From: Sphingomonas hengshuiensis
Lineage (GTDB): Bacteria > Pseudomonadota > Alphaproteobacteria > Sphingomonadales > Sphingomonadaceae
Assembly: GCF_000935025.1 (NCBI RefSeq)
Contig: NZ_CP010836.1
Location: forward strand, 682,001 to 746,000
Length of the DNA stretch: 64,000 bases
Reading direction: 5' to 3'
Positions 1 through 64,000 of the stretch are shown here, one piece after another. The position numbers and the translations under genes are program-made. The notes beneath the pieces were generated by a model, which did no database searches, was not told the origin of the DNA, and saw nothing but the letters and a program-made list of their open reading frames with translations. Each line of letters starts with the position of its first letter. Position 1 is the stretch's first letter.

Positions 1-85
1 GCCACGCGTTGAGCAGATGCTGGACGACGATCACGTCCGCCAGATCGTTCGCCCCGCCCGTGCCGACCGATGCCGCGATAGCCAT
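1..85 (-). CDS. Peptidoglycan-binding-like protein, N-terminal fragment (cut by window edge)
   Basis: Reading leftwards from an ATG at 85, 28 codons are open to the window edge. The start is preceded by a GGGGGAGAG ribosome-binding site. The peptide begins MAIAASVGTGGANDLADVIV and continues VQHLLNAW. The pattern VGxGGxNxxxDVxxVQxLLN is typical of the start of peptidoglycan-binding-like domains in proteobacterial cell-wall proteins. The gene lies downstream of the TonB receptor on the same strand but beyond a terminator, so it is probably a separate unit. Family assignment rests on one short motif. Confidence 0.5.
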   Translation of the reverse strand, partial: MAIAASVGTGGANDLADVIVVQHLLNAW

Positions 86-159
86 TCCGCTCTCCCCCGA
101 TAGCGTGTCGGGCAAGCCTAGGGCACGAGGTGAACTTTGGGAAGCCAGCGATGACCGCC

Positions 160-192
160 AAAAAAAGGGCGGCGTTCCGAAGAACACCGCCC
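160..192 (-). terminator. Rho-independent terminator after the TonB receptor
   Basis: On the minus strand an 11-bp GC-rich stem (GGGCGGTGTTC, one G-U wobble) closes on a TTCG tetraloop and is followed by seven Ts. It sits 19 bases past the receptor stop codon. Confidence 0.9.
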
Positions 193-210
193 AGTCGCGA
201 GGTAACCCAA

Positions 211-3195
211 TCAGAACCGGAAGCGTGCGCCCATGGTAAAGGAGCGGCCAATCGGGTCGTAGATCGTCGGGAAGGTGTTGCCGCTATTGAACGCGGTGCC
301 GCCGACGCCCGAACCGACTGCGGGTGGGTCCTTGTCCAACAGGTTGTTCACGGTGAGCGTGAAATCCACGTTCTCGACCGGGGACACCCGCGCCGTCAGG
401 TCGAAATAATCATAGGCCGGGATGTTACGATAGGCCGGCAGGATCGTGCTGGGGTTGGGGCCGCCGGGCTGGGCCACGTTGCCGGGCAGGCGCGTGGCGC
501 GGAACGGTTCGAGTTCGACCGCGCTGACATGGCTCCACAGCAGCGATAGGTCGAACCGCTCCTGACCATAGGTCAGCCGGCTGTTCCACCGCCACTTGGC
601 GCGCGGATTGGTGCAGCCGCCCGCGCTGTAATAGCCGGTGCAATCGCGGTTGATCGCATTCGGCGTCGCCTGGAAATGCCAGTAGCTCAGCCGGGTGGCG
701 TTGAAGTCGAACGAAATCGACCCGTCGCCGCCAAGGCCCAGATCCGCCGTGGGGATCCGCTGACCCACTGCGAAATCGATGCCCGCAGTCTCGATCACGC
801 CGAGGTTCGAATAGGTCAGGATCACGCCGGGGGTCTCGCCCGCGCCGTTAAGGCTGCCGGTGAGCGGATTGCGCCCGATCAGCGCGCAGAACGCGTTGTT
901 GGCGAAGCCGGGGTTCAGCGCCGACGAATAGCAGCCGTTGAGCACGTCGGCCTGGAGCGGCTGGGTGATCGCGTCTTCTACGCGGATGTTGAAATAGTCG
1001 ATCTTGAAGCTGAAGCCGGGGATGTAGCTGGGGGCGAACACTGCGCCCAGCGTCCACGTCTTTGCGCGTTCGACGTCGAGGGTCGAGTTGCCCGAAGAGG
1101 TGTTGTTGATCTGGCCCGAGGTCGGCGAGGGGATCGATCCGATCGTGTTCGCCGGTGCGCCGGTGGCGATGCAGAGCGCCGCCAGCCCGCCGGAAACGGC
1201 GGAGCCCTGGCACGGATCGACCGTGAGGTTGCCCAGCCCCTGCACCGGCGACTGGTACAGTTCCTGGATGTTCGGCGAGCGGACCGCGACCTGATAGGTG
1301 CCGCGGAGGCGAAGGCCCTCGAGCGGTTCCCAGGTGCCGCCGGCCTTCCACGTCGTGCTGCCGCCCGTCGTGGTATAGTCCGAATAGCGGATGCCCGCCT
1401 CGACGGTCAGGTTGCGGATGAAGGGCACGTCCTCGACCAGCGGAATCGCGATTTCGCCGAAGACTTCCTTCACGCTGTATTCGCCGATGTCGGGCGGGGT
1501 GCGGGCGCCGGTGCCGAGCACTTCGCCCTGGATCTGCGAGGGGCCATCGGGTTGGCTCGCCGCCGTGAGCTTGCGATATTCGCCGCCGACTGCGATCGCG
1601 ATCTTGTTGGTGGCGAAGGGCGAGGCGAACAGGTCGCCGGTGACGCTGCCCGTCACCACCGTCTGCGTCACGGTGCGGTTGATGATCGCATCCAGATCGA
1701 TGAACGCGAGCTGGTCCGCCGTGATCGACCCATTGGGGCCGAACAGGTTGAGCGGCACGCAGTTATTGGCCGTGTCGACGCAGCGCACCGCGCCGGTGGG
1801 CGTGCGATAGGCGCGCAGCGCCTGCTGGACCTTCGAGAAGGAGCCCCAATTCTCGCGCGTCTGGTTCTGCGTGGTTTCGCCGTACTGGGCCGATACGTCA
1901 TATCGGAAGCCGCTGCCCAGATCGCCGCGGAAGCCGCCCTGGAACTGGAACATGCGCGATTCGAACGCATTCACGCGCGGGCCATATTCGGTGAAGCGGC
2001 GCTGCGCGACCACCGGCACTTCGAGATAGCCCGTGGTTCCCGGCCCGCCCTGGACCGCCGCCGCCGCCGCGCAATTGGGCGCGGTGATCGACCGTGCCGC
2101 GCACAGCTGGTTGCGGACGCCGGTCGGCAGATAGGGGTTGTTCAGCGCGAGCTGATAGGTGTTGCCGAAGGTGCCCGACGAGGCGAGCTGGGTGACGATC
2201 TTGTTCCGGTTGAACATCGCGCTCGAATAGAATTCGATGCCGTCGGCGATCTCGTAGCGGCCCGATGCATAGAAGTTCACGCGATCGAGCGGCGTCTGGA
2301 AATAGGTGCCGTTGTTGGTGTTGTAGGTGTCCGCCGCGGTCGCCGCCTGGAGCAGCCCGGTGGTGGGGTTGACGACGGCGCCGAAGCTGCTCGCCGGTAT
2401 GCCCAGCGCCGCGTTGGTCGGCGAGCCGAAGATCGTCACCTGTGCCGCAGTGGCGCCCGAGAACAGCCCCGTCGTCGAGCTGATCGGCTGTGCGCTGATC
2501 GCGCGCGACGTGTGCAGCAGCGGATCGACCTTGGTATAGCCCGCGCTCACGACGACATTGCCGCGACCGTCGGCGAAATTGCCGCCGATGACCAGATCGC
2601 CCCGGAAGCGCGCCGAATCGCCGCGTTCGGAAATGCGGTAGCTGGTCGAGGCATCGATCCCGCTGAAATCGCGGCGGGTGATGAAATTGGCGACGCCGGC
2701 AACCGCGTCCGCGCCATAGGTCGACGATGCGCCGCCGGTGAGCACTTCGATCCGCTCGAGCAGCGCCACGGGAACATTGTTGGTGTCGGTCAGGCCGTCG
2801 AGGCCATAGGGCACGACGCGGCGCCCATCGATCAGAACCAGGCTGCGCTGCGCCCCGATCCCGCGCAGATCGAGCGTCGACGACCCGTCAGAGCCATTGT
2901 TGACGCCTGCCCCGATTGCCGGGCGGACGCCGGGGAGGGTGCGCAGGATGTCGTCGGCGGTGCCGGGCTGGCGGAACTGGATTTCCTCGAGGCTGACGAC
3001 ATTGACCGGGCTGGCGAGTTCGAGATCCGGGCGCGTGATGCGCGATCCGGTAACAACAATGCTAGTATCCGAATCCTCCGTTTCGTTTTGTTGCGCAGAA
3101 TCATAAGTAGTAGCGACTTGCGCATAAGCAGGGCTCATCGTCGCTCCAATAAAGAAGGTCGACGCGAGCAGAATCGTCCGCCTGTTTACGGTCAT
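211..3195 (-). CDS. TonB-dependent outer membrane receptor
   Basis: 994 residues. A signal peptide (about residues 1-26, ending AYAQ) is followed by a plug domain (about 45-175) with SIVVTGSRI, LRTLPGV, LDLRGIG, VLIDGRRVVP and RIEVLTGGASSTYGADAVAG. The rest is a 22-strand-type barrel ending in the aromatic F-R-F typical of outer membrane proteins. It imports a scarce ligand using TonB energy; the ligand cannot be read from the sequence. An in-frame ATG at 3207 exists, but the GGGGA ribosome-binding site lies inside those extra codons, so the start at 3195 is preferred. Probably a single-gene unit with its own terminator. Confidence 0.9.
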   Translation of the reverse strand: MTVNRRTILLASTFFIGATMSPAYAQVATTYDSAQQNETEDSDTSIVVTGSRITRPDLELASPVNVVSLEEIQFRQPGTADDILRTLPGVRPAIGAGVNNGSDGSSTLDLRGIGAQRSLVLIDGRRVVPYGLDGLTDTNNVPVALLERIEVLTGGASSTYGADAVAGVANFITRRDFSGIDASTSYRISERGDSARFRGDLVIGGNFADGRGNVVVSAGYTKVDPLLHTSRAISAQPISSTTGLFSGATAAQVTIFGSPTNAALGIPASSFGAVVNPTTGLLQAATAADTYNTNNGTYFQTPLDRVNFYASGRYEIADGIEFYSSAMFNRNKIVTQLASSGTFGNTYQLALNNPYLPTGVRNQLCAARSITAPNCAAAAAVQGGPGTTGYLEVPVVAQRRFTEYGPRVNAFESRMFQFQGGFRGDLGSGFRYDVSAQYGETTQNQTRENWGSFSKVQQALRAYRTPTGAVRCVDTANNCVPLNLFGPNGSITADQLAFIDLDAIINRTVTQTVVTGSVTGDLFASPFATNKIAIAVGGEYRKLTAASQPDGPSQIQGEVLGTGARTPPDIGEYSVKEVFGEIAIPLVEDVPFIRNLTVEAGIRYSDYTTTGGSTTWKAGGTWEPLEGLRLRGTYQVAVRSPNIQELYQSPVQGLGNLTVDPCQGSAVSGGLAALCIATGAPANTIGSIPSPTSGQINNTSSGNSTLDVERAKTWTLGAVFAPSYIPGFSFKIDYFNIRVEDAITQPLQADVLNGCYSSALNPGFANNAFCALIGRNPLTGSLNGAGETPGVILTYSNLGVIETAGIDFAVGQRIPTADLGLGGDGSISFDFNATRLSYWHFQATPNAINRDCTGYYSAGGCTNPRAKWRWNSRLTYGQERFDLSLLWSHVSAVELEPFRATRLPGNVAQPGGPNPSTILPAYRNIPAYDYFDLTARVSPVENVDFTLTVNNLLDKDPPAVGSGVGGTAFNSGNTFPTIYDPIGRSFTMGARFRF

Positions 3196-3207
3196 ATATG
3201 TCCCCAT

Positions 3208-3507
3208 TTTTATGGGGGCGCGCAGTTACGCTGCCCCAGCGACATGTTTGTCGCGATGCAGCAAGCTGACATATAAGGTTTGCGGCGCCAATAGAGTCGA
3301 AACATCTGGAAACAAAACGTCATCTACTGAAATTTATGAAATATTTCAGTGCGGTGACGTTCGTTTGACAGGCCTTCGACAGGCGATCGGGACGGGTAAT
3401 TGCCGGGTGTTGCAACGAAGCAACAGATTTTGGGGTGCCGATTCAGCGGCGCTGAAAACGAGTCAAGCGCAGTACGGCGCCGTGCCGCGCCCAATCAGAG
3501 AGGTCTC
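3208..3507. promoter_or_regulatory. TonB receptor upstream region with inverted repeat
   Basis: This 300-base intergenic stretch has no gene. It is more AT-rich than its surroundings and holds an inverted repeat with 8-bp arms, ACTGAAAT at 3326-3333 and ATTTCAGT at 3343-3350, about 130 bases before the receptor start. The dyad is a candidate operator; no known regulator motif was recognised. Confidence 0.4.
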
Positions 3508-6081
3508 TCAGTCGTCCAGCGCGCGGCGCAGGGCCTGGGCGATGCTCGCCAGCGTATAGGGCTTCTGGATCACTTCGACGCCGGCATGGTCATCGGGAAG
3601 GCGGAGCTGTTCGCCATAGCCGGTGGCGAAGACATAGGGGGTGCCGGTCGCGCGAAGGCGGTCGGCGATCGGGAGGCTGGTCTCATGCCCCAGATTGACG
3701 TCGAGCACGGCGATCTGGAACGCGTCGCGATCAATCTCGTCGAGCGCCTGGGCCACGCCCGAGGCGGTTACGACGCGCGCCGCCCCCAGCCGGGTCAATA
3801 TGTCCTCGGCATCCATCGCGATGATCAGGCTGTCCTCGACCAGCAGCACCGCGCCCGAAAGCACGGGCCGGTCGTCGCCGGGGTCGACCGGGGAGGCGGC
3901 GGGAAGCGCAGGCGCGCGACCGTTCGCGTCGGGCTCGACATGGCGCGCGGGGACGCAGAAATCGGCTTCGAGCCCCGCCAGCGCATAGCGTACCACCGCA
4001 TGCCCGCCGAGATCATAGGGGATCGACCGCTGGATGATCGTGGTGCCGAAGCCCTGGCGCGTCGGCGCCTGCACCGCCGGACCGCCGCGTTCGCGCCATG
4101 CGATGTGCAGCGCGCCTTCGTCGTCGAGGCGCCAGCCGACATGGACGGTGCCGCTGTCCGACAGCGCGCCGTACTTTGCCGAATTGGTCATGAGCTCGTG
4201 AAACACCAGCGCCAGCGTCGAAAACGCGCTGGGGTGGAGCAGCACGGGCGTCCCCTCGCACACCAGCCGCCGGCTCCTGCCGCCGAGATAGGCCGCCGCC
4301 TCGGTCTCGATCAGCCGGCCGAGCGGCGCGGCGCTCCAATTATCCTGGGTGATCTGGTCGTGCGCGCGGGCGAGGCTTTCGATGCGGCCTTCGAGCAGCG
4401 CGACGGTGTTGCGGGTATCGGCGGCGGGATCGAGCGACTGGCGGACGAGCCCGCGGATCAGGCTGAGGATGTTGCGGACGCGGTGGTTCAGCTCGGCGAT
4501 GAGCAGTTCCTGGCGTTCCGAAAAGCGGCGGCGCTCTTCCTGCGCATCGTCGGACAGCCGCAGCACGACTTCGATCAGCGACGCGCGCAGCATCTCCGCC
4601 ACGCGCTGTTCGAGCGCGCTGAACGGGTCGGAGCGGCCGCGCACTTCCTGGCTCCACAGCGCGAAGCTCTGGCGGGGGGAGAGGCGGGGGCCGTTTGGGC
4701 CATATTCCGCCGGCTTGTGCGGATCGCCCGCCCATTTGACGGTGCGGATCTTTTCCTGGCGGAACAGCAGGACATAGTCGCGCGGGGAGCGCGAGATCGG
4801 GATGGCGAGCATGCCCGCGGCGACATCGCTATAGTCCTCCGCCGCGGGCAGCGCGTCGGCAAGCCGGTCGGTCGCGAAGATGCGCCCCGCCGCCATCGCA
4901 TTGAGCCGGCGGATGATGCCGGGCAGCGCCTCGGGCGGGGGAGTCATGCCGGTCGTCGCCGATTTGCCGTCCAGCCAGATCGCAATGCCGTCGGCGGGAA
5001 CGGTCTCGCGCAGCATCGCGCCCAGCCATTCGGGATTGTCGAGCAGCGTCGCGTCGCCCGCAACCGCGGCGAGCAGCCGGTCGCTGTTCCCGCGCGCCGC
5101 GGTTTCATAGACCGCCATTTCCTCGCGCTCGCGGCCTTCGAGCTTGAGCGCGAACATCTGCCCGAAAAGTTCGGCGACCGAGCGGCGTTCGAAGCCGGGG
5201 CGGCGCGGCGAATAATGATGGCAGGCGAACAGCCCCCAAAGCCGCCCCTCGACGATGATCGAAATCGACATCGACGCGCCGACGCCCATATTCTTCAGAT
5301 ATTCGATATGGATCGGCGACACCGATCGCAGCACCGACAGCGACAGGTCGATCGGCGCGCCGGTCTCATCAAGGCGCGGCAGGATCGGAACCGGCACGGC
5401 ATCGACATCGGCGATGATCCGGAACGGCGTGCGGATATACAGCGCGCGCGCCTGTTGCGGGATGTCCGATGCCGGATAGCGGAGTTCGAGGAAGCTGCCG
5501 ATCCCGGCGCGCGCCACTTCCGCGACCACGACTCCCGAGCCGTCGGGATCGAAGCGATACACCATCACCCGATCGAAGCCGGTGAGCGCGCGAATCTGGC
5601 GCGCGCCTTCGCGATAAAAGGTCTGGCGATCCTCGGTCGCGTCGAGCCGCGCCATCATCGCGCGGATCGCCGAGCCGGCATCGGTATTGGCGTCGTCGGT
5701 GCTGTCCTCGCCTTCGAGGACGATGGCGTCGCCGAGCATGTGGAGCGCGAAATCGAAGCGGCGACCGTTGGCCACCTCCAGCCCGAACACGCGTTCGACG
5801 GCATCGGCGCCGCGGAGCACCGCCAGCCGGTTGCGCAGCGTGTGGACGGCATGCCCGCCGAGCAGGTCGATCGCCGAGCCGCCCAGCATTTCCGCCGCCG
5901 GGATGCCGAAAAAGGCCTCCACATTGGCCGACGCGCGGCGCACCAGCCAGTCGGTCGACAGCGACAGCAGGAAGCCGAACGGCTGGATCGCGCCCAATTG
6001 GTGAATCGGTTCCCGATCGCAATTGGTGAGGTCAACACTGACCTGATCGGTGTCCGTCAAGCTCAACCCTTTGCCAGCCAC
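3508..6081 (-). CDS. bphP: Bacteriophytochrome hybrid sensor kinase with receiver domain
   Basis: 857 residues from a GTG at 6081; a TTG at 6066, overlapping the bphO stop, is an alternative start. Order: short N-terminal segment with the biliverdin-binding Cys21 (VDLTNCDREPIHQLGAIQPF), PAS (about 20-115), GAF (about 140-300, with PASDIP), PHY (about 315-500, with the tongue motif LSPRQSFALW), HWE/HisKA_2-type kinase (about 515-720, ELNHRVRNILSLIRG), and a C-terminal receiver (about 735-857, acceptor Asp in IAVLDVNLG, Lys in VIQKPYT). It senses red/far-red light through biliverdin made by the upstream bphO. No DNA-binding output is present, so the partner must be elsewhere. Confidence 0.95.
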   Translation of the reverse strand: MAGKGLSLTDTDQVSVDLTNCDREPIHQLGAIQPFGFLLSLSTDWLVRRASANVEAFFGIPAAEMLGGSAIDLLGGHAVHTLRNRLAVLRGADAVERVFGLEVANGRRFDFALHMLGDAIVLEGEDSTDDANTDAGSAIRAMMARLDATEDRQTFYREGARQIRALTGFDRVMVYRFDPDGSGVVVAEVARAGIGSFLELRYPASDIPQQARALYIRTPFRIIADVDAVPVPILPRLDETGAPIDLSLSVLRSVSPIHIEYLKNMGVGASMSISIIVEGRLWGLFACHHYSPRRPGFERRSVAELFGQMFALKLEGREREEMAVYETAARGNSDRLLAAVAGDATLLDNPEWLGAMLRETVPADGIAIWLDGKSATTGMTPPPEALPGIIRRLNAMAAGRIFATDRLADALPAAEDYSDVAAGMLAIPISRSPRDYVLLFRQEKIRTVKWAGDPHKPAEYGPNGPRLSPRQSFALWSQEVRGRSDPFSALEQRVAEMLRASLIEVVLRLSDDAQEERRRFSERQELLIAELNHRVRNILSLIRGLVRQSLDPAADTRNTVALLEGRIESLARAHDQITQDNWSAAPLGRLIETEAAAYLGGRSRRLVCEGTPVLLHPSAFSTLALVFHELMTNSAKYGALSDSGTVHVGWRLDDEGALHIAWRERGGPAVQAPTRQGFGTTIIQRSIPYDLGGHAVVRYALAGLEADFCVPARHVEPDANGRAPALPAASPVDPGDDRPVLSGAVLLVEDSLIIAMDAEDILTRLGAARVVTASGVAQALDEIDRDAFQIAVLDVNLGHETSLPIADRLRATGTPYVFATGYGEQLRLPDDHAGVEVIQKPYTLASIAQALRRALDD

Positions 6082-6608
6082 TCCCTTGCAGAATGCTCGA
6101 AGTGCGAAAATGCCGCAAGCGCGGCCTCCTCCGCCGCGCGGAGTTCAGACGCCTTGTGCAGCAGATCGTCGATACGTTCCAGTAAATGCTGCCATTTTTC
6201 CGCGCCTTGATCTGCGTTAAGATAGCCGCTGGGGAAATCGCCGGGCAGGCCGCGCGACAGGAAGCGTCCGCCGAGTCGCGATCCTTCGAGGACATAGAGC
6301 GTGCCGGCGATCGCGCCGTCGCCCGAAAGCGGGGGGAGCGGGGCGGCAAGCGGGGTGGCGTCGCTGCCCAATCTCGCCAGATCGGCGCGGAGCAGCGGCG
6401 CGCGGCGGCGCTGGGGCCAGTCGGGAAACAGCCGCTCGGCGCCCGCAGCGTCGAGCGCATCCTCCAGCGGCGCCAGCGCATCGGCATGCGCGTGGAGGAA
6501 CGCGGCATAATGCGCGCGATCGGTGAGGTCGAAGGCGCCGAACGCGGCGTCGACGCGGGCATGCGCCCCCGCCGTCGCCGCGCGCAGCGCCTTGCGCGAA
6601 GGGGTCAA
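6063..6608 (-). CDS. bphO: Biliverdin-producing heme oxygenase
   Basis: 181 residues from a TTG start at 6608 that overlaps the purB stop (TTGA). It opens heme to biliverdin, the chromophore of the phytochrome encoded next. The expected proximal heme His is in ATAGAHARVD (about residue 16), and the distal-helix region is recognisable as LYVLEGSRLGGRFLSRGL. Length is close to the bacterial HemO/BphO norm of about 190-200. No ATG gives a better N-terminus, since the conserved region begins six codons after the TTG. Its last codons overlap the start of bphP, which suggests translational coupling. Confidence 0.88.
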   Translation of the reverse strand: MTPSRKALRAATAGAHARVDAAFGAFDLTDRAHYAAFLHAHADALAPLEDALDAAGAERLFPDWPQRRRAPLLRADLARLGSDATPLAAPLPPLSGDGAIAGTLYVLEGSRLGGRFLSRGLPGDFPSGYLNADQGAEKWQHLLERIDDLLHKASELRAAEEAALAAFSHFEHSAREWLAKG

Positions 6609-7915
6609 GCGAAGACGCGCTCGAAGATCGTGTCGACCTGGCTGAAATGATACGCGAGGTCGAACTTGTCCTCGATCTCTTCGACCGACAGCGCGGCGGT
6701 GACGTCGGCATCGGCCTTGAGCAGTTCGAGCAGCGAGAGCTGGCCGTCCGATTCCCACACCTGCATCGCGTTGCGCTGGACGAGCCGATACGCATCCTCG
6801 CGGCTGACGCCGGCCTGGGTGAGGGCAAGAAGCACGCGCTGCGAATGGACGAGGCCACCCATGCGATCCAGATTCTTCTGCATCCGCGCCGGATAGACGA
6901 GCAGCTTGTCCATCACGCCGGTGAGCCGGCCCAGCGCGAAATCGAGCGTGATCGTCGCATCGGGGCCGATATAGCGCTCGACCGAGGAGTGGCTGATGTC
7001 GCGCTCGTGCCACAGCGCGACATTTTCGAGCGCGGGGGTGACATAGCCGCGCACCATGCGCGCGAGCCCGGTGAGGTTCTCGGTCAGCACTGGGTTGCGC
7101 TTGTGCGGCATCGCCGAGCTGCCCTTCTGGCCGGGGGAGAAATACTCCTCGGCTTCGAGCACTTCGGTGCGCTGGAGGTGGCGGACTTCGGTCGCGAGGC
7201 GCTCGATCGAGCCGGCGATGACGCCGAGCGTGGCGAAGAACATCGCGTGGCGATCGCGCGGGATGACCTGAGTCGAGACCGGCTCGACGCTCAGGCCGAG
7301 CTTGGCGGCGACATGCGCCTCGACCCGCGGATCGATATTGGCGAAGGTGCCCACCGCCCCGGAGATCGCGCAGGTGGCGATGTCGGCGCGCGCGGCCTCG
7401 AGCCGATCGCGGTTGCGGCTGAACTCGGCATAAGCCTCGGCCAGCTTGAGCCCGAACGTGGTCGGTTCGGCATGGATGCCGTGGCTGCGGCCGATCGTGG
7501 GGGTGTATTTATGCTCGAGCGCGCGGCGCTTGAGCACCGCGAGCAGCGCGTCGATGTCGGCGAGCAGCAGGTCGGAGGCGCGGACGAGCTGGACCGACAG
7601 GCAGGTGTCGAGCACGTCCGAGCTCGTCATGCCCTGGTGCATGTAGCGCGCCTCCTCGCCGACATTGTCCGCGACCCAGGTGAGGAAGGCGATCACGTCG
7701 TGCTTGGTCACCGCCTCGATCGCATCGATTGCGGCGACGTCGATTTCGGGCTTGGTCGCCCACCATGCCCAGAGCGCATCGGCGGCGCTGCGCGGGACGA
7801 CGCCGAGATCGGCGAGCGCTTCGGTGGCGTGTGCCTCGATCTCGAACCAGATGCCGAAGCGCGCCTCGGGCGACCAGATCGCCGTCATCGCGGCGCGGGA
7901 ATAGCGGGGGACCAT
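6605..7915 (-). CDS. purB: Adenylosuccinate lyase
   Basis: 436 residues, beginning MVPRYSRAAMTAIW after a good AAAGGA ribosome-binding site; upstream in-frame codons are not protein-like. It splits SAICAR and adenylosuccinate in purine synthesis. The fumarase/lyase signature GSSAMPHKRNP is present (about residue 260), as are TSSDVLDT and GRSHGIHAEPT. Length fits the family. It is the first gene of a purB-bphO-bphP unit joined by overlapping start and stop codons, an odd pairing of a housekeeping gene with a light sensor. Confidence 0.97.
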   Translation of the reverse strand: MVPRYSRAAMTAIWSPEARFGIWFEIEAHATEALADLGVVPRSAADALWAWWATKPEIDVAAIDAIEAVTKHDVIAFLTWVADNVGEEARYMHQGMTSSDVLDTCLSVQLVRASDLLLADIDALLAVLKRRALEHKYTPTIGRSHGIHAEPTTFGLKLAEAYAEFSRNRDRLEAARADIATCAISGAVGTFANIDPRVEAHVAAKLGLSVEPVSTQVIPRDRHAMFFATLGVIAGSIERLATEVRHLQRTEVLEAEEYFSPGQKGSSAMPHKRNPVLTENLTGLARMVRGYVTPALENVALWHERDISHSSVERYIGPDATITLDFALGRLTGVMDKLLVYPARMQKNLDRMGGLVHSQRVLLALTQAGVSREDAYRLVQRNAMQVWESDGQLSLLELLKADADVTAALSVEEIEDKFDLAYHFSQVDTIFERVFA

Positions 7916-8119
7916 GAGTTTCCTTTGCAGGGCGCGCGTTGCAGCAAGGCAACAGCGCAAACGAAATGCGACGAGGCGCCACCTAGCAGAGGCAAGCCGT
8001 GACCGCAACGGCTGAAACCGGGAACTAGAGGCGCAGCTGAGCGGTTGATCCCGCACAGTTTATGAAATGCACGTACCGAAACTCCCTGTAAACCTAAAGA
8101 ATAGTCAGGAGATACGATC

Positions 8120-8737
8120 ATGTTGAAGACCATATTATTGGCTAGTTCGTTCCTGGTTGCTGCCCCTGCACTTGCGCAGGAGGCTCCGGCGCAGGATTCG
8201 ATGCAGACCGCACCGCAGACGACTGCCCCCGATACGGCCACGCCGCAGACCACGCCGCCCGCGACCGCCGACGATCAGGCGCCGGGCACGCAGGGCGCGG
8301 GCACGATCGACGATGCCGCCGCGCAGCCGGCAGCCGATAGCGCGCCGATGCCCAACAGCAGCACCGCCCCCGCCGCCGAGGCGACGCAGCCGACGCCGAG
8401 CGCGGCGACTCCCGACGCTTCGGCGACGGCTGGTACGACCGGCGCCGGCGCCGCGACGTCGACCGCAGCGACTCCCGCCGCGAGCCCGGATCAGGTGAGT
8501 CAGGCGATCGGTCGCGACTTCGGCACTTATGATGCCGACGCGAACGGCGCGCTGAATCAGGCCGAATTCGGCACCTGGGTGAGCGCGCTCCGCAAGGCGT
8601 CGGAACCGACCTTCGCACCGGGTTCGCCCGAAGCGCAGACCTGGGTCGGCCAGGCGTTCGCCGCCACCGACACCGACAAGAACCAGTCGGTGACCAAGGA
8701 AGAACTGACGACGTTCCTGACGCCCAAGGCGCAGTGA
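8120..8737 (+). CDS. Secreted EF-hand protein
   Basis: 205 residues with a signal peptide (MLKTILLASSFLVAAPALAQ), a long Ala/Pro/Thr-rich low-complexity linker (about 20-125) and a C-terminal pair of EF-hands. Calcium-loop residues can be seen in DADANGALNQAEF and DTDKNQSVTKEEL. The likely location is the periplasm or cell surface, binding calcium. The ribosome-binding site is CAGGAG. Small signal-peptide EF-hand proteins are common in sphingomonads, but their role is not established. It is transcribed divergently from purB across about 200 bases. Confidence 0.85.
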   Translation: MLKTILLASSFLVAAPALAQEAPAQDSMQTAPQTTAPDTATPQTTPPATADDQAPGTQGAGTIDDAAAQPAADSAPMPNSSTAPAAEATQPTPSAATPDASATAGTTGAGAATSTAATPAASPDQVSQAIGRDFGTYDADANGALNQAEFGTWVSALRKASEPTFAPGSPEAQTWVGQAFAATDTDKNQSVTKEELTTFLTPKAQ

Positions 8738-8756
8738 GCCCAATACTTTCGCGCAG

Positions 8757-8787
8757 CGGCCGCCGGACTTAGGTTCGGCGGCCGTTT
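8757..8787 (+). terminator. Hairpin between convergent genes
   Basis: A 9-bp stem (CGGCCGCCG / CGGCGGCCG) with a 10-base loop is followed by TTT. It lies between the EF-hand gene and the DUF2474-like gene, which converge, and could stop transcription from the left. Confidence 0.6.
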
Positions 8788-8797
8788 GGCGTGTGCG

Positions 8798-8908
8798 CTA
8801 CAGGAGAAGGCGGATCGCCGCGGCGACCGCAGCGACTGCGAGGACGCCGCCCAGCCAGAGCAGCGCGAACCAGAGCAGGCGGGCGCGGAGCGGGGGCTCG
8901 GCGGGCAT
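8798..8908 (-). CDS. DUF2474-like single-span membrane peptide
   Basis: 36 residues starting MPAEPPLRARLLWFALLWLG and ending AAIRLLL. A basic N-terminus and one transmembrane helix with paired tryptophans match the DUF2474 pattern. Such peptides often accompany cytochrome bd-type oxidase operons, but here the neighbour is an acetyltransferase. The start lies two bases after the GNAT stop, so the two are almost certainly translated together. Too short for a firm family call by eye. Confidence 0.6.
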   Translation of the reverse strand: MPAEPPLRARLLWFALLWLGGVLAVAAVAAAIRLLL

Positions 8909-8910
8909 CG

Positions 8911-9393
8911 TCAGAGGCTCCGGTGCATCACGAAGGCGTCCACCAGCCCCAGCCGGGGGTGGTCGAACGCCGCCGGCAGCGTGCCGACGATCGCGAAGCC
9001 CAGCGCCTGCCAGAGATGGACCGCGGGCGCGTTGGTCGAGACGACGAAGTTGAACTGCATCGCGCGAAACCCCGCCGCGCGCGCCGCTTCGAACGAATGC
9101 AGCGCCATCGCGCGCGCCACGCCCCGCCCGCGCGCCGACGCGGCGGTGACATAGCCGCAATTGGCGACATGCCGCCCGCCGCCCGCCTGATTGGCGCGGA
9201 GATAATAGCTGCCGAGCAGCGCGCCTTCGTGCTCGGCGATGAAGGTCCGCTTGTCGGGTCCCGTCCAGTAGGCGAGCGCCGCTTCGGCGGTCAGGTCGCG
9301 GTCGAGCGCATAGGTCTCGCCTTCGCGGATCACCGGCAGCAGCATGTCGGCGAGCGCTGCGGCGTCGTCGGGGGTGGCGCGGCGGAGGTGCAT
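8911..9393 (-). CDS. GNAT family N-acetyltransferase
   Basis: 160 residues, starting MHLRRATPDDAAALADML. The acetyl-CoA motif A region is VTAASARGRGVARAMALHSF (about residues 88-107), followed by the typical F-N-x-V-x-x-x-N-x-x-A-x-x-L-W-x-x-L-G-F segment. It transfers an acetyl group to an amine; the substrate is unknown. An upstream TTG would add 16 residues that do not look conserved. It is followed directly by the DUF2474-like peptide. Confidence 0.85.
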   Translation of the reverse strand: MHLRRATPDDAAALADMLLPVIREGETYALDRDLTAEAALAYWTGPDKRTFIAEHEGALLGSYYLRANQAGGGRHVANCGYVTAASARGRGVARAMALHSFEAARAAGFRAMQFNFVVSTNAPAVHLWQALGFAIVGTLPAAFDHPRLGLVDAFVMHRSL

Positions 9394-9551
9394 GGGCGGG
9401 TAAAATACCAGGTCATAGTCCCATGCAAGCGGCCTTTCCAATCCTCACCGGCGAGGGAGCGACGAAGGCGCCGGAGGGGGAGGACGCACGAACGCAGAGA
9501 TGTGCTTCCGCCCCCACCGTCAGGCTGCGCCCGCCACCTACCTGGCGGGTG

Positions 9552-9658
9552 AGGGCAATCGCATATGACAAAAACCGAGTCATCCTGACGAAAGTCAGGA
9601 TCCATTCGGTGCTCGCTATGGGCTTTTGAGGCGAGCGGAGCGGCTGAATGGATCCCCC
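9552..9658. repeat. Left half of composite intergenic palindrome, split by IS30
   Basis: Contains AGGGCAATCGCATATG (9552-9567), then GTCATCCTGACG and GGATCCATTC...GAATGGATCC. The outer 16 bases recur inverted with one mismatch at 10755-10770, on the far side of the IS30 element. Without the element the two halves would form one REP-like palindrome of about 170 bases. Confidence 0.7.
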
Positions 9659-10707
9659 GGACTCACGGAACAAGTGCACCACCTGCTAAGGTGATTGCGC
9701 GATGGGACGACATTACAGGCAGCTCAGCCTCGACGAGCGGATCGAGATATGCCGCCTTCATGAAGGCGGTATATCTTGCCGACAGATTGCCACCGCGATC
9801 GGGCGTGATCACACGACGGTCGGTCGGGAACTCAGGCGCAATAGCAAGCCGACCAAGGTCTGGCCCGGCGGCTATGCGCCCGGGCGTGCCCATAGGCTCG
9901 CGATCAGACGACGACGATGGGACTGCCGTTTCAAGCTGGCGCGCCAGCCGGACCTGCGAGATATCGTGAAGAACGGCCTTGCGATGGGATGCTCTCCCGA
10001 ACAGATCGCCGGCCGACTGGCGCTTGAGCACGGTCGCACCATGGTCAGCCACGAGTCAATCTATCGATACGTCTATCATCGCTCGGCCCAGAAGGACTAC
10101 TGGCACCGCCTTCTGCCCCGCTGCAAGGCAAGGCGCGGCCGCTATGGCCGCCAGGGCGGAAGCCCGGCCAGCTTCATCAAACAGCGCAGGCCGATCGGCG
10201 AACGCCCCCTCGAAGCCCGGGATCGCGCACAGCCGGGCCATTGGGAAGCCGACTATATGCTGTTCGCCCGATATGGGCACAATGTCCTCGTCCTGCACGA
10301 GCGCCACACACGCTACACCATCCTCGACAAGCCACCCCACCGCAGAGCCGAGCTGACCGCACGCCGGATCACCCGCAGACTGCGCCATATCCCCCAGGAT
10401 CTGCGCAGGACCATCAGCTTCGACAACGGCACCGAGTTCGCCGAACATCACCGCCTTCACGACAGCCTCGGCATCCAGACCTTCTTCTGCGATGTCCGAG
10501 CCCCATGGCAAAAGGGCGGTGTCGAAAACACCATCGGCCGACTGCGCCGAAGCCTGCCTCGCAAAACCGACCTCGACACCGTCAGCCACAGACAACTCCG
10601 TGCCTGTGCCGACCGGCTCAACAACATCCCCAGAAAATGCCTTGGCTTCCTCACACCCGCCGAGGCATTCTCCAAAATCTCAACCGGTGCACTTCAACCG
10701 TGAGTCC
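9659..10707 (+). mobile_element. IS30-family insertion sequence, 1049 bp
   Basis: Imperfect 22-bp terminal inverted repeats begin GGACTCACGG and end AAGTGCACC (9659-9680 and 10686-10707, 19 of 22 matching). They enclose one intact transposase gene. No clear 2-3 bp target duplication abuts the ends, although ATCCC occurs a few bases outside each. The element splits an intergenic palindrome. Confidence 0.92.
9702..10703 (+). CDS. IS30-family transposase
   Basis: 333 residues. An N-terminal helix-turn-helix (YRQLSLDERIEICRLHEGGI, then GRDHTTVGRELRRN) is followed by an integrase-type DDE core: first Asp in HWEADYM, second in ISFDNGTEF, Glu in PWQKGGVENTIGRLRRSLPR. All three acidic residues and the full length are present, so the enzyme should be active. 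The right inverted repeat overlaps its last codons, as is usual in compact IS30 elements. Confidence 0.95.
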   Translation: MGRHYRQLSLDERIEICRLHEGGISCRQIATAIGRDHTTVGRELRRNSKPTKVWPGGYAPGRAHRLAIRRRRWDCRFKLARQPDLRDIVKNGLAMGCSPEQIAGRLALEHGRTMVSHESIYRYVYHRSAQKDYWHRLLPRCKARRGRYGRQGGSPASFIKQRRPIGERPLEARDRAQPGHWEADYMLFARYGHNVLVLHERHTRYTILDKPPHRRAELTARRITRRLRHIPQDLRRTISFDNGTEFAEHHRLHDSLGIQTFFCDVRAPWQKGGVENTIGRLRRSLPRKTDLDTVSHRQLRACADRLNNIPRKCLGFLTPAEAFSKISTGALQP

Positions 10708-10770
10708 ACATCCCAGCCTGCGCTGGGATGACGGCGTGTGTGTTTGCCCGACGCCATATGCGATAGCCCT
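10708..10770. repeat. Right half of composite intergenic palindrome
   Basis: Contains ATCCCAGCCTGCGCTGGGAT, which is itself a hairpin, and ends with CATATGCGATAGCCCT (10755-10770), the inverse of 9552-9567. See the left half. The remaining 130 bases to the next gene show nothing else recognised. Confidence 0.65.
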
Positions 10771-10903
10771 GTCCTGGCGGGTGAGGATCGCGCAAGGACA
10801 GCTCGCGCCCATAATCGGACGTTCGTGCCGCTCCCTTGCGTGGCCTGAAACCTGCCAGTTGTTGAGCAGGCTAGCTCACTGGGCAAGACGATCACTCACG
10901 CGC

Positions 10904-11401
10904 TTACCAGCCCTGCCCCCCGGTCACGCCCGATAGAAGCGCTTCCGTGGCAGCACATGGGGGGCCTGAAAGCGTTCGGCCTGTCACGTGCAATGATAGA
11001 GGGGCATTCGGCATTGTGTCCCGCTGCATCCTCAACTCGACTATGTGGAAGCTAGTGGCAAAGCCACCCCGATAGTACCAGACTATTGTCTTATCTTTGA
11101 ATACATAGCCGCGGACAAACTGGCGATGCGGTAAACCTCTCGACGAATCATCCGTCACGTCGAAGGGAATGAAAGGTTCTCCGACGTCTGCAACGTCTAA
11201 TTTCAATCTGCGAAACTCAGCCGCTACATCTGGAAGATCACGCAGCGAGGTGACGGTGCGGGCGGGCTGCGAGAGAACGCAACTTGCGGGAACTGGTTGG
11301 CTGGGAGTTGTCGCTACCGTTTGAGCATCTGCGACTTGATAACCTAAGCTCAAACTGCACGCTAACGTCAGGACGGACACTTTTCTCTGTGGCACAGGCA
11401 T
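10904..11401 (-). CDS. Secreted protein of unknown function, orphan family member 1
   Basis: 165 residues with a probable signal peptide (about 1-26, ending ADAQ). No known family was recognised. The C-terminal half contains LPHRQFVRGYVFKDKTIVWY, YRGG, and a paired Cys region PPCAATEALLSGV. The same layout recurs in the gene at 62134 (LPSRRFIRAY, VVWYVRGG, LCTATKAIVAGV), so the two look like distant paralogues. It lies beside the IS30 element and may be a recent neighbour rather than an operon member. Confidence 0.65.
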   Translation of the reverse strand: MPVPQRKVSVLTLACSLSLGYQVADAQTVATTPSQPVPASCVLSQPARTVTSLRDLPDVAAEFRRLKLDVADVGEPFIPFDVTDDSSRGLPHRQFVRGYVFKDKTIVWYYRGGFATSFHIVELRMQRDTMPNAPLSLHVTGRTLSGPPCAATEALLSGVTGGQGW

Positions 11402-11906
11402 CTCCGCTCACACCCATCAATGACGAGCTGCAAGGCTGGGCAGCTGACATGTCCATTTGCTAGCAGCGACCGCTACTGAGGGTAGATAGAAAATAGCGTT
11501 TCGTCCGCTTTCCACCAATTCCGGGCACTCGCGGCGAGCTTCGCCCGTACCGTCCGACGCACCGGCCGCCCCCTTGCAATCGCGGCAATGTTCCCCATAT
11601 GTACCGAACTTGTCACCTTCCGGCGACCGCTCTTTGATCCCGTTAGTTACCCCCTCACGTGCACGAAGCGGCGCGCCTCGCGGGCTCGACTCATGTTCGG
11701 CTGGCGGTTCCCGCCAACGCTCCACGAGCCTAAACTTCCTCAACTTCGCATCCCCTCGCCGGCCCGTGGCGAGGCCTGCCGAAAGACGCGCATACGCCTA
11801 AACTTCCTAAACTTCGCTCGGTGGCCACCACCCCGGCGCGGTGGTTCTGCACCACTATCCGCCCGTCGGCCCCTCGCTCGAAAGCGGTCGCCTGTGGCTC
11901 CCAGCC
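11402..11906. repeat. Gene-free region with a 22-bp direct repeat
   Basis: About 500 bases with no convincing gene. Two copies of GCCTAAACTTCC(T)(C/A)AACTTCGC occur at 11728-11749 and 11796-11817, 21 of 22 matching and 68 bases apart. Short open frames here have no ribosome-binding site and unprotein-like composition. Confidence 0.55.
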
Positions 11907-12599
11907 CTAGATCAGACCCTGACCGCGCAGGCTGCTATGCCCCTGCGCGCCGATAATAACATGGTCGTGGACGACGATCCCCAGCCGCTTGCCCGCCTCC
12001 GCGATGCTGCGCGTGATCTCTATGTCGGCGCGGCTGGGGGATGGGTCGCCCGAGGGGTGGTTGTGGACGAGGATCAGCGCCGCCGAGCCGAGATCGATCG
12101 CGCGGCGGATGACTTCGCGGACATAGACTGCGGCCTGATCGATCGAGCCCTCGCTCATCAGCTCGTCGCGGACCAGCATGTTGCGCGAATTGAGGTGGAG
12201 GACGCGGAAGCGCTCGATCGTGTGGTGCGCCATGTCGGCGCGGAGGTAATCGAGCAGCGCCTGCCAGTTCGCCAGCACGGGCCGCTCCGCCACCTGTGCG
12301 CGGAGCAGGCGGAGTGCGGCGGCGTGTGCGGTCTTGAGCGCCGCTGCGCTGGTCTCGCCCATGCCGGGGACGCGGGCGAGGGCGGCGGCGTCGGCGGTGA
12401 GCAGTCCTGCGATCCCGCCGAATTCGTGGAGCAGCGCCTTGGCCAGCGGCTTGGTATCGCGGCGGGGAATCGCCAGCGCGAGAAGATATTCGATCAGCTC
12501 GTGATCGAGCAACGCATCGGGTCCGCCCTCGAATAGCCTCTGGCGCAGCCGCGCGCGATGTCCGGCACTATCGGGCGCTGGGGCGGGTTCGGTGGCCAT
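11907..12599 (-). CDS. radC: RadC-like JAB/MPN-domain protein
   Basis: 230 residues. An N-terminal helix-hairpin-helix segment (LARVPGMGETSAAAL, about 85-100) precedes a JAMM metalloprotease-like domain with HNHPSGDPSPSRADIEIT (about 175-192), which keeps the H-x-H...S...D ligands. RadC proteins were named for DNA repair, but their enzymatic role is unsettled. The start MATEPAPAP is chosen because upstream codons are Arg-rich and not conserved-looking. Divergent from the ATP synthase operon. Confidence 0.9.
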   Translation of the reverse strand: MATEPAPAPDSAGHRARLRQRLFEGGPDALLDHELIEYLLALAIPRRDTKPLAKALLHEFGGIAGLLTADAAALARVPGMGETSAAALKTAHAAALRLLRAQVAERPVLANWQALLDYLRADMAHHTIERFRVLHLNSRNMLVRDELMSEGSIDQAAVYVREVIRRAIDLGSAALILVHNHPSGDPSPSRADIEITRSIAEAGKRLGIVVHDHVIIGAQGHSSLRGQGLI

Positions 12600-12767
12600 G
12601 GCGGCGACTATAGCAGCGTTTCGGCGCGCGTCATGCCGTGCAGCACGTGCGATGTGTCGCAACGGTTGACTCGGACCCAACCCCTTCCTAAACGGCCCCT
12701 GCCTTGGCGGGCTCGCCCTTAGGCACATGCGCTAGGCCCTGCCGGTAACGGCGATCGGGAGGAGCAC

Positions 12768-13085
12768 ATGGCCGAAAACGAGCCCGGACTGGAACCCCTC
12801 CAAGAGGATGCCCGCATCACTTCGCTCGACGAGCGGCTGAAGCGGGCAAAATCGGAAGAGGCGGTCAGGAACGGCGCCGCGGAGAGCAAGGGCGATTCAA
12901 GCTACGCCCTGGGCAACCGCGTGCTCGCCGAACTGATCGGTAGCATGGTTGGAGGAGCAGTGATCGGCGGAACGCTCGATTGGCTGCTGGGTACCTCCCC
13001 CTGGCTCCTGCTTGTGCTGCTGTTCCTCGGAATTGCCAGCGCGTTCAGGAACATCATTCGGATTTCGAACCAGCGCTCGAAGTGA
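12768..13085 (+). CDS. atpI: F0F1 ATP synthase assembly protein AtpI/AtpZ
   Basis: 105 residues. A charged N-terminal half is followed by two transmembrane helices (about 50-70 and 75-95) separated by the short turn DWLLGTSPW. This is the usual first gene of the alphaproteobacterial F0 operon, thought to help c-ring assembly or magnesium supply. The ribosome-binding site is GGGAGGAG. The next gene, atpB, begins 39 bases later. Confidence 0.9.
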   Translation: MAENEPGLEPLQEDARITSLDERLKRAKSEEAVRNGAAESKGDSSYALGNRVLAELIGSMVGGAVIGGTLDWLLGTSPWLLLVLLFLGIASAFRNIIRISNQRSK

Positions 13086-13124
13086 CCTTCGGGCGCTTTG
13101 GCTAAATGAGGCGGGCAAACAAGC

Positions 13125-13907
13125 GTGGCGGCTGAATCAGGCAAGATCGACCCGATGCACCAGTTCGAAGTGCAGACGATCTGGGACGGCTTTTCCATTG
13201 CCGGTCACCAGATTGCCTTCACGAACTCGGCATTGTGGATGTGCGTCGCTGCGGTGGCGCTGTGGGCCTTCATGCTGATGGGCATGAAGCGTCAGGTCGT
13301 GCCGACGCGCGGCCAGATGCTGGTCGAGAATTTCGTCAGCTTCATCGATTCGATGCTGGCCGCGAATATCGGCAAGGAAGGGCGCAAATACCTGCCCTAT
13401 ATCTTCTCGCTGTTCATGTTCATCCTGTTCGCCAATGTGATCGGGCTGCTCCCCTTCGGGCTTGTGGGCATCCACCCGTTCACCTTCACCAGTCACTTTT
13501 CGGTGACCGGCGTGCTGGCGATCATGAGCTTCTCGATCGTGCTGATCGTCGGCTTCTGGAAGCATGGGCTGCACTTCTTCTCGCTGTTCGTGCCGCACGG
13601 TACGCCGATGTGGCTGATCTGGCTGATCCCGGCGATCGAGTTCGTCAGCTTCATGGTCCGCCCCTTCTCGCTGGGCCTGCGACTGTTCGTGGCGATGATC
13701 GCGGGACACATCCTGTTGAAGGTGCTGGCCGGCTTCGTGATCAACGCGGGCAATGCGGGCATCATCCCCGGCCTTGGCGTCGGCATCCCCAGCTTCGCGC
13801 TGATGATCGGCATCTCCGCGCTGGAGATCCTGGTCGCGGGCATCCAGGCCTATGTCTTTGCACTGCTGACGTCGCTGTACATCAACGACGCCGAGCATCT
13901 GCACTAA
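13125..13907 (+). CDS. atpB: ATP synthase F0 subunit a
   Basis: 260 residues from a GTG start (MAAESGKIDPMHQFEV), the form seen in related bacteria; an internal ATG 10 codons later is an alternative. It carries the proton half-channels. The essential Arg lies in RPFSLGLRLFVAMIAGHIL (about residues 180-198), and GIQAYVFALLTSLYI forms the last helix. Five or six membrane helices are evident. Second gene of the F0 operon. Confidence 0.97.
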   Translation: MAAESGKIDPMHQFEVQTIWDGFSIAGHQIAFTNSALWMCVAAVALWAFMLMGMKRQVVPTRGQMLVENFVSFIDSMLAANIGKEGRKYLPYIFSLFMFILFANVIGLLPFGLVGIHPFTFTSHFSVTGVLAIMSFSIVLIVGFWKHGLHFFSLFVPHGTPMWLIWLIPAIEFVSFMVRPFSLGLRLFVAMIAGHILLKVLAGFVINAGNAGIIPGLGVGIPSFALMIGISALEILVAGIQAYVFALLTSLYINDAEHLH

Positions 13908-13952
13908 GCTTTTTCCAACCCAACCAACGATTACGAAGCAGGAGTTTTTGAA

Positions 13953-14180
13953 ATGGACGCAGAAGCAGCAAAGCTGATCGGTGCAGGTCTGGCCGCCATC
14001 GGCGCCGGCATGGCCGCCATCGGCGTGGGCAACGTGTTCGGTTCGTTCCTCGAGGGCGCGCTGCGCAATCCGGGTGCGGCCGATGGCCAGCAGGGCCGCC
14101 TGTTCATCGGCTTCGCGGCCGCCGAGCTTCTCGGCCTGCTCGCGTTCGTCGTGGCGATGATCCTCATCTTCGTCGCCTAA
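13953..14180 (+). CDS. atpE: ATP synthase F0 subunit c
   Basis: 75 residues, two helices joined by the polar loop [12 protein letters not shown]. The proton-carrying carboxylate is Glu58 in [12 protein letters not shown]. The first helix has the Gly/Ala packing motif [17 protein letters not shown]. The start follows an AGCAGGAG ribosome-binding site. It forms the rotating c-ring. Confidence 0.98.
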
Positions 14181-14232
14181 CAGTTCCGATCCGGGCGGGA
14201 CGCGTTCCCGCCCGCATCCGGATGGGAAAACA

Positions 14233-14724
14233 ATGCCTCAGATCTCCCAGCTAGCCGAAACCTTCGCGTCGCAGCTCTTCTGGCTGCTCGTGACGTTCGG
14301 CCTCGTCTTCTTCGTCATCGGCAAGGGCATGCTGCCCAAGGTCATGTCGACGATCGACCAGCGCGACCAGTCGGTCGCGGGTGACCTCGCGGCTGCCGAA
14401 GCCGCGCGTACCGCCGCCGACCAGGCGGAGGAGAACTGGCGCATCCAGGAAAATGCGGCGCGCGAAGCCGCCCAGCAGCGTGTCGCCGAGGCGCGCGCCA
14501 AGGGTGTCGCCGCCGCCGAACAGACGCTGGCCGCGGGCAACGCCGCCAGCGACGCCAAGATCGCCGCCGCCGAGGCGCAGATCGCCGGTGCGACCAGCGC
14601 CGCGATGGCGGAAATCGAAGACGTGGCGGCGGACGCCGCACGCGACATCGTCGCCCGCCTGTCGGGTGCCGAAGTCACCACGGCAGAGGCCCAGCAGGCA
14701 GTGAAGGCAGCGCTCAATGGCTGA
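14233..14724 (+). CDS. atpG: ATP synthase F0 subunit b'
   Basis: 163 residues. One N-terminal transmembrane helix (about 14-34, FWLLVTFGLVFFVIGKGMLP) is followed by a long Ala/Glu-rich helical stalk. It is the shorter of the two b-type genes and occupies the b' position found in alphaproteobacteria and phototrophs. It forms the peripheral stator with subunit b. Its stop overlaps the atpF start by 8 bases. Confidence 0.93.
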   Translation: MPQISQLAETFASQLFWLLVTFGLVFFVIGKGMLPKVMSTIDQRDQSVAGDLAAAEAARTAADQAEENWRIQENAAREAAQQRVAEARAKGVAAAEQTLAAGNAASDAKIAAAEAQIAGATSAAMAEIEDVAADAARDIVARLSGAEVTTAEAQQAVKAALNG

Positions 14725-15364
14725 GGCACAACAGGCGACCGGTTCGGAACTGGTTGCACAGAACCTGCACGAAGCGGAACATGGCGAAGGCATGCCGCTG
14801 CGCGAAACCGGCGAACATGCCGTGACCGCCGCAGAGGGCGGCGTCGGCCCGACCGGCGCGCACCATCCCGATCCCTCGATCTTCGGGCTCGACGCGACGG
14901 TGTGGGTGTCGATCGCGATGACCGCGTTCCTCCTGATCCTGTTGTGGAAGAAGGTCCCGGCGCTCGTCACCCGCGGGCTCGACAACCAGATCGCGGCGAT
15001 CCGCACCCGGCTGGAGGAAGCCAAGCAACTTCGCGCCGAGGCCGAGGCACTGCGCGACGAATATGCGCGCAAGATCGCCGGTGCCGAGAGCGAGGCGCAG
15101 GCCATGCTCGCGCATGCCGATGAAGAGGCGAAGGCGGTGCTCGCCAAGGCCGAGTCCGACGCGCAGGAACTGACCGTGCGCCGCGCGCGCATGGCCGAGG
15201 ACAAGATCGCCGCCGCCGAGCGCGCCGCGATCCAGGCCGTCCGCGCCAAGGCCGCCGATGCGGCGACCAAGGCCGCAGCCTCGATCATCGCCGCCAAGCA
15301 TGGGGCCGAGGCCGATCGCGGGCTGATCGACGCGACCATCGCGGGGCTGGGCCGCCCGAACTGA
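14717..15364 (+). CDS. atpF: ATP synthase F0 subunit b
   Basis: 215 residues. A polar N-terminal extension of about 55 residues precedes a transmembrane helix (VWVSIAMTAFLLILLWKKVP) and a long charged coiled-coil stalk (about 90-205). The extension is longer than in the classical 156-residue b subunit. Last gene of the F0 operon; no F1 genes follow, as expected for alphaproteobacteria, where F1 is encoded elsewhere. Confidence 0.93.
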   Translation: MAEAQQATGSELVAQNLHEAEHGEGMPLRETGEHAVTAAEGGVGPTGAHHPDPSIFGLDATVWVSIAMTAFLLILLWKKVPALVTRGLDNQIAAIRTRLEEAKQLRAEAEALRDEYARKIAGAESEAQAMLAHADEEAKAVLAKAESDAQELTVRRARMAEDKIAAAERAAIQAVRAKAADAATKAAASIIAAKHGAEADRGLIDATIAGLGRPN

Positions 15365-15397
15365 GCCTGTGCCGCCGGGTTCGCCCCGGCGCGCGAT

Positions 15398-15437
15398 AAA
15401 AAAGCCGCTCCCCGGTTCGTCCGGGGGCGGCTTTTTT
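15398..15437. terminator. Strong terminator of the F0 operon
   Basis: A stem of about 11-12 bp (GCCGCTCCCCGG / CCGGGGGCGGC) with loop TTCGT is flanked by six As and six Ts, so it can work in both directions. It lies 34 bases after atpF. Confidence 0.95.
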
Positions 15438-15491
15438 GCTTTTGGCCAAGGGTTTGCGGTACGGGGGCGGGATCATGGTGCAGGACCCCCA

Positions 15492-15698
15492 ATGAACGCC
15501 GATTCCGACACTCGCTGGCTCCGCATCGCGGGGTTCGTCACGCTGGCGCTCGCGGCGCTGGTGGCGCTCTATGCCTGGCACGAGGCGGGCGAGGCGAAGC
15601 GCACCCGCGAGGATGTCCGCACCCGCGCCGACGAGACGATGGCGCGGATCGAAGCCGAAGCGCGGCGGATGGAGAATGCGGCGGGGGCGTCGGAGTAG
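15492..15698 (+). CDS. Small single-span membrane protein
   Basis: 68 residues starting MNADSDTRWLRIAGFVTLAL. One transmembrane helix (about 11-30) is followed by a charged helical tail likely to form a coiled coil. No family recognised. Protein-like composition and its place after a terminator support a real gene, but the ribosome-binding site is weak. Confidence 0.5.
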   Translation: MNADSDTRWLRIAGFVTLALAALVALYAWHEAGEAKRTREDVRTRADETMARIEAEARRMENAAGASE

Positions 15699-15708
15699 CG
15701 ATGAAAAT

Positions 15709-15860
15709 CCTCCCCGGAACGGGGAGGGGGACCGCGCCCATAGGGCGTGGTGGAGGGCGCCGCGCAGACGGCGGGGTCGCTTGCGGCACGCGGGTCCCGC
15801 GCCTGGCGGCGCGGCCCCTCCACCATGCTGCGCATGGTCCCCCTCCCCGTTCCGGGGAGG
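15709..15860. repeat. Long palindromic repeat, copy 1
   Basis: About 150 bases bounded by CCTCCCCGGAACGGGGAGG at the left and its near inverse CCTCCCCGTTCCGGGGAGG at the right, with an inner GGGACCGCGCCC...GGTGGAGGG arm. It fills the gap before the methyltransferase-like gene together with copy 2. Confidence 0.8.
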
Positions 15861-15878
15861 AGTTGCGTTTTCCTTATT

Positions 15879-16034
15879 CCTCCCCGTGCGCAGCTCGGGG
15901 AGGGGGACCGCGCCCGCAGGGCGTGGTGGAGGGGCCGCCGCGTAGACGGCGGGGTCGCTTGCGGCAGGCGAGTCCCGCGCCTGTGGCGCGGCCCCTCCAC
16001 CGGCTTCGCCGGTCCCCCTCCCCGTTCCGGGGAG
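15879..16034. repeat. Long palindromic repeat, copy 2
   Basis: A second copy of the preceding element in the same orientation, sharing the TGGTGGAGGG, GACGGCGGGGTCGCTTGCGG and GTCCCGCGCCTG blocks. The two copies form a tandem pair 18 bases apart. Confidence 0.8.
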
Positions 16035-16042
16035 GAATTGGG

Positions 16043-16774
16043 TTACGGCTTGCGGAAGCGGTAGACGAACTGGTCGGTTTTGCCGCGGATTTCGGGGGCG
16101 AAGACGTTGGCGGTGTGGGGGTCGGCGGGGTTGGCGAGGACCGGGAGCGCGGCTTCGAATTTGAAGCCCGCCGATTCGATCTCGGCCCGCGCCTTGGCCG
16201 GATCGATGCGGTGGAGCGTGTTGGGCGCGTCGGCAGTGCCGACCGCCGCGACATGATCCGCGACCAGCAGCACCCCGCCGGGCTTGAGCGCGTCGTACAG
16301 CCGCTTCGCGCTCACCTTGCTGAAATCGGGCGTCGTGAAGCGCGGCGAGTGGAGGTCGTGCCAATTCTCGAAGGTCAGGATCGCGTCGAGCGGCTCGGCG
16401 AAGGCGACGTCGGCGGCGGGGGTCTGGACGATCGTGACGTTCGGATAGACGGCCGAGAGCGGGGCGTCGCCGGGCTTGGGCGGGCGGGCGAATTCGGCGG
16501 GCTGGAATCCGTGGACATGCCCCTTCGGACCGACCGCGACCGCGAGGATTCGCGTCCAATAGCCGCCGCCCATGAAGTAATCGCCGACCTTTGCGCCGGG
16601 CTCCACCCCGACAAAGGCGAGGATTTCGGCGGGGTGGCGGGCGGCGTCGCGGTCCTTGTCGGCCTGTGGCCGCGCGGGATCGGCGAGCGCGGTGGCGACG
16701 CTGGGCGCGGTCTGCGCGAGGACGGGGGTGGCGAACGCCACGCAGGCGGCAGCGGCGGCGAACAATGGTTTCAT
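16043..16774 (-). CDS. Exported SAM-methyltransferase-like protein
   Basis: 243 residues. A clear signal peptide (MKPLFAAAAACVAFATPVLA) is followed by a Rossmann-type methyltransferase fold: glycine-rich motif I in GAKVGDYFMGGGYWTRILA (about 60-78), motif II near HVHGFQPAEF, and LKPGGVLLVADHVA (about 165-178). The fold predicts S-adenosylmethionine binding, yet the signal peptide would send it to the periplasm, where that cofactor is not expected. The substrate is unknown. It is preceded by a divergent gap to uvrC. Confidence 0.8.
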   Translation of the reverse strand: MKPLFAAAAACVAFATPVLAQTAPSVATALADPARPQADKDRDAARHPAEILAFVGVEPGAKVGDYFMGGGYWTRILAVAVGPKGHVHGFQPAEFARPPKPGDAPLSAVYPNVTIVQTPAADVAFAEPLDAILTFENWHDLHSPRFTTPDFSKVSAKRLYDALKPGGVLLVADHVAAVGTADAPNTLHRIDPAKARAEIESAGFKFEAALPVLANPADPHTANVFAPEIRGKTDQFVYRFRKP

Positions 16775-16870
16775 GGCGATTCTCTCCCTGTTATCGCGCG
16801 ACTATGCGCCGGTTCGTTGACGGTGCAAGTTGCCGCGGGTGCGCCGCGCGCCTAAATCGCTCCCCAGATC

Positions 16871-18793
16871 ATGTCAGACCCCAATTCCCCCGATCGCTTC
16901 AACGAGGAAAAGGCCACCTATGCCGTGCGCGGCGAGGGTGCGCCCGACATCGAACTGGGAGTCGCCGCGATCCGCAACGTCGTTGCGACCTTGCCGGTGC
17001 GCCCCGGCGTGTACCGGATGCACGATGCGCGCGGCGACGTGCTGTATGTGGGGAAGGCGCGCGCGCTGAAGAACCGCGTGACCAACTATACCCAGGTCGC
17101 GCGGCTTTCGAAGCGGTTGCAGCGGATGGTGGCGCAGACGCGGTCGATGACGATCGTCACGACCAACAACGAGGCCGAGGCGTTGCTGCTCGAGGCGCAG
17201 CTCATCAAGCGGTTTCGCCCGCCGTATAATGTCCTGCTGCGCGACGACAAAAGCTTCCCCTTCATCCTGTTGCGGCGCGACCATGGCTTTCCGCGCGTCC
17301 AGCTCCATCGCGGTGCGCGGCGATGGAAGGGCGATTATTTCGGGCCGTTCGCGGGCGCAGGGCAGGTGCGCATGACGTTGAACGCGCTCCAGAAGCTGTT
17401 CCTGCTGCGGAGCTGCACCGACAGCTTCTTCGCGACGCGCGACCGGCCCTGCCTGCTCTACCAGATCCGCCGTTGTTCGGCGCCGTGCGTCGGGCGGATC
17501 GACGAGGCTGGCTATGCCGAGCTGGTCAACGACGCGCGCGACTTCCTGATGGGCAAGTCGACCAAGGTCCAGTCCAAGCTGGGCGAGGCGATGCAGGCGG
17601 CGGCGGAGAATCTCGATTTCGAGCAGGCGGCGGTGCTGCGCGACCGGCTGAAGGCGCTGACCTTCATCCAGGGCAGCCAGGCGATCAATGCCGAGGGGGT
17701 GGGCGATGCCGACATCTTCGCGATGGCGCACCGCAACGGCGTGATGGGCATCCAGGCGTTCTTCATTCGCGGCGGCCAGAATTGGGGGCATCGCAGCTTC
17801 TTTCCCGCGCACACCAACGACGTGCCCGAGGACGAAGTGTTGAGCGCGTTCCTGATGCAGTTTTACGAGGACGTGCCGCCGCCGCGCAACGTGTTCGTCG
17901 ATCGCGAGCTGGACGAGGCTGCGCTGCTCGCCGAGGCGATGGCCGAGCGGGCGGGGCACAAGGTCGCGCTGAGCGTGCCCCAGCGCGGGGCGCGGCGGCG
18001 GCTGATGGAACAGGCGCAGCGCAACGCCGTCGAGGCGCTCGACCGGCGGCTGGCGGAGAGCACCACCCAGGCCAGGCTGCTCGCCGAGCTGGCCGAGTTT
18101 TTCGATCTGCCCGAGCCGCCCGACCGCATCGAAGTATATGACAACAGCCATATCCAGGGCACCAATGCGGTCGGCGCGATGGTCGTCGCGGGGCCGGAGG
18201 GCTTCCGCAAGGGCCAGTATCGCAAGTTCAACATCAAGAACCCCGACACGATCCCCGGCGACGATTTCGGGATGATGCGCGAAGTGTTCGGGCGGCGTTT
18301 CGGTCGCGCGCAGGCCGAGGACCCCGACCGGACGCAGGGCGACTGGCCAGACCTGGTGCTGATCGACGGCGGGCGTGGGCAGCTGGGCGCGGCGCGCGCG
18401 GTGCTCGAGGATCTGGGGATCGAGGATGTGTGCCTGGTCGGGGTGGCCAAGGGGCCGCACCATGGCCGCGACGGGCGCGAGGTGTTTCATATGATGGACG
18501 GGCGCGAGCTGACGCTGCCGGTCAACGCGCCGTTGCTGTTCTACCTCCAGCGGCTGCGCGACGAAGTCCACCGCTTCGCGATCGGCGCGCACCGGGCGAA
18601 GCGCGCCAAGGCGATCGGCGCGAGCCCGCTGGACGATGTCCCCGGCATCGGCCCGGCGCGGAAAAAGGCGCTGCTGATGCATTTCGGCACCGCGCGCGCC
18701 GTGAAGGGGGCGAGCCTGGAGGATCTGCAACGCGCGCCCGGCGTGTCGGCAGCGGTGGCGCAGCAGCTTTACGATTATTTCCACGCGAATTGA
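16871..18793 (+). CDS. uvrC: Excinuclease ABC subunit C
   Basis: 640 residues. The order is GIY-YIG nuclease (about 37-115, with PGVYRM and VLYVGKA), UvrB-binding UVR motif (LDFEQAAVLRDRLKAL, about 240-260), RNase H-like nuclease (IEVYDNSHIQGTNAVGAMVV, about 419-438) and two C-terminal helix-hairpin-helix motifs (IGPARKKALLMHF, APGVSAAVAQQL). It makes both incisions in nucleotide excision repair. An N-terminal extension of about 30 residues is common in alphaproteobacteria. Confidence 0.97.
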   Translation: MSDPNSPDRFNEEKATYAVRGEGAPDIELGVAAIRNVVATLPVRPGVYRMHDARGDVLYVGKARALKNRVTNYTQVARLSKRLQRMVAQTRSMTIVTTNNEAEALLLEAQLIKRFRPPYNVLLRDDKSFPFILLRRDHGFPRVQLHRGARRWKGDYFGPFAGAGQVRMTLNALQKLFLLRSCTDSFFATRDRPCLLYQIRRCSAPCVGRIDEAGYAELVNDARDFLMGKSTKVQSKLGEAMQAAAENLDFEQAAVLRDRLKALTFIQGSQAINAEGVGDADIFAMAHRNGVMGIQAFFIRGGQNWGHRSFFPAHTNDVPEDEVLSAFLMQFYEDVPPPRNVFVDRELDEAALLAEAMAERAGHKVALSVPQRGARRRLMEQAQRNAVEALDRRLAESTTQARLLAELAEFFDLPEPPDRIEVYDNSHIQGTNAVGAMVVAGPEGFRKGQYRKFNIKNPDTIPGDDFGMMREVFGRRFGRAQAEDPDRTQGDWPDLVLIDGGRGQLGAARAVLEDLGIEDVCLVGVAKGPHHGRDGREVFHMMDGRELTLPVNAPLLFYLQRLRDEVHRFAIGAHRAKRAKAIGASPLDDVPGIGPARKKALLMHFGTARAVKGASLEDLQRAPGVSAAVAQQLYDYFHAN

Positions 18794-18856
18794 TCGCGCT
18801 ATTGCCAGTTCCCCAGTAACTGACGAGGATTGTCCCGTAGTTGCGGGGAGTTCCGG

Positions 18857-21655
18857 ATGTTGCGTTACGGTGTTGTTACGGTCTCCCTTCTTGCGGCAAC
18901 CGCCGCGCATGCCGGGGATAAGCCCCTATACCAGCCCGCCCCCGGCTGGGTGCTTGCCGCGCCGGCGCCGACCGGCGCTGCGGATGGCGATGCGGCGAGC
19001 ATGGTCACGTTCGACAACCAGCAGCGGATCGCCGCCGACGGCACGCTATGGGGCTATGTCGAGCGAGCGACGCGCATCCTGTCGGTCGCCCAGCTTAGCC
19101 AGGCGGGCACGGTCAGCATCGAATGGCAGCCGCAGCACGGCGACCTGATCGTCCATGCCGTCGACATCGTGCGCGGCGGGCAGCGGATCGACGCGCTGAA
19201 GGCGGGGCCGCAATTCACGGTGATCCGCCGCGAAAAGGGGCTGGAGGCACAGATGCTGGACGGCACGCTCACCGCGACGCTGGCGGTCGAGGGACTGCAG
19301 GTCGGCGACGTGCTCGACGTGCGCCACACGGTGACGCGCAGGGACCCGGCGCTGGCGGGCAATGCCGTCGCGATCGGGCCGATCCTGTCGCAGCCGCTCA
19401 AGCTCGGCTTTGGCCGCACGCGGCTGATGTGGCCGCAGGGGACGCCGGTGCAGTGGAAGGTCTATCCCGTCGGCGCCACCCCGCGCGAAAGCGATGCGGC
19501 GGGGTGGCATGTGCTGGAGTTCACGCTGCCGCTGGCGCGCCAGCCCGAGGCGGCGGCGATGGCGCCGGGGCGATTCCAGCGCCCGCCGATCGTCGAGGCG
19601 ACGACCTTTGCCGATTGGGCGGCGGTTTCGAAGGTGATGGCGCCGCTGTACAAGACCGAGGGGCTGATCGCGCCGGGCAGCGCGCTGGCGACCGAAGTGG
19701 CGAAGATCGCCAAGGCCGAGAGCGATCCGGTGCGCCGCACCGCGCTGGCGCTCAAGCTGGTGCAGGGGCAGGTCCGCTATCTCGCCAAGGGAATGGACAA
19801 CGGCAATCTGGTGCCGCAGACACCGACCCAGACCTGGTCCACGCGCTATGGCGACTGCAAGGCCAAGACGCTGTTGCTGCTGGCGATCCTCCACGGTCTG
19901 GGGATCGAGGCGGAGGGGGCGCTTGCCAATCTGGGCAATGGCGATGTGGTGACGGCACGGCTGCCGTCAATCGCGGCGTTCAACCATATCATCGTGATCG
20001 CCAAGCCAGGCGGACGGACGCTGTGGCTGGACGGTACCGCCACCGATGCGCAGCTCGACGATATCGACGATGTGCTGATCACCGGCTGGGCGCTGCCGGT
20101 GCGCGCGGAGGGCGCGACGCTCGTGGAGGCGCCGCGCCGCGTGCCGGGGCGACCGACGACGCTGGGGACCGTCGAACTCGACATGCGCGGCGGGCTGGAC
20201 CTGCCAGCGCCGTTCGAGGCGACGGTCACGATCCGCGGGCGCAATGCCAGCATGTTGAAGACCGCCATGGCGCAAATGGGCAAGGACGAGCAGCGGCGGA
20301 TGCTCCAGAGCTCGGCGCCGAGCGGCGCCGATGTGATCCTGGCATCGCACAAGGTGACGTTCGACGATGCCGCCAGCACCGCCAAGATCGTGCTGCGCGG
20401 ATCGATAACCCCGCGCTGGAGCTATGCCGATGCGCGCTATCGCTATGGCCTGGCGCCGATCGGCGTCGGGACGCTGCCCGATCGCAGCCGCGCGATTTGG
20501 AAGGAGATTCCGATCCTGATGGGTGCCCCGGCCAATAGCGTCAACACGACTCGCATCCTGTTGCCCGATGGCGGCAAGGGTATCGTGCTGGACGGCGCGC
20601 CAGCGACCGAGATCGACTTGCCAGGCGGGCGCCATGTCAGCCGCACCGCGATGCTGGCGGGGGAGGTGCTCACCGTCGAGCTGCGCAACACCCAGACCGG
20701 CGGCGAGATCGCGCCCGCTGAAATCCCGGCGGCGCGCGCGCGGCTGGCCGAGGCGAGGAACCGGCTGTTGCGGATTGCGACGGTGCCCGGTCGGCCGGGG
20801 CCGTGGAACGCAGTGGCGGCGGCCAAGCGCGCCGGGCGCTACGACCGGCAACTGGCGGATTATGCGAGCTATATCGCCGACAAGCCCGAGGACGCGTCGC
20901 GGCTGGTCGCCCGCGCGCGGTTCCTGGAAGGGATATTCGAGCGCGAAAAGGCGGTGGACGACCTGGACAAGGCGATCGCGCTCCAGGCCGACGGCGCAAC
21001 CTATATGCGCCGTGCGAGCCTGTTTGAGGAACTGGGCCGCCGCGATGCGGCCGAGGCGGACCTGGTCGCCGCGTATGATCTCGATCCCGCCGACACCGTC
21101 GCATTGCGGCGGCTGGCGATCGCCCGCGCCCAGCGGGGGGACAAGGACGGCGCGCTGGCGCTGGTCGACGCGCGCATCGATGCGAGCGCCGGGGGCGAGG
21201 ACGAACCCGGCCTGCTGGCGATGCGCGCTTCGGTGCTGGCCGCTGCCGGCGATGCCAGCGCTGCGATCGCCGCCAGCGACAGCGCGATCGAGAAACGGCC
21301 GGGCAATGCGAATTTCCTCAACGGGCGGTGCTGGATCAAGGGGACGCTCAATGTCGAGCTGGACAGCGCGCTGAAGGACTGTACCCGCGCCGTGGAAATG
21401 GGCGGCACCGGCGTCGCGGCGGCGCTGGACAGCCGCGCCATGGTGTATTTCCGCATGAACCGGCTGGCGGAGGCCGCCACCGACATCAAGGCGGCGCTGG
21501 AACTGCGTCCTGGTGCTTCGGCAACGCTGTTCCTGAACGGCGTGGTGCAGCGCCGGATGGGCAGTGCGGCGGCGGGCGATGCCGCGCTGGCCGAGGCGCG
21601 GCTGCTCAATCCGCAGGTCGACGCCGAATATGCGCGGTTCGGGGTCGAGCCGTAA
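18857..21655 (+). CDS. DUF3857/transglutaminase-like/TPR exported protein, copy 1
   Basis: 932 residues. Signal peptide (about 1-20, ending AHAG), a DUF3857 beta-rich region (about 45-250), a transglutaminase-like domain with the Cys-His-Asp triad in RYGDCKAKTLLLL, FNHIIVIA and TLWLDGTA (about 335-400), then TPR-like helical repeats to the end (about 640-932). The likely place is the periplasm. The start at 18857 follows a GGGGAG ribosome-binding site. It is followed by a tandem paralogue. The family's substrate is unknown; the triad suggests amide cleavage or crosslinking. Confidence 0.88.
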   Translation: MLRYGVVTVSLLAATAAHAGDKPLYQPAPGWVLAAPAPTGAADGDAASMVTFDNQQRIAADGTLWGYVERATRILSVAQLSQAGTVSIEWQPQHGDLIVHAVDIVRGGQRIDALKAGPQFTVIRREKGLEAQMLDGTLTATLAVEGLQVGDVLDVRHTVTRRDPALAGNAVAIGPILSQPLKLGFGRTRLMWPQGTPVQWKVYPVGATPRESDAAGWHVLEFTLPLARQPEAAAMAPGRFQRPPIVEATTFADWAAVSKVMAPLYKTEGLIAPGSALATEVAKIAKAESDPVRRTALALKLVQGQVRYLAKGMDNGNLVPQTPTQTWSTRYGDCKAKTLLLLAILHGLGIEAEGALANLGNGDVVTARLPSIAAFNHIIVIAKPGGRTLWLDGTATDAQLDDIDDVLITGWALPVRAEGATLVEAPRRVPGRPTTLGTVELDMRGGLDLPAPFEATVTIRGRNASMLKTAMAQMGKDEQRRMLQSSAPSGADVILASHKVTFDDAASTAKIVLRGSITPRWSYADARYRYGLAPIGVGTLPDRSRAIWKEIPILMGAPANSVNTTRILLPDGGKGIVLDGAPATEIDLPGGRHVSRTAMLAGEVLTVELRNTQTGGEIAPAEIPAARARLAEARNRLLRIATVPGRPGPWNAVAAAKRAGRYDRQLADYASYIADKPEDASRLVARARFLEGIFEREKAVDDLDKAIALQADGATYMRRASLFEELGRRDAAEADLVAAYDLDPADTVALRRLAIARAQRGDKDGALALVDARIDASAGGEDEPGLLAMRASVLAAAGDASAAIAASDSAIEKRPGNANFLNGRCWIKGTLNVELDSALKDCTRAVEMGGTGVAAALDSRAMVYFRMNRLAEAATDIKAALELRPGASATLFLNGVVQRRMGSAAAGDAALAEARLLNPQVDAEYARFGVEP

Positions 21656-21736
21656 CGAAACAGGGGCATTGCGGTGCCGCCGCCTTGCCTCGCGCCGGCA
21701 ACTCGCTAGCTTTGGTTCCCTGTGGGGGGGAACTGC

Positions 21737-24532
21737 ATGATTTTTAGAGTGGCGCTCGCGGGCGCGTTGTGTGTTGCTACGGCTGCGCGGGCGGGGGACA
21801 AGCCGCTGTACCAGCCCGCGCCGGCATGGGTATTGCCCGCGCCGCCGATCGACGCGACCAAGCTGACCGACGCCGATCCGGTGTTGCTCGTGCTCGACCA
21901 GCAGCAGCGGCTGGAGGGCGGGCAGCTCTGGGGCTATTCGGACCTCGCGATGCGGATCGCGTCGCCGCAGGTGCTGACGCAGATGGGGACATTGCCGCTG
22001 CCCTGGGACCCGAGCCTGGGCGACATCGTGATCCACAAGGTCGAGATCATCCGCGGCGCCGAGCGGATCGACGTGCTGGCCAGCGGCGCGCGGTTCAACG
22101 TGCTCCATCGCGAGGAGGGGCTGGAGCGCGCGATGCTCAACGGGATGCTCACTGCGACGCTGTCGGTCGAGGGGCTGCGCGTCGGCGACGTGCTGCGGCT
22201 CAATTTCTCGACCACGCGCAAGGACCCGGCGTTGAACGGCCATGTCACCACGGTCGCGCCGGTGGTGCCCGAGCCGATGCGGTTGCAGTTCGGGCGCATC
22301 CGCGTGCTGTGGCCCAAGGCGAGCAAGGTGCAGTGGCGCACCTATATGAAGGGCTTCACGGTCGCGCCGGTCGATACCGGCAACGGCTATACCGAGCTGA
22401 CGGTGAAGCTGCCCGTCGCCAAGCCGGTGGAGATGCCGGGCGACGCGCCGCAGCGTTTCCAGCCGCTGCCGATCATCGACGTGTCGGACTATGCCGATTG
22501 GGCCGAACTGTCGAAGGACATGGCGCCGCTTTACGCGACCGAGGGGCTGATCGCGCCGGGCAGCCCGCTGGCCGCCGAAGTCGCGCGGATCGCGGCGGCG
22601 AGCGCGGACCCGCGCACGCGCACCGCGATGGCGCTGCGGCTGGTGCAGGACAAGGTGCGGTATCTGTTCAAGGGGATGGATGGCGGCAATTACGTGCCGC
22701 AGGCCCCGGCGCAGACCTGGACGGTGCGCTATGGCGATTGCAAGGCCAAGTCGCTGTTGCTGCTGGCGATGCTCCGCGCGCTGGGCGTCGAGGCCGAGGC
22801 GACGTTGGTCAGTGCCGATGCCGGCGACCTGCTGGCGATCCGGCTGGCGAGCCCCGGTGCGTTCAACCATGTCATCGTCCGCGCGACCGTGGGCGGCGAG
22901 ACGCTGTGGCTGGACGGGACCGGCGGCGGCGCGCGGCTGACCGATCTGGGCGACGTTCCGCCGTTCCGCCACGCGCTGCCGCTGCGCATCGCGGGCTCCG
23001 CGCTGGTCGACATGCCGCTGCGCCCCGGCAGCCGCCCGGTGACCGAGGCCGAATATGACCTCGACGCCAGCGCCGGGGTGCTGTTTCCGGCACCCTATAA
23101 GGCGCGGATCGTGCTGCGCGGGGCGGGGGCAGAACAGATTCGCGTCGCATCGGCGCAATCGGGCAAGGAAGCCGTCGAGACGATGATCGACGGCATCCTG
23201 CAAAACCATCTGGGGGCCAACGAAGCCGTCGACCGCAGCTTCAGCTATGACGAGGAGAGCGCCACCGCAGTCGTGCTTGCGTCGGGGCTCGCCTATCCCG
23301 ACTGGTCGCGCGACGAGCAGCGCTACAAGACCCAGCTCGATTCGAGCGTCGACGGCATCCGCTTCGCCCCCGATCGTGCGCGTCCGGCGTGGCGCGACGT
23401 GCCCGTGGCGAGCGGGGACCCCGCCGACGCGCGGGTGGTGACGCGGATGCGGTTGCCCGGCGGCGGCGCGGGGTTCGTGCTGGAGGGCGACCAGACACTG
23501 CCCCCCAGCCTGGGCGGCGTGCTGCTCCGGCGCAGCGCGTCGCTGACGGGGGGCGTGATCACTGTCGACGACCGCGTGATCAAGGGGATTGGCGAAGTCG
23601 CACCCGCCGACATCCCCGCGGCGCGCGCGCAGGTGAACCAGGCCAAGGCGCGCTTGCTGAAGGCCGTGGCGCCCGCCGACACGCCGCCGCTGTTCCGCAT
23701 CGTCGAGGCCGCGAAGCGCAGCAAGGCGCTCGACCCGATCCTGAAAATCTATGCCCGCCAGATCGCCGAGGCGCCCGAGGAGGCGGGGAGCTATACCGAC
23801 CGTGCCTGGTTCCTCGACCGCATCTATGACCGGGCGGGGGCGATCCGTGATCTCGACAAGGCGATCGCGCTCGATCCCGATGCGGACAATCATCTGTGGC
23901 GGGCGCGGCTATATGCGGCGCTGGGCGACGACAAGCGCGCGCTGGCTGACGCGCAGGCGGCGCTGGCGATCGATCCCGGTTCGACCAGCGCGATCGGGCA
24001 GGTCGCCCAGCTCACCGCCGATCTGGGCAAGCGCGACGACGCGATCGCGATGCTCGCCGAGCGGGTTGCCGAGGGCGGCGACAACAAAGTGGGCTATGCG
24101 ACCGCGCAGGCCGATCTGATGGCCGATGGCGGGCAAGTGGACGAGGCGATAGCGCTGCTCGACGGCATGATCGCCAAGTCGCCGGGCAATCCCTCGCTGC
24201 TCAATTCGCGCTGCTGGATGAAGGGGACGCACAATGTCGCGCTCGACACTGCGCTCAAGGATTGCACCAAGGCGATCGAACTGAGCGAATCGCCCGCCGC
24301 GGTGCTCGACAGCCGGGCCATGGTCTATTTCCGGATGCAGCGACCGGACGACGCGATCGCCGATCTCGACGCCGCGCTGGAAGTGAGCCCCGACCAGGCG
24401 GCGAGCCTGTACCTGCGCGGGGTGATCCGGCGGCAAAAGGGCGACAAGACCGCCGAGGGCGAACTCGCGGCGGCACGGATGATCGCCCCGCGGATCGACG
24501 AAGTCTATGCGCGCTATGGGATCAAGCCCTGA
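21737..24532 (+). CDS. DUF3857/transglutaminase-like/TPR exported protein, copy 2
   Basis: 931 residues, collinear with the preceding gene: signal peptide, then GDKPLYQPAP, the triad in RYGDCKAKSLLLL, FNHVIVRA and TLWLDGTG, and C-terminal TPRs (GSYTDRAWFLDRIYDRAGA and later units). Both paralogues keep all three catalytic positions, so neither looks decayed. An 80-base gap separates them. The divergence is large enough that this is an old duplication, perhaps with split specificity. Confidence 0.88.
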   Translation: MIFRVALAGALCVATAARAGDKPLYQPAPAWVLPAPPIDATKLTDADPVLLVLDQQQRLEGGQLWGYSDLAMRIASPQVLTQMGTLPLPWDPSLGDIVIHKVEIIRGAERIDVLASGARFNVLHREEGLERAMLNGMLTATLSVEGLRVGDVLRLNFSTTRKDPALNGHVTTVAPVVPEPMRLQFGRIRVLWPKASKVQWRTYMKGFTVAPVDTGNGYTELTVKLPVAKPVEMPGDAPQRFQPLPIIDVSDYADWAELSKDMAPLYATEGLIAPGSPLAAEVARIAAASADPRTRTAMALRLVQDKVRYLFKGMDGGNYVPQAPAQTWTVRYGDCKAKSLLLLAMLRALGVEAEATLVSADAGDLLAIRLASPGAFNHVIVRATVGGETLWLDGTGGGARLTDLGDVPPFRHALPLRIAGSALVDMPLRPGSRPVTEAEYDLDASAGVLFPAPYKARIVLRGAGAEQIRVASAQSGKEAVETMIDGILQNHLGANEAVDRSFSYDEESATAVVLASGLAYPDWSRDEQRYKTQLDSSVDGIRFAPDRARPAWRDVPVASGDPADARVVTRMRLPGGGAGFVLEGDQTLPPSLGGVLLRRSASLTGGVITVDDRVIKGIGEVAPADIPAARAQVNQAKARLLKAVAPADTPPLFRIVEAAKRSKALDPILKIYARQIAEAPEEAGSYTDRAWFLDRIYDRAGAIRDLDKAIALDPDADNHLWRARLYAALGDDKRALADAQAALAIDPGSTSAIGQVAQLTADLGKRDDAIAMLAERVAEGGDNKVGYATAQADLMADGGQVDEAIALLDGMIAKSPGNPSLLNSRCWMKGTHNVALDTALKDCTKAIELSESPAAVLDSRAMVYFRMQRPDDAIADLDAALEVSPDQAASLYLRGVIRRQKGDKTAEGELAAARMIAPRIDEVYARYGIKP

Positions 24533-24597
24533 AGCGGCGAGAAGGAAAACCTCCCCCGGTTCGGGAATTCTTCACGCCCGCGCGTTAACGCCTCGTC

Positions 24598-25554
24598 ATG
24601 GCTACGCGCGTCTTCATCACGATCGATACCGAGCTGATGTGGCGGCACCACGTCGCCGGGCTCGACGCGGCGGAGGTGGTGCGGCGCTCGATCGAGCCGG
24701 CGGGCGTGGGCGTGGGCTGGCAGCTTGCCCAGCTTGCGGCGCATGGGCTGAAGGCGACGTTCTTCGTCGATCCGATGCCGGCGCTGGTCTATGGCCTCGA
24801 TCCGATCAAGCGCATCGTCGGCGCGATCCTGTCGGCGGGGCAGGAGGTTCAGTTGCACCTCCACCCCAATTGGACCGGCGCGCATGCCGGGGACAAGGGC
24901 GCGAGCCATGGACCGTTCGAGCTGATCGACTATAGCCTCGCCGAGCAGGTCCGGCTGATCGCGGGCGCGGCGGAGATGCTGGTCGCGGCGGGGGCGCCCG
25001 ATCCGATTGCGTTCCGTTCGGGCAGCTATTCGGCGAGCGACGATACGCTGGCGGCGCTTGCCGAGCTGGGATTCGCCTATGATTCGAGCCACAACGGCTC
25101 CGAGCATCCCTGGCCCAGCGCGATCGGGCTGGACCCGCGCCAGATCGCGCCGATCGCGCATCGCGGGGTGATTGAAGTGCCGGTGACTTTGATCGAGGAC
25201 CTGCCCGGCCATCTGCGCCATTTCCAGATCTGCGCGCTGTCGAGCGGCGAGATGCGCGCGGCGCTGGACCATGCGATGCACGCGGGGCACGCGGCGGTGA
25301 CGATCGTCGGGCACGGGTTCGAGCTTGCCAATCGCGCCGGTACGCGGCCTAACGCCGTGCATGTCCGGCGCTTCGAGCGGCTGTGCCGGATGCTCGCGGC
25401 GCGACGGGGGGGATTGGTGACCGAATTTTTCGCAGACCGGCCGGCGCTGGCGCTGGGGCAGGACGACGTGCCGCTGGCGCCCAGCGCGCTGCGCACGCGC
25501 TTGCGACAGGCCGAGCAGCTCTGGTCGAACCTGGTCGAGGAACGCGCGGCGTGA
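24598..25554 (+). CDS. Polysaccharide deacetylase family protein
   Basis: 318 residues with no signal peptide. NodB-like features: catalytic Asp in FITIDTELMW (about 6-15), metal-site residues in EVQLHLHPNW (about 84-93) and the FRSGSYSASDDTL loop (about 140-152). It probably removes acetyl groups from a cell-envelope or exopolysaccharide sugar. Its stop overlaps the GTG start of the next gene (GTGA), so the two are translated together. Confidence 0.85.
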   Translation: MATRVFITIDTELMWRHHVAGLDAAEVVRRSIEPAGVGVGWQLAQLAAHGLKATFFVDPMPALVYGLDPIKRIVGAILSAGQEVQLHLHPNWTGAHAGDKGASHGPFELIDYSLAEQVRLIAGAAEMLVAAGAPDPIAFRSGSYSASDDTLAALAELGFAYDSSHNGSEHPWPSAIGLDPRQIAPIAHRGVIEVPVTLIEDLPGHLRHFQICALSSGEMRAALDHAMHAGHAAVTIVGHGFELANRAGTRPNAVHVRRFERLCRMLAARRGGLVTEFFADRPALALGQDDVPLAPSALRTRLRQAEQLWSNLVEERAA

Positions 25555-26555
25555 GCGACGGGATTACCGATTCCGCGCGTCCGACTCGGCTGAAGTTCGA
25601 GATCGGCGCGCGCACGCTGATGGCGATCCAACGCTCGCTGCTGCGCGTGCCGCTGAGCCTCGCCGATGCGCGGTCGGAGGCGGTGCCGGTGCTGCCGCGG
25701 CTGGCGCGCGAGGCGCATGGTTATGCGATCACGTCGCTGCCCGAGGCATTGGTGCCCGGCATGGTCAAGGCATCGGGCGACATGCTGCCCTTTATCCGCC
25801 AGCGCTACACGCGCTATTATTTGGACTTCGCCGGCGATTTTGAGGGCTGGTTCGCAGGGCTGTCGTCGAACGCGCGGCAGAATCTGCGGCGCAAGGCGAA
25901 GAAGATCGCGCAGGAATCGGGCGGGTCGCTCGACATCCGCCGGTTCGCGGCGCCCGATGCGATGGAGGCATTCCACGACGTCGCCCGGCGGATTTCGCTG
26001 CGCACCTATCAGGAAAGGCTGCTGGGTTCCGGCCTGCCCGACAGCGCCGAGTTCCTCCACACGATGCTGGCGATGGCGGCGGCGGGGCAGGTGCGTGCCT
26101 GGCTGCTGTATATCGCGGGCGAGCCGGCGGCGTATCTCTATTGCCCGGTGGTCGAGGGCACGGTGCTCTATGCGCATGTCGGGCATGACCCGGCGTTCAA
26201 CGACCTGTCGCCGGGCGCGGTGCTCCAGATGATGGCGGTGCAGGACCTGTTCGACGAAGGCGCGTTCGCGACGTTCGATTTCACCGAGGGCGAGGGCCAG
26301 CATAAGCGCCAGTTCGCGACCGGCGGCGTGGCGTGCGTCGACCTGCTGCTGCTCCGCCCCAGCCTGGCCAACCGCGTGACGATGGCCGCGCTGGGCGGGT
26401 TCAACCGCGCGGTGGCCGGGGCCAAGCGCGTGGTGCTGGGCGCGGGCTGGGCGGGCTGGCGAAGCGCGTGCGGCGGGGCTGAGCATTTGGTTTTGTACGA
26501 AATAACTGGGCGCACCGGACCGCTCAGCGGCGCAGCCATCTACATTATAACCTGA
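25551..26555 (+). CDS. GNAT/BioF2-like acetyltransferase, exopolysaccharide type
   Basis: 334 residues from a GTG start. The central region LSSNARQNLRRKAKKIAQES and the segment AYLYCPVVEGTVLYAHVGHD match the acetyltransferase domain found in FemAB/CelD-like proteins of polysaccharide loci. It may acylate a sugar or lipid-linked precursor that the upstream deacetylase processes. The start coincides with the upstream stop codon. The substrate is unknown. Confidence 0.75.
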   Translation: MSDGITDSARPTRLKFEIGARTLMAIQRSLLRVPLSLADARSEAVPVLPRLAREAHGYAITSLPEALVPGMVKASGDMLPFIRQRYTRYYLDFAGDFEGWFAGLSSNARQNLRRKAKKIAQESGGSLDIRRFAAPDAMEAFHDVARRISLRTYQERLLGSGLPDSAEFLHTMLAMAAAGQVRAWLLYIAGEPAAYLYCPVVEGTVLYAHVGHDPAFNDLSPGAVLQMMAVQDLFDEGAFATFDFTEGEGQHKRQFATGGVACVDLLLLRPSLANRVTMAALGGFNRAVAGAKRVVLGAGWAGWRSACGGAEHLVLYEITGRTGPLSGAAIYIIT

Positions 26556-26599
26556 CCGTTTCAAACGTTTGGGCAGTGTGTCCACGGGCGGTGCCCGGG

Positions 26600-27924
26600 A
26601 TGCGTGGGATGACTCTCGCCTGCCTTTGCTCGACGTTGCTCCTGACGGGCACGCCGCTTCCGGGCGGTACCGCGCCGGTTCTTGCTGCCGTCGAAGCCGC
26701 GCCGCCCCTTTCGGTACGCGACGCCGATAGCGACGCGCCGAGCGCCAGCGATGCGCAGTCCGCGCTGAAGCCGCGCCCACGGATCGAATGGCGCAACGGC
26801 GTGCCCGTGCTCGTCTCGGCGGATGGCGGCACCAGCTTCCGGCTGTTGGGGCAGTTGATCGTGGATGCCGCCTCCACCAGCGGCGCCGGCGATCGCTCGC
26901 GTAACCGGCAGGACAGCGACGTGCGCGCCGCGCATCTCGGCTTTGCCGGCACCGTCGCCAACACGCTGGTCTATCAAGTGGAGACCGAATTCGCGAGCGG
27001 GTCTGCCGACGTCCTGTGGGCCCATGTCGGCTGGCGCGGCAAGATCGGGGCGTCACTGCCGACCTGCTGGCGGGCAACCTCCAGAACGATCGCAGCGTCG
27101 AGGGCAGTTCGGGCGGCGAGGCGCTGCCCTTTGTCGAGGCCAATTTCGTCGCGAGCGCGATTGCGCCCGATCGCGGCGGTTTCGGTTTCGGGGCGCAGGC
27201 GCGGCTGATCGGGGCGAACTGGCACGCCTCGGTCGCGGTGACCGGCGACGACATCGACGCGGCGCAGCCGCGGAGCGACGATCGCACCCTTCTGGCCCGC
27301 GCCCATTGGAACCCCATCAAGCGCGACGGCACGATCCTGCACCTGGGGGCGTGGACCTTTGACGAGAAATTCATCGGCGGGACGCGCAATCTCAGCGCCG
27401 GAGCCAATGTCGCGCACGGGCTGAACCCGCGCACGGTGCTGCGATCGCCGCAGCTTGCCGGCGCCACGGGCAACCATGGCGGCGGCGTCGAAGCCGGCGC
27501 GGTGGTTGGTCCCGTCTGGGTGATGGGCGAGGCGGGTCGCCGCGTGATCGACCTGCCCCAATCGGACGCGCGGACTGTCGCCAAGAGCCTGTCCGCCGGA
27601 TGGTTCGTGACCGGCGAGGCGCCTCCCTATGCGGCCGCCACCGGCGGCATCGGTCGCCCGATCGTCAAGCGATCGGTGTTCCAGGGGGGACGCGGGCAGG
27701 TGGAGCTTACCGCGCGCTATCAGGAAATCGATGTCCGTACGCCCGGTCTGCGCAGCACCGGTGCCAGCGCCACCGGCGGCGCCAACTGGTATCTGAGCGG
27801 CCTGATGCGCGTGATGGTCAATGCCACCGCGTGGCGCCTCACGCCCGACCGATCGCTGGTTGGCGCAGGCCGCCGCACCGATCGCGGCACGACCTTCGTG
27901 CTGCGCACCCAAATCGTCTTTTGA
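26600..27924 (+). pseudogene. Porin, OprO/OprP-like, interrupted by a one-base frameshift
   Basis: The first reading frame gives a signal peptide (MTLACLCSTLLLTGTPLPGG), then FRLLGQLIVDAAS and VRAAHLGFAGTVANTLVYQ, reaching HVGWRGKIG. At the GGGG run at 27047-27050 the homologous reading moves by one base and continues as VTADLLAGNLQNDRSVEGSS to a barrel ending TTFVLRTQIVF. Joined, it would be about 440 residues, a normal length for this porin family. One missing G explains it. It may be a real mutation or a sequencing error. It lies 23 bases before the chemoreceptor, so they may form an operon. Confidence 0.8.
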
Positions 27925-27947
27925 AGATCGCCCTAGAGGATCGCACA

Positions 27948-29801
27948 ATGTCCATAATCAGTCGTTTGAAGTTATCCGGGAAGCTGGTCGCCGCGTTCGC
28001 GGCGGTGATCCTGGTCGTGATCGCCTCGGGCGCTTATACCTATTCGTCGCTGACCAGCCTTGCGACCATTTCGGAATCCAATGCGAACAGCATCCAGGTG
28101 GCGCAGGACGGCGAAGCCATGCTGGGCGCCATCATTCAGCAGGAAAACGCGCTGCGAGGCTTCGCCATGCTGGGCCGCGAGGAACTGCTGGAGGAGTATA
28201 AGGCGAACATCAAGGCGTTCGAGACCGCAGCGACGAACTTCGAGGCCCGCACGAAATTGCCGGACCAGCAGCAACGGCTCCCCGACCTGCGCGCCGAGGT
28301 GAACGACCTCAACAATCGCCGCTTCGCCGAACTGATTTCGCTGGCGCGCAACCCCGCGACGCGGGCCCAGGCGCAGGAGATTTCGGGTCTCAAACAGCTT
28401 CCCAAGGTCCGCGCGATCAGCGGCGAGATCAAGGAACGCCAGCAGAAGGCAGTCGCGGAACAGCGCGATGCAATGACAGCCGCCAAGAATGGCGCGATGA
28501 TCGCGGTCCTTGTCGGGGCGGTGGGCGCAGTGGTGATCGCCGCGATGATGGCCTGGCTGCTCGCAGGCGCGATCGTCCGCCCGCTGGTCGGGATGACCGG
28601 CGTCATGACCCGGCTGGCCGATGGCGACACCAAGGTGGACGTGCCCGCGACCGATCGCGCCGACGAAGTGGGCGAGATGGCGAAGGCGATGCTCGTCTTC
28701 CGCGAGAATGCGCGCCAGAAGCAGATTGCCGATGCCGAAGCGGCAAAGGCGCAGGAGGATCAGAATTTCGTCACGGAGACGATTTCGCACAATCTCGACA
28801 TGGTGTCGCGCGGCGACCTGACGGCGACGATCACCGTCGAATTTCCCGCCGCCTATGGCAAGCTGCGCCAGAACTTCAACGACGCGATCTCGAATCTCCG
28901 CGAGTTGCTCGGATCGGTCGTGGAATCGGCGGCGGCAATCCGGACCGGCTCGTCGGAAATCGCCCAGGCGAGCGAAGACCTCGCCCGCCGCACCGAAGCA
29001 AACGCCGCAAGCCTGGAAGAAACCTCCGCGGCAATCGCGCAGATGGACCAGCGGCTCAAGGCGACCGCCGCATCCTCCGGCATGACGCTCGAGCGCGCAG
29101 ACGGTGCCATCACCACGGTTTCGGGCGGGCGCGCTATCGCCGACGACGCGATGCAGGCGATGAACCGCGTGTCGGACAGCGCCAAGGGCATCGACAGCGT
29201 GATCGAGGGTCTCGACAAGATCGCGTTCCAGACTCGGGTTCTCGCGATGAACGCCGCCGTCGAGGCGGGGCGCGCGGGTGAGGCGGGACGCGGCTTTGCG
29301 GTGGTTGCCGACCTGGTTTCCGCGCTGGCGATGCGCGCCGAGGAAGAGGCCGGCCGCGCCCGCGACCAGCTGACCGCCACGCAGAGCGACATTGGCTCGG
29401 CGGTGGGCATGGTCCAGCGCGTCGACGGCGCGCTGGCCAACATCACCGGCGATGTCGGCGAGGTCCATGCGCTGCTGAGCAGCATGGCCGCCGACAACCA
29501 GGCCCAGGCATCGGCAGTGACGCAGATTTCCGCCGCGATCGTCGCGATGGACACGGCGACCCAGCAAAATGCGGCGATGGTGGAAGAGACGTCCGCCGCC
29601 GCGCGGACGCTGAATTCCGAGGTCTTGACGCTGACCGAACAGGCGGAGCGCTTCAACATCGGCGCCGCCAACGGCGGGGGCAGCACCCGAGCGGTGCGTC
29701 AGCCCGTGACCCCCATGGTATCGAGCAGCCCGCGTCGGTCGAAAGTTGCCGCTGTTCCGATGGCGCAGATGGCGGGCGGGGACGACTGGACGACCTTCTG
29801 A
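27948..29801 (+). CDS. Methyl-accepting chemotaxis protein
   Basis: 617 residues. A first membrane helix (about 12-34), a periplasmic four-helix ligand domain (about 35-185), a second helix (about 186-210), a HAMP domain (about 211-265) and a long cytoplasmic signalling coil. The hairpin tip is recognisable as DKIAFQTRVLAMNAAVEAG followed by GEAGRGFAVVA (about 424-455). It ends GGDDWTTF, resembling a tail that could tether adaptation enzymes, though this is a guess. The ligand is unknown. Start at 27948 after an AGAGGA ribosome-binding site. Confidence 0.92.
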   Translation: MSIISRLKLSGKLVAAFAAVILVVIASGAYTYSSLTSLATISESNANSIQVAQDGEAMLGAIIQQENALRGFAMLGREELLEEYKANIKAFETAATNFEARTKLPDQQQRLPDLRAEVNDLNNRRFAELISLARNPATRAQAQEISGLKQLPKVRAISGEIKERQQKAVAEQRDAMTAAKNGAMIAVLVGAVGAVVIAAMMAWLLAGAIVRPLVGMTGVMTRLADGDTKVDVPATDRADEVGEMAKAMLVFRENARQKQIADAEAAKAQEDQNFVTETISHNLDMVSRGDLTATITVEFPAAYGKLRQNFNDAISNLRELLGSVVESAAAIRTGSSEIAQASEDLARRTEANAASLEETSAAIAQMDQRLKATAASSGMTLERADGAITTVSGGRAIADDAMQAMNRVSDSAKGIDSVIEGLDKIAFQTRVLAMNAAVEAGRAGEAGRGFAVVADLVSALAMRAEEEAGRARDQLTATQSDIGSAVGMVQRVDGALANITGDVGEVHALLSSMAADNQAQASAVTQISAAIVAMDTATQQNAAMVEETSAAARTLNSEVLTLTEQAERFNIGAANGGGSTRAVRQPVTPMVSSSPRRSKVAAVPMAQMAGGDDWTTF

Positions 29802-29821
29802 TCGTCCGTCCTGTAATCGGG

Positions 29822-29854
29822 AAGGGCCGGGATCGCTCCCGGCCCTTTTCTTTT
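29822..29854 (+). terminator. Rho-independent terminator after the chemoreceptor
   Basis: An 11-bp stem (AAGGGCCGGGA / TCCCGGCCCTT) with a TCGC loop is followed by TTTTCTTTT. Confidence 0.92.
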
Positions 29855-29908
29855 GTGTTGCGCGCCCTCTTCCTCAGGAGGCGGCGCGGGGCGACGGTGC
29901 TATGCGTC

Positions 29909-29968
29909 ACCCTCACCCTCCCACTCGGCTTTGCCGAGCGGGCCCCTCCCTCTCCCAATGGGAGAGGG
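29909..29968. repeat. GGGAGAGGG-type intergenic repeat, short copy
   Basis: CACCCTCACCCTCCC, an inverted CTCGGC/GCCGAG hairpin, then CCCTCTCCCAATGGGAGAGG. It shares the CCTCACCCT and CTCTCCCAA.GGGAGAG blocks with the larger element near 42.4 kb. It lies directly before recO. Confidence 0.65.
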
Positions 29969-30013
29969 GAAGATTGCATCGCCATTTGCCGCCCGCGCCC
30001 CTAGAACCCCTCC

Positions 30014-30745
30014 ATGCACCTTCGCGCCGAAGCCATTGTCCTGAGCGTGCGCGCGCATGGCGAGCATGGCGCGGTGGTGCGTGCGTTGACCGAGGCCGAC
30101 GGGTTGCAGCCGGGCTATGTCCCGGGCGGACGGTCGCGGGCGTTGCGCCCCGTCCTTCAGCCTTCGAACCTGGTGCAGGGCGAATGGCGCGCGCGGACCG
30201 ATGAGCAATTGGCGTCGCTCACCGTCGAGCTGATCCACAGCCGCGCGCCGTTGTTCGGCGAGGCGCTGCCCGCGGCGGCGCTGAGCTGGGCGACGGGGCT
30301 GACCGCGGCGGCGCTGCCCGACGGGCTGCCCTTTCCGCGGCTGCACGCTGCGCTGGACGGGGTGCTTGCGGCGATCGAGGCGGCGCCGGCGGCGCGCGGA
30401 TGGGCGGTGGCGATGGTACGGTACGAGCTGTTGCTGCTCGCCGAGCTGGGGTTCGGGCTCGACCTGGAGCATTGCGTCGCGACCGGCGCGCGCGAGGATC
30501 TGGCGTTCGTCAGCCCCAAGAGCGGGATCGCCGTGAGCCGCGCGGGGGCGGCGGGATATGAGGATCGGCTGTTGCGGATGCCGCCCTTCCTCACGGCGGG
30601 CGGCGCGGCGGAATGGGGCGACATTCTCGACGGGTTGCGGCTGACCGGGCATTTCCTCGCGCGCGACCTGCTGACCGGCAGGAGCGCCGATGTGCTGGCC
30701 GCGCGTGTCCGGCTGGTGGACCGGTTGCAGCGAGCAGTTGCGTAA
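30014..30745 (+). CDS. recO: DNA repair protein RecO
   Basis: 243 residues. The N-terminal OB-fold begins with [20 protein letters not shown] and continues through [21 protein letters not shown] helical C-terminal part contains [20 protein letters not shown] (about 139-158). RecO anneals single strands and loads RecA in the RecFOR pathway. No clear ribosome-binding site is seen. Confidence 0.9.
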
Positions 30746-30797
30746 CGCGGGCCGGGGCGGCAAAGCAGCGCCAAATTCGCTAGCCACAGGAGCGGGA

Positions 30798-31850
30798 ATG
30801 CCGCTGATTGCCATTCTTCCCGGCGACGGGATCGGACCCGAAGTCACCAGCCAGGCGCGCCGCGTCCTCGAAGCCCTTGGGCTCGACCTGCAATTCGAAG
30901 AAGCGCCGGTCGGGGGTGCGGGCTATCTGGCGGCGGGCAAGCCGCTTCCCGACGCGACGCTGGCGCTGGCCAAGCGCGCCGATGCGGTGCTGTTCGGCGC
31001 GATCGGCGACCCGCGTTTCGATGCGCTGGAGCGCCGGCTGCGGCCCGAGGCGGCGCTGCTGGCGATCCGCCGCGAGCTGGGGCTGTTCGCCAATCTGCGC
31101 CCCGCCACGCTGTTCGCCGGGCTGGAGGACGCATCGGCGCTCAAGCCCGAAGTCGTCGCGGGGCTCGATATCGTGATCGTCCGCGAGCTGACCGGCGACG
31201 TCTATTTCGGCGAGAAGGGCCATCGCACCACGATGGAGGGGCTGCGCCAGGGCTTCGACGTGATGTCCTATGACGAGGGCGAGGTCGAGCGGATCGCGCG
31301 CGTCGGGTTCGAGATGGCGAAGCGGCGCAAGAAGAAGCTGTGCTCGGTCGACAAGGCGAACGTGCTCGAGACGTCGCAGCTGTGGCGCGATGTCGTCAAT
31401 GAAATGAGCGTGCAATATCCTGACATCGAATTGACGCACATGTATGTCGATAACGCCGCGATGCAGCTTGTCCGACGCCCCACCGATTTCGACGTGATCG
31501 TTACCGGAAATCTGTTCGGCGATATCCTGTCCGACCAGGCCAGCATGTGCGCCGGGTCGATCGGGATGCTGCCGTCCGCCTCGCTGAGCGCGTGGAGCGG
31601 CGCCAACGGCATGTACGAGCCGATCCATGGCAGTGCCCCCGACATTGCCGGGCAGGGCAAGGCCAATCCGTGCGCCGCGATCCTGTCCGCCGCGATGCTG
31701 CTGCGCCATTCGCTGGTCGACGAAGCCTCGGCGCTGCGGATCGAGGCGGCGGTTGCCGCCGCGCTCGCCAAGGGCGCGCGTACCGCCGACCTGGGCGGCA
31801 GTCTGTCGACCAGTGCGATGGGCGATGCGGTACTGACGGAGCTTCAGTGA
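30798..31850 (+). CDS. leuB: 3-isopropylmalate dehydrogenase
   Basis: 350 residues starting [20 protein letters not shown]. Key motifs: the substrate-binding [12 protein letters not shown] (about 133-144), the catalytic Lys region [11 protein letters not shown], and metal-binding Asp residues in [18 protein letters not shown]. It oxidises 3-isopropylmalate in leucine synthesis. Strong CAGGAG ribosome-binding site. Its stop overlaps the GTG start of the glycosyltransferase gene. Confidence 0.97.
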
Positions 31851-32950
31851 CGCCCGACCTGCTCGAGCTTGCCGTCGTCGTTCCCACGTTCAACGAGCGG
31901 GCGAACGTCGCCACGCTCGTCGCGCGGCTGGACCAGGCGCTGGCCGGGCGCAACTGGGAGGCGATCTTCGTCGACGACGACAGCCCCGACGGCACCGCGC
32001 AGGCGGTGCGCGAGCTGGGGCGGATCGACAAGCGCGTGCGCGTGATCCAGCGGATCGGGCGGCGCGGGCTTTCGTCGGCGTGCATCGAGGGGATGTGCGC
32101 GACCGCGGCGCCGATCGTCGCAGTGATCGACGGCGACATGCAGCATGACGAGACGCTGCTGCCGCGGATGCTCGACGCGCTCCAGGCGGACGAGGCGCTC
32201 GACGTGGTCGTCGGATCGCGCTTCTGCGCGGGCGGCGGCACCGGCGAATGGGACCATGACCGCGTCGCCAAATCGGCGCTGGCGACCAGGCTGTCGCGCC
32301 GCGTGCTCAAGGCCGACCTGGGCGACCCGATGAGCGGCTTCTTCATGATCCGCACCGAGATCGTCCGGCGGCTGGTGCCGACGCTGTCGGGGATCGGGTT
32401 CAAGATCCTGCTCGACATCCTGACCGCGGCGCCCAAGCCGCTCAACTTCATCGAAATGCCCTATGTGTTCCGCACCCGGACCGAGGGCGAGAGCAAGCTC
32501 GATCATGTCGTGGCGATGGAATATCTGATCGCGCTGTACGACCGGATGTTCGGCAAGGTGATCCCGGTGCGGTTCGCGATGTTCTCCGCGATCGGCGCGC
32601 TGGGGGCGGGGGTGCATTTCCTGGTGCTGGGGGTGCTGTTCCTGCTCGCGGGGATGTCGTTCGTCACCGCGACGGTGATCGCGACGGTGTTCGCGATGAC
32701 CTTCAACTTCTTCCTGAACAACACGCTGACCTATCGCGAGCGGCGGTTGAAGGGGTTCAAGCAGCTGCTCGACGGATGGGTGATCTTCTGCGTCGTCTGC
32801 TCGGTGGGCGCGATCGCGAATGTCGGGATGGCGGCGTTCCTGCACAATGTGCAGCATGGCGACTGGCGGCTGTCGGCGATGGCCGGGATCGCGGTGGCGG
32901 CGGTGTGGAATTTCGTGCTGTCGTCGCGGTTTACCTGGGGGCGGTACTGA
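31847..32950 (+). CDS. Dolichol-phosphate-mannose synthase-like glycosyltransferase with GtrA domain
   Basis: 367 residues from a GTG overlapping the leuB stop. The N-terminal GT2 domain (about 1-235) has [12 protein letters not shown], the metal/nucleotide motif [13 protein letters not shown] and [10 protein letters not shown]. The C-terminal GtrA-like part (about 240-367) has four membrane helices and the [14 protein letters not shown] motif. It probably makes a polyprenyl-phosphate sugar and helps flip it across the inner membrane, supplying the PMT-like enzyme encoded just downstream on the other strand. Confidence 0.88.
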
Positions 32951-32962
32951 CCGAGCGCAACG

Positions 32963-33039
32963 GTTCCCCTGCGCAGGCGGGGGGCCAGAGCCCCGAGCGG
33001 TTCGCCCGCGACTCTGGACCCCTGCCTGCGCAGGGGAAC
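32963..33039. repeat. Inverted repeat between convergent genes
   Basis: Perfect 16-bp arms GTTCCCCTGCGCAGGC and its inverse at 32963-32978 and 33024-33039, with inner CCAGAG/CTCTGG arms. It lies between the stops of the glycosyltransferase and PMT-like genes and could end transcription from both sides. Confidence 0.8.
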
Positions 33040-33045
33040 GGGGCC

Positions 33046-34344
33046 TCACCGCCAGCTCGTGAACCACATCCAGTGCGTGAACCCCTGCGAATCGCGTAAG
33101 GGCGAGGCGGCGAGGATCGGGTAGAAGTAGAGGAAGGCGATCAGCGCAGCGGCGGCGAACCATTCTTCGCGGCCCTTGTTCCGGCCTCGGTCGAAATGGT
33201 GGAAGGCGACTGCCAGCACCAGGCACAGGAAGATGCCCGACAGATGGTAGTAATAATAGAAGCCCAGCGATTTCGGGATGATCGCATAGAGCGCGACCGA
33301 CGCCGTCCATAGCAGCGCCACCGCCAGCGGATAGGCGGCGCGGCTGCGGAACCAGGCCCAGTAGCAGGCGAGCACCGCGACGAGTCCGCCCCACATGATC
33401 ACCGGATTGCCGATCAGCAGCACCCCGCGCTGCGCCCCGCGATCCCATTCGTAGAAATACCAGATCGGGCGGAGCATCAGCGGCCAGCTCCACCAGTCTG
33501 ACTGATAGGTGTGGCCGCGCAGCTTCTGCGTCTGGAGCGCGTACATGTCGAATTGCTGGGGGAGCAGGCTGGACCAGGTGAGCGGCTGGTTCGCGTAGAA
33601 GAAGGCGGGATAGAAGGTCGCGAAATAGACCGTGATGCTGACCGCGCCGAGGATCAGCAGCCCGGGCACGACGCCGAGCCCCGGCCAGTGCGGCTGGTCC
33701 TTGCCCGAAAAGGCGCTCGCGAGCGGCCGCTTCGCACGGCGGGCGTCGCGCAGCCGGATCGCGACAAAGGCGAGTGCGGCAAGCGCGACATAGGGGATCG
33801 CCGCCCACTTCACCGCGACTGCCAGCCCCATCAGCGCGCTGGCGCCGATCCAGCGGCCCAGCACCCGGCCCGGCGGCGCGCGCATCGCCCACAACATGAC
33901 GATCATCGCCCACAGCACGAAGGCGCCAAGGTACACGTCGAGCATCGCGGTGCGCGCCTGGACGAACAGCGTCTGGTTGAGCATCGCCAGCGCCGCGGCT
34001 ACCAGCGCGGCGCGCATCGACCCGAGCAGCAGCCAGACAAAGGCGAAGGCCCCGACCACGGTGGCGGTCCCCGCCAGCGTCGCGGTGATCCGCCAGCCGA
34101 ACGGATTGTCGCCGAGCGCGACGATGCCCGCGCCGATCAGCTCCTTGCCGAGCAGGGGGTGCTCGACATTGCGCGGCCCTTCGAGGTCGATCAGCGCCTG
34201 CGCGGCGGGCACATAATGCACTTCGTCGAACAGGATCCGACTCGGCTGGTCGAGGTGGAAGGTGAACAGCAACTGCGCGGCGAGGCCGATGAGGAGCGCG
34301 ACGAGGAGGGGCCGGGTGCCAAGGGCCTGGAGGCGAGCGAGCAT
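33046..34344 (-). CDS. PMT-family protein O-mannosyltransferase-like enzyme
   Basis: 432 residues with about ten membrane helices. The N-terminal periplasmic loop has the family acidic motif FDEVHYVPAAQALI and EHPLLGKELIG (about 39-70). A later large loop contains QSDWWSWPLMLRPIWYFYEW. PMT enzymes move mannose from a polyprenyl phosphate carrier onto exported proteins. The convergent neighbour encodes a matching Dpm1-like enzyme, which supports this role. Whether proteins or other glycans are the acceptor is not shown. Confidence 0.82.
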   Translation of the reverse strand: MLARLQALGTRPLLVALLIGLAAQLLFTFHLDQPSRILFDEVHYVPAAQALIDLEGPRNVEHPLLGKELIGAGIVALGDNPFGWRITATLAGTATVVGAFAFVWLLLGSMRAALVAAALAMLNQTLFVQARTAMLDVYLGAFVLWAMIVMLWAMRAPPGRVLGRWIGASALMGLAVAVKWAAIPYVALAALAFVAIRLRDARRAKRPLASAFSGKDQPHWPGLGVVPGLLILGAVSITVYFATFYPAFFYANQPLTWSSLLPQQFDMYALQTQKLRGHTYQSDWWSWPLMLRPIWYFYEWDRGAQRGVLLIGNPVIMWGGLVAVLACYWAWFRSRAAYPLAVALLWTASVALYAIIPKSLGFYYYYHLSGIFLCLVLAVAFHHFDRGRNKGREEWFAAAALIAFLYFYPILAASPLRDSQGFTHWMWFTSWR

Positions 34345-34603
34345 GGCGCGACGCTAGCCGATCGCGTAGCGGGCTGGAAGGCGGCAAAGATGCGGGATCG
34401 GGGAAGTCCGGGCGGGTGGGACGACCTGGGACCGGAGACCTTGGTCGACCCACCCTTTGGAATGAAGCGTCGAAACGCTTGCTGTGTTGATACTAGCACG
34501 CTGCGTGCCAGGCGCAAACAAAGATGCTATTACAAACTGTTGCGTGATTAATGGGCCATCGGACCCCGGCCAAAGTGTAAACTGTGCCGACAGGTGCGGC
34601 GCG

Positions 34604-35413
34604 CTACAGCCCCTGCGCCGCCAGCGAGAATTTCGATCCGTTGACCCAGCCTTGCCCCATCGCGATCGTGCCCTTGCGGTTGATCACGACATGCTGCCAG
34701 CGCGGATCGGCGGTCTTCGAGCGCAGATAGGTCATGCACAGGATCGGGAGCTTCTCCGCGTCGGTTTGGTTGCGCCACAGGGCCGCATTCTTGGCGGCGT
34801 CGGTGGCGTGGCCGCTGGTGCCCTTTATCCCCGCCATGAAGTCGCAGATCACGTCGTCGGCCTTGCCCGGCGCGCTCGCTGCGATGAAGGCGCGCATCTT
34901 GGCCGGAGTGAGGCCCTCCAGCGATCCGTTCTGCGTGACAATGTCGAAGAACCAGCAGAACAGCCGCTTGGTCGGCGCGGCGCCGCCGTCTTCCTTTGCC
35001 CATGCGGTCGCGCGGTCGAATGCCGTCTGCGCCTTGCCCGAAATGCGCTTGTCCTGTTCGGCGCGCATCTGCGGCGTGCCCATCAGCGCGCGCAGTTCGG
35101 CGAGCGGCGTGGCGCGCAGCCGGGTGCCGGTCTGCCAGCTGCGGACAATCGTCAGGCCCGAGCCGATGCCGCCGGTGCAGGCGGTCCACATCTGGGCGCC
35201 GATCGTCGGCATCGCCGCCAGCACGACCGGGCGCCCGACCGCGACCACCATCGGCTGGAGCGAGTTCTTGCCGATATTCCATTGCAGCGCGCCGCACGAA
35301 ATCCCCATGCCGTCGAAATCGCCCGAGACGCCCTGATACGGGTCGCCCTGGGTTTCGAAATGCGGCGTGATCTGGACGGCGGCGGCGACCCAGTTGGCGG
35401 GCGGCGGGGGCAT
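34604..35413 (-). CDS. Uncharacterised protein with GALQWN motif, possibly lysozyme-like
   Basis: 269 residues starting MPPPPANWVAAAVQITPHFE, with a GGGAGAA ribosome-binding site. The segment GDFDGMGISCGALQWNIGKN (about residues 30-49) resembles proteins often linked to peptidoglycan-binding domains and thought to be lysozyme-like. No signal peptide is evident. It contains several scattered cysteines. Function is unproven. It is one of two cell-wall-type genes here, the other being the fragment at the left edge. Confidence 0.6.
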   Translation of the reverse strand: MPPPPANWVAAAVQITPHFETQGDPYQGVSGDFDGMGISCGALQWNIGKNSLQPMVVAVGRPVVLAAMPTIGAQMWTACTGGIGSGLTIVRSWQTGTRLRATPLAELRALMGTPQMRAEQDKRISGKAQTAFDRATAWAKEDGGAAPTKRLFCWFFDIVTQNGSLEGLTPAKMRAFIAASAPGKADDVICDFMAGIKGTSGHATDAAKNAALWRNQTDAEKLPILCMTYLRSKTADPRWQHVVINRKGTIAMGQGWVNGSKFSLAAQGL

Positions 35414-35622
35414 GGCGATTCTCCCAATGAGGCGGCCTCCGCCCGCATCGGGATGCGGCGGCGGGGCGGCTGGATTTTCGAAGACGCGAGTCACTAGCCC
35501 GCGGCTGCGACTCTCTCGCTGGGCGTGCCGAGTTTCGTGCAGCCTGCCCGGAAATGCAAATGTGGCCTCGCGCCGGTCGCAGGGGCGATTGCAGATGAAC
35601 TCGCGCACTTATTTTTTACGTC

Positions 35623-35713
35623 GTCATGCTGAACTTGGTTCAGCATCCAACGCGCAAAACGCGCGGGATTCGCCCGTGGAAGGTTGGACCCTGAAACGAG
35701 TTCAGGGTGACGG
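35623..35713. repeat. REP-like palindrome, type A copy 1
   Basis: Begins GTCATGCTGAACTTGGTTCA and ends with the inverse GAGTTCAGGGTGACGG. The first 30 bases are identical to the copy at 61863. It fills much of the 415-base gap before the BlaI-type regulator; the rest of that gap holds only the operator region. Confidence 0.85.
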
Positions 35714-35781
35714 GCAGTAGAGAAGGCGACGCCCGATCCTTATCGATTCCCCTGCGGCATTCACCCGCCGTTCAGCCCATT

Positions 35782-35816
35782 GACTACAGACGTAATCATC
35801 GATTACAGACGTAGTC
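35782..35816 (+). promoter_or_regulatory. Double BlaI-type operator overlapping a promoter
   Basis: The decamer TACAGACGTA occurs twice, at 35785-35794 and 35804-35813, inside a near-symmetric 35-bp region bounded by GACTAC and GTAGTC. BlaI/MecI repressors bind TACA/TGTA dyads. A possible -35 TTGACT at 35780-35785 and a -10 near 35803-35808 lie inside it, 21 bases before the regulator start, so binding would block the promoter and autoregulate the operon. Confidence 0.75.
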
Positions 35817-35828
35817 AGCGAGGGACCG

Positions 35829-36197
35829 ATGACCGAACGTATCAGTGACGCCGAACATGCCGTGATGGAAGTGTTGTGGGACGAATCGCCGCTGTCCGCG
35901 CAGGATGTCGTCGAGCGCGTGCCCGCCGATCGCGGCTGGAGTGCGAACACGGTCAAGACGCTGCTGGGGCGGCTGCTCGCCAAGTCGATCATCGCGCATG
36001 AGGAGGAGGGGCGGCGTTATCTTTACCGCCCGCTGGTGGCGCGCGGCGACTATGTCGCGGGCGAATCGCGGCGGCTGATGGACCGGCTGTTCGGGGGCAA
36101 GCTGACGCCGCTGGTCGCGCATCTGGCGGAGCGCGATGCGATCACCGACCAGGACATCGCCGAGATCGAGGCGCTGCTGAAGGATCTGAAATCATGA
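35829..36197 (+). CDS. blaI: BlaI/MecI/CopY-family repressor
   Basis: 122 residues starting MTERISDAEHAVMEVLWDES. The winged helix has GWSANTVKTLLGRLLAKSII (about 36-55) and the wing EEGRRYLYRPL; the C-terminal helix (DQDIAEIEALLKDL) forms the dimer. Its stop overlaps the next gene's start (ATGA). In known systems the membrane peptidase cleaves this repressor when a signal is sensed. The gene symbol denotes family, not a proven lactamase target; none is nearby. Confidence 0.9.
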   Translation: MTERISDAEHAVMEVLWDESPLSAQDVVERVPADRGWSANTVKTLLGRLLAKSIIAHEEEGRRYLYRPLVARGDYVAGESRRLMDRLFGGKLTPLVAHLAERDAITDQDIAEIEALLKDLKS

Positions 36198-37789
36198 TCG
36201 GCTGGGCAGTAGAGACGTTCATCGCCACCACGCTGCTGATGCTGCTGGTATTGGCGATCCGCGCGCCGGTGCGGCGCAGCTTCGGGCCGCATCTGGCCTA
36301 TGCCTTGTGGCTGCTGCCGGTAATCCGGTTGCTGATGCCGCCGCTGCCGGGGGAGTGGCAGCTCAGCCGGCTGGTCGCGCCGCTCGCGCGCGATGCCGCC
36401 GCGGCGCCGGGGATCACGGTTGGGGTGATGAACCCCGCGACGCTGCCGCCCGAGGCGGCGAGCCACGCGGTGATCGCGCAGGTCGACCTGCTCGGCCATC
36501 AGGGCGGCGTCGCGCTGGTGCCGCCGACCGCGGTTGCCGACGGGCCGAGCCTGATAATGCTGCTGCTGGGGCTGTGGGCGATCGGCGCGCTGCTGTTCCT
36601 TGCCTATCATCTGGTCGCGCACCGGCGTTTCTGCGCCCGGCTGCTGCGCCGCGCGCGCGTCGACCGGACCGTGGCGCAGGGCAAGGTGCGCGTGATCGAG
36701 ACCGACGCCGCGCATGGTCCGCTCGCCTTCGGGGTGTTCCGCAAATATGTGGCGTTCCCGCGCGACTTCGCCGAGCGCTATGACGCGCAGGAGCGCGACC
36801 TCGCGCTCGCGCATGAGCTGGGCCACCATGTCCGCGGCGACCTGATCGCCAATTGGGTCGCGCTGTTGGTGCTGGCACTGCACTGGTTCAATCCGGTTGC
36901 GTGGCGGGCGTTCCGGGCCTTTCGCGCCGACCAGGAAATGGCGTGCGACGCACTGGTGCTTGCGGGCCGCGCCCAGGCGCTGCGCCATGCCTATGGCCGC
37001 GCCATCGTGAAATCCGCGCATGGCGGCGCCGTCTCCGCCGCCTGTCACCTGCACACGATCAACGAAGTCAAAGGGAGGTTACGCATGCTTTCGAAGACCA
37101 ACCGGCCGTCGCCCGCACGGATCGCAACCGGGCTGCTGGGCGTGAGCGCGCTGTCGCTTGCCGCGCTCGGGCTCACGGCATCGGGCACCCAGGCGGCGGC
37201 GGAAATCCGCACGTCGATGGGCAAGGGGATCGGCGCGATCGCGCAGAACCTGCCCGCGCCGCCCGCGCCCCCCGCCGCCGCCGCGGCGCCCAGCGCTCCC
37301 GCCGAGGCAGACGCCCCGGAAGCGCCGGCTGCACCCGCCGCCCCCGTCGGCGCACGCACGATCAGCACCACGACGACGACCACCGACAAGGACGGCAAGC
37401 GCGTCAAGAAGATCGTGCTCGTGCGCAGCGACGGCGAGCGCAAGGAAATCACGCTGCCCGATACCGAGGCGATGCTCGCGTCGATGCCCGAAGTGCGCAA
37501 CGCCAAGTGCGGCGCCGGTTCGGAGGCGACGGTCGAGACGCAGAGCGCCGGTGGCAAGCGCATCATCACGATCTGCTCCGACCGGATCGAGCGGATCACC
37601 GCTAGCGCAAACGCGACGGCGATGCGGAGCAAGGCGTTCGGGCTCCAGACCGCGATGATGAGCCTGCGCCACGCGCGGATGTCCATCCAGAACGAAACGA
37701 GCATGACCGAAGAGCAGCGCGCCAACGCGCTGTCCGGCATCGACGAAGCGATCGCCGAAATCGCCGAGCAACAGTCCGAGAAGGACTGA
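36194..37789 (+). CDS. BlaR1/M56-type membrane metallopeptidase without a penicillin-binding sensor
   Basis: 531 residues. Three or four membrane helices in the first half, then the zinc motif LALAHELGHHVRGD (about 201-214) and the downstream ligand region DQEMACDALVLA. A further helix (about 310-325) leads to an Ala/Pro-rich linker and a basic C-terminal domain (about 380-531) rich in Lys/Arg with no penicillin-binding motif. So the input is unlikely to be a beta-lactam. It should pair with the overlapping BlaI-type repressor. Confidence 0.88.
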   Translation: MIGWAVETFIATTLLMLLVLAIRAPVRRSFGPHLAYALWLLPVIRLLMPPLPGEWQLSRLVAPLARDAAAAPGITVGVMNPATLPPEAASHAVIAQVDLLGHQGGVALVPPTAVADGPSLIMLLLGLWAIGALLFLAYHLVAHRRFCARLLRRARVDRTVAQGKVRVIETDAAHGPLAFGVFRKYVAFPRDFAERYDAQERDLALAHELGHHVRGDLIANWVALLVLALHWFNPVAWRAFRAFRADQEMACDALVLAGRAQALRHAYGRAIVKSAHGGAVSAACHLHTINEVKGRLRMLSKTNRPSPARIATGLLGVSALSLAALGLTASGTQAAAEIRTSMGKGIGAIAQNLPAPPAPPAAAAAPSAPAEADAPEAPAAPAAPVGARTISTTTTTTDKDGKRVKKIVLVRSDGERKEITLPDTEAMLASMPEVRNAKCGAGSEATVETQSAGGKRIITICSDRIERITASANATAMRSKAFGLQTAMMSLRHARMSIQNETSMTEEQRANALSGIDEAIAEIAEQQSEKD

Positions 37790-37845
37790 CGAGACGGGAG
37801 GGCGGCTTTTCGTTTTCGCGTTCACTCGGAAAGCCGTTCTTCGGC

Positions 37846-37883
37846 GGGGCCGGCCGGTCTCCAACTCCTTCGCGGCCGGCCCC
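37846..37883. terminator. GC-rich hairpin after the M56 gene
   Basis: An 11-bp perfect stem (GGGGCCGGCCG / CGGCCGGCCCC) with a 16-base loop. It has no T-run, so its role as a terminator is uncertain. Confidence 0.45.
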
Positions 37884-37930
37884 GTCACCCGCTCTTGTGT
37901 TCTCGCGGCTTAGCCGCCATTTCGCAGGGC

Positions 37931-38788
37931 ATGATCGATGCCCCAACTGGCGTGGCGCTCGCCATCGAGCCGCTGGTGACGCGGGTGCTGGCGCCCAATC
38001 CGTCGCCCTTCACCTATACCGGCACCCAGACCTATCTGGTCGGCACGAGCGACCTGGCGGTGATCGATCCCGGCCCCGCCGAGCCTGCGCATCTGGCGGC
38101 GCTGATGGCGGCGATAGGCGGGCGACCGGTGGCGGCGATCGTCTGCACCCATACCCACCGCGACCATAGCCCCGCCGCCGCGCCGCTAAAGGCCGCGACC
38201 GGTGCCCCGATCATCGGCTGCGCGCCGCTGTCGCTCGACGATGCCGGGCCGCGCGCCGATGCCGCGTTCGACACGAGCTATGCCCCCGATCGCGTGCTGG
38301 CCGATGGCGAGAGTATCGCGGGGGCGGGTTGGACGCTGACCGCGGTCGCCACGCCCGGACACACGTCCAACCATTTGTGCTTCGCGCTGGCGGAGACGGG
38401 GGCGCTGTTCAGCGGCGACCATGTCATGGGCTGGTCGACTACGGTGGTCGCGCCGCCCGATGGCGACATGGCGGCGTATATGGCCAGCCTCGCGCGGCTG
38501 ATGGAGCGCGAGGACCGCGTCTATTACCCCGCGCATGGCGAGCCGATCGAGCGGCCGCAGCGCTTCGTGCGCGGGCTGATCGGGCATCGCAAGCAGCGCG
38601 AGGGGCAGATTTTGCGGCTGCTGGGCGAGGAATCGCGCCCGGTTCCGGCGATGGTCGAACGCATGTATGTCGGGCTGGACCCGCGGCTGACCGGCGCGGC
38701 GGGGCGATCGGTGCTCGCGCATCTGATCGACCTGCGCGCTCGCGGGCTGGTGTCGGAGGAGGACGGCGTGTGGAAGAGGGCCGCGTAA
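37931..38788 (+). CDS. MBL-fold metallohydrolase, LACTB2-like
   Basis: 285 residues starting MIDAPTGVALAIEPLVTRVL. The metal motif is CTHTHRDHSPAAA (HxHxDH, about 76-88), with GHTSNHLCF and SGDHVMGWS further on and a C-terminal winged-helix-like tail (about 225-285). Related proteins are ribonucleases or thioesterases; the substrate here is not evident. Its end overlaps the next gene's start by 19 bases. Confidence 0.85.
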   Translation: MIDAPTGVALAIEPLVTRVLAPNPSPFTYTGTQTYLVGTSDLAVIDPGPAEPAHLAALMAAIGGRPVAAIVCTHTHRDHSPAAAPLKAATGAPIIGCAPLSLDDAGPRADAAFDTSYAPDRVLADGESIAGAGWTLTAVATPGHTSNHLCFALAETGALFSGDHVMGWSTTVVAPPDGDMAAYMASLARLMEREDRVYYPAHGEPIERPQRFVRGLIGHRKQREGQILRLLGEESRPVPAMVERMYVGLDPRLTGAAGRSVLAHLIDLRARGLVSEEDGVWKRAA

Positions 38789-39477
38789 GAAACTGGGGCT
38801 GTGCCAAGTTCCTGCTGCTGCTCGTCGCGCTGCTGGTCTCGATCGGCGCGGGCTTCTGGTTCCTGGGCGATACGGTCAAGCGCCAGTTTTTGGGCGGCAG
38901 CGATCCGGTGACGGTCGCGCAGGCGAGCCTGGAGGGGCTGCGCGAGCAGAACCGGCTGTCGACCTTTGCCGCGCGCTATGTCGCGGTGGTGACGTCGAAA
39001 CAGTCGCGGCTGGGGCTGACGGCGGAAAAGACGCTGATCATGCCGGGATCGGTGCGGTATGAGGTCGACATGTCCAAGCTCCGGCAGGAGGATCTGGACT
39101 GGGATGCAGAGGCCAAGAGGCTGCGCATCACGCTGCCCGCCGTCGAAGTGGTCGGGCCCGCGGTCGACCTCGATACCCTGCGCGAATATGGCAATGGCGG
39201 CATCCTGATGCGCGTCACCGACGTCGAAAGCGCGCTCGACGCCGCGAACCGCAAGGCGGGGCAGGCCGAACTGGTCCGCCAGGCGCGCGAGGCCACCCCG
39301 ATGAAGCTGGCCAAGGACGCGACGCGCCGCGCGGTGGCGCAGAGTTTCGCGATGCCGCTCAAGGCGGCGGGGATCGACGCGACCGTGGAGGTGCGGTTCG
39401 CCGACGAAGCCCGCGGCCCCAGCGAGCGGTGGGACGTGTCGCGCCGCCCCGAAGAAGTTATCGCCAACAAGTGGTGA
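38770..39477 (+). CDS. DUF4230-like membrane-anchored protein
   Basis: 235 residues from a GTG preceded by an excellent GGAGGAGG ribosome-binding site. One N-terminal membrane helix (about 12-31, FLLLLVALLVSIGAGFWFLG) leads to a soluble domain with LSTFAARYVAVVTSKQSR, MPGSVRYEVDMSKLRQEDLD and LRITLPAVEVVGPAVDL, the usual order in DUF4230 proteins. Function unknown. Translationally coupled to the MBL-fold gene. Confidence 0.75.
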   Translation: MEEGRVRNWGCAKFLLLLVALLVSIGAGFWFLGDTVKRQFLGGSDPVTVAQASLEGLREQNRLSTFAARYVAVVTSKQSRLGLTAEKTLIMPGSVRYEVDMSKLRQEDLDWDAEAKRLRITLPAVEVVGPAVDLDTLREYGNGGILMRVTDVESALDAANRKAGQAELVRQAREATPMKLAKDATRRAVAQSFAMPLKAAGIDATVEVRFADEARGPSERWDVSRRPEEVIANKW

Positions 39478-39539
39478 CCCGTTGAGGCACTAGGCGAAAA
39501 CATGTATCTTCCGGGTATCGCAGAATCCCGGGGGGTGAT

Positions 39540-40316
39540 ATGGCGACGATTGCAGATCCGACGATAACCGAACCGCTGCCGCGTGCAGGCAGTCGAGACC
39601 GCTTTTTCCTGTTTCTTTCGCTGGCGATGTGCGTCGTCATTGTCGGTGGCTTCTCGCTTAACCTGGCGATGGGCCGTTCGAGCTTCGGACTGCCGCTGAT
39701 CTACCACGTCCACGCCTTTATCTTCATGGGATGGCTCGCAATCTATCTGGCGCAGACCGGGCTGGTCGCGTCGGAGAATGTGCGGGTGCATCGCCGGCTC
39801 GGCTGGATCGCGCTGGGCTGGGTGCCGCTGATGGTGGTGTTGGGGATGGCGATCACGCTCCATTCGGTGCGCACCGTCGGTGGACCGCCGTTCTTCGCGC
39901 TGCCCGAATTCGCGTTTGGGAACCCGGCGGGGCTGGTCTGCTTCGCGGGGCTCGTATTTGGGGCGATCGCGCTGCGCCGCCGGTCGGACTGGCACAAGCG
40001 GCTGATGATCTGCGCGGTGGCGGTGCTGACCGGGCCTGGTTTCGGGCGGCTGCTGCCGATGCCGTTCCTGATTCCCTGGTCCTGGGTGGTCGCGGCGCTG
40101 ATTGCGCCCGCGATCTTTCCGGTCATCGGAATGGCCCGCGACTGGATGCGAACGCGCCGGGTGCACCCGGCGTGGCTATGGGGATGGGGCGCGATGATCG
40201 GGACGTTCGCGGTCGGCGAAGTCCTTGCATTTACGCCGCTCGGCACCGCCGCCGCGCAGGCGATCGTCGCGGGCACGCCGGGGGCCGAGCGCCCGTTCGC
40301 CGCCCATTTTCCCTGA
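39540..40316 (+). CDS. Multi-pass membrane protein, unknown function
   Basis: 258 residues with six or seven predicted membrane helices, the first at about 23-43. Conserved-looking His residues occur in IYHVHAFIFMGWLAIYLAQ (about 53-71) and VRVHRRLGW, and a second pair in RRRSDWHKRLMICAV. Such pairs of helix-end His could bind heme or metal, but this is a guess. No family was recognised. It stands alone before nadA. Confidence 0.6.
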   Translation: MATIADPTITEPLPRAGSRDRFFLFLSLAMCVVIVGGFSLNLAMGRSSFGLPLIYHVHAFIFMGWLAIYLAQTGLVASENVRVHRRLGWIALGWVPLMVVLGMAITLHSVRTVGGPPFFALPEFAFGNPAGLVCFAGLVFGAIALRRRSDWHKRLMICAVAVLTGPGFGRLLPMPFLIPWSWVVAALIAPAIFPVIGMARDWMRTRRVHPAWLWGWGAMIGTFAVGEVLAFTPLGTAAAQAIVAGTPGAERPFAAHFP

Positions 40317-40381
40317 GCCCCAGCCTTGATCCCACGCGCGGGGCGGGCCATGTGCCCCGCACGGCAAGGGAGAGCGGCACT

Positions 40382-41422
40382 ATGGACGCGCGTAACGGTA
40401 TCGGCGGAAGCCTGAGCGGGCTCGACCTGCGCGCGGAGATCGATCGGCTGCGCAAGGAGCGCAATGCGGTCATCCTCGCGCATTATTACCAGAAGCCCGA
40501 ATTGCAGGACCTTGCCGATTTCGTCGGCGACAGCCTCGACCTCAGCCGCAAGGCCGCCGAGACCGATGCCGATGTCATCGCGTTCTGCGGCGTGCGGTTC
40601 ATGGCGGAGACGGCGAAGATACTGTCGCCGGAAAAGATCGTGGTGCTGCCCGACATGGATGCCGGGTGCAGCCTCGAGGATAGCTGCCCGCCCGCGCAGT
40701 TCGCCGCGTTCCGCGCTGCGCACCCCGATCACATCGCGCTGACCTATATCAACTGCTCGACCGAGGTGAAGGCGCTGAGCGACATCATCGTCACGAGCTC
40801 GTCCGCCGAGAAGATCCTCAGCCAGATTCCGCGCGACCAGAAGATCATCTTCGGCCCCGACAAGAATCTGGGGGGCTATCTCCAGCGCACATTGGGGCGC
40901 GAGATGCTGTTGTGGCCGGGCGTGTGCATCGTCCATGAGGCATTCAGCGAGACCGAGCTGCTCAAGCTGCGCGCGCAGCATCCCGGCGCGCCGATCGCCG
41001 CGCACCCCGAATGCCCGCCGCATATCCTCGACCATGCCGATTATGTCGGGTCGACGCGCGGCATCCTGGAATTCGCCCAGTCCTTCCCCGGCCAGACGCT
41101 GATCGTCGCGACCGAGCCGCACATCATCCACCAGATGGAAAAGGCGCTGCCGGACAAGCAGTTCATCGGGGCGCCGGGCGCGGACGGCAACTGCAACTGT
41201 AATATCTGCCCGTATATGGCGCTCAACACGATGGAGAAGCTCTACCTCGCGCTGCGCGACCTGACGCCGCGGATCGAGATCGAAGAGGGGCTGCGGCTCC
41301 AGGCGAAGAAGAGCCTCGACCGGATGCTGGAGATGGCGAGCGGGACGGTGGGGCAGGGCGATCTGGGGCCGGTGCCGGTCGCCGAGCCAGCGGTCGGCGG
41401 GCCGGTCGACAAGGGCGATTGA
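40382..41422 (+). CDS. nadA: Quinolinate synthase
   Basis: 346 residues starting MDARNGIGGSLSGLDLRAEI. It condenses iminoaspartate with dihydroxyacetone phosphate. The three cysteines that hold the 4Fe-4S cluster lie in TYINCSTEVKAL, AHPECPPHIL and the NCNCNICPYM segment. HYYQKPELQDLADFVGDSL is the conserved N-terminal block. nadC lies 1.2 kb away on the same strand, but nadB is not in the window. Confidence 0.97.
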   Translation: MDARNGIGGSLSGLDLRAEIDRLRKERNAVILAHYYQKPELQDLADFVGDSLDLSRKAAETDADVIAFCGVRFMAETAKILSPEKIVVLPDMDAGCSLEDSCPPAQFAAFRAAHPDHIALTYINCSTEVKALSDIIVTSSSAEKILSQIPRDQKIIFGPDKNLGGYLQRTLGREMLLWPGVCIVHEAFSETELLKLRAQHPGAPIAAHPECPPHILDHADYVGSTRGILEFAQSFPGQTLIVATEPHIIHQMEKALPDKQFIGAPGADGNCNCNICPYMALNTMEKLYLALRDLTPRIEIEEGLRLQAKKSLDRMLEMASGTVGQGDLGPVPVAEPAVGGPVDKGD

Positions 41423-41425
41423 GGG

Positions 41426-42385
41426 TCAGCGCCACACCGGATTGCTGGTCAGGCTGGCCGGATACATATTCACATAGTGCGCCATCCGGGGGCGGGCGGC
41501 GCGGTTCGGGCTGGCGCCGTGGGGCAGGTCGTTCCGCCAGATGATCAGGTCGCCAGCGCCGGCGGCGATCGGGACCGCCTCCGCGCTGAGGTCGATCGCG
41601 CGCGGATCGCGGTCGCCGAGCGTTTCCAGCCAGGGGCCGAGCCGATGGTGGAAACCCGGGACGAGCTGGAACGCGCCCTGATCGGCGGCGGTGTCGGTCA
41701 GGTACAATATCCCCTGCGTGGCGAAGGGGATCGGCGGCGCGAGGCTCACGTCCCAATGGAGATGCGGGCCGGGGAAGCGATAGTCGGGGCGCTCGGGCGG
41801 GTTGAAGCTCAGCCGGTCGACCCGCGACCAGAGATTGGCGGTGCCCCATAGCTGCGCGAACGCCTTGTGGACGCGCGCGCTGTAGCGGGGAACGTCCATC
41901 GCCGGGTGCTGGAAGATCTGGAGCATGATCCCGCCCTCGCGCTGCGGATACCAGCGGCTCGGATCGTCGGGCGATGCGTCCAGCGCGCGCCAGAGCACCG
42001 CCTCGATCGCGGTGGCTTCTGAGGGCGCGATCGCGTTGCGCAGGATGACATAGCCCTGCGCGTCCCACTGTGCGAGGTCGGCGGCGTCGAGCACCGGGGG
42101 CGCAGCGTCGATGGCGTCGAGCCACGCCTGCGTGGCGGGGGGCGGCGGTTCGCCGGCGATATATGCGTGGTAGCGCGCGAGCCGCTCGGGATCGGGAGGG
42201 CCGGCGGTTTCCGTCGTCCAGGCGGCGAATGCCTCCAGGCTGGGGCGCTCGGCCAGCTTGCGATAGGTCTGCTCCAGCCCGAGGCCGAGCATGTCGAGCA
42301 TGATCCGCTGCCGGGTGGTCAGCGGGCTGCCGCCACCGTGAACCAGCTTCGCCCAGAACGCCTCGAATCCGTGAACGCCGATCAT
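41426..42385 (-). CDS. Phytanoyl-CoA dioxygenase (PhyH) family protein
   Basis: 319 residues. Iron ligands appear in HLHWDVSLAPPIP (H-x-D, about 209-221) and PHGASPNRAARPRMAHYVNM (distal His and a likely 2-oxoglutarate-binding Arg). An N-terminal region of about 100 residues is not part of the core. It should hydroxylate an unknown organic substrate using iron and 2-oxoglutarate. It sits between nadA and nadC but is on the opposite strand. Confidence 0.85.
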   Translation of the reverse strand: MIGVHGFEAFWAKLVHGGGSPLTTRQRIMLDMLGLGLEQTYRKLAERPSLEAFAAWTTETAGPPDPERLARYHAYIAGEPPPPATQAWLDAIDAAPPVLDAADLAQWDAQGYVILRNAIAPSEATAIEAVLWRALDASPDDPSRWYPQREGGIMLQIFQHPAMDVPRYSARVHKAFAQLWGTANLWSRVDRLSFNPPERPDYRFPGPHLHWDVSLAPPIPFATQGILYLTDTAADQGAFQLVPGFHHRLGPWLETLGDRDPRAIDLSAEAVPIAAGAGDLIIWRNDLPHGASPNRAARPRMAHYVNMYPASLTSNPVWR

Positions 42386-42422
42386 TCTGGTCCACCCCTT
42401 TGGCCAAGGGCTATTGCATTCG

Positions 42423-42534
42423 CACTGTGGTCACCCTCACCCTTCCGGCGCTTCGCGCCTCCCTCCCTCTCCCAACGGGAGAGGGAAGGGGCCCGCCGCC
42501 GTAGGCGGTGGGAAGGGTGAGGGTGACCACAGTG
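42423..42534. repeat. Long inverted repeat with perfect 24-bp arms
   Basis: Arms at 42423-42446 (starting CACTGTGGTCACCC) and 42511-42534 are exact inverses. Inside are two further hairpins, CCCTCTCCC/GGGAGAGGG and CCGCCG/CGGCGG-like. It occupies the gap between the divergent dioxygenase and nadC genes and belongs with the repeat at 29.9 kb. Confidence 0.85.
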
Positions 42535-42630
42535 CAATGCGACTGCCCCTTTCCACTATCCTAACGCCTTCCCGGCATCGCTGGGAAGCGCAGGCTGACA
42601 ATCGCGGATGGGAGGGCTAGAGCATCGGGC

Positions 42631-43476
42631 ATGACCTTTGCGCTGCCCGGCTTCGACTTGCCCGCCTTCCTCGCCTCGACGCTTGCCGAGGACCTGGGCG
42701 GGGCGGGGGACATTACTTCTGCTGCGGTGATTCCCGCCGACGCCCGGTTCGATGGGGTGATGGACAGCCGCGACGCGATCGTCGTCGCGGGGCTGCCGAT
42801 CGCCGAGGCGTTTTTCCGTGCGCTCGATCCCGGTGTCGCGATCGAGGCGCTGGTCCAGGACGGCGACAGCGTTGCGGCGGGCAGCGAACTGTTGCGGCTG
42901 CGGGGGACGGCGCGGGCGATGCTGACGGCGGAGCGATCGGCGCTCAACACCGTCCAGCATCTGTCGGGGATCGCCACGCTGACGCGGCGCTATGTCGATG
43001 CGATTGCGGGGACCGGGGCGGTGCTGCTGGATACGCGCAAGACGCTGCCGGGGCTGCGGATGCTGGAGAAATATGCGACGCGGATGGGGGGCGCGCAGAA
43101 CCATCGCATGGGACTGTGGGACGCGGCGATGATCAAGGACAATCATGTCGCGGTCGCCGGATCGGTGGGCGAGGCGGTGCGGCGCGCGGTGGCGGCGGGG
43201 ATTGCGCAGATCATCGTCGAGGTCGACCGGATCGACCAGATCGCGCCCGCGCTGGAGGCCGGCGCGACCCACCTGCTGCTCGACAACATGGCGCCGCCGA
43301 TGCTGCGCGAGGCGGTGGGGCTGGTCGATGGGCGCGTGCCGACCGAGGCTTCGGGGGGCGTCACGCTCGACACAATCCGTGCCATCGCCGAGAGCGGCGT
43401 GACCTATGTCAGCGTCGGGCGGCTCACCCAATCGGCGCCCGCCGCCGATATCGGGCTGGATTTCACCGCGCGATGA
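42631..43476 (+). CDS. nadC: Nicotinate-nucleotide pyrophosphorylase
   Basis: 281 residues. It turns quinolinate into nicotinate mononucleotide. Motifs: EDLGGAGDITSAAVIPA, the phosphoribosyl-binding RKTLPGLRMLEKYA (about 135-148), GGAQNHRMGLWDAAMIKDNH and the C-terminal barrel ASGGVTLDTIRAIAESGV. Length is normal. Its stop overlaps the next gene's ATG (ATGA). Confidence 0.97.
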   Translation: MTFALPGFDLPAFLASTLAEDLGGAGDITSAAVIPADARFDGVMDSRDAIVVAGLPIAEAFFRALDPGVAIEALVQDGDSVAAGSELLRLRGTARAMLTAERSALNTVQHLSGIATLTRRYVDAIAGTGAVLLDTRKTLPGLRMLEKYATRMGGAQNHRMGLWDAAMIKDNHVAVAGSVGEAVRRAVAAGIAQIIVEVDRIDQIAPALEAGATHLLLDNMAPPMLREAVGLVDGRVPTEASGGVTLDTIRAIAESGVTYVSVGRLTQSAPAADIGLDFTAR

Positions 43477-44183
43477 AGGCGCCCCTTCTCCTCGCCGCCG
43501 CGATGCTGGGTGTGGTGCCGCAGGGTGCGCAGGCGCAGGCGCAGATGTGCCGCGTGCCCGCGCGGGTGCCCGCACCGCATCCCGATCTCCCGAGCGACCG
43601 CGAGCCGCGCCGGGTGCTGCCGATCGGCAGCTACACGCTCGCGCTGAGCTGGAGCCCCGGCTATTGCCGCGGGCATGGCGACGATCCGAAGGCGGCGTTT
43701 CAGTGCGGCGGGGGCAATCGGTTCGGCTTCACGCTGCACGGGTTGTGGCCCGATGGCGTGGGCAGGGAGTGGCCGCAATATTGCCGGGCCACGGGGATCG
43801 TGCCCGCGCCGGTGATCCGCCAGACTTTGTGCGCGACGCCCTCGGCGCAGCTGATCCAGCATGAATGGGCCAAGCACGGGACCTGCATGCCGGGCAGCCC
43901 GCAATCCTATTTCGCGACCGCGCGGGGGCTGTACGGCAAGGTCCGCTATCCGGACATGGCCGCGCTGTCGCGCGCGCCGCTGACCGTGGCGGGGTTCCGC
44001 TCCGCGATGGCGCGCGCCAATCCGGGGATGCCCGCCGACGCGATCCGCGTCACCGCGACGCGCGAGGGCTGGCTCGACGAGCTATGGCTGTGCCTGGACA
44101 AGGCGCTGCGCTATCGCCGGTGCACCCCCGGCAGCGGCGGGGCGCCCGATGGTGCGGCGCTGCGGATCTGGCGGGGAAATTAG
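43473..44183 (+). CDS. Ribonuclease T2 family protein
   Basis: 236 residues with a signal peptide (about 1-21, ending AQAQ). The catalytic His segments are FTLHGLWPDG (CAS I, about 89-98) and HEWAKHGTC (CAS II, about 130-138). Several cysteines suggest disulfides in the periplasm. It probably degrades extracellular or periplasmic RNA. It is translationally coupled to nadC. Confidence 0.93.
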   Translation: MKAPLLLAAAMLGVVPQGAQAQAQMCRVPARVPAPHPDLPSDREPRRVLPIGSYTLALSWSPGYCRGHGDDPKAAFQCGGGNRFGFTLHGLWPDGVGREWPQYCRATGIVPAPVIRQTLCATPSAQLIQHEWAKHGTCMPGSPQSYFATARGLYGKVRYPDMAALSRAPLTVAGFRSAMARANPGMPADAIRVTATREGWLDELWLCLDKALRYRRCTPGSGGAPDGAALRIWRGN

Positions 44184-44227
44184 CCGCCCGGTTTCAGTTT
44201 CGCTGAACTGCCCCCTTGTATCTGGAC

Positions 44228-44416
44228 GAGCACGGCTCGTTTCTGCTGGAAGCGACTGAGCGCCGGTGTGGGTGGCCACCCACACCGGCGTGGCGGCGAT
44301 GTCGCCCGTTCCCCCTCAGGTGCTCACCCGCGTCGGAGCCAGGGATCATCGCCGTTGTCACGCACGACCGAACAGTCGGTTGATTCTCAATCGCACAGAC
44401 AAGTCAGGTTACCGTG
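44228..44416 (+). ncRNA. Candidate bridge RNA of the IS110 element
   Basis: The non-coding 5' end of IS110-subgroup elements encodes a bridge RNA that pairs with target and donor DNA. This 189-base stretch has the right place and length and holds a perfect 30-bp palindrome at 44261-44290 (arms CGCCGGTGTGGGTGG) plus weaker hairpins. The guide loops were not worked out. Confidence 0.4.
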
Positions 44417-45346
44417 ATGCGCAACCTTTGTGGAGTGGATGTTTCCAAAGCCTGGCTCGATAGCTGGTCCGCCGGACGATATCAGCGTTTCGCCAACACG
44501 GCAGAAGGCGTCGCGCAACTGCTCGCCTTCTGCCGCGAACACAGTGTCGAACTGGTCGTGATGGAGGCGTCGGGAGGTGTTGAGCAAGCGGCCTTCCTGG
44601 CGCTGTGGAAGCAGGGTCAGCCCTGCGCCATCGCCAACCCCAGGGCCGTTCGCAGCTTCGCCGACGCCATGGGTAATCTGGAGAAGACAGATCGCATCGA
44701 TGCCGAGATGATCGCCGGTTATGCCGATGCCAGACAGCTGGTCGCCACGCCTCCGCCGTCTGAGGATCAGCGCCGGCTGACGGCACTTACGGCCAGATTG
44801 CGCCAGGTTACCGCCGATCTCTCGGTCCAGAAGCAGCGGCTGCACAGCACCAGTGAGCCCACCGCATTGGCGAGCCTGAAGGAGGCGATTGCCTTTTTCA
44901 ACCGCCAGACCAAGGCGCTTGCGGCCGAGATCGCGGCGCTGATCACCGCCGATCCGCTCTGGGCCGAACTCGACAAGACCATTCGTTCGATCAAGGGCCT
45001 TGCCGACAGAACCGTTGCCGTCCTGCTCGCCGACCTGCCGGAACTCGGCACACTCTCGAACAAGGCCATCGCCAAGCTCGCGGGCCTTGCTCCCCTCGCC
45101 AACGACAGCGGACAGCGCAATGGCCGGCGCCGCGTTCGGGGCGGAAGGCCTTCCGTCCGATCGATCCTCTACCTCGTCGCCGACGTCGCCAGAAAATACG
45201 ACGACGATCTCGCCAGCTTCCGCGACCGGCTGCTCGCACAGGGCAAGGCGAAGATGGTCGTCCGCATCGCTCTTGCACGAAAATTACTCGTCAGGCTCAA
45301 CGCAAAAGCCCGCGATGCACGCGCGCAAATGGCCCATGCCCTTTGA
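44417..45346 (+). CDS. IS110-family transposase
   Basis: 309 residues from the ATG at 44417; a GTG just before it is also possible. The RuvC-like DEDD domain has the first Asp in LCGVDVSKAW, Glu in VVMEASGG and the Asp pair in KTDRIDAEMIAGYA. The C-terminal domain has IKGLADRTVAVLLADLPEL and GGRPSVRSILYL, where the catalytic Ser is expected. Both domains look intact. Confidence 0.93.
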   Translation: MRNLCGVDVSKAWLDSWSAGRYQRFANTAEGVAQLLAFCREHSVELVVMEASGGVEQAAFLALWKQGQPCAIANPRAVRSFADAMGNLEKTDRIDAEMIAGYADARQLVATPPPSEDQRRLTALTARLRQVTADLSVQKQRLHSTSEPTALASLKEAIAFFNRQTKALAAEIAALITADPLWAELDKTIRSIKGLADRTVAVLLADLPELGTLSNKAIAKLAGLAPLANDSGQRNGRRRVRGGRPSVRSILYLVADVARKYDDDLASFRDRLLAQGKAKMVVRIALARKLLVRLNAKARDARAQMAHAL

Positions 45347-45394
45347 CAAACCAGATAGTCGCTTCGACGACGCCTGCGGCGTCGCTCTGGACAG

Positions 45395-45420
45395 GCTTCG
45401 ACAAGTTCAGGGCGAACGGG
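45395..45420. repeat. Half of a REP-like palindrome (type B)
   Basis: GGCTTCGACAAGTTCAGGGCGAACGG matches one arm of the complete element at 57177-57239 with one change. The other arm is not on either side of the IS110 element. Confidence 0.6.
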
Positions 45421-45455
45421 TGGGGGGATCAAGCCAACCTCGTGACGAAGTAGCG

Positions 45456-45635
45456 TTAGCGCCGCGCGCGATCGATCAGCCAGACGCCGATCGTCAGCGC
45501 CAGCCCGACGCCAAGCCCGCCGACGAAACCGACCGAGGGTTGTCCGGCGATCGCGCCGATCACCGATCCGGCGACCAGGCTGATCGCGAGCAGGAAGCCG
45601 CCGGCCAGCGGCGTGCGGGAGGGGGTGTTTGCCAT
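45456..45635 (-). CDS. Small two-span membrane protein
   Basis: 59 residues starting MANTPSRTPLAGGFLLAISL. Two hydrophobic Gly/Ala-rich helices (about 10-30 and 35-53) and a basic end. No family recognised. It is divergent from the SLC13-type transporter and has a plausible GAGGG-like site upstream. Confidence 0.55.
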   Translation of the reverse strand: MANTPSRTPLAGGFLLAISLVAGSVIGAIAGQPSVGFVGGLGVGLALTIGVWLIDRARR

Positions 45636-45762
45636 GGCGGCCGCTTTGCCACGTCGCGGCGCGCGGCGCCACTGCGGCATTGCGGGCCGCTATCGTATCG
45701 GCGGACGGACCCGGAACCGCCCGGCGCGAGTTAAGGGCGTCTTCTCCTGATCTCGAGGCCCG

Positions 45763-47526
45763 ATGACGCTCCCCCAAATCCTGTCGGTCGGCGTCCTTAG
45801 CGGGATGATGCTGCTCTTTATCTGGGGCCGGTTCCGATATGATGTCGTCGCCGTCATGGCGCTGCTCGCGGCGCTGGCGCTGGGCATCGTCAAGCCCAAG
45901 GAAGCGTTCACCGGCTTTTCCGACGACATCGTGATCATCGTCGGATCGGCGCTGGTGCTGTCGGGCGCGGTGCAGCGATCGGGGATCATCGAAAGCGCGA
46001 TGCTGTTGCTGCAACGGCGGGTGACGCGGGTGCGGTCGCAATTGCTGCTGCTATGCGCCAGCGTCGGCTTCGCCTCGGCGTTGGTCAAGAATATCGGCGC
46101 GCTGGCGATGATGATGCCGGTCGCGTTCCAGATGGCGAAACGCTCCAAGGCGACGCCCGCGGTGTTCCTGATGCCGATGGCGTTCGCCTCCCTGCTGGGC
46201 GGGCTGATCACGCTGATCGGCACGTCGCCCAACATCATCGTCAGCCGCGTGCGCGAGGAGATGACCGGCGAGCCGTTCGGGATGTTCGACTATGCGCCGG
46301 TCGGGCTGGGGCTGACCGTGATCGGGCTGATTTTCCTGCGTTTCGGCTATCGGCTGTTGCCGCGCGATCGGCGGGCGGTGCCGACGCTGGGCGAGGCGCT
46401 CGACATCCAGAATTACGTCACCGAGGCGGAAATCCCGGCGGGATCGCCTGCGGTCGACGAGAGCGTGATGGCGTTTCGCGCGCGCCACGACAATGAAGTG
46501 ACGGTCACCGCGATCCTGCGCGGGGGCATTCGCAGCACGCCGTTTCCGGACACGACGCTCCGCCCCGAGGATCTGCTGATCCTGGGCGGCGCGCCCGACA
46601 GCCTGGAGCGGGTGATCGCTGCCGATGGGCTGGCGCTGGAGGGGCAGGAGCGCGAGGCCCCGCAGGGTGGCGAAGTCGGCGTGCTGGAGGCGGTGATCGG
46701 CACCGACAGCGCGCTGGCGGGGCGCACCGCGGGGCGGCTGGGGCTGCATGAGCGGTTCGGCGTGAACCTGATCGCGGTGTCGCGGCGGGGCGAGCGGCTC
46801 GCGAAGCGGCTGGGCGAGATCGAGTTGCGCGCGGGCGATGTGATCGTGCTGCAAGGGCCGCTCGAGCTGTTGTTCGAGCGGCTGAGCGAGCTGGGGTGCC
46901 TGCCGCTCGCCGAACGCACGCTGCGGCTGGGCAGCGCGCGCAAGGGGTTGTTGCCGCTGCTGATCCTGGGGGCCGCGATGATCGCCACCGCCAGCGGCTA
47001 TGTGCCCGTCACCGTCGCATTCTTCGCCGCCGCCGCGCTGGTGGTGCTGAGCGGGTCGCTGCCGGTGCGCGAGGCGTATAAGCATGTCGAGTGGCCGATC
47101 CTCATCATGCTCGGCGCGCTGATCCCGGTCAGCGATACGCTGCGCAGCACCGGCACCACCGACCTGATCGGCGAGCAACTGTCGCAGCTTGCGGCGACGC
47201 TGCCGCCCTGGGGCGCGGTCGCGCTGATCCTGGCGGCGGCGATGGCGGTGACGCCGTTCCTCAACAATGCCGCGACGGTGCTGGTGATGGCGCCGATCGC
47301 CGCAACCTTTGCCACTGGGCTCGGCTATCGGCCCGAGGCGTTCCTGATGGCGACCGCGGTGGGGGCGGGGTGCGATTTCCTGACGCCGATCGGGCACCAG
47401 TGCAACACCCTGGTGCTGGGGCCGGGGGGCTATCGGTTCAGCGACTATGCCCGGCTGGGAGCGCCGCTGTCGCTGCTGGTGCTGGTGGTGGGGACGCCGC
47501 TGATCCTGTGGGTGTGGCCGGTGTGA
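45763..47526 (+). CDS. SLC13-type permease with two TrkA-C domains
   Basis: 587 residues. Two sets of membrane helices flank a cytoplasmic insert (about 205-385) with two TrkA-C-like domains (DILGG and VIVLQGPLELLFERL regions). Transport signatures GGLITLIGTSPNIIVSRV (about 147-164) and TPFLNNAATVLVMAPIAA with GAGCDFLTPIGHQCN (about 502-545) match this family of anion or dicarboxylate carriers. The substrate (sulfate, a dicarboxylate or similar) is not readable. Confidence 0.88.
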   Translation: MTLPQILSVGVLSGMMLLFIWGRFRYDVVAVMALLAALALGIVKPKEAFTGFSDDIVIIVGSALVLSGAVQRSGIIESAMLLLQRRVTRVRSQLLLLCASVGFASALVKNIGALAMMMPVAFQMAKRSKATPAVFLMPMAFASLLGGLITLIGTSPNIIVSRVREEMTGEPFGMFDYAPVGLGLTVIGLIFLRFGYRLLPRDRRAVPTLGEALDIQNYVTEAEIPAGSPAVDESVMAFRARHDNEVTVTAILRGGIRSTPFPDTTLRPEDLLILGGAPDSLERVIAADGLALEGQEREAPQGGEVGVLEAVIGTDSALAGRTAGRLGLHERFGVNLIAVSRRGERLAKRLGEIELRAGDVIVLQGPLELLFERLSELGCLPLAERTLRLGSARKGLLPLLILGAAMIATASGYVPVTVAFFAAAALVVLSGSLPVREAYKHVEWPILIMLGALIPVSDTLRSTGTTDLIGEQLSQLAATLPPWGAVALILAAAMAVTPFLNNAATVLVMAPIAATFATGLGYRPEAFLMATAVGAGCDFLTPIGHQCNTLVLGPGGYRFSDYARLGAPLSLLVLVVGTPLILWVWPV

Positions 47527-47641
47527 GGGCGGCGATGCGGCGAGCCGAGCGGAACCGGGCGTCGGGGTGCCGGGTTCCAGAGGTCAGGCTGCGCGCGCCC
47601 GTCGGGCGACACCAGCGCCGCCACCGAAGGAGAGGTTCATC

Positions 47642-47701
47642 GTGCTGCTCGCACGGATCGGAATGGCGCCGCAGCCCCGCCGCATGATGATCGTTCAGTA
47701 A
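47642..47701 (+). CDS. Possible 19-residue leader peptide before the FadL-like gene
   Basis: A GTG-started frame reading MLLARIGMAPQPRRMMIVQ sits eight bases after a strong GAAGGAGAGG ribosome-binding site and ends 12 bases before the next start codon. The site is too good to be random, but the peptide could be meaningless. The rest of the 187-base gap shows a GGAACC/GGTTCC hairpin only. Confidence 0.3.
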   Translation: MLLARIGMAPQPRRMMIVQ

Positions 47702-47713
47702 AGGCGTACCCCC

Positions 47714-49024
47714 ATGACCAACCTCGTGTTCCGCAAGGCACTGCTCGCCGCAGCCTCGACTTTCACCGCCGCCGTAGCCTATTCGGGCACTGCGCACGCC
47801 CAGGCCTTCTACCTTCAGGAACAGTCCGCGCGCGGCGCGGGGCGGGCATTTGCCGGCGAGGCGGCCGATACCGGCGCCGCCTCGATCTGGTGGAACCCCG
47901 CCTCGATCGCCGGGATCACCGAGGGCGAGGTCGTCGTCAACGCCACCGCGATCCTGCCGCGCGGCGAAGTGGTCGACACCGGCACGCTGATCGCGCGCCC
48001 GGGCCAGCCCTATGCCCCGGTCGGCGGCAATAGCGTGGCGCGCAATCCGATCAACAACGGCGTCGTCCCCTCGGGCGCAGTCGCCTATCCGATCACCGAT
48101 CGGCTCGCGGTCGGCGTATCGGTGACGTCGCCCTATAGCTTCACCACCGACTACAGCGGCGATAGCTGGGCGCGCTATGGCGCCGCCACGACCCGGCTGC
48201 GTACCATCGACGTCCAGCCTTCGATCGCCTTCGCGGTGACCGACTGGCTGCGCGTGGGCGCCGGCCTGAATGTCGAATATACCGATGCGTCGCTGAGCAA
48301 CGCGCTGCCCAACGTCCTCGCGACGCTCCCCGATGGCCGGCAGGAGCTGAAGGGCGATGGCTGGGATCTGGGCTGGTCGGCGGGGCTCCAGATGCACAAC
48401 GAATTTCTGACGGTCGGCATCAGCTATAAGTCGGCGATCGAGCATAGGCTGAAGGGCAGCCTCACCGTTTCGGGGCTGGTCGGCCCGCTTGCCGCGTCGA
48501 ACGAGGCGCTGAGCGGAGTCGAGGCGCGCTTCTACACCCCGGCGCAGGCGATGATCGGCGCGCGGGTGCGGCTGAGCGATCGGCTGACGCTTAACGGCCA
48601 GGTGACGCATTTCGGATGGGACAGGTTCGACGCGATCCGGCTGGGCGCGCCGATCAACGCCGCGATCCCCGAGAATTACCGCGAAAGCTGGAGCCTTGCG
48701 ACCGGGCTCGACTATGCGGTGTCGCCCAAGCTGACCGTCCGCGCGGGCGTGCAGCGCGCGCAGACTCCGACGCAGGACGGCGAACGCGACGCGCGCGTGC
48801 CCGACGCCAACCGCTGGAACTTCGGGACCGGCGCCTCCTATGCGCTGTCGCCGCGCTTCACGATCGATGCGGGCGCCAATTACGTGACGTTCGAGGGCGA
48901 GACGATCGACCGCGTAACCGCTGCCTATGCCGGCACCCCGGCGCAGACGCCGATCCTGACGTCGGGCGAGTTGCGCGACGGACGGGCGTTCGTGTTTTCG
49001 CTTGGCGCGCGCGTCGGGTTCTGA
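47714..49024 (+). CDS. FadL/OmpP1-family outer membrane porin
   Basis: 436 residues. Signal peptide (about 1-29, ending AHAQ) then the family's N-terminal plug AFYLQEQSARGAGRAFAGEA followed by SIWWNPASIAGITEG (about 30-70), and a 14-strand-type barrel ending SLGARVGF. It lets long-chain fatty acids or other hydrophobic compounds through the outer membrane. It is transcribed with or just after the SLC13-type gene. Confidence 0.92.
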   Translation: MTNLVFRKALLAAASTFTAAVAYSGTAHAQAFYLQEQSARGAGRAFAGEAADTGAASIWWNPASIAGITEGEVVVNATAILPRGEVVDTGTLIARPGQPYAPVGGNSVARNPINNGVVPSGAVAYPITDRLAVGVSVTSPYSFTTDYSGDSWARYGAATTRLRTIDVQPSIAFAVTDWLRVGAGLNVEYTDASLSNALPNVLATLPDGRQELKGDGWDLGWSAGLQMHNEFLTVGISYKSAIEHRLKGSLTVSGLVGPLAASNEALSGVEARFYTPAQAMIGARVRLSDRLTLNGQVTHFGWDRFDAIRLGAPINAAIPENYRESWSLATGLDYAVSPKLTVRAGVQRAQTPTQDGERDARVPDANRWNFGTGASYALSPRFTIDAGANYVTFEGETIDRVTAAYAGTPAQTPILTSGELRDGRAFVFSLGARVGF

Positions 49025-49033
49025 CGCAAAGAC

Positions 49034-49065
49034 AAACATACTTGACTCAAAAGTCGCGTATGTTT
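49034..49065 (+). promoter_or_regulatory. 32-bp operator-like dyad at the membrane protein/XRE promoter
   Basis: Two nested symmetric pairs, AAACATAC/GTATGTTT (outer) and GACT/AGTC (inner), share one centre at 49049-49050. A -35 TTGACT (49042-49047) and a -10 TTACAT (49065-49070), 17 bases apart, overlap it. The start codon is 30 bases downstream. The downstream XRE-type protein is the obvious candidate to bind it. Confidence 0.75.
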
Positions 49066-49094
49066 TACATCGCTTCGTCCGAGAGGAGGAAGCG

Positions 49095-49559
49095 ATGTAC
49101 GAATTCACGCATGGCGGAATGTGGTTCGATTGGGCCAAGCTCGACGGCACGTCGAAGCGGCTGGCGCGGTGGAGCCTGATCAGTTCGGGGGTGGCGGCGC
49201 TGCCCGTGGGCGTGGTGGCGGGCGAGGCGGGGTATCGGTTCGGCTATGCGCTCGCGAGCGGCGCGCCCGCGACATTGCAGGCGACCGTGCCGCCCTGGGC
49301 CGCGATCTGGGTCGTCGTGTTCATGCTGGTATCGGGCGTGCTCTGGTGGCGGATGAGCCGGCGCCAGGACGAGATGTTCAACCGCATCCAGAATTGGGCG
49401 TTGGGTGCGGGCAGCGGGGGGAGCGCGGTGCTGCTCGCCTGCTGGGCATTCCTCGCGATGACGGGGCTCGTGCCCTGGGCCAGCCCGATGGCGACGATCC
49501 TGATCTTCTGGTGCGCGATCGTGCTTGCCTGGACGATCGCGTACCGCAGATGGGCGTAA
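49095..49559 (+). CDS. Three-span membrane protein partnered with an XRE regulator
   Basis: 154 residues from the ATG at 49095 (GAGGAGGA ribosome-binding site). Helices at about 24-45, 62-82 and 100-145, the last a pair. The loop RMSRRQDEMFNRIQNWALGA is amphipathic. No family recognised. Its end overlaps the XRE gene by 10 bases, a pattern seen where a small membrane protein and a YgzD-like repressor form a pair. Confidence 0.65.
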   Translation: MYEFTHGGMWFDWAKLDGTSKRLARWSLISSGVAALPVGVVAGEAGYRFGYALASGAPATLQATVPPWAAIWVVVFMLVSGVLWWRMSRRQDEMFNRIQNWALGAGSGGSAVLLACWAFLAMTGLVPWASPMATILIFWCAIVLAWTIAYRRWA

Positions 49560-49762
49560 CCACGACGTTGCCCGAGCTGCGCCGCGAGCACCGGCTGACT
49601 CAGGCCGATCTCGCGGCGGCAGTCGGGGTGTCGCGCCAGACGATCAATTCGATCGAGACGGGGCGGTTCGAGCCCAGCCTGAGCCTCGCGCTGACGCTGG
49701 CGCAGCATTTCGAGACGCCGGTGGAGGCGATCTTCGCGCTGGCGGATGCCGGGGCAGGCTGA
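49550..49762 (+). CDS. Small XRE-family DNA-binding protein
   Basis: 70 residues. A single helix-turn-helix, LTQADLAAAVGVSRQTINSI (about 17-36), then ETGRFEPSLSLALTLAQHFE. It consists of little else, so it should act as a dimer. It overlaps the upstream membrane-protein gene, and a dyad that could be its operator stands before that gene. Confidence 0.85.
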   Translation: MGVTTTLPELRREHRLTQADLAAAVGVSRQTINSIETGRFEPSLSLALTLAQHFETPVEAIFALADAGAG

Positions 49763-49780
49763 GCCCCGGCATCCCCCGTC

Positions 49781-50841
49781 TTATCGGTCGAGCCCCAGCG
49801 CGGCGGCGATGTCGTCCCACGCGACGAGCTTGAAGTTCTGCGCGCGTGGCGGGTTGATGCCGTCCTGCGCGATGAACAGCCCGCCGGGATAGCCGGGGCC
49901 GAAATCGCCGATGGCCAGTTCGATCCCGTCGGTCTCCTCGGTCGCCCCCAGCGCGCCCGCCCCGATGCGGAAGCGGCCCAGATAGGCTTCGTCCGAGAGC
50001 CGGTATACGGCATAGGCATTGTCGCCCTGGCTCGACACCAGCAGATAGCCGCCATTGTCCGGGCCGATCGCGGCGATCGCCACGCCTTCGGTATCCGCGA
50101 CGATCTGGTAACCGTCGGCGGCGGCGATCTTGGTCGGCATGGTGGCGCCGTCCGGGCGCGCATCGAAGCGCCACACGCCGACATCCTCCTCGCCGACATA
50201 GAGCCGGTGGGTGCGTTCATCGGTGACGCAGCCTTCGGACTGGGTGGCGAGCTTCATCGTGCGGACGACGCGGCCCGTGGGCGTGGCGCCCGACAGGTCG
50301 ATCGCAAGCTGGTGGATGGTGCCGTCCTTGAGCACGTTGAAGGCATAGAGCTGGCCGTCCTGCCGATACAGGCAGATGCCATAGGCCTCGCCCGCGCCGA
50401 CCGGCAGCCGCGCCAGTTCGGTGAGCGTCGCGGTGGCGGTGTCGAGCCGGAACAGCGCCGCCTTTGCTGCCAGCCGATCGGTGCGGTCGCTGGCGGCGAC
50501 GATCACGCCCCGCGTCCCCAGATCGCGCAGATCGACATTGTTGACGCGGCCCGCCGCGACGAACGCCCGGTCGCTGCCGTCCAGGCCATAGACGTGGAGT
50601 CCGGCCTTCTTGTCGGTGGCGACGATCAGGCTTGCGGAGGGATTGGCGGGGTTGCGCCAGATTGCGGGATCGTCGGCGGCGTCGGCATTGGCGGTCTCGA
50701 CGGCGGCGGTTTCCCCCCGCGCCGTTACCGTGGCGGTGGGGCGGGGGAAAAGGCCGGCGCGGCGGGGGCGGTTCCCGTGGTCGCGCAGCCTGCCGCGCCC
50801 AGGGGCAGCAGGCCGGCGATCAGGATCGTGAGCGCCCGCAT
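49781..50841 (-). pseudogene. Beta-propeller 3-phytase, N-terminal frameshift
   Basis: From an ATG at 50841 (TGATG overlap with the receptor stop) the frame gives a lipoprotein signal (MRALTILIAGLLPLGAAGCA), then hits a stop at the TTTTCCCCC/CCCC runs around 50738-50751. One base further, the frame continues as TARGETAAVE, DADDPAIW-like blocks (ADAADDPAIWRNP), SLIVATDKKAGLHVYGL and GRVNNVDLRDLG, then the remaining propeller, ending AWDDIAAALGLDR. The whole would be about 350 residues, normal for this phytase. One missing base in a homopolymer explains it; mutation and sequencing error cannot be told apart here. Confidence 0.85.
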
Positions 50842-53195
50842 CAGAAGGCGACTCGTGCCATCAACTGGAACACCGGCCCGGCCTTTTCGGATTCGAGCTC
50901 ATATTCGTCGAACGAGCGGGTGGTCTGATCGTCGATCGTATTGAACTTGTTGAACGTCTCGTTCTTCTTCGCGTCGAGAAGGTTCGATCCCACCGCGCGG
51001 ATGGTGATGCTTTTCCCGATGCGCTTTTCGACGAAGACTTCCAGGTCGGCGCCATAGCTCGTGGTTACTTCCTCGCCCACCATGCGGCCATAGGCATCGC
51101 CCTGCTTGCGATAGCTGGCGCCGAACGCGGCGCCGACGCTGGGCAGGTTTTGGATGAAGCCGACGTTGAACACGAAATTCGATTGATCGTTGAAACGGCG
51201 CGTGCCGAAATCGTCGGTGATTTCGCTGTCCAGCAGCGAGAAGTTGCCGAAAATGCCGGTATTCGCCATCCCGATCACGGCCAGGTCGCTCGAAAGATCG
51301 AATTCGACGCCATAAACTTTCCCGTCGCCCATATTGCGCGGCTGGAGGACAACGGTGCCTTCGCCTTCCGATCCCTCATCGCCGGTGTTGGCCAGTTCGA
51401 CCAGATCCTGCACCGATCGATAGAACACATTGATCCCGACGACGCCAGTCTTGCCGATGCGATGCTCATAGCCAAGATCGACGCCCCATGCGGTTTCGGG
51501 ACGAAGGTCCGGATTTCCGAGCAGATCATTGTCGCCAAGCTCACCTTTGAGCAGCGCGGGCGAGATATAGTCGAAGCGCGGACGCCGCATCGTGCGTGCG
51601 CCCGAAAGCGTGATCCGATCGGCCGAGGTCAGCGCGAATTTCAGCGACGCCGAAGGCAGCAGGTAGTTATAGTCGGTCTTGCTGGTCGCATCCGCGGCAT
51701 CGACCGTCGCATCATTGATGCGGACGCTGGTGTTTTCCCAACGCACACCGGCTTCCCATTTCAGCGGGCCGGAATCACCCTCGACCAGCGCGAACAAGTC
51801 GCGGCGATGTTCCCGGATGGTGTTCACGCCCCCCGCTGCCGCTTCGCTGGCATCGAATGCGGTTGCCAGGCTGGTCGGGTTGTTGGTGAACTGGTCCCAG
51901 CTGCTGCGGATGCTGTTGTCCAGATCCGGTTCCTGCTCCGCAGTCGTGATGTTCGATTTGCGGTTCTTGTTCTGGAGGAAGCTGCCGAATACGAAATCGA
52001 TGCTGGGATTAAGCTCGATTTCATGGTCCAGCCCGACCGAAAATTCGCGATCGTCGATGCGGGTCTGGGTCAGCTCGCCGCTGAACTCGGGCACCTTCTT
52101 GTCGAACTTTATCTCGAATTCGGTCTCATATTGCTTGTCCAGGAACCGCGAATAGCCAAGACGCAGCGTCGTTTCGCCCAGCGCCCATTCCTGCTCAAGC
52201 TTGCTGCTGATCGTGTAGTTATACTGGTCGATCTCGTTGACGTTGGCATTATCGCTCAACAACCCGGGATCTTCGCTGCCCTTCTTCGACAACGGGCCAT
52301 AGCTGCCGGTCTTGGTGTTATATTCGAACGAACGCTCGGTCTCGGTCCGGTCGGTGCGGACATAATAGGCGCTTACTTCGAAATCGGTGGTGTCGGTGTC
52401 GATCGTGTAGCTGCCGTTGAACGCATAATCGGTGCCGTCGCGCGTATCGGTCTGGACCTCGCGATTGTCGAAATCGTCGGCCGCATAGTCGGCGTTGTTT
52501 TCCGGCGAGTCCTTGTACCGCAGGCTGGTCTTCTTCTTGGGATTATACCGGCCCTGGACGTTGGCGCCGAGCAGGATGCGCCCCGGCCCGACCGCGCCGC
52601 CATAGACTGCGCCGAAGCTGGGCTTGACCTCGCCGTCGTCGAACAACAGCCCGCCGCCGCGAACATAGCCGCCGTCCAGCTGATACCCGTCGCGCAGCAC
52701 GATATTGAGGGTACCCGCCATCGCATCGGCGGTGCGCCGTGCCGAGGAGGAGCGGACGATTTCGACCTGCTTGATCAACTCCGCCGGGATGCGATCGAGG
52801 AAGAAGGAGCGATCGGCGTTCGAACCCGGCACCTTCTGGCCGTTGATCAGTACCTGGGTATAGCCCGGATCGAGGCCGCGCAGCCGGGCGCCGTCGCTTT
52901 CGATCACGTCCGACAGGAACGTCACCGACGGCACCCGCTTGAGCGCATCGCCCGCGGTCAGCGGTTCGAAGCGCTGGAAATAGGCATTGTCATAGACGAG
53001 CACCGGCTCGGCTTCGTCCGAATGATTGCGATAGCCGATCCCGCCCTGGACGACGATTTCCTCGGAGCTCTGGATCGTATCGGTTTCGCCGGCATCCTGC
53101 TGCGCCGCAGCGGTCTGCGCCTGGGCGCCATGGGCAAGGCCCAGCGCGAGCGCGGCGAGCCCGGCGTTCATCAGCATCTTGAACTGCGTCTTCAT
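50841..53195 (-). CDS. TonB-dependent receptor, coupled to the phytase gene
   Basis: 784 residues. Signal peptide (about 1-27, ending AQAQ), plug (about 45-175) with ALKRVPSVTFLSDV, LINGQKVPGSNADRS, RIPAELIKQVEIVRSSSARR and MAGTLNIVLRDG, then a barrel rich in Asp/Glu strands ending LMARVAF. Its stop shares a base pair with the phytase start, so the two formed one unit. Receptor-phytase pairs suggest uptake of phytate or a phytate-bound metal, but this is inference. Confidence 0.9.
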   Translation of the reverse strand: MKTQFKMLMNAGLAALALGLAHGAQAQTAAAQQDAGETDTIQSSEEIVVQGGIGYRNHSDEAEPVLVYDNAYFQRFEPLTAGDALKRVPSVTFLSDVIESDGARLRGLDPGYTQVLINGQKVPGSNADRSFFLDRIPAELIKQVEIVRSSSARRTADAMAGTLNIVLRDGYQLDGGYVRGGGLLFDDGEVKPSFGAVYGGAVGPGRILLGANVQGRYNPKKKTSLRYKDSPENNADYAADDFDNREVQTDTRDGTDYAFNGSYTIDTDTTDFEVSAYYVRTDRTETERSFEYNTKTGSYGPLSKKGSEDPGLLSDNANVNEIDQYNYTISSKLEQEWALGETTLRLGYSRFLDKQYETEFEIKFDKKVPEFSGELTQTRIDDREFSVGLDHEIELNPSIDFVFGSFLQNKNRKSNITTAEQEPDLDNSIRSSWDQFTNNPTSLATAFDASEAAAGGVNTIREHRRDLFALVEGDSGPLKWEAGVRWENTSVRINDATVDAADATSKTDYNYLLPSASLKFALTSADRITLSGARTMRRPRFDYISPALLKGELGDNDLLGNPDLRPETAWGVDLGYEHRIGKTGVVGINVFYRSVQDLVELANTGDEGSEGEGTVVLQPRNMGDGKVYGVEFDLSSDLAVIGMANTGIFGNFSLLDSEITDDFGTRRFNDQSNFVFNVGFIQNLPSVGAAFGASYRKQGDAYGRMVGEEVTTSYGADLEVFVEKRIGKSITIRAVGSNLLDAKKNETFNKFNTIDDQTTRSFDEYELESEKAGPVFQLMARVAF

Positions 53196-53424
53196 TCTTC
53201 GCCCCCATGGGTGTGTGGGGCGGGCGTTAGGCGAAGAATAAGACGGTTCGACATCATTTCGATTGCGGAACGGTTACAGATGAGCGAGCGGTCCCGCGAC
53301 AGTCCGGCGTGACCCAAAAGCTGCACCTCAGCGGAAATGCCGCGCCGCAACGCATTCGTCATCAACCGGGAGCAACGCCGCGGACAAGGGGCGCACCAAA
53401 GCGCTCCACCATTCGGGGGTTTCC

Positions 53425-55965
53425 ATGTCCATTCGTACCGCGCTGCTCGCGCTTGTAAGCCCGCTCGCGCTCGTCGCGGCGCCCGCCTTCGCCCAGCAGG
53501 CGACGCCGCCTTCCGACGCCGAGCCCGATGGCGAGATCGTCGTCACCGCGCAGCTGCGCGAACAGAGCGCCACCGAAGTCCCGTTCGCGCTGACGGCGTA
53601 TAACGGCCAGTTTCTCGACGATCTTGGGATTACCGAGTTCGATCGGCTGGGGCAGTTCGTGCCCGGCTTCGACGTGCAGAACCAGTCGCCCAACAACCCC
53701 GGCTTCGTGATGCGCGGGATCACCTCGGACTCGGGAGCGGCGTATAGCGAGCCGCGCGTGTCGGTTTTCCAGGACGGGGTGTCGATCTCCAAGTCGCGCG
53801 GCTCCTATGTCGAGCTGTTCGACATGGAGCGCGTCGAAATCGCCAAGGGGCCGCAATCGACTCTGTACGGTCGCGGCGCGCTGATCGGCGCAGTCAACCT
53901 GATCCAGGCAAAGGCCGATCCGACCCACGGCTATGGCTATGTCTATGGCCAGTACGGCAATTATAACGGCTATCGGATCGACCAGACGGTGAACCTGCCG
54001 CTGTCGGACGATCTCGCGGTGCGCGTCGCCTCGCGCTTCAAGGAGCGCGACGGGTTCGTCGACAACCTGCTGGGAGGAGACGATTATAACGGGATCAAGT
54101 CCGAAGCGGTGCGCGGTTCGCTGCGCTGGGCGCCGGGGGCGCTGACCTTCGACCTGATCGGCAACTACCAGCATGATCGCGCGACGGGCACGGCGTTCAA
54201 GTCGATCGCGTACAACCCCACCGATCCGACCACCGGCGTGGTGATCGGCGATCGCGGGCGCACTTCGGGAGCGGCGCTCGTGCCCGGCGCCAATTTCGAG
54301 CATAGCAAGCCGCTGGGCCTCGACCGCGACGTTTGGGGCGTCACCGGCATCGCCAATTATGCGCTGTCCGAGACGCTTTCGCTCAACGCGATCGGATCGT
54401 ATCGCGAATTTGCCGGGATCGAGATATTCGACGCCGACGGCATCTCGCTCCCCGTGCTGACCGCCGCGGAGGATGCGCAGGGCGACCAGACGATGGGCAC
54501 GCTGCGGCTGACCTACGCCAATGACCGGCTGACCGCCTTCGTCGGCGGCACCTATTTCCGCGAGAACGGCTTTCAGCGCACGCCGGGGCAGTTCGACGAG
54601 CGCGTCACGCTGGCGCGGCTGACCAATACGCTCAACGGCGGTGGCGCGATCCCGGGCCGCGCGGCGACCGACCCTGCGCCGCTCGCGCTGTTCTCGAACA
54701 CCGCGTATACCGGGCAGCTGCTCCAGGGCGTCGCCGCCGCTTATGGCGTCGCGTTGCCGACCGCGCAGGCGCAGGCGATCGCCGCCAACCTCAAGTCGAA
54801 TCATCTCGAGACCAACACCAATTCGGCGCGCACCAAAAGCTGGGACCTGTTCGCCGACGCGACCTACAAGCTGACCGACCGGCTGGAAGTCGGCGGCGGC
54901 ATCCGCTGGAGCCATGACGACAAGACCACCGGATTCCAGTCCGCCATGGTCAATGGCCGGTCGATCCTCGGCGGGTTCGTCGCCGCGCTGGGCCAGCCCG
55001 CGGCGACGCGCACCGCGTTGCTTGGGGCGCTCGCGGTGCCGGGCGCGGCGAACATTCCGACCTCGGCGCTCTATCCGGTGCCGCTGTTCGGGCTGGGGCT
55101 CCAGCCGACCGGGACCAATGGCCAGCTCTATAGCCAGGATCACACCGATGACGGCATCACCTGGCGCGCCACCGCCCGCTACGAACTGGCGAGCGACGCG
55201 AGCCTCTATGCGACCTATGCCCGCGGGCGTCGTCCGGAGATCCTCAACGTCTCGGCGCCGTCGGCACCCGGCGGCGCGGCGCTGTTCAACATCCTGCCCG
55301 CGGAGACGGTGGACAGCTATGAGACGGGCGTGAAGGCCGCGCTGCTCGATCGCACGCTGTTCGTCGACGGATCGGTGTTCTACTATCGCTACTCGAATTT
55401 CCAGACGACCGAGCAACAGGGCACGACCTTCGTCACGATCAACGCCGGGCGCGCGCGCAGCTATGGCTTTGAGGGTCAGTTCCGCTGGAACGCGGCGGAC
55501 TGGGTCTCGCTGTTCGGCAACTATGCCTATAACCACAGCCGCTTCATGACGGGCGCCCGCGACGGCAACCGCTTCCGCCTGTCGCCCGACCACAGCGCGG
55601 CGCTGGGGATGCTGCTCAAGGCGCCGGTCGGGCCGGTGAAGATCGACTTCACGCCGAGCGTGACGTGGCAGTCGTCGGTGTTCTTCGACGAAGATAACGA
55701 CCTGCCCGCGCTTCAGGCCGCGAACCTGATCCCGGACACGGTACAGGACGAGAAGCAGGGCAGCTATGCGCTGGTCGATGCGCGGCTGGGCTTCGAGACC
55801 GAGAACGGGCGCTGGCGAGTCGAAGCGTTCGCGACCAACCTGTTCGACCGCGACTATATCAAGGATGCGGGCAACGCCGGCGACAGCCTGGGCCTGCCGA
55901 CCTTCATCGCGGGCGAGCCGCGCATGTATGGTCTCGCGCTGAGCCTGAAGATCGGCAAGCGCTGA
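53425..55965 (+). CDS. TonB-dependent receptor
   Basis: 846 residues. Signal peptide (about 1-24, ending AFAQ), then EIVVTAQLREQSATEVPFAL, plug motifs VPGFDVQNQSPNNPGFVMRG, VSVFQDGVSIS and ERVEIAKGPQSTLYGRGALI (about 34-155), and a barrel ending RMYGLALSLKIGKR. It resembles receptors of the Sphingomonas FhuA/vitamin-B12-like or aromatic-uptake groups; the ligand is unknown. Divergent from the other receptor over 229 bases. Confidence 0.92.
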   Translation: MSIRTALLALVSPLALVAAPAFAQQATPPSDAEPDGEIVVTAQLREQSATEVPFALTAYNGQFLDDLGITEFDRLGQFVPGFDVQNQSPNNPGFVMRGITSDSGAAYSEPRVSVFQDGVSISKSRGSYVELFDMERVEIAKGPQSTLYGRGALIGAVNLIQAKADPTHGYGYVYGQYGNYNGYRIDQTVNLPLSDDLAVRVASRFKERDGFVDNLLGGDDYNGIKSEAVRGSLRWAPGALTFDLIGNYQHDRATGTAFKSIAYNPTDPTTGVVIGDRGRTSGAALVPGANFEHSKPLGLDRDVWGVTGIANYALSETLSLNAIGSYREFAGIEIFDADGISLPVLTAAEDAQGDQTMGTLRLTYANDRLTAFVGGTYFRENGFQRTPGQFDERVTLARLTNTLNGGGAIPGRAATDPAPLALFSNTAYTGQLLQGVAAAYGVALPTAQAQAIAANLKSNHLETNTNSARTKSWDLFADATYKLTDRLEVGGGIRWSHDDKTTGFQSAMVNGRSILGGFVAALGQPAATRTALLGALAVPGAANIPTSALYPVPLFGLGLQPTGTNGQLYSQDHTDDGITWRATARYELASDASLYATYARGRRPEILNVSAPSAPGGAALFNILPAETVDSYETGVKAALLDRTLFVDGSVFYYRYSNFQTTEQQGTTFVTINAGRARSYGFEGQFRWNAADWVSLFGNYAYNHSRFMTGARDGNRFRLSPDHSAALGMLLKAPVGPVKIDFTPSVTWQSSVFFDEDNDLPALQAANLIPDTVQDEKQGSYALVDARLGFETENGRWRVEAFATNLFDRDYIKDAGNAGDSLGLPTFIAGEPRMYGLALSLKIGKR

Positions 55966-55986
55966 GCGTTCGCTTCGATTGAGCCC

Positions 55987-56019
55987 GGCTCGGCCACCGA
56001 CTGCCCCGGTGGCCGAGCC
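55987..56019 (+). terminator. Hairpin after the TonB receptor
   Basis: A perfect 13-bp stem (GGCTCGGCCACCG / CGGTGGCCGAGCC) with a 7-base loop, 21 bases past the stop; no T-run. Confidence 0.7.
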
Positions 56020-56080
56020 TCGGGTGGCGGGCGCGCATCCGACTTCCTAGCTGGCTGCTTTGGCGAATGGAGCGGCGCGC

Positions 56081-57142
56081 ATGGCGAAAACGGCATTGGT
56101 GGTTGGGGCAAGCGGGATCGTCGGCAGCGCGACTGCGGCGCTGCTGGTCGAACAGGGCTGGGCCGTGCAGGGGCTCGCGCGGCGTCCGGTGGCGCAACCC
56201 GGCGTCGAACCGGTGGTTGCGGACCTTCAGGATGCCGCCGCGACGGCATCGGCGCTGGGCGATGTTCGTCCGGATGCGGTGTTCCTCACCACCTGGCTGC
56301 GACAGGACAGCGAGGCGGAGAATATCCGCGTCAATGCGGCGATGGTCCGCAATCTGCTGGACGGGCTGGCAAAGCCCGATACGCCGCGCCACGTCGCGCT
56401 CGTTACCGGGCTGAAACATTATCTCGGGCCGTTCGAGGCCTATGGCAAGGGCGCGCTGCCGCAGACGCCGTTCCGCGAGGAGCAGGGGCGGCTGGACATC
56501 GAGAATTTCTATTATGCGCAGGAGGATGAAGTGTTTGCGGCGGCGGCGCGCGACGGCTTCACCTGGAGCGTGCATCGTCCGCATACGGTGATCGGCAAGG
56601 CGGTCGGCAATGCGATGAACATGGGCACGACGCTGGCGGTCTATGCGAGCCTTTGCCGCGAGACGGGGCGGCCTTTCACCTTTCCGGGTTCCGCCGCGCA
56701 GTGGAGCGGGTTGACCGACATGACCGATGCCCGCCAGCTCGCGCATCATCTGCTCTGGGCCACCGAGACCGAGGCGGCGCAGGACGAGGCGTTCAACGTC
56801 GTCAATGGCGACGTGTTTCGCTGGCAATGGATGTGGGGGCGGATCGCCGCATGGTTCGGGCTGGAGGCCGCGCCGTTCGACGGGGTGATCCGCCCGCTGG
56901 AGCAGCAGATGGCCGACGACGCGCCGCTTTGGCGCGCGCTGGCGGAGCGGGAGGGGCTTGCCGAACCCGACCTCGCGCGGCTGGCGTCGCCCTGGCACAG
57001 CGATGCCGATCTGGGGCGCCCAATCGAAGTGGTCACCGACATGTCGAAGAGCCGGCGGATGGGATTCACCCGCTACCAGCCGACCGACGATGCCTTTTTC
57101 GCGCTGTTCGAGCAATTGCGGGCGGACCGGCTGATCCCCTAG
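56081..57142 (+). CDS. PRISE-like short-chain reductase (enone reductase type)
   Basis: 353 residues starting MAKTALVVGASGIVGSATAA, a Rossmann GxxGxxG motif. The marker block NFYYAQEDEVF (about 151-161), after LVTGLKHYLGPFEAYGKGA, is typical of the progesterone 5-beta-reductase/iridoid synthase-like group, which reduce conjugated double bonds with NADPH. The bacterial substrate is unknown. It stands alone. Confidence 0.82.
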   Translation: MAKTALVVGASGIVGSATAALLVEQGWAVQGLARRPVAQPGVEPVVADLQDAAATASALGDVRPDAVFLTTWLRQDSEAENIRVNAAMVRNLLDGLAKPDTPRHVALVTGLKHYLGPFEAYGKGALPQTPFREEQGRLDIENFYYAQEDEVFAAAARDGFTWSVHRPHTVIGKAVGNAMNMGTTLAVYASLCRETGRPFTFPGSAAQWSGLTDMTDARQLAHHLLWATETEAAQDEAFNVVNGDVFRWQWMWGRIAAWFGLEAAPFDGVIRPLEQQMADDAPLWRALAEREGLAEPDLARLASPWHSDADLGRPIEVVTDMSKSRRMGFTRYQPTDDAFFALFEQLRADRLIP

Positions 57143-57176
57143 AGTCGGATGACATCAGCTTGATCCATCCCCCACC

Positions 57177-57239
57177 GTTCGTGCTGAGCTTGTCGAAGCA
57201 CAGTGAGTCTCACTGCCCTTCGACAAGCTCAGGGCGAAC
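57177..57239. repeat. REP-like palindrome, type B, complete copy
   Basis: GTTCGTGCTGAGCTTGTCGA... with a near-inverse arm CTTCGACAAGCTCAGGGCGAAC and a TGAGTCTCA centre. One arm recurs beside the IS110 element at 45395. Confidence 0.85.
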
Positions 57240-57280
57240 GGGTTTATTTCTCGTCATCATCCTCTAACGCAATGTCCATG

Positions 57281-57317
57281 AGAAAGGGCGCCCGGATCGC
57301 TCCGGACGCCCCTTTCT
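57281..57317 (-). terminator. Terminator of glnA
   Basis: A stem of 15-16 bp (AGAAAGGGCGCCCGGA against its near inverse, one bulge) with a TCGC loop, 19 bases beyond the glnA stop. Confidence 0.8.
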
Positions 57318-57335
57318 CGGCAATGATCCGCTGGA

Positions 57336-58748
57336 TCAGCCCGAATAATACATGTCGAACTCGACCGGGCTGGGCGCCATTTCCCAGCGATACACTTCGG
57401 GCCATTTCAGCTCGATATAGGCATCGATCTGGTCCTGGGTGAACACGCCGCCGCGCAGCAGGAACTCGTGATCGGCGATCAGGCTTTCCAGTGCCTCGCG
57501 GAGCGAACCGCAGACGGTCGGAACCTGCGCCAGCTCTGCCGGGGGCAGGTCGTACAGGTTCTTGTCCATCGCTTCGCCCGGATGGATCTTGTTCTGGATG
57601 CCGTCGATGCCCGCCATCAGCAGCGCCGAAGTGGCGAGGTACGAGTTGGCGAGCGGATCGGGGAAGCGGAACTCGACGCGCTTCGCCTTGGTGCCGGCAC
57701 CATAGGGGATGCGGCACGATGCCGAACGGTTACGCGCCGAATAGGCGAGCAGCACCGGCGCTTCGAAGCCGGGGACCAGCCGCTTGTAGCTGTTGGTCGT
57801 CGGGTTGGTGAAGGCGTTGATCGCCTTGGCATGCTTGATCACGCCGCCGATGAAGAACAGGCAGGTGTCCGACAGGCCGGCATAGCCATTGCCCGCGAAG
57901 GTGTTCTTGCCTTCGTTCCAGATCGACATGTGGGTGTGCATGCCCGAGCCGTTATCGGCCTTGATCGGCTTCGGCATGAAGGTCGCGGTCTTGCCATAGG
58001 CCTGGGCGACCATCTTCACGACATACTTGTAGACCTGGATGCGGTCGCAGGTTTCGACCAGCTTGCCGAAGGTCAGGCCCAGCTCGTGCTGGCTGCCCGC
58101 CACTTCGTGATGGTGCTTGTCCATCGGCAGGCCCATCTCGATCAGCGTCGAGACCATTTCGGCGCGGATATCGGTGGTGACATCGACCGGGCCGACCGGG
58201 AAATAGCCGCCCTTGGCGCGCGGACGGTGGCCGAGGTTGCCGCTCTCATATTTGGTGCCGGTGTTGGTCGGCAGCTCGACATCGTCGACCTTGTAGAAGC
58301 TCGACGAGTAGGTGTTGTCGAACTCGACGCTGTCGAACATGAAGAATTCGGGCTCGGGCCCGATATAGACGGTGTCGCCCAGCCCGGTCTGCTGCAGATA
58401 GGCCTCGGCGCGCTTCGCGGTCGAGCGGGGATCGCGCGAATAGAGCGAGCCGTCCTCGGGCTCGACGATGTCGCAGATCAGGATCAGCATCGGCGTCGCG
58501 CTGAACGGATCGATATAGACCGCGTCCAGATCCGGCTTCAGGATCATGTCGGATTCGTTGATTTCCTTCCAGCCCTCGATCGAGGAGCCGTCGAACATCA
58601 GGCCGTCGCCCAGCTCGTTCTCGCCGATCACGCTGGCGCACATGGTCAGGTGATGCCAGGTCCCCTTGGGATCGGTGAAGCGGACATCCACCCACTCGAT
58701 CTCATTCTCCTTGATCATCTTAAGAATGTCATTGGCCGAATTCGCCAT
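57336..58748 (-). CDS. glnA: Glutamine synthetase, type I
   Basis: 470 residues. It makes glutamine from glutamate and ammonia with ATP. Signatures: FDGSSIEGW (about 53-61), the ATP/metal loops [16 protein letters not shown] and [17 protein letters not shown], and the adenylylation tyrosine region in [15 protein letters not shown] (about 392-406). It follows glnB by 92 bases on the same strand, the usual PII-glutamine synthetase operon. A GCAACA/TGTTGC hairpin sits in the gap. Confidence 0.98.
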
Positions 58749-58840
58749 GGAAGTCCCCTTTCGCTCTCAATTCAGAACCCGACGAATCGGGCAATAAAAT
58801 TACCTGTGCACGCGCAACAATCACATCATGTTGCGTTGCG

Positions 58841-59281
<441 letters not shown>

Positions 59282-59395
59282 TCACAAGTGCCTAGCAAAT
59301 GGGCAGCGACCGCCGCGATGCCCGATTGGGCGGCAAGCGCGCTGCGCCCGGCACCGGAACCGCAGCCGTACATTCACGTTCCTGAAGGTGAACGA

Positions 59396-59647
59396 ATGTG
59401 CGAGTTCCCAATGTACCCTGCCATGTCTGCCCCCGCCGAATTGCGCCGCCGCGTCGACGACGCCGCTGTCGGTGCGGGGGACGACGTCCTCGTCGCGCAG
59501 GGGCCGCTGATCATCATGGCCTATGCACTGACGTCGATGCCCGATGCCGCGCGCGAGGCTTGCACGATCGCCACCGCCGTGGGGGACTATAGCGCCAGTG
59601 AGGCCGCGGCGCTGTTGCGGCACTGGTCGCTGAGCCCGCAGGGCTGA
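59396..59647 (+). CDS. Small protein of unknown function
   Basis: 83 residues, preceded by GAAGGTGA; a later ATG at 59423 would give 74. It contains SAPAELRRRVDDAAVGAGDD and a hydrophobic centre LIIMAYALTSM. No family recognised. It lies divergent from glnB. The opposite strand is also open here, so coding status is uncertain. Confidence 0.4.
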   Translation: MCEFPMYPAMSAPAELRRRVDDAAVGAGDDVLVAQGPLIIMAYALTSMPDAAREACTIATAVGDYSASEAAALLRHWSLSPQG

Positions 59648-59914
59648 TCGCGCGCCGAACTCCACACCGAAGGGGTGGCATTTTGCGGATGCGAATCTCC
59701 GACCGTCTTCCGTGCGGACCGCTTCTGACATTCGAGGAATTTCAACATTTTGCCGAAGTTTCGGATGTTGTGCAGTGCAATGCAACTAGTCATTGGTAAA
59801 TATGTAAGTAAGTACTGTAATAATACTTATATGGTCCTGCGTTGACACCGGCAGTAATTGATGAGCAATTGTAAGGAACGAGCCTGACTCGATAATGCGC
59901 TTCAGGAGGATGTC

Positions 59915-60352
59915 ATGGGCGACGCTGTCGGATATTACATTGTCAAGCTGCTGGTGGAGCGCGCCGGGCTGCTGGGGGCACCCGCGCTCCGGCTGAACCT
60001 CGGCGTCGATGCGGGGGCCGGAAAGGTGACGGGGTCCGGCGAGATCACCCAGTCGCTGCCGCCGCCCTATGGCGAAATCACCATCCACCAGCTCGCCGGA
60101 GACGTGCTGCACACCGGCTTTGGGCAGGATACGCGGCTGGTTCACCTGACCGGCCAGTATCTCGTGTCGGTACCGCCGCCCGCGATCGGAACCTATCTCG
60201 CGCAGTTTAGCGCCGCGCTGGCAGTCGATGCCAGCTGGAACGGATCGGGCAGCTTCCAATATGGCACGAACACCGTTTCGGGATGCACCGTGACCAATGT
60301 CTCGGAAGAAGCGAAACCGCTGATCGGCGCGTCGGCCACTGCCAGCGCCTGA
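59915..60352 (+). CDS. Small cytoplasmic protein, DUF1842-like
   Basis: 145 residues after a strong CAGGAGGA ribosome-binding site. Beta-rich, with GYYIVKLLVERAGLLGAPAL, GKVTGSGEITQSLPPP, VSVPPPAIGTYLAQFSAALA and SWNGSGSFQYG. The layout resembles DUF1842 proteins, but that call is by eye. No signal peptide. The upstream 130 bases are unusually AT-rich, with a TAATAATACTTATAT stretch near 59819, and may hold its promoter. Confidence 0.6.
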   Translation: MGDAVGYYIVKLLVERAGLLGAPALRLNLGVDAGAGKVTGSGEITQSLPPPYGEITIHQLAGDVLHTGFGQDTRLVHLTGQYLVSVPPPAIGTYLAQFSAALAVDASWNGSGSFQYGTNTVSGCTVTNVSEEAKPLIGASATASA

Positions 60353-60501
60353 CGCTTTTTGCTTGGGTGCGGTGCGCCTGCCACTCCCTGTCACCGCGCC
60401 CTGCGATGCACCCGCATCGCCGCCCGCCCGTCGGCCATGACCCCCGGCCGGCGGGCGCCGTGCGTCCTGCGCCGTTGACGCGCGCCGCCGAATCGAGCTA
60501 A

Positions 60502-60523
60502 TGCGAGTTATTCGCAATAACTC
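60502..60523 (+). promoter_or_regulatory. Operator-like palindrome before the reductase operon
   Basis: GAGTTATT-CGC-AATAACTC (60505-60523) is a perfect 8-bp dyad. It overlaps TGCGAGTTATTCGCA (60502-60516), which resembles a Fur-type site. It ends 11 bases before the first gene, so a bound protein would block expression. The regulator is not identified. Confidence 0.5.
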
Positions 60524-60534
60524 CCGAGGCCGGC

Positions 60535-60954
60535 GTGTATCGATTTCTCGACCGCCCGGTGGCCAGCCTGGCCCCCGGCGAACAGATACTCCTCTGGTCG
60601 ATGCGCGGCTGGGTGACGGCGATGGCGACGCGGCAATGCCCCGCCCGGGCGCTCGGCCCGTTCTTCGAACGCTGGCGGCTGGCGGACATCCTGCCCGATT
60701 TCAACATGGCGATGGCGCTGCTCAACTGCGAGGGGCAGGAGCGGCTGCACTTTTGCGGCCAGCAATGTCCCCAGGCCAATGACGATGAAGCGCGGCTGCT
60801 CGCAATGTTCCATGCCGCGGCGGCGGACGACTATCGCGTCCTGCGCCCGCTGGTAGATTTGACCTTAAAACCGCAGGCAGTACCGCCTTTCCTTGCAGCG
60901 ATCGGTCAGGCAGCCGATATGCTGCGCCGCACGCCCGTTCCGCGGGCATCCTGA
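60535..60954 (+). CDS. Uncharacterised protein upstream of the ferredoxin-NADP reductase
   Basis: 139 residues from a GTG. Contains EQILLWSMRGWVTAMATRQC, DFNMAMALLNCEGQERLHFC and PQANDDEARLLAMFHAAAAD. Cysteines at about 34, 65, 74 and 78 could bind a metal, but no known motif was recognised. It precedes the reductase by 23 bases and shares the operator-like palindrome. Confidence 0.6.
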   Translation: MYRFLDRPVASLAPGEQILLWSMRGWVTAMATRQCPARALGPFFERWRLADILPDFNMAMALLNCEGQERLHFCGQQCPQANDDEARLLAMFHAAAADDYRVLRPLVDLTLKPQAVPPFLAAIGQAADMLRRTPVPRAS

Positions 60955-60977
60955 ACCTGCCAAGGACCCTGACGATA

Positions 60978-61793
60978 ATGACCCTGCTTACCCGCCCGCC
61001 GGCGCTGCTTCCCGCGCATGGCTCGTTCCTCACCAGCGGCGTGCGCTGGGTGCGGCACTGGAACGAACATCTGTTCAGTTTCGCGATCGAGCGCCCCGCC
61101 AGCTTCCGCTTCCGTTCGGGCGAGTTCGTGATGATCGGGCTGCTGGACGGCGAACGCCCGCTGATGCGCGCCTATTCGATCGCCAGCCCGGCCTGGTCCG
61201 ACGAGCTGGAATTCCTGTCGATCAAGGTGCCGGACGGGCCGCTGACGTCGCGGTTGCAGATGATCCGCCCCGACGATCAGGTCTATCTCGGCCGCAAGCC
61301 CACCGGCACGCTGGTCGCCGACGCGCTGCTGCCGGGCAAGCGGCTGTTCATGCTGTCGACGGGCACCGGGTTGGCGCCGTTCCTCAGCATCGCGCGCGAT
61401 CCCGAAATCTATGACCGGTTTTCGCAGGTGGTGCTGGTCCATTCGGTGCGCCGGGTGAGCGACCTTGCCTATTATGACGAGTTGACCGCGCAGCTGGCGT
61501 CCGATCCGCTGGTGCAAGAACAGGCACTGCTCCAGTTCCACTATATCCCGACGGTGACGCGCGAGCCGTTCCACACCACGGGCCGAATCGACGCGCTGGC
61601 GGCGAGCGGCGCGCTGTTCGCCCCGCCGGTGCTGGGCGAGCGCCGCTTCGACCCGGAGACCGACCGTGTGATGCTGTGCGGGTCGACCGCGATGATCCGC
61701 GACTTCGCGGCGATGCTGGAAGGACTGGGGTTCGACGAAGGCTCGAACGCGGCGCCGGGGCATTTCGTGATCGAGCGGGCTTTTGTGGGGTAG
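60978..61793 (+). CDS. fpr: Ferredoxin-NADP reductase
   Basis: 271 residues. FAD-binding motif RAYSIASPAWSDELEFLSIK (about 57-76), NADP-binding LSTGTGLAPFLSIARDPEIY (about 119-138) and the C-terminal LCGSTAMIRDFAAML. It moves electrons between NADPH and ferredoxin/flavodoxin, often in oxidative-stress or iron-limited conditions. Length and motifs fit bacterial Fpr. Confidence 0.95.
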   Translation: MTLLTRPPALLPAHGSFLTSGVRWVRHWNEHLFSFAIERPASFRFRSGEFVMIGLLDGERPLMRAYSIASPAWSDELEFLSIKVPDGPLTSRLQMIRPDDQVYLGRKPTGTLVADALLPGKRLFMLSTGTGLAPFLSIARDPEIYDRFSQVVLVHSVRRVSDLAYYDELTAQLASDPLVQEQALLQFHYIPTVTREPFHTTGRIDALAASGALFAPPVLGERRFDPETDRVMLCGSTAMIRDFAAMLEGLGFDEGSNAAPGHFVIERAFVG

Positions 61794-62133
61794 GGGGCGG
61801 CCGTTCCATGGCGAATGCGCGGGGCTATCACGCAGCGATGCATTCGCCCTCTTCATACCGCTGTCATGCTGAACTTGGTTCAGCATCCAACGTGCAACAA
61901 GCTGCGGAGAGGCAAGTTGGGGGTTGGATGCTGAAACAAGTTCAGCATGACGGGAAGTAAAGAGAAGACCTGCGGCTCATATGCGATTGCCTCACGCAAC
62001 GCGGGAGCCCGGGGTAACGGGCGGTGCGCTTGGGACCCCGGGGTCCCCGCTTTAGCGGGGAAGCCGGAGGGCTGCCGGTCGCATGCCCTGAATTGGCCAC
62101 AGGGCGCGCGGACGCTGGGTGCAGGAGGCCAAG
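61794..62133. repeat. Gene-free region with REP-like palindrome, type A copy 2
   Basis: Holds a 91-base palindrome (61863-61953, GTCATGCTGAACTTGGTTCA... inverse at right) matching the copy at 35623, then GGGACCCCGGGGTCCC (62032-62047), a perfect palindrome, beside a CCCCGC/GCGGGG hairpin. No gene is seen. Confidence 0.8.
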
Positions 62134-62604
62134 ATGATCCTGCCCTTGCTGATCGGTGCATTGCTCCAGCCCATGCCCTCGCCGGAACGGCGCGATGCGC
62201 GCGGCCTGCTCGACACGCCCTGCGATTTGGGCGCCGGGACCGTCACGGCCACCACGCTCGCGGCGCTGCCCCGGCCCCTCTCGGAGGCAGTGGAGCAGTT
62301 CTTCGCGCCTAGGCGCGGGATCGCGGATGCGGGTGGGGCTTATAACGCGACGGATGTAGTCGATAGCCGCCTTCCCAGCCGCCGTTTCATCCGGGCCTAT
62401 CGCGTCGGTCCGATCTGGGTGGTCTGGTATGTGCGGGGCGGGGGCATCGTTTCCTCGCCCCAGACTATTGCGTTTCGTCCGGACGTGGGGCCGGGCGGCG
62501 TCGATGCGGGCTTTGTGGCGATGCCCGGCACGGTCTTCGCCGGGGAAGACCTGTGTACCGCGACCAAGGCGATCGTCGCGGGCGTCCGCAACGGAACGCC
62601 GTGA
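62134..62604 (+). CDS. Secreted protein of unknown function, orphan family member 2
   Basis: 156 residues after CAGGAGG. A weak N-terminal signal-like segment (MILPLLIGALLQPMPS). The C-terminal half LPSRRFIRAYRVGPIWVVWY, VRGGG and EDLCTATKAIVAGV aligns with the gene at 10904-11401 by eye. No known family. It converges with map, only three bases apart. Confidence 0.65.
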   Translation: MILPLLIGALLQPMPSPERRDARGLLDTPCDLGAGTVTATTLAALPRPLSEAVEQFFAPRRGIADAGGAYNATDVVDSRLPSRRFIRAYRVGPIWVVWYVRGGGIVSSPQTIAFRPDVGPGGVDAGFVAMPGTVFAGEDLCTATKAIVAGVRNGTP

Positions 62605-62607
62605 GGC

Positions 62608-63432
62608 TCAATAAGGCGGCTTGTCCAACCCCTTGGGACTGGTCGTGAAAATCTCGCACCCGGTCTCGGTGATCCCGATCGAATGCTCGAACTGCGCCGA
62701 GAGCGAGCGGTCGCGGGTCACGGCAGTCCAGCCGTCGTCGAGCAGCTTCACATCGGGGCGACCGATGTTGATCATCGGTTCGACAGTGAAGATCATGCCG
62801 GGGCGCAGTTCGGGCCCGGTGCCGGGGCGGCCGACATGGACGACTTCGGGCGCGTCATGGAACATCCGGCCCACGCCATGCCCGCAGAAATCGCGGACGA
62901 CGCCATAGCGATGCTTCTCGGCATGGCTCTGGATCGCGTGGCTGATGTCGCCCAGATGGTTGCCGGGCCGTGCCTGTTCCAGCCCGAGCATCAGGCATTC
63001 ATAGGTCACGTCGACCAGCCGTCGCGCCTTGATCGGCACGTCGCCGACCAGGAACATCCGGCTCGTATCGCCGTGCCAGCCGTCGAGCAAAGGCGTCACG
63101 TCGATGTTGACGATGTCGCCGTCCTTGAGCGTGCGATCGGACGGGATGCCGTGGCACACGACATGGTTGATCGAGATGCAGCAGCTATGCGTATAGCCGC
63201 GATAGCCGAGCGTCGCGGGCACGCCGCCGCCGCCGATCGACATGTCGCGGACGATGTCGTCGAGTTCGGCGGTGGTGACGCCGGGCACGACATGCGGCAC
63301 GAGCGCGTCGAGAATTTCCGCCGCCAGCCGCCCGGCGGCGCGCATGCCTGCAAACCCCTCCGGCCCATGGAGCTTGATCGCGCCGGTGCGCGCCTGTGGC
63401 ATGTCCTCGGTTACGGCAACATATTCGGTCAT
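62608..63432 (-). CDS. map: Methionine aminopeptidase, type I
   Basis: 274 residues. The five metal ligands are visible: Asp in NIDVTPLLDGWHGDTSR (two), His in CGHGVGRMFHDAP, Glu in GMIFTVEPMIN and Glu in AQFEHSIGITETG. It removes the initiator methionine. The start MTEYVAVTEDMPQ follows a normal N-terminal extension for sphingomonads; upstream codons do not look conserved. Confidence 0.97.
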   Translation of the reverse strand: MTEYVAVTEDMPQARTGAIKLHGPEGFAGMRAAGRLAAEILDALVPHVVPGVTTAELDDIVRDMSIGGGGVPATLGYRGYTHSCCISINHVVCHGIPSDRTLKDGDIVNIDVTPLLDGWHGDTSRMFLVGDVPIKARRLVDVTYECLMLGLEQARPGNHLGDISHAIQSHAEKHRYGVVRDFCGHGVGRMFHDAPEVVHVGRPGTGPELRPGMIFTVEPMINIGRPDVKLLDDGWTAVTRDRSLSAQFEHSIGITETGCEIFTTSPKGLDKPPY

Positions 63433-63489
63433 GCTTGCGATATAGGAAGCGCGGGCGCAAAGGGCGAGAGGGTTTTGGAAGGCGTGCGG

Positions 63490-64000
63490 ATGCAGGAATC
63501 GGGGACGGAGTGGCTGGACGGCGGGTGCGCATGCGGCGCCGTCCGCTATCGCGTCGCGGCCGATCCGATCTTCGTCAACAACTGCCATTGCACGCTGTGC
63601 CAGCGCCAGACCGGCGGGCCCAGCGTCGTCAACCTGTTCATCGAAGCCGAGCGGCTGGAGCAACTGTCGGGGGAGACCGTCAGCCATGTCGTGCGGGCGG
63701 GATCGGGCGGCGATCACGAGATCGTGCGCTGCGCCGCGTGCGGCACGGCGCTGTGGAGCTTTTACCCACGGCTTGGGCGGCTGGGCGCGGGCGTTCGGGT
63801 GACGACGCTCGACGAACCGGCGCGGGCGCGGCCCGATGCGGCGATCTACACCGACGATCGCCTGCCCTGGGTCGCACTGCCCGAGGGAATCCCGCATTTT
63901 GCGGGGCCGTACAACCCGGCGGAGTTGCTGCCGCCCGAACGCATGGCACGCCTGCGCGCGCTTGCAGAACGCAGCGCCGCATTGCGTGAGGCGCGGAACT
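63490..64000 (+). CDS. GFA/CENP-V-family zinc protein, cut by the right edge
   Basis: Open from the ATG at 63490 to the window end (170 codons, no stop). Starts MQESGTEWLDGGCACGAVRY. Zinc ligands appear as GGCACGAVRY, NNCHCTLCQRQTGG and RCAACGTALWSF. These glutathione-dependent formaldehyde-activating-like proteins bind zinc; their real activity is mostly unknown. An in-frame GTG two codons upstream is an alternative start. Confidence 0.85.
   Translation, partial: MQESGTEWLDGGCACGAVRYRVAADPIFVNNCHCTLCQRQTGGPSVVNLFIEAERLEQLSGETVSHVVRAGSGGDHEIVRCAACGTALWSFYPRLGRLGAGVRVTTLDEPARARPDAAIYTDDRLPWVALPEGIPHFAGPYNPAELLPPERMARLRALAERSAALREARN

Follow-up and report, generated by a model that had tools for sequence, protein, structure and literature searches.

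An IS621-like insertion sequence of Sphingomonas hengshuiensis with a probable bridge RNA in its left end and a target readable from its guides

An IS110-type transposase gene preceded by a long non-coding stretch raises the question of whether this stretch encodes a bridge RNA and, if so, which target that RNA would read. We addressed the question for a locus in the window, by which we mean the whole stretch of 64,000 nucleotides analysed (positions 682001-746000 of contig 1 in a genome of 5.23 Mb). The locus is very probably an IS110-group (IS621-like) insertion sequence with a bridge RNA encoded in its left end. Judged from its sequence, it is a real, apparently complete IS621-like bridge-RNA element, a further member of a known bridge-RNA class. 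The agreement between guides and targets and the pairing within the leader both exceed chance. The idea of a bridge RNA in the left end was proposed in an earlier note on this DNA, and it is supported because compensatory changes in the leader, guide-target agreement, clean empty sites with a CT core and a promoter over the joined ends all point the same way. The features are collected in Table 1.

Table 1. Features of the element and its insertion site, in window coordinates
Feature	Position	Strand	Evidence or remark
Whole IS110-group element, 1147 bp	44215..45361	+	Genome copies, end comparison, empty sites; left CT core to base before right CT core
Left CT core	44215..44216	+	End comparison and empty sites
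Right CT core	45362..45363	+	End comparison and empty sites
Left target of window copy, CTGCCCC	44208..44214	+	End comparison, guide comparison
Right target of window copy, TCGACGA	45364..45370	+	End comparison, guide comparison
Right part of dispersed REP-like repeat holding window copy	45364..45419	+	L071 spans joint ungapped
-10-like TATCTG, left end	44219..44224	+	17 nt from -35 box over RE-LE junction; 3/6 consensus letters
-35 box TTGACA, right end	45343..45348	+	Promoter complete only if a circle joins right end to left end
Bridge RNA (predicted), extent of covariance-model match	44254..44417	+	162.2 bits; overlaps transposase start codon; true 5'/3' ends may differ
5' stem-loop of bridge RNA (perfect palindrome)	44261..44290	+	Helix pairs changed on both sides; single-sequence folds
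Target-binding loop	44294..44354	+	Fold and pair counts over leaders
Left target guide, GTTCCCC + core CT	44308..44316	+	Permutations and unguided scan
Right target guide, GCGTCGG + AG pairing with core; reads CT-CCGACGC	44330..44338	+	Permutations, unguided scan, type-level test
Putative handshake base C of the target loop, the complement of donor position 7 (G)	44339..44339	+	IS621 comparison (PMC11208158)
Donor-binding loop (putative)	44358..44417	+	Fold of window leader; stems hardly vary; single-sequence folds support it poorly
Putative left donor guide ACAGTCGGT	44372..44380	+	Equals right end ATAGTCG-CT bar one base and core C (G here)
Putative right donor guide ACAGACAAG	44395..44403	+	ACAAG complements left end CTTGT; IS621 pattern (PMC11208158)
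Putative donor-loop handshake base	44404..44404	+	T in L001 and L002, G in other 27/29 rows; L047 not among rows
Transposase/recombinase ORF, 310 aa	44414..45346	+	GTG start, ATG at 44417; residues D9 E51 D93 D96 S232
Predicted contrasting targets of the two natural guide alleles			CCCCCTCCGACGC vs CCCCCTCCGTCGC

The intact IS110-type transposase described at the outset is borne out by profile searches: both IS110 Pfam domains exceed their cut-offs (PF01548, E 4.6e-22; PF02371, E 2.4e-13), and the NCBIfam model NF033542, 'IS110 family RNA-guided transposase', gives 173.3 bits against a cut-off of 140. Among PDB sequences, IS621 and ISCro4 are the only ones matched at E 0.001 or better. The catalytic residues of IS621 are E60, D102, D105 and S241 (PMC11208158), which would correspond to E51, D93, D96 and S232 here if the numbering of the PDB chain is offset by 2, as we read it. 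In an alignment of 28 of the 30 copies (L047 and L022 omitted), D9, E51, D93 and D96 are kept in all 28 proteins and S232 in 27, the single gap fitting L026, whose reading ends at 217 aa. D9 lies outside the printed IS621 alignment and is assigned by position and conservation alone. The protein has, in other words, the DEDD residues and the catalytic serine of an IS621-like element. A weak resemblance to TIGR-Tas (NF052498, residues 123-264) reached 25.2 bits, far below the cut-off of 100, and that assignment was rejected.

Searching the genome with positions 44100-45500 returned five copies: the window copy (L001) and four further ones (L002, L003, L004 and L005) with 98-99% identity to it. 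The stretch that the copies have in common starts with CCCCCTTGTATCTGG and ends with AGATAGTCGCT. The ends were located with the motifs CTTGTATCT and AGTCGCT, so that their constancy at these motifs holds by construction and the empty sites are the independent evidence. Since the five copies of the same genome and the empty sites agree, the element limits are 44215-45361; the span of 44221..45392 proposed earlier had to be corrected, its right end being wrong. The same applies to the motif TCTGGAC, which had been taken for a terminal feature containing the CT core. Its left occurrence (44221-44227) begins 6 nt after the core start and thus lies inside the element, its right occurrence (45386-45392) belongs to the flanking repeat and is absent from the right flanks of L002-L004, and the cores themselves are elsewhere. 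What did stand was the general shape of the element, a long non-coding left end and a short right one, as in IS110/IS621-like elements, with sizes revised to 199 nt before the GTG start and 15 nt between the stop codon and the right core. One of the copies, L005, is without a right end, and its left flank gives the impression of resembling another transposase gene.

Comparison with empty sites, the check suggested together with the initial observation, produced clean CT-core empty units both in the same genome and in another genome of the genus. With the element removed, the flanks of L004 match three units of its own genome straight over the joint for 112 bases (L058, L059 and L060; 93, 92 and 91%), the core position being CT in L058 and CA in L059 and L060. 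The joined flanks of the window copy match L071, in another genome of the genus, over 66 bases without a gap (95.5%), again with CT; further empty units match them as well, some of them gapped beyond the core. Because the joined flanks match empty units cleanly, insertion adds one CT and removes nothing visible, that is, a CT core is found at both ends of a scarless insertion. The repeat units match both strands at the same place and are therefore palindromic, dispersed and REP-like. Thus, according to the sequences compared, the element would insert into REP-like palindromic repeats at a CT core with no further target duplication. REP sequences are already known as targets of such elements (PMC1525189; PMC11208160). 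In the units occupied by L002-L004 the CT arm is taken and a CA arm is left beside each element (at 4827022, 2433545 and 2682690). The arm motif TCCKCCCCCWCCG has 20 matches in the genome, 10 with CT and 10 with CA, vs 2 in the control; that L002-L004 are all at CT arms is weak on its own (1 in 8). The full target 12-mer CCCCCTYCGNCG is not enriched in the genome (18 vs 14 for the reversed control) and was expected to be common, and CCCCCTCCGWC occurs 3 times in the genome vs 4 control matches, all 3 inside known repeat places. As for the distribution of the dispersed REP-like repeat at 45364-45434, some part of the joined-flank query is matched in 74 of 101 genomes of the genus, a number to which matches with the flanking gene contribute.

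The leader of the window copy, when folded as 44252-44425, forms three stems at -79 kcal/mol (z -2.96; 2 of 200 shuffles as good): a 5' stem-loop, a stem enclosing an internal loop and a stem reaching the start codon. This three-stem fold was not seen when a longer stretch was folded. The 5' stem-loop is the perfect 30-bp palindrome pointed out in the earlier note, and the claim is accurate, with 15-nt arms and no spacer. We wrote the structure from the IS621 layout on L015 and counted it on alignment A2 (16 of the 19 distinct leaders; L003, L017 and L023 absent), so it was not derived blind. Under this structure 95.2% of 624 cells are paired, 15 of 39 pairs are changed on both sides over the 16 leaders (1 of 500 shuffles as high), and the covariation score of 0.333 is reached by none of 500 shuffled alignments (0.109) and compares with no more than 0.095 when the structure is slid. 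The two-sided changes fall in the 5' stem-loop (10 of 13 pairs) and in the outer stem of the target loop (5 of 11; helices 2-4). Pairs of the donor loop are conserved, with 0 two-sided changes over the 16 leaders, and folds disagree on the third stem-loop. In minimum-energy folds of single leaders, a stem was counted if half or more of its named pairs formed. The 5' stem-loop was recovered in all 16 leaders and the outer stem of the target loop in 7-8 of 16. For the donor outer stem the number is 9 of 16 at its exact extent and 2 of 16 with more flanking sequence, and for the donor inner stem 0 of 16. A conserved fold among relatives, which had been named as the thing to look for, is accordingly found: the 5' stem-loop and the target-loop stem are kept over the 16 leaders. 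In the structure that RNAalifold gave on another alignment, A1, the right donor guide is paired with bases 1-5 of the left end; this clashes with the IS621 scheme, and the structure was set aside. At curated thresholds Rfam has no match anywhere in the window; with the limit relaxed to E 10, the leader has 5 matches, all far under the gathering score, the best of them (E 0.075) on the other strand.

The function proposed for the leader depends on its target-binding loop, in which the left guide would equal the left target and the right guide would be the reverse complement of the right target. This is what the copies have: on the 5' side the letters that precede the core are those of the left flank, and on the 3' side the letters that precede AG give the reverse complement of the right flank, so that the left guide would pair with the bottom strand of the left target and the right guide with the top strand of the right one. 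We analysed 30 copies (the partial loci L024, L025, L027, L028, L029 and L031 were excluded), and permuted guides and flanks over 27 of them, representing 24 distinct combinations, leaving out L005 and L047, which lack the right and the left end, respectively, and L023, which has an N in its left flank. The right guide agrees with the right flank in 124 of 168 Watson-Crick positions (permutation mean 88.3, maximum 111) and the left guide with the left flank in 115 of 168 (mean 88.5, maximum 106); none of 20,000 permutations was as good in either case. An unguided scan without the same three copies compared 5-column leader windows, in both senses, with 5-nt windows of 20 flank bases per side. 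Ranked by how far agreement exceeds expectation, the first of its 13,312 comparisons matches the right guide with right-flank positions 1-5 (113 of 120); an overlapping neighbour of the right guide comes second, and the left guide, matched with left-flank positions -6 to -1, third. When the eight right-guide types are used once each, 1 or 2 of 40,320 permutations, identity included, match the true pairing. Depending on the scoring, 4-6 of the 8 guide types fit their own targets strictly best, or 6 or 7 with ties; 5-letter Watson-Crick scoring gives 5 and 7, respectively. Fits are not uniformly good: out of 7 right-guide positions L026 pairs at 3 plus 3 wobbles, L019, L053 and four L052-type copies pair at 4, and the poorest left guide, that of L046, fits at 3. 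By such sequence comparison the target of the window element is readable from its guides, and for the window allele it reads CCCC-CT-CCGACGC. The right target that the window copy actually occupies differs from its own guide by one G-T wobble and one mismatch.

Could this agreement be due solely to the shared ancestry of the elements and the repeats around them? Related elements do occupy related repeats, and permutations at the level of copies leave relatedness in, with those of the eight types removing part of it. Nevertheless, the type-level result remains as rare as stated above, other leader windows agree less with the flanks, and, as seen from the empty units, the flanks belong to host repeats that exist without the element; we consider this explanation extremely improbable. 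Hardly more credit is due to the possibility that the structured leader serves to control translation of the transposase and that the protein alone picks the target. It is true that the RNA overlaps the start codon and that for ISPpu9, which resides in REP sequences, regulation by sRNAs and 5'-UTR structure has been reported (PMC8450116). However, translation control predicts no match between leader and flanks, whereas the guide segments head the unguided scan, and their change with the flanks over eight guide types speaks against targeting by protein only. The leader may have a regulatory role besides guiding.

A different matter is whether the window copy is a dead passenger, immobile despite its intact-looking leader and ORF. 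The putative donor-loop handshake base is T where 27 of 29 rows have G, and the imperfect fit to its own right target points in the same direction. On the other hand, L001 and L002 have the same T and an identical leader at two different sites; a variant shared by two sites has probably moved at least once, and we therefore see immobility as unlikely. With these alternatives weighed, an element guided by a bridge RNA from its left end remains our reading.

The copies of this genome carry two alleles of the right target guide, GCGTCGG in L001-L003 and GCGACGG in L004 and L005, which are one target-reading base apart; an inserted C and a nearby A/T change further separate their leaders. The guide of L002 reads CCGACGC and its site is CCGACGC, that of L004 reads CCGTCGC and its site is CCGTCGC (7/7 in both), and the site of L003, CCGGCGC, has one wobble with the GCGTCGG allele. 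At the deciding base the sites therefore have A, A and G (a wobble) for the U-bearing guide and T for the A-bearing guide, and host repeat units carry A, T, G or C at this position. In all four copies that have both ends, the site suits the copy's own allele at this base, a hint of allele-specific targeting that is only suggestive: relabelling these four copies gives the same agreement 1 time in 4. It is tempting to speculate that this is natural retargeting within one genome and that single mutations in the guide may let the element keep up with host repeats as they drift, an idea to which we would assign about even chances.

On the donor side, the right end is GATAGTCG-CT and the left end is CT-TGTATC. 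The putative donor loop contains ACAGTCG and ACAAG, which are complementary in the IS621 manner (PMC11208158) and would pair with the junction over AGTCG and CTTGT. Being nearly invariant, these guides carry no covariation signal, and the proposed donor pairing with the RE-LE junction is weakly tested. The letters of the IS621 right donor, C8 T9 T10 G11 T12 A13 T14, are those of the left end of the window element, CTTGTAT (PMC11208158). Unlike in IS621, the putative left donor guide has a G (44379) facing the core C, a mismatch, in L001-L005 and L014; the other 23 of 29 rows have C there.

Joining the right end to the left one would give TTGACA-N17-TATCTG, so a rebuilt promoter is present by sequence, with a weak -10 box. 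TTGACA at the 17-nt spacing is found in 14 of 15 distinct junctions and TTGACC in the remaining one; mononucleotide shuffles reach the score of the window junction in 8 of 1000 cases and those of the other junctions in 2 to 85 of 1000. In IS621 a promoter is rebuilt over the RE-LE junction (PMC11208160). If the element works as IS621 does, the recombinase would excise it as a circle, the RE-LE junction would rebuild the promoter from which the bridge RNA is transcribed, this RNA would pair with the donor junction and the target, and the DEDD and serine active sites would exchange strands at CT.

At E 1e-60, a draw of the family returned the element's own genome alone (1 of 298) and a draw of the class 4 of 385 genomes including its own; the family of one of these gave 2 of 298. 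Among viral contigs, 14 stretches matched a pattern and none was a relative. The element of Sphingobium terrigena (L014) is 80% identical, and others at 53-63% come from Mesorhizobium, Rhizobium, Bradyrhizobium and two metagenome bins. To see how far the leader reaches we used a covariance model, R1, built from A2; the window leader is one of its rows, so that its own match is not independent. As a chance level, the rest of the window scores up to 13.6 bits, and the palindrome or leader read on its reverse strand 25-27 bits. R1 matches upstream of the ISMno29 gene and over its start at 59.0 bits (E 1.8e-9). Of 5 other plasmid relatives, 3 have a match upstream at the expected place, with scores of 16.0-18.8 bits that alone prove nothing. 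In a scan of the genome that carries the window copy, the five copies score highest; they are followed by reverse-strand matches to their leaders (26-28 bits), by ten places at 20.0-20.7 bits (E 1.25-1.78) and by a single one at 17.2. The ten places all lie just upstream of a second IS110 type, whose near-identical copies amount to one observation.

This second type (L129-L138) has 10 copies, with GTCATG before a core-like CT in all of them. GTTCAG, which is CT-GAAC in reverse complement, is present in its leader, and at its other end there is another REP-like palindrome, one with CATGCTGAAC. One of the copies, L133, directly follows L003, its Pfam match beginning 360 bases past the end of the matched ORF of L003. 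Contig 1 has 34 PF01548 matches in total, all above cut-off, which makes this an IS110-rich genome.

Of the known systems, IS621 is the nearest in design: it too has a DEDD and serine recombinase, a CT core, a bridge RNA in a long left end with a 5' stem-loop, a target-binding and a donor-binding loop (predicted here, the donor-binding loop being putative), a promoter over the RE-LE junction and REP targets (PMC11208160). The two nevertheless differ. The protein match spans residues 20-292 (E 7.7e-28), the target is another one, the window element has the 30-nt perfect palindrome as its 5' stem-loop, and its right guide has 5-7 pairs vs 4 described for wild-type IS621. ISCro4 (PDB 9t56) is the second PDB match (E 1.6e-26) and was compared by protein only. 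ISMno29, from a Methylobacterium nodulans plasmid, has a transposase 39.9% identical to the present one and the R1 match at its gene start. The IS1111 group with its seekRNA has a related transposase type and RNA-guided target choice (PMC11187229). However, its RNA region is described downstream of the gene, and with a right end of 15 nt the window element has neither such a region nor a long right end, so membership in that group was rejected. Among the open papers listed on bridge RNAs, seekRNAs and REP targeting, no title names the window element.

In summary, the window element has a further probable bridge-RNA recombinase, 310 aa long, whose target is readable. The G facing the core C would be a departure from the pairing scheme of IS621 that is open to a simple assay. 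The guide alleles that coexist in this genome, in turn, allow testing of natural target change by such elements.
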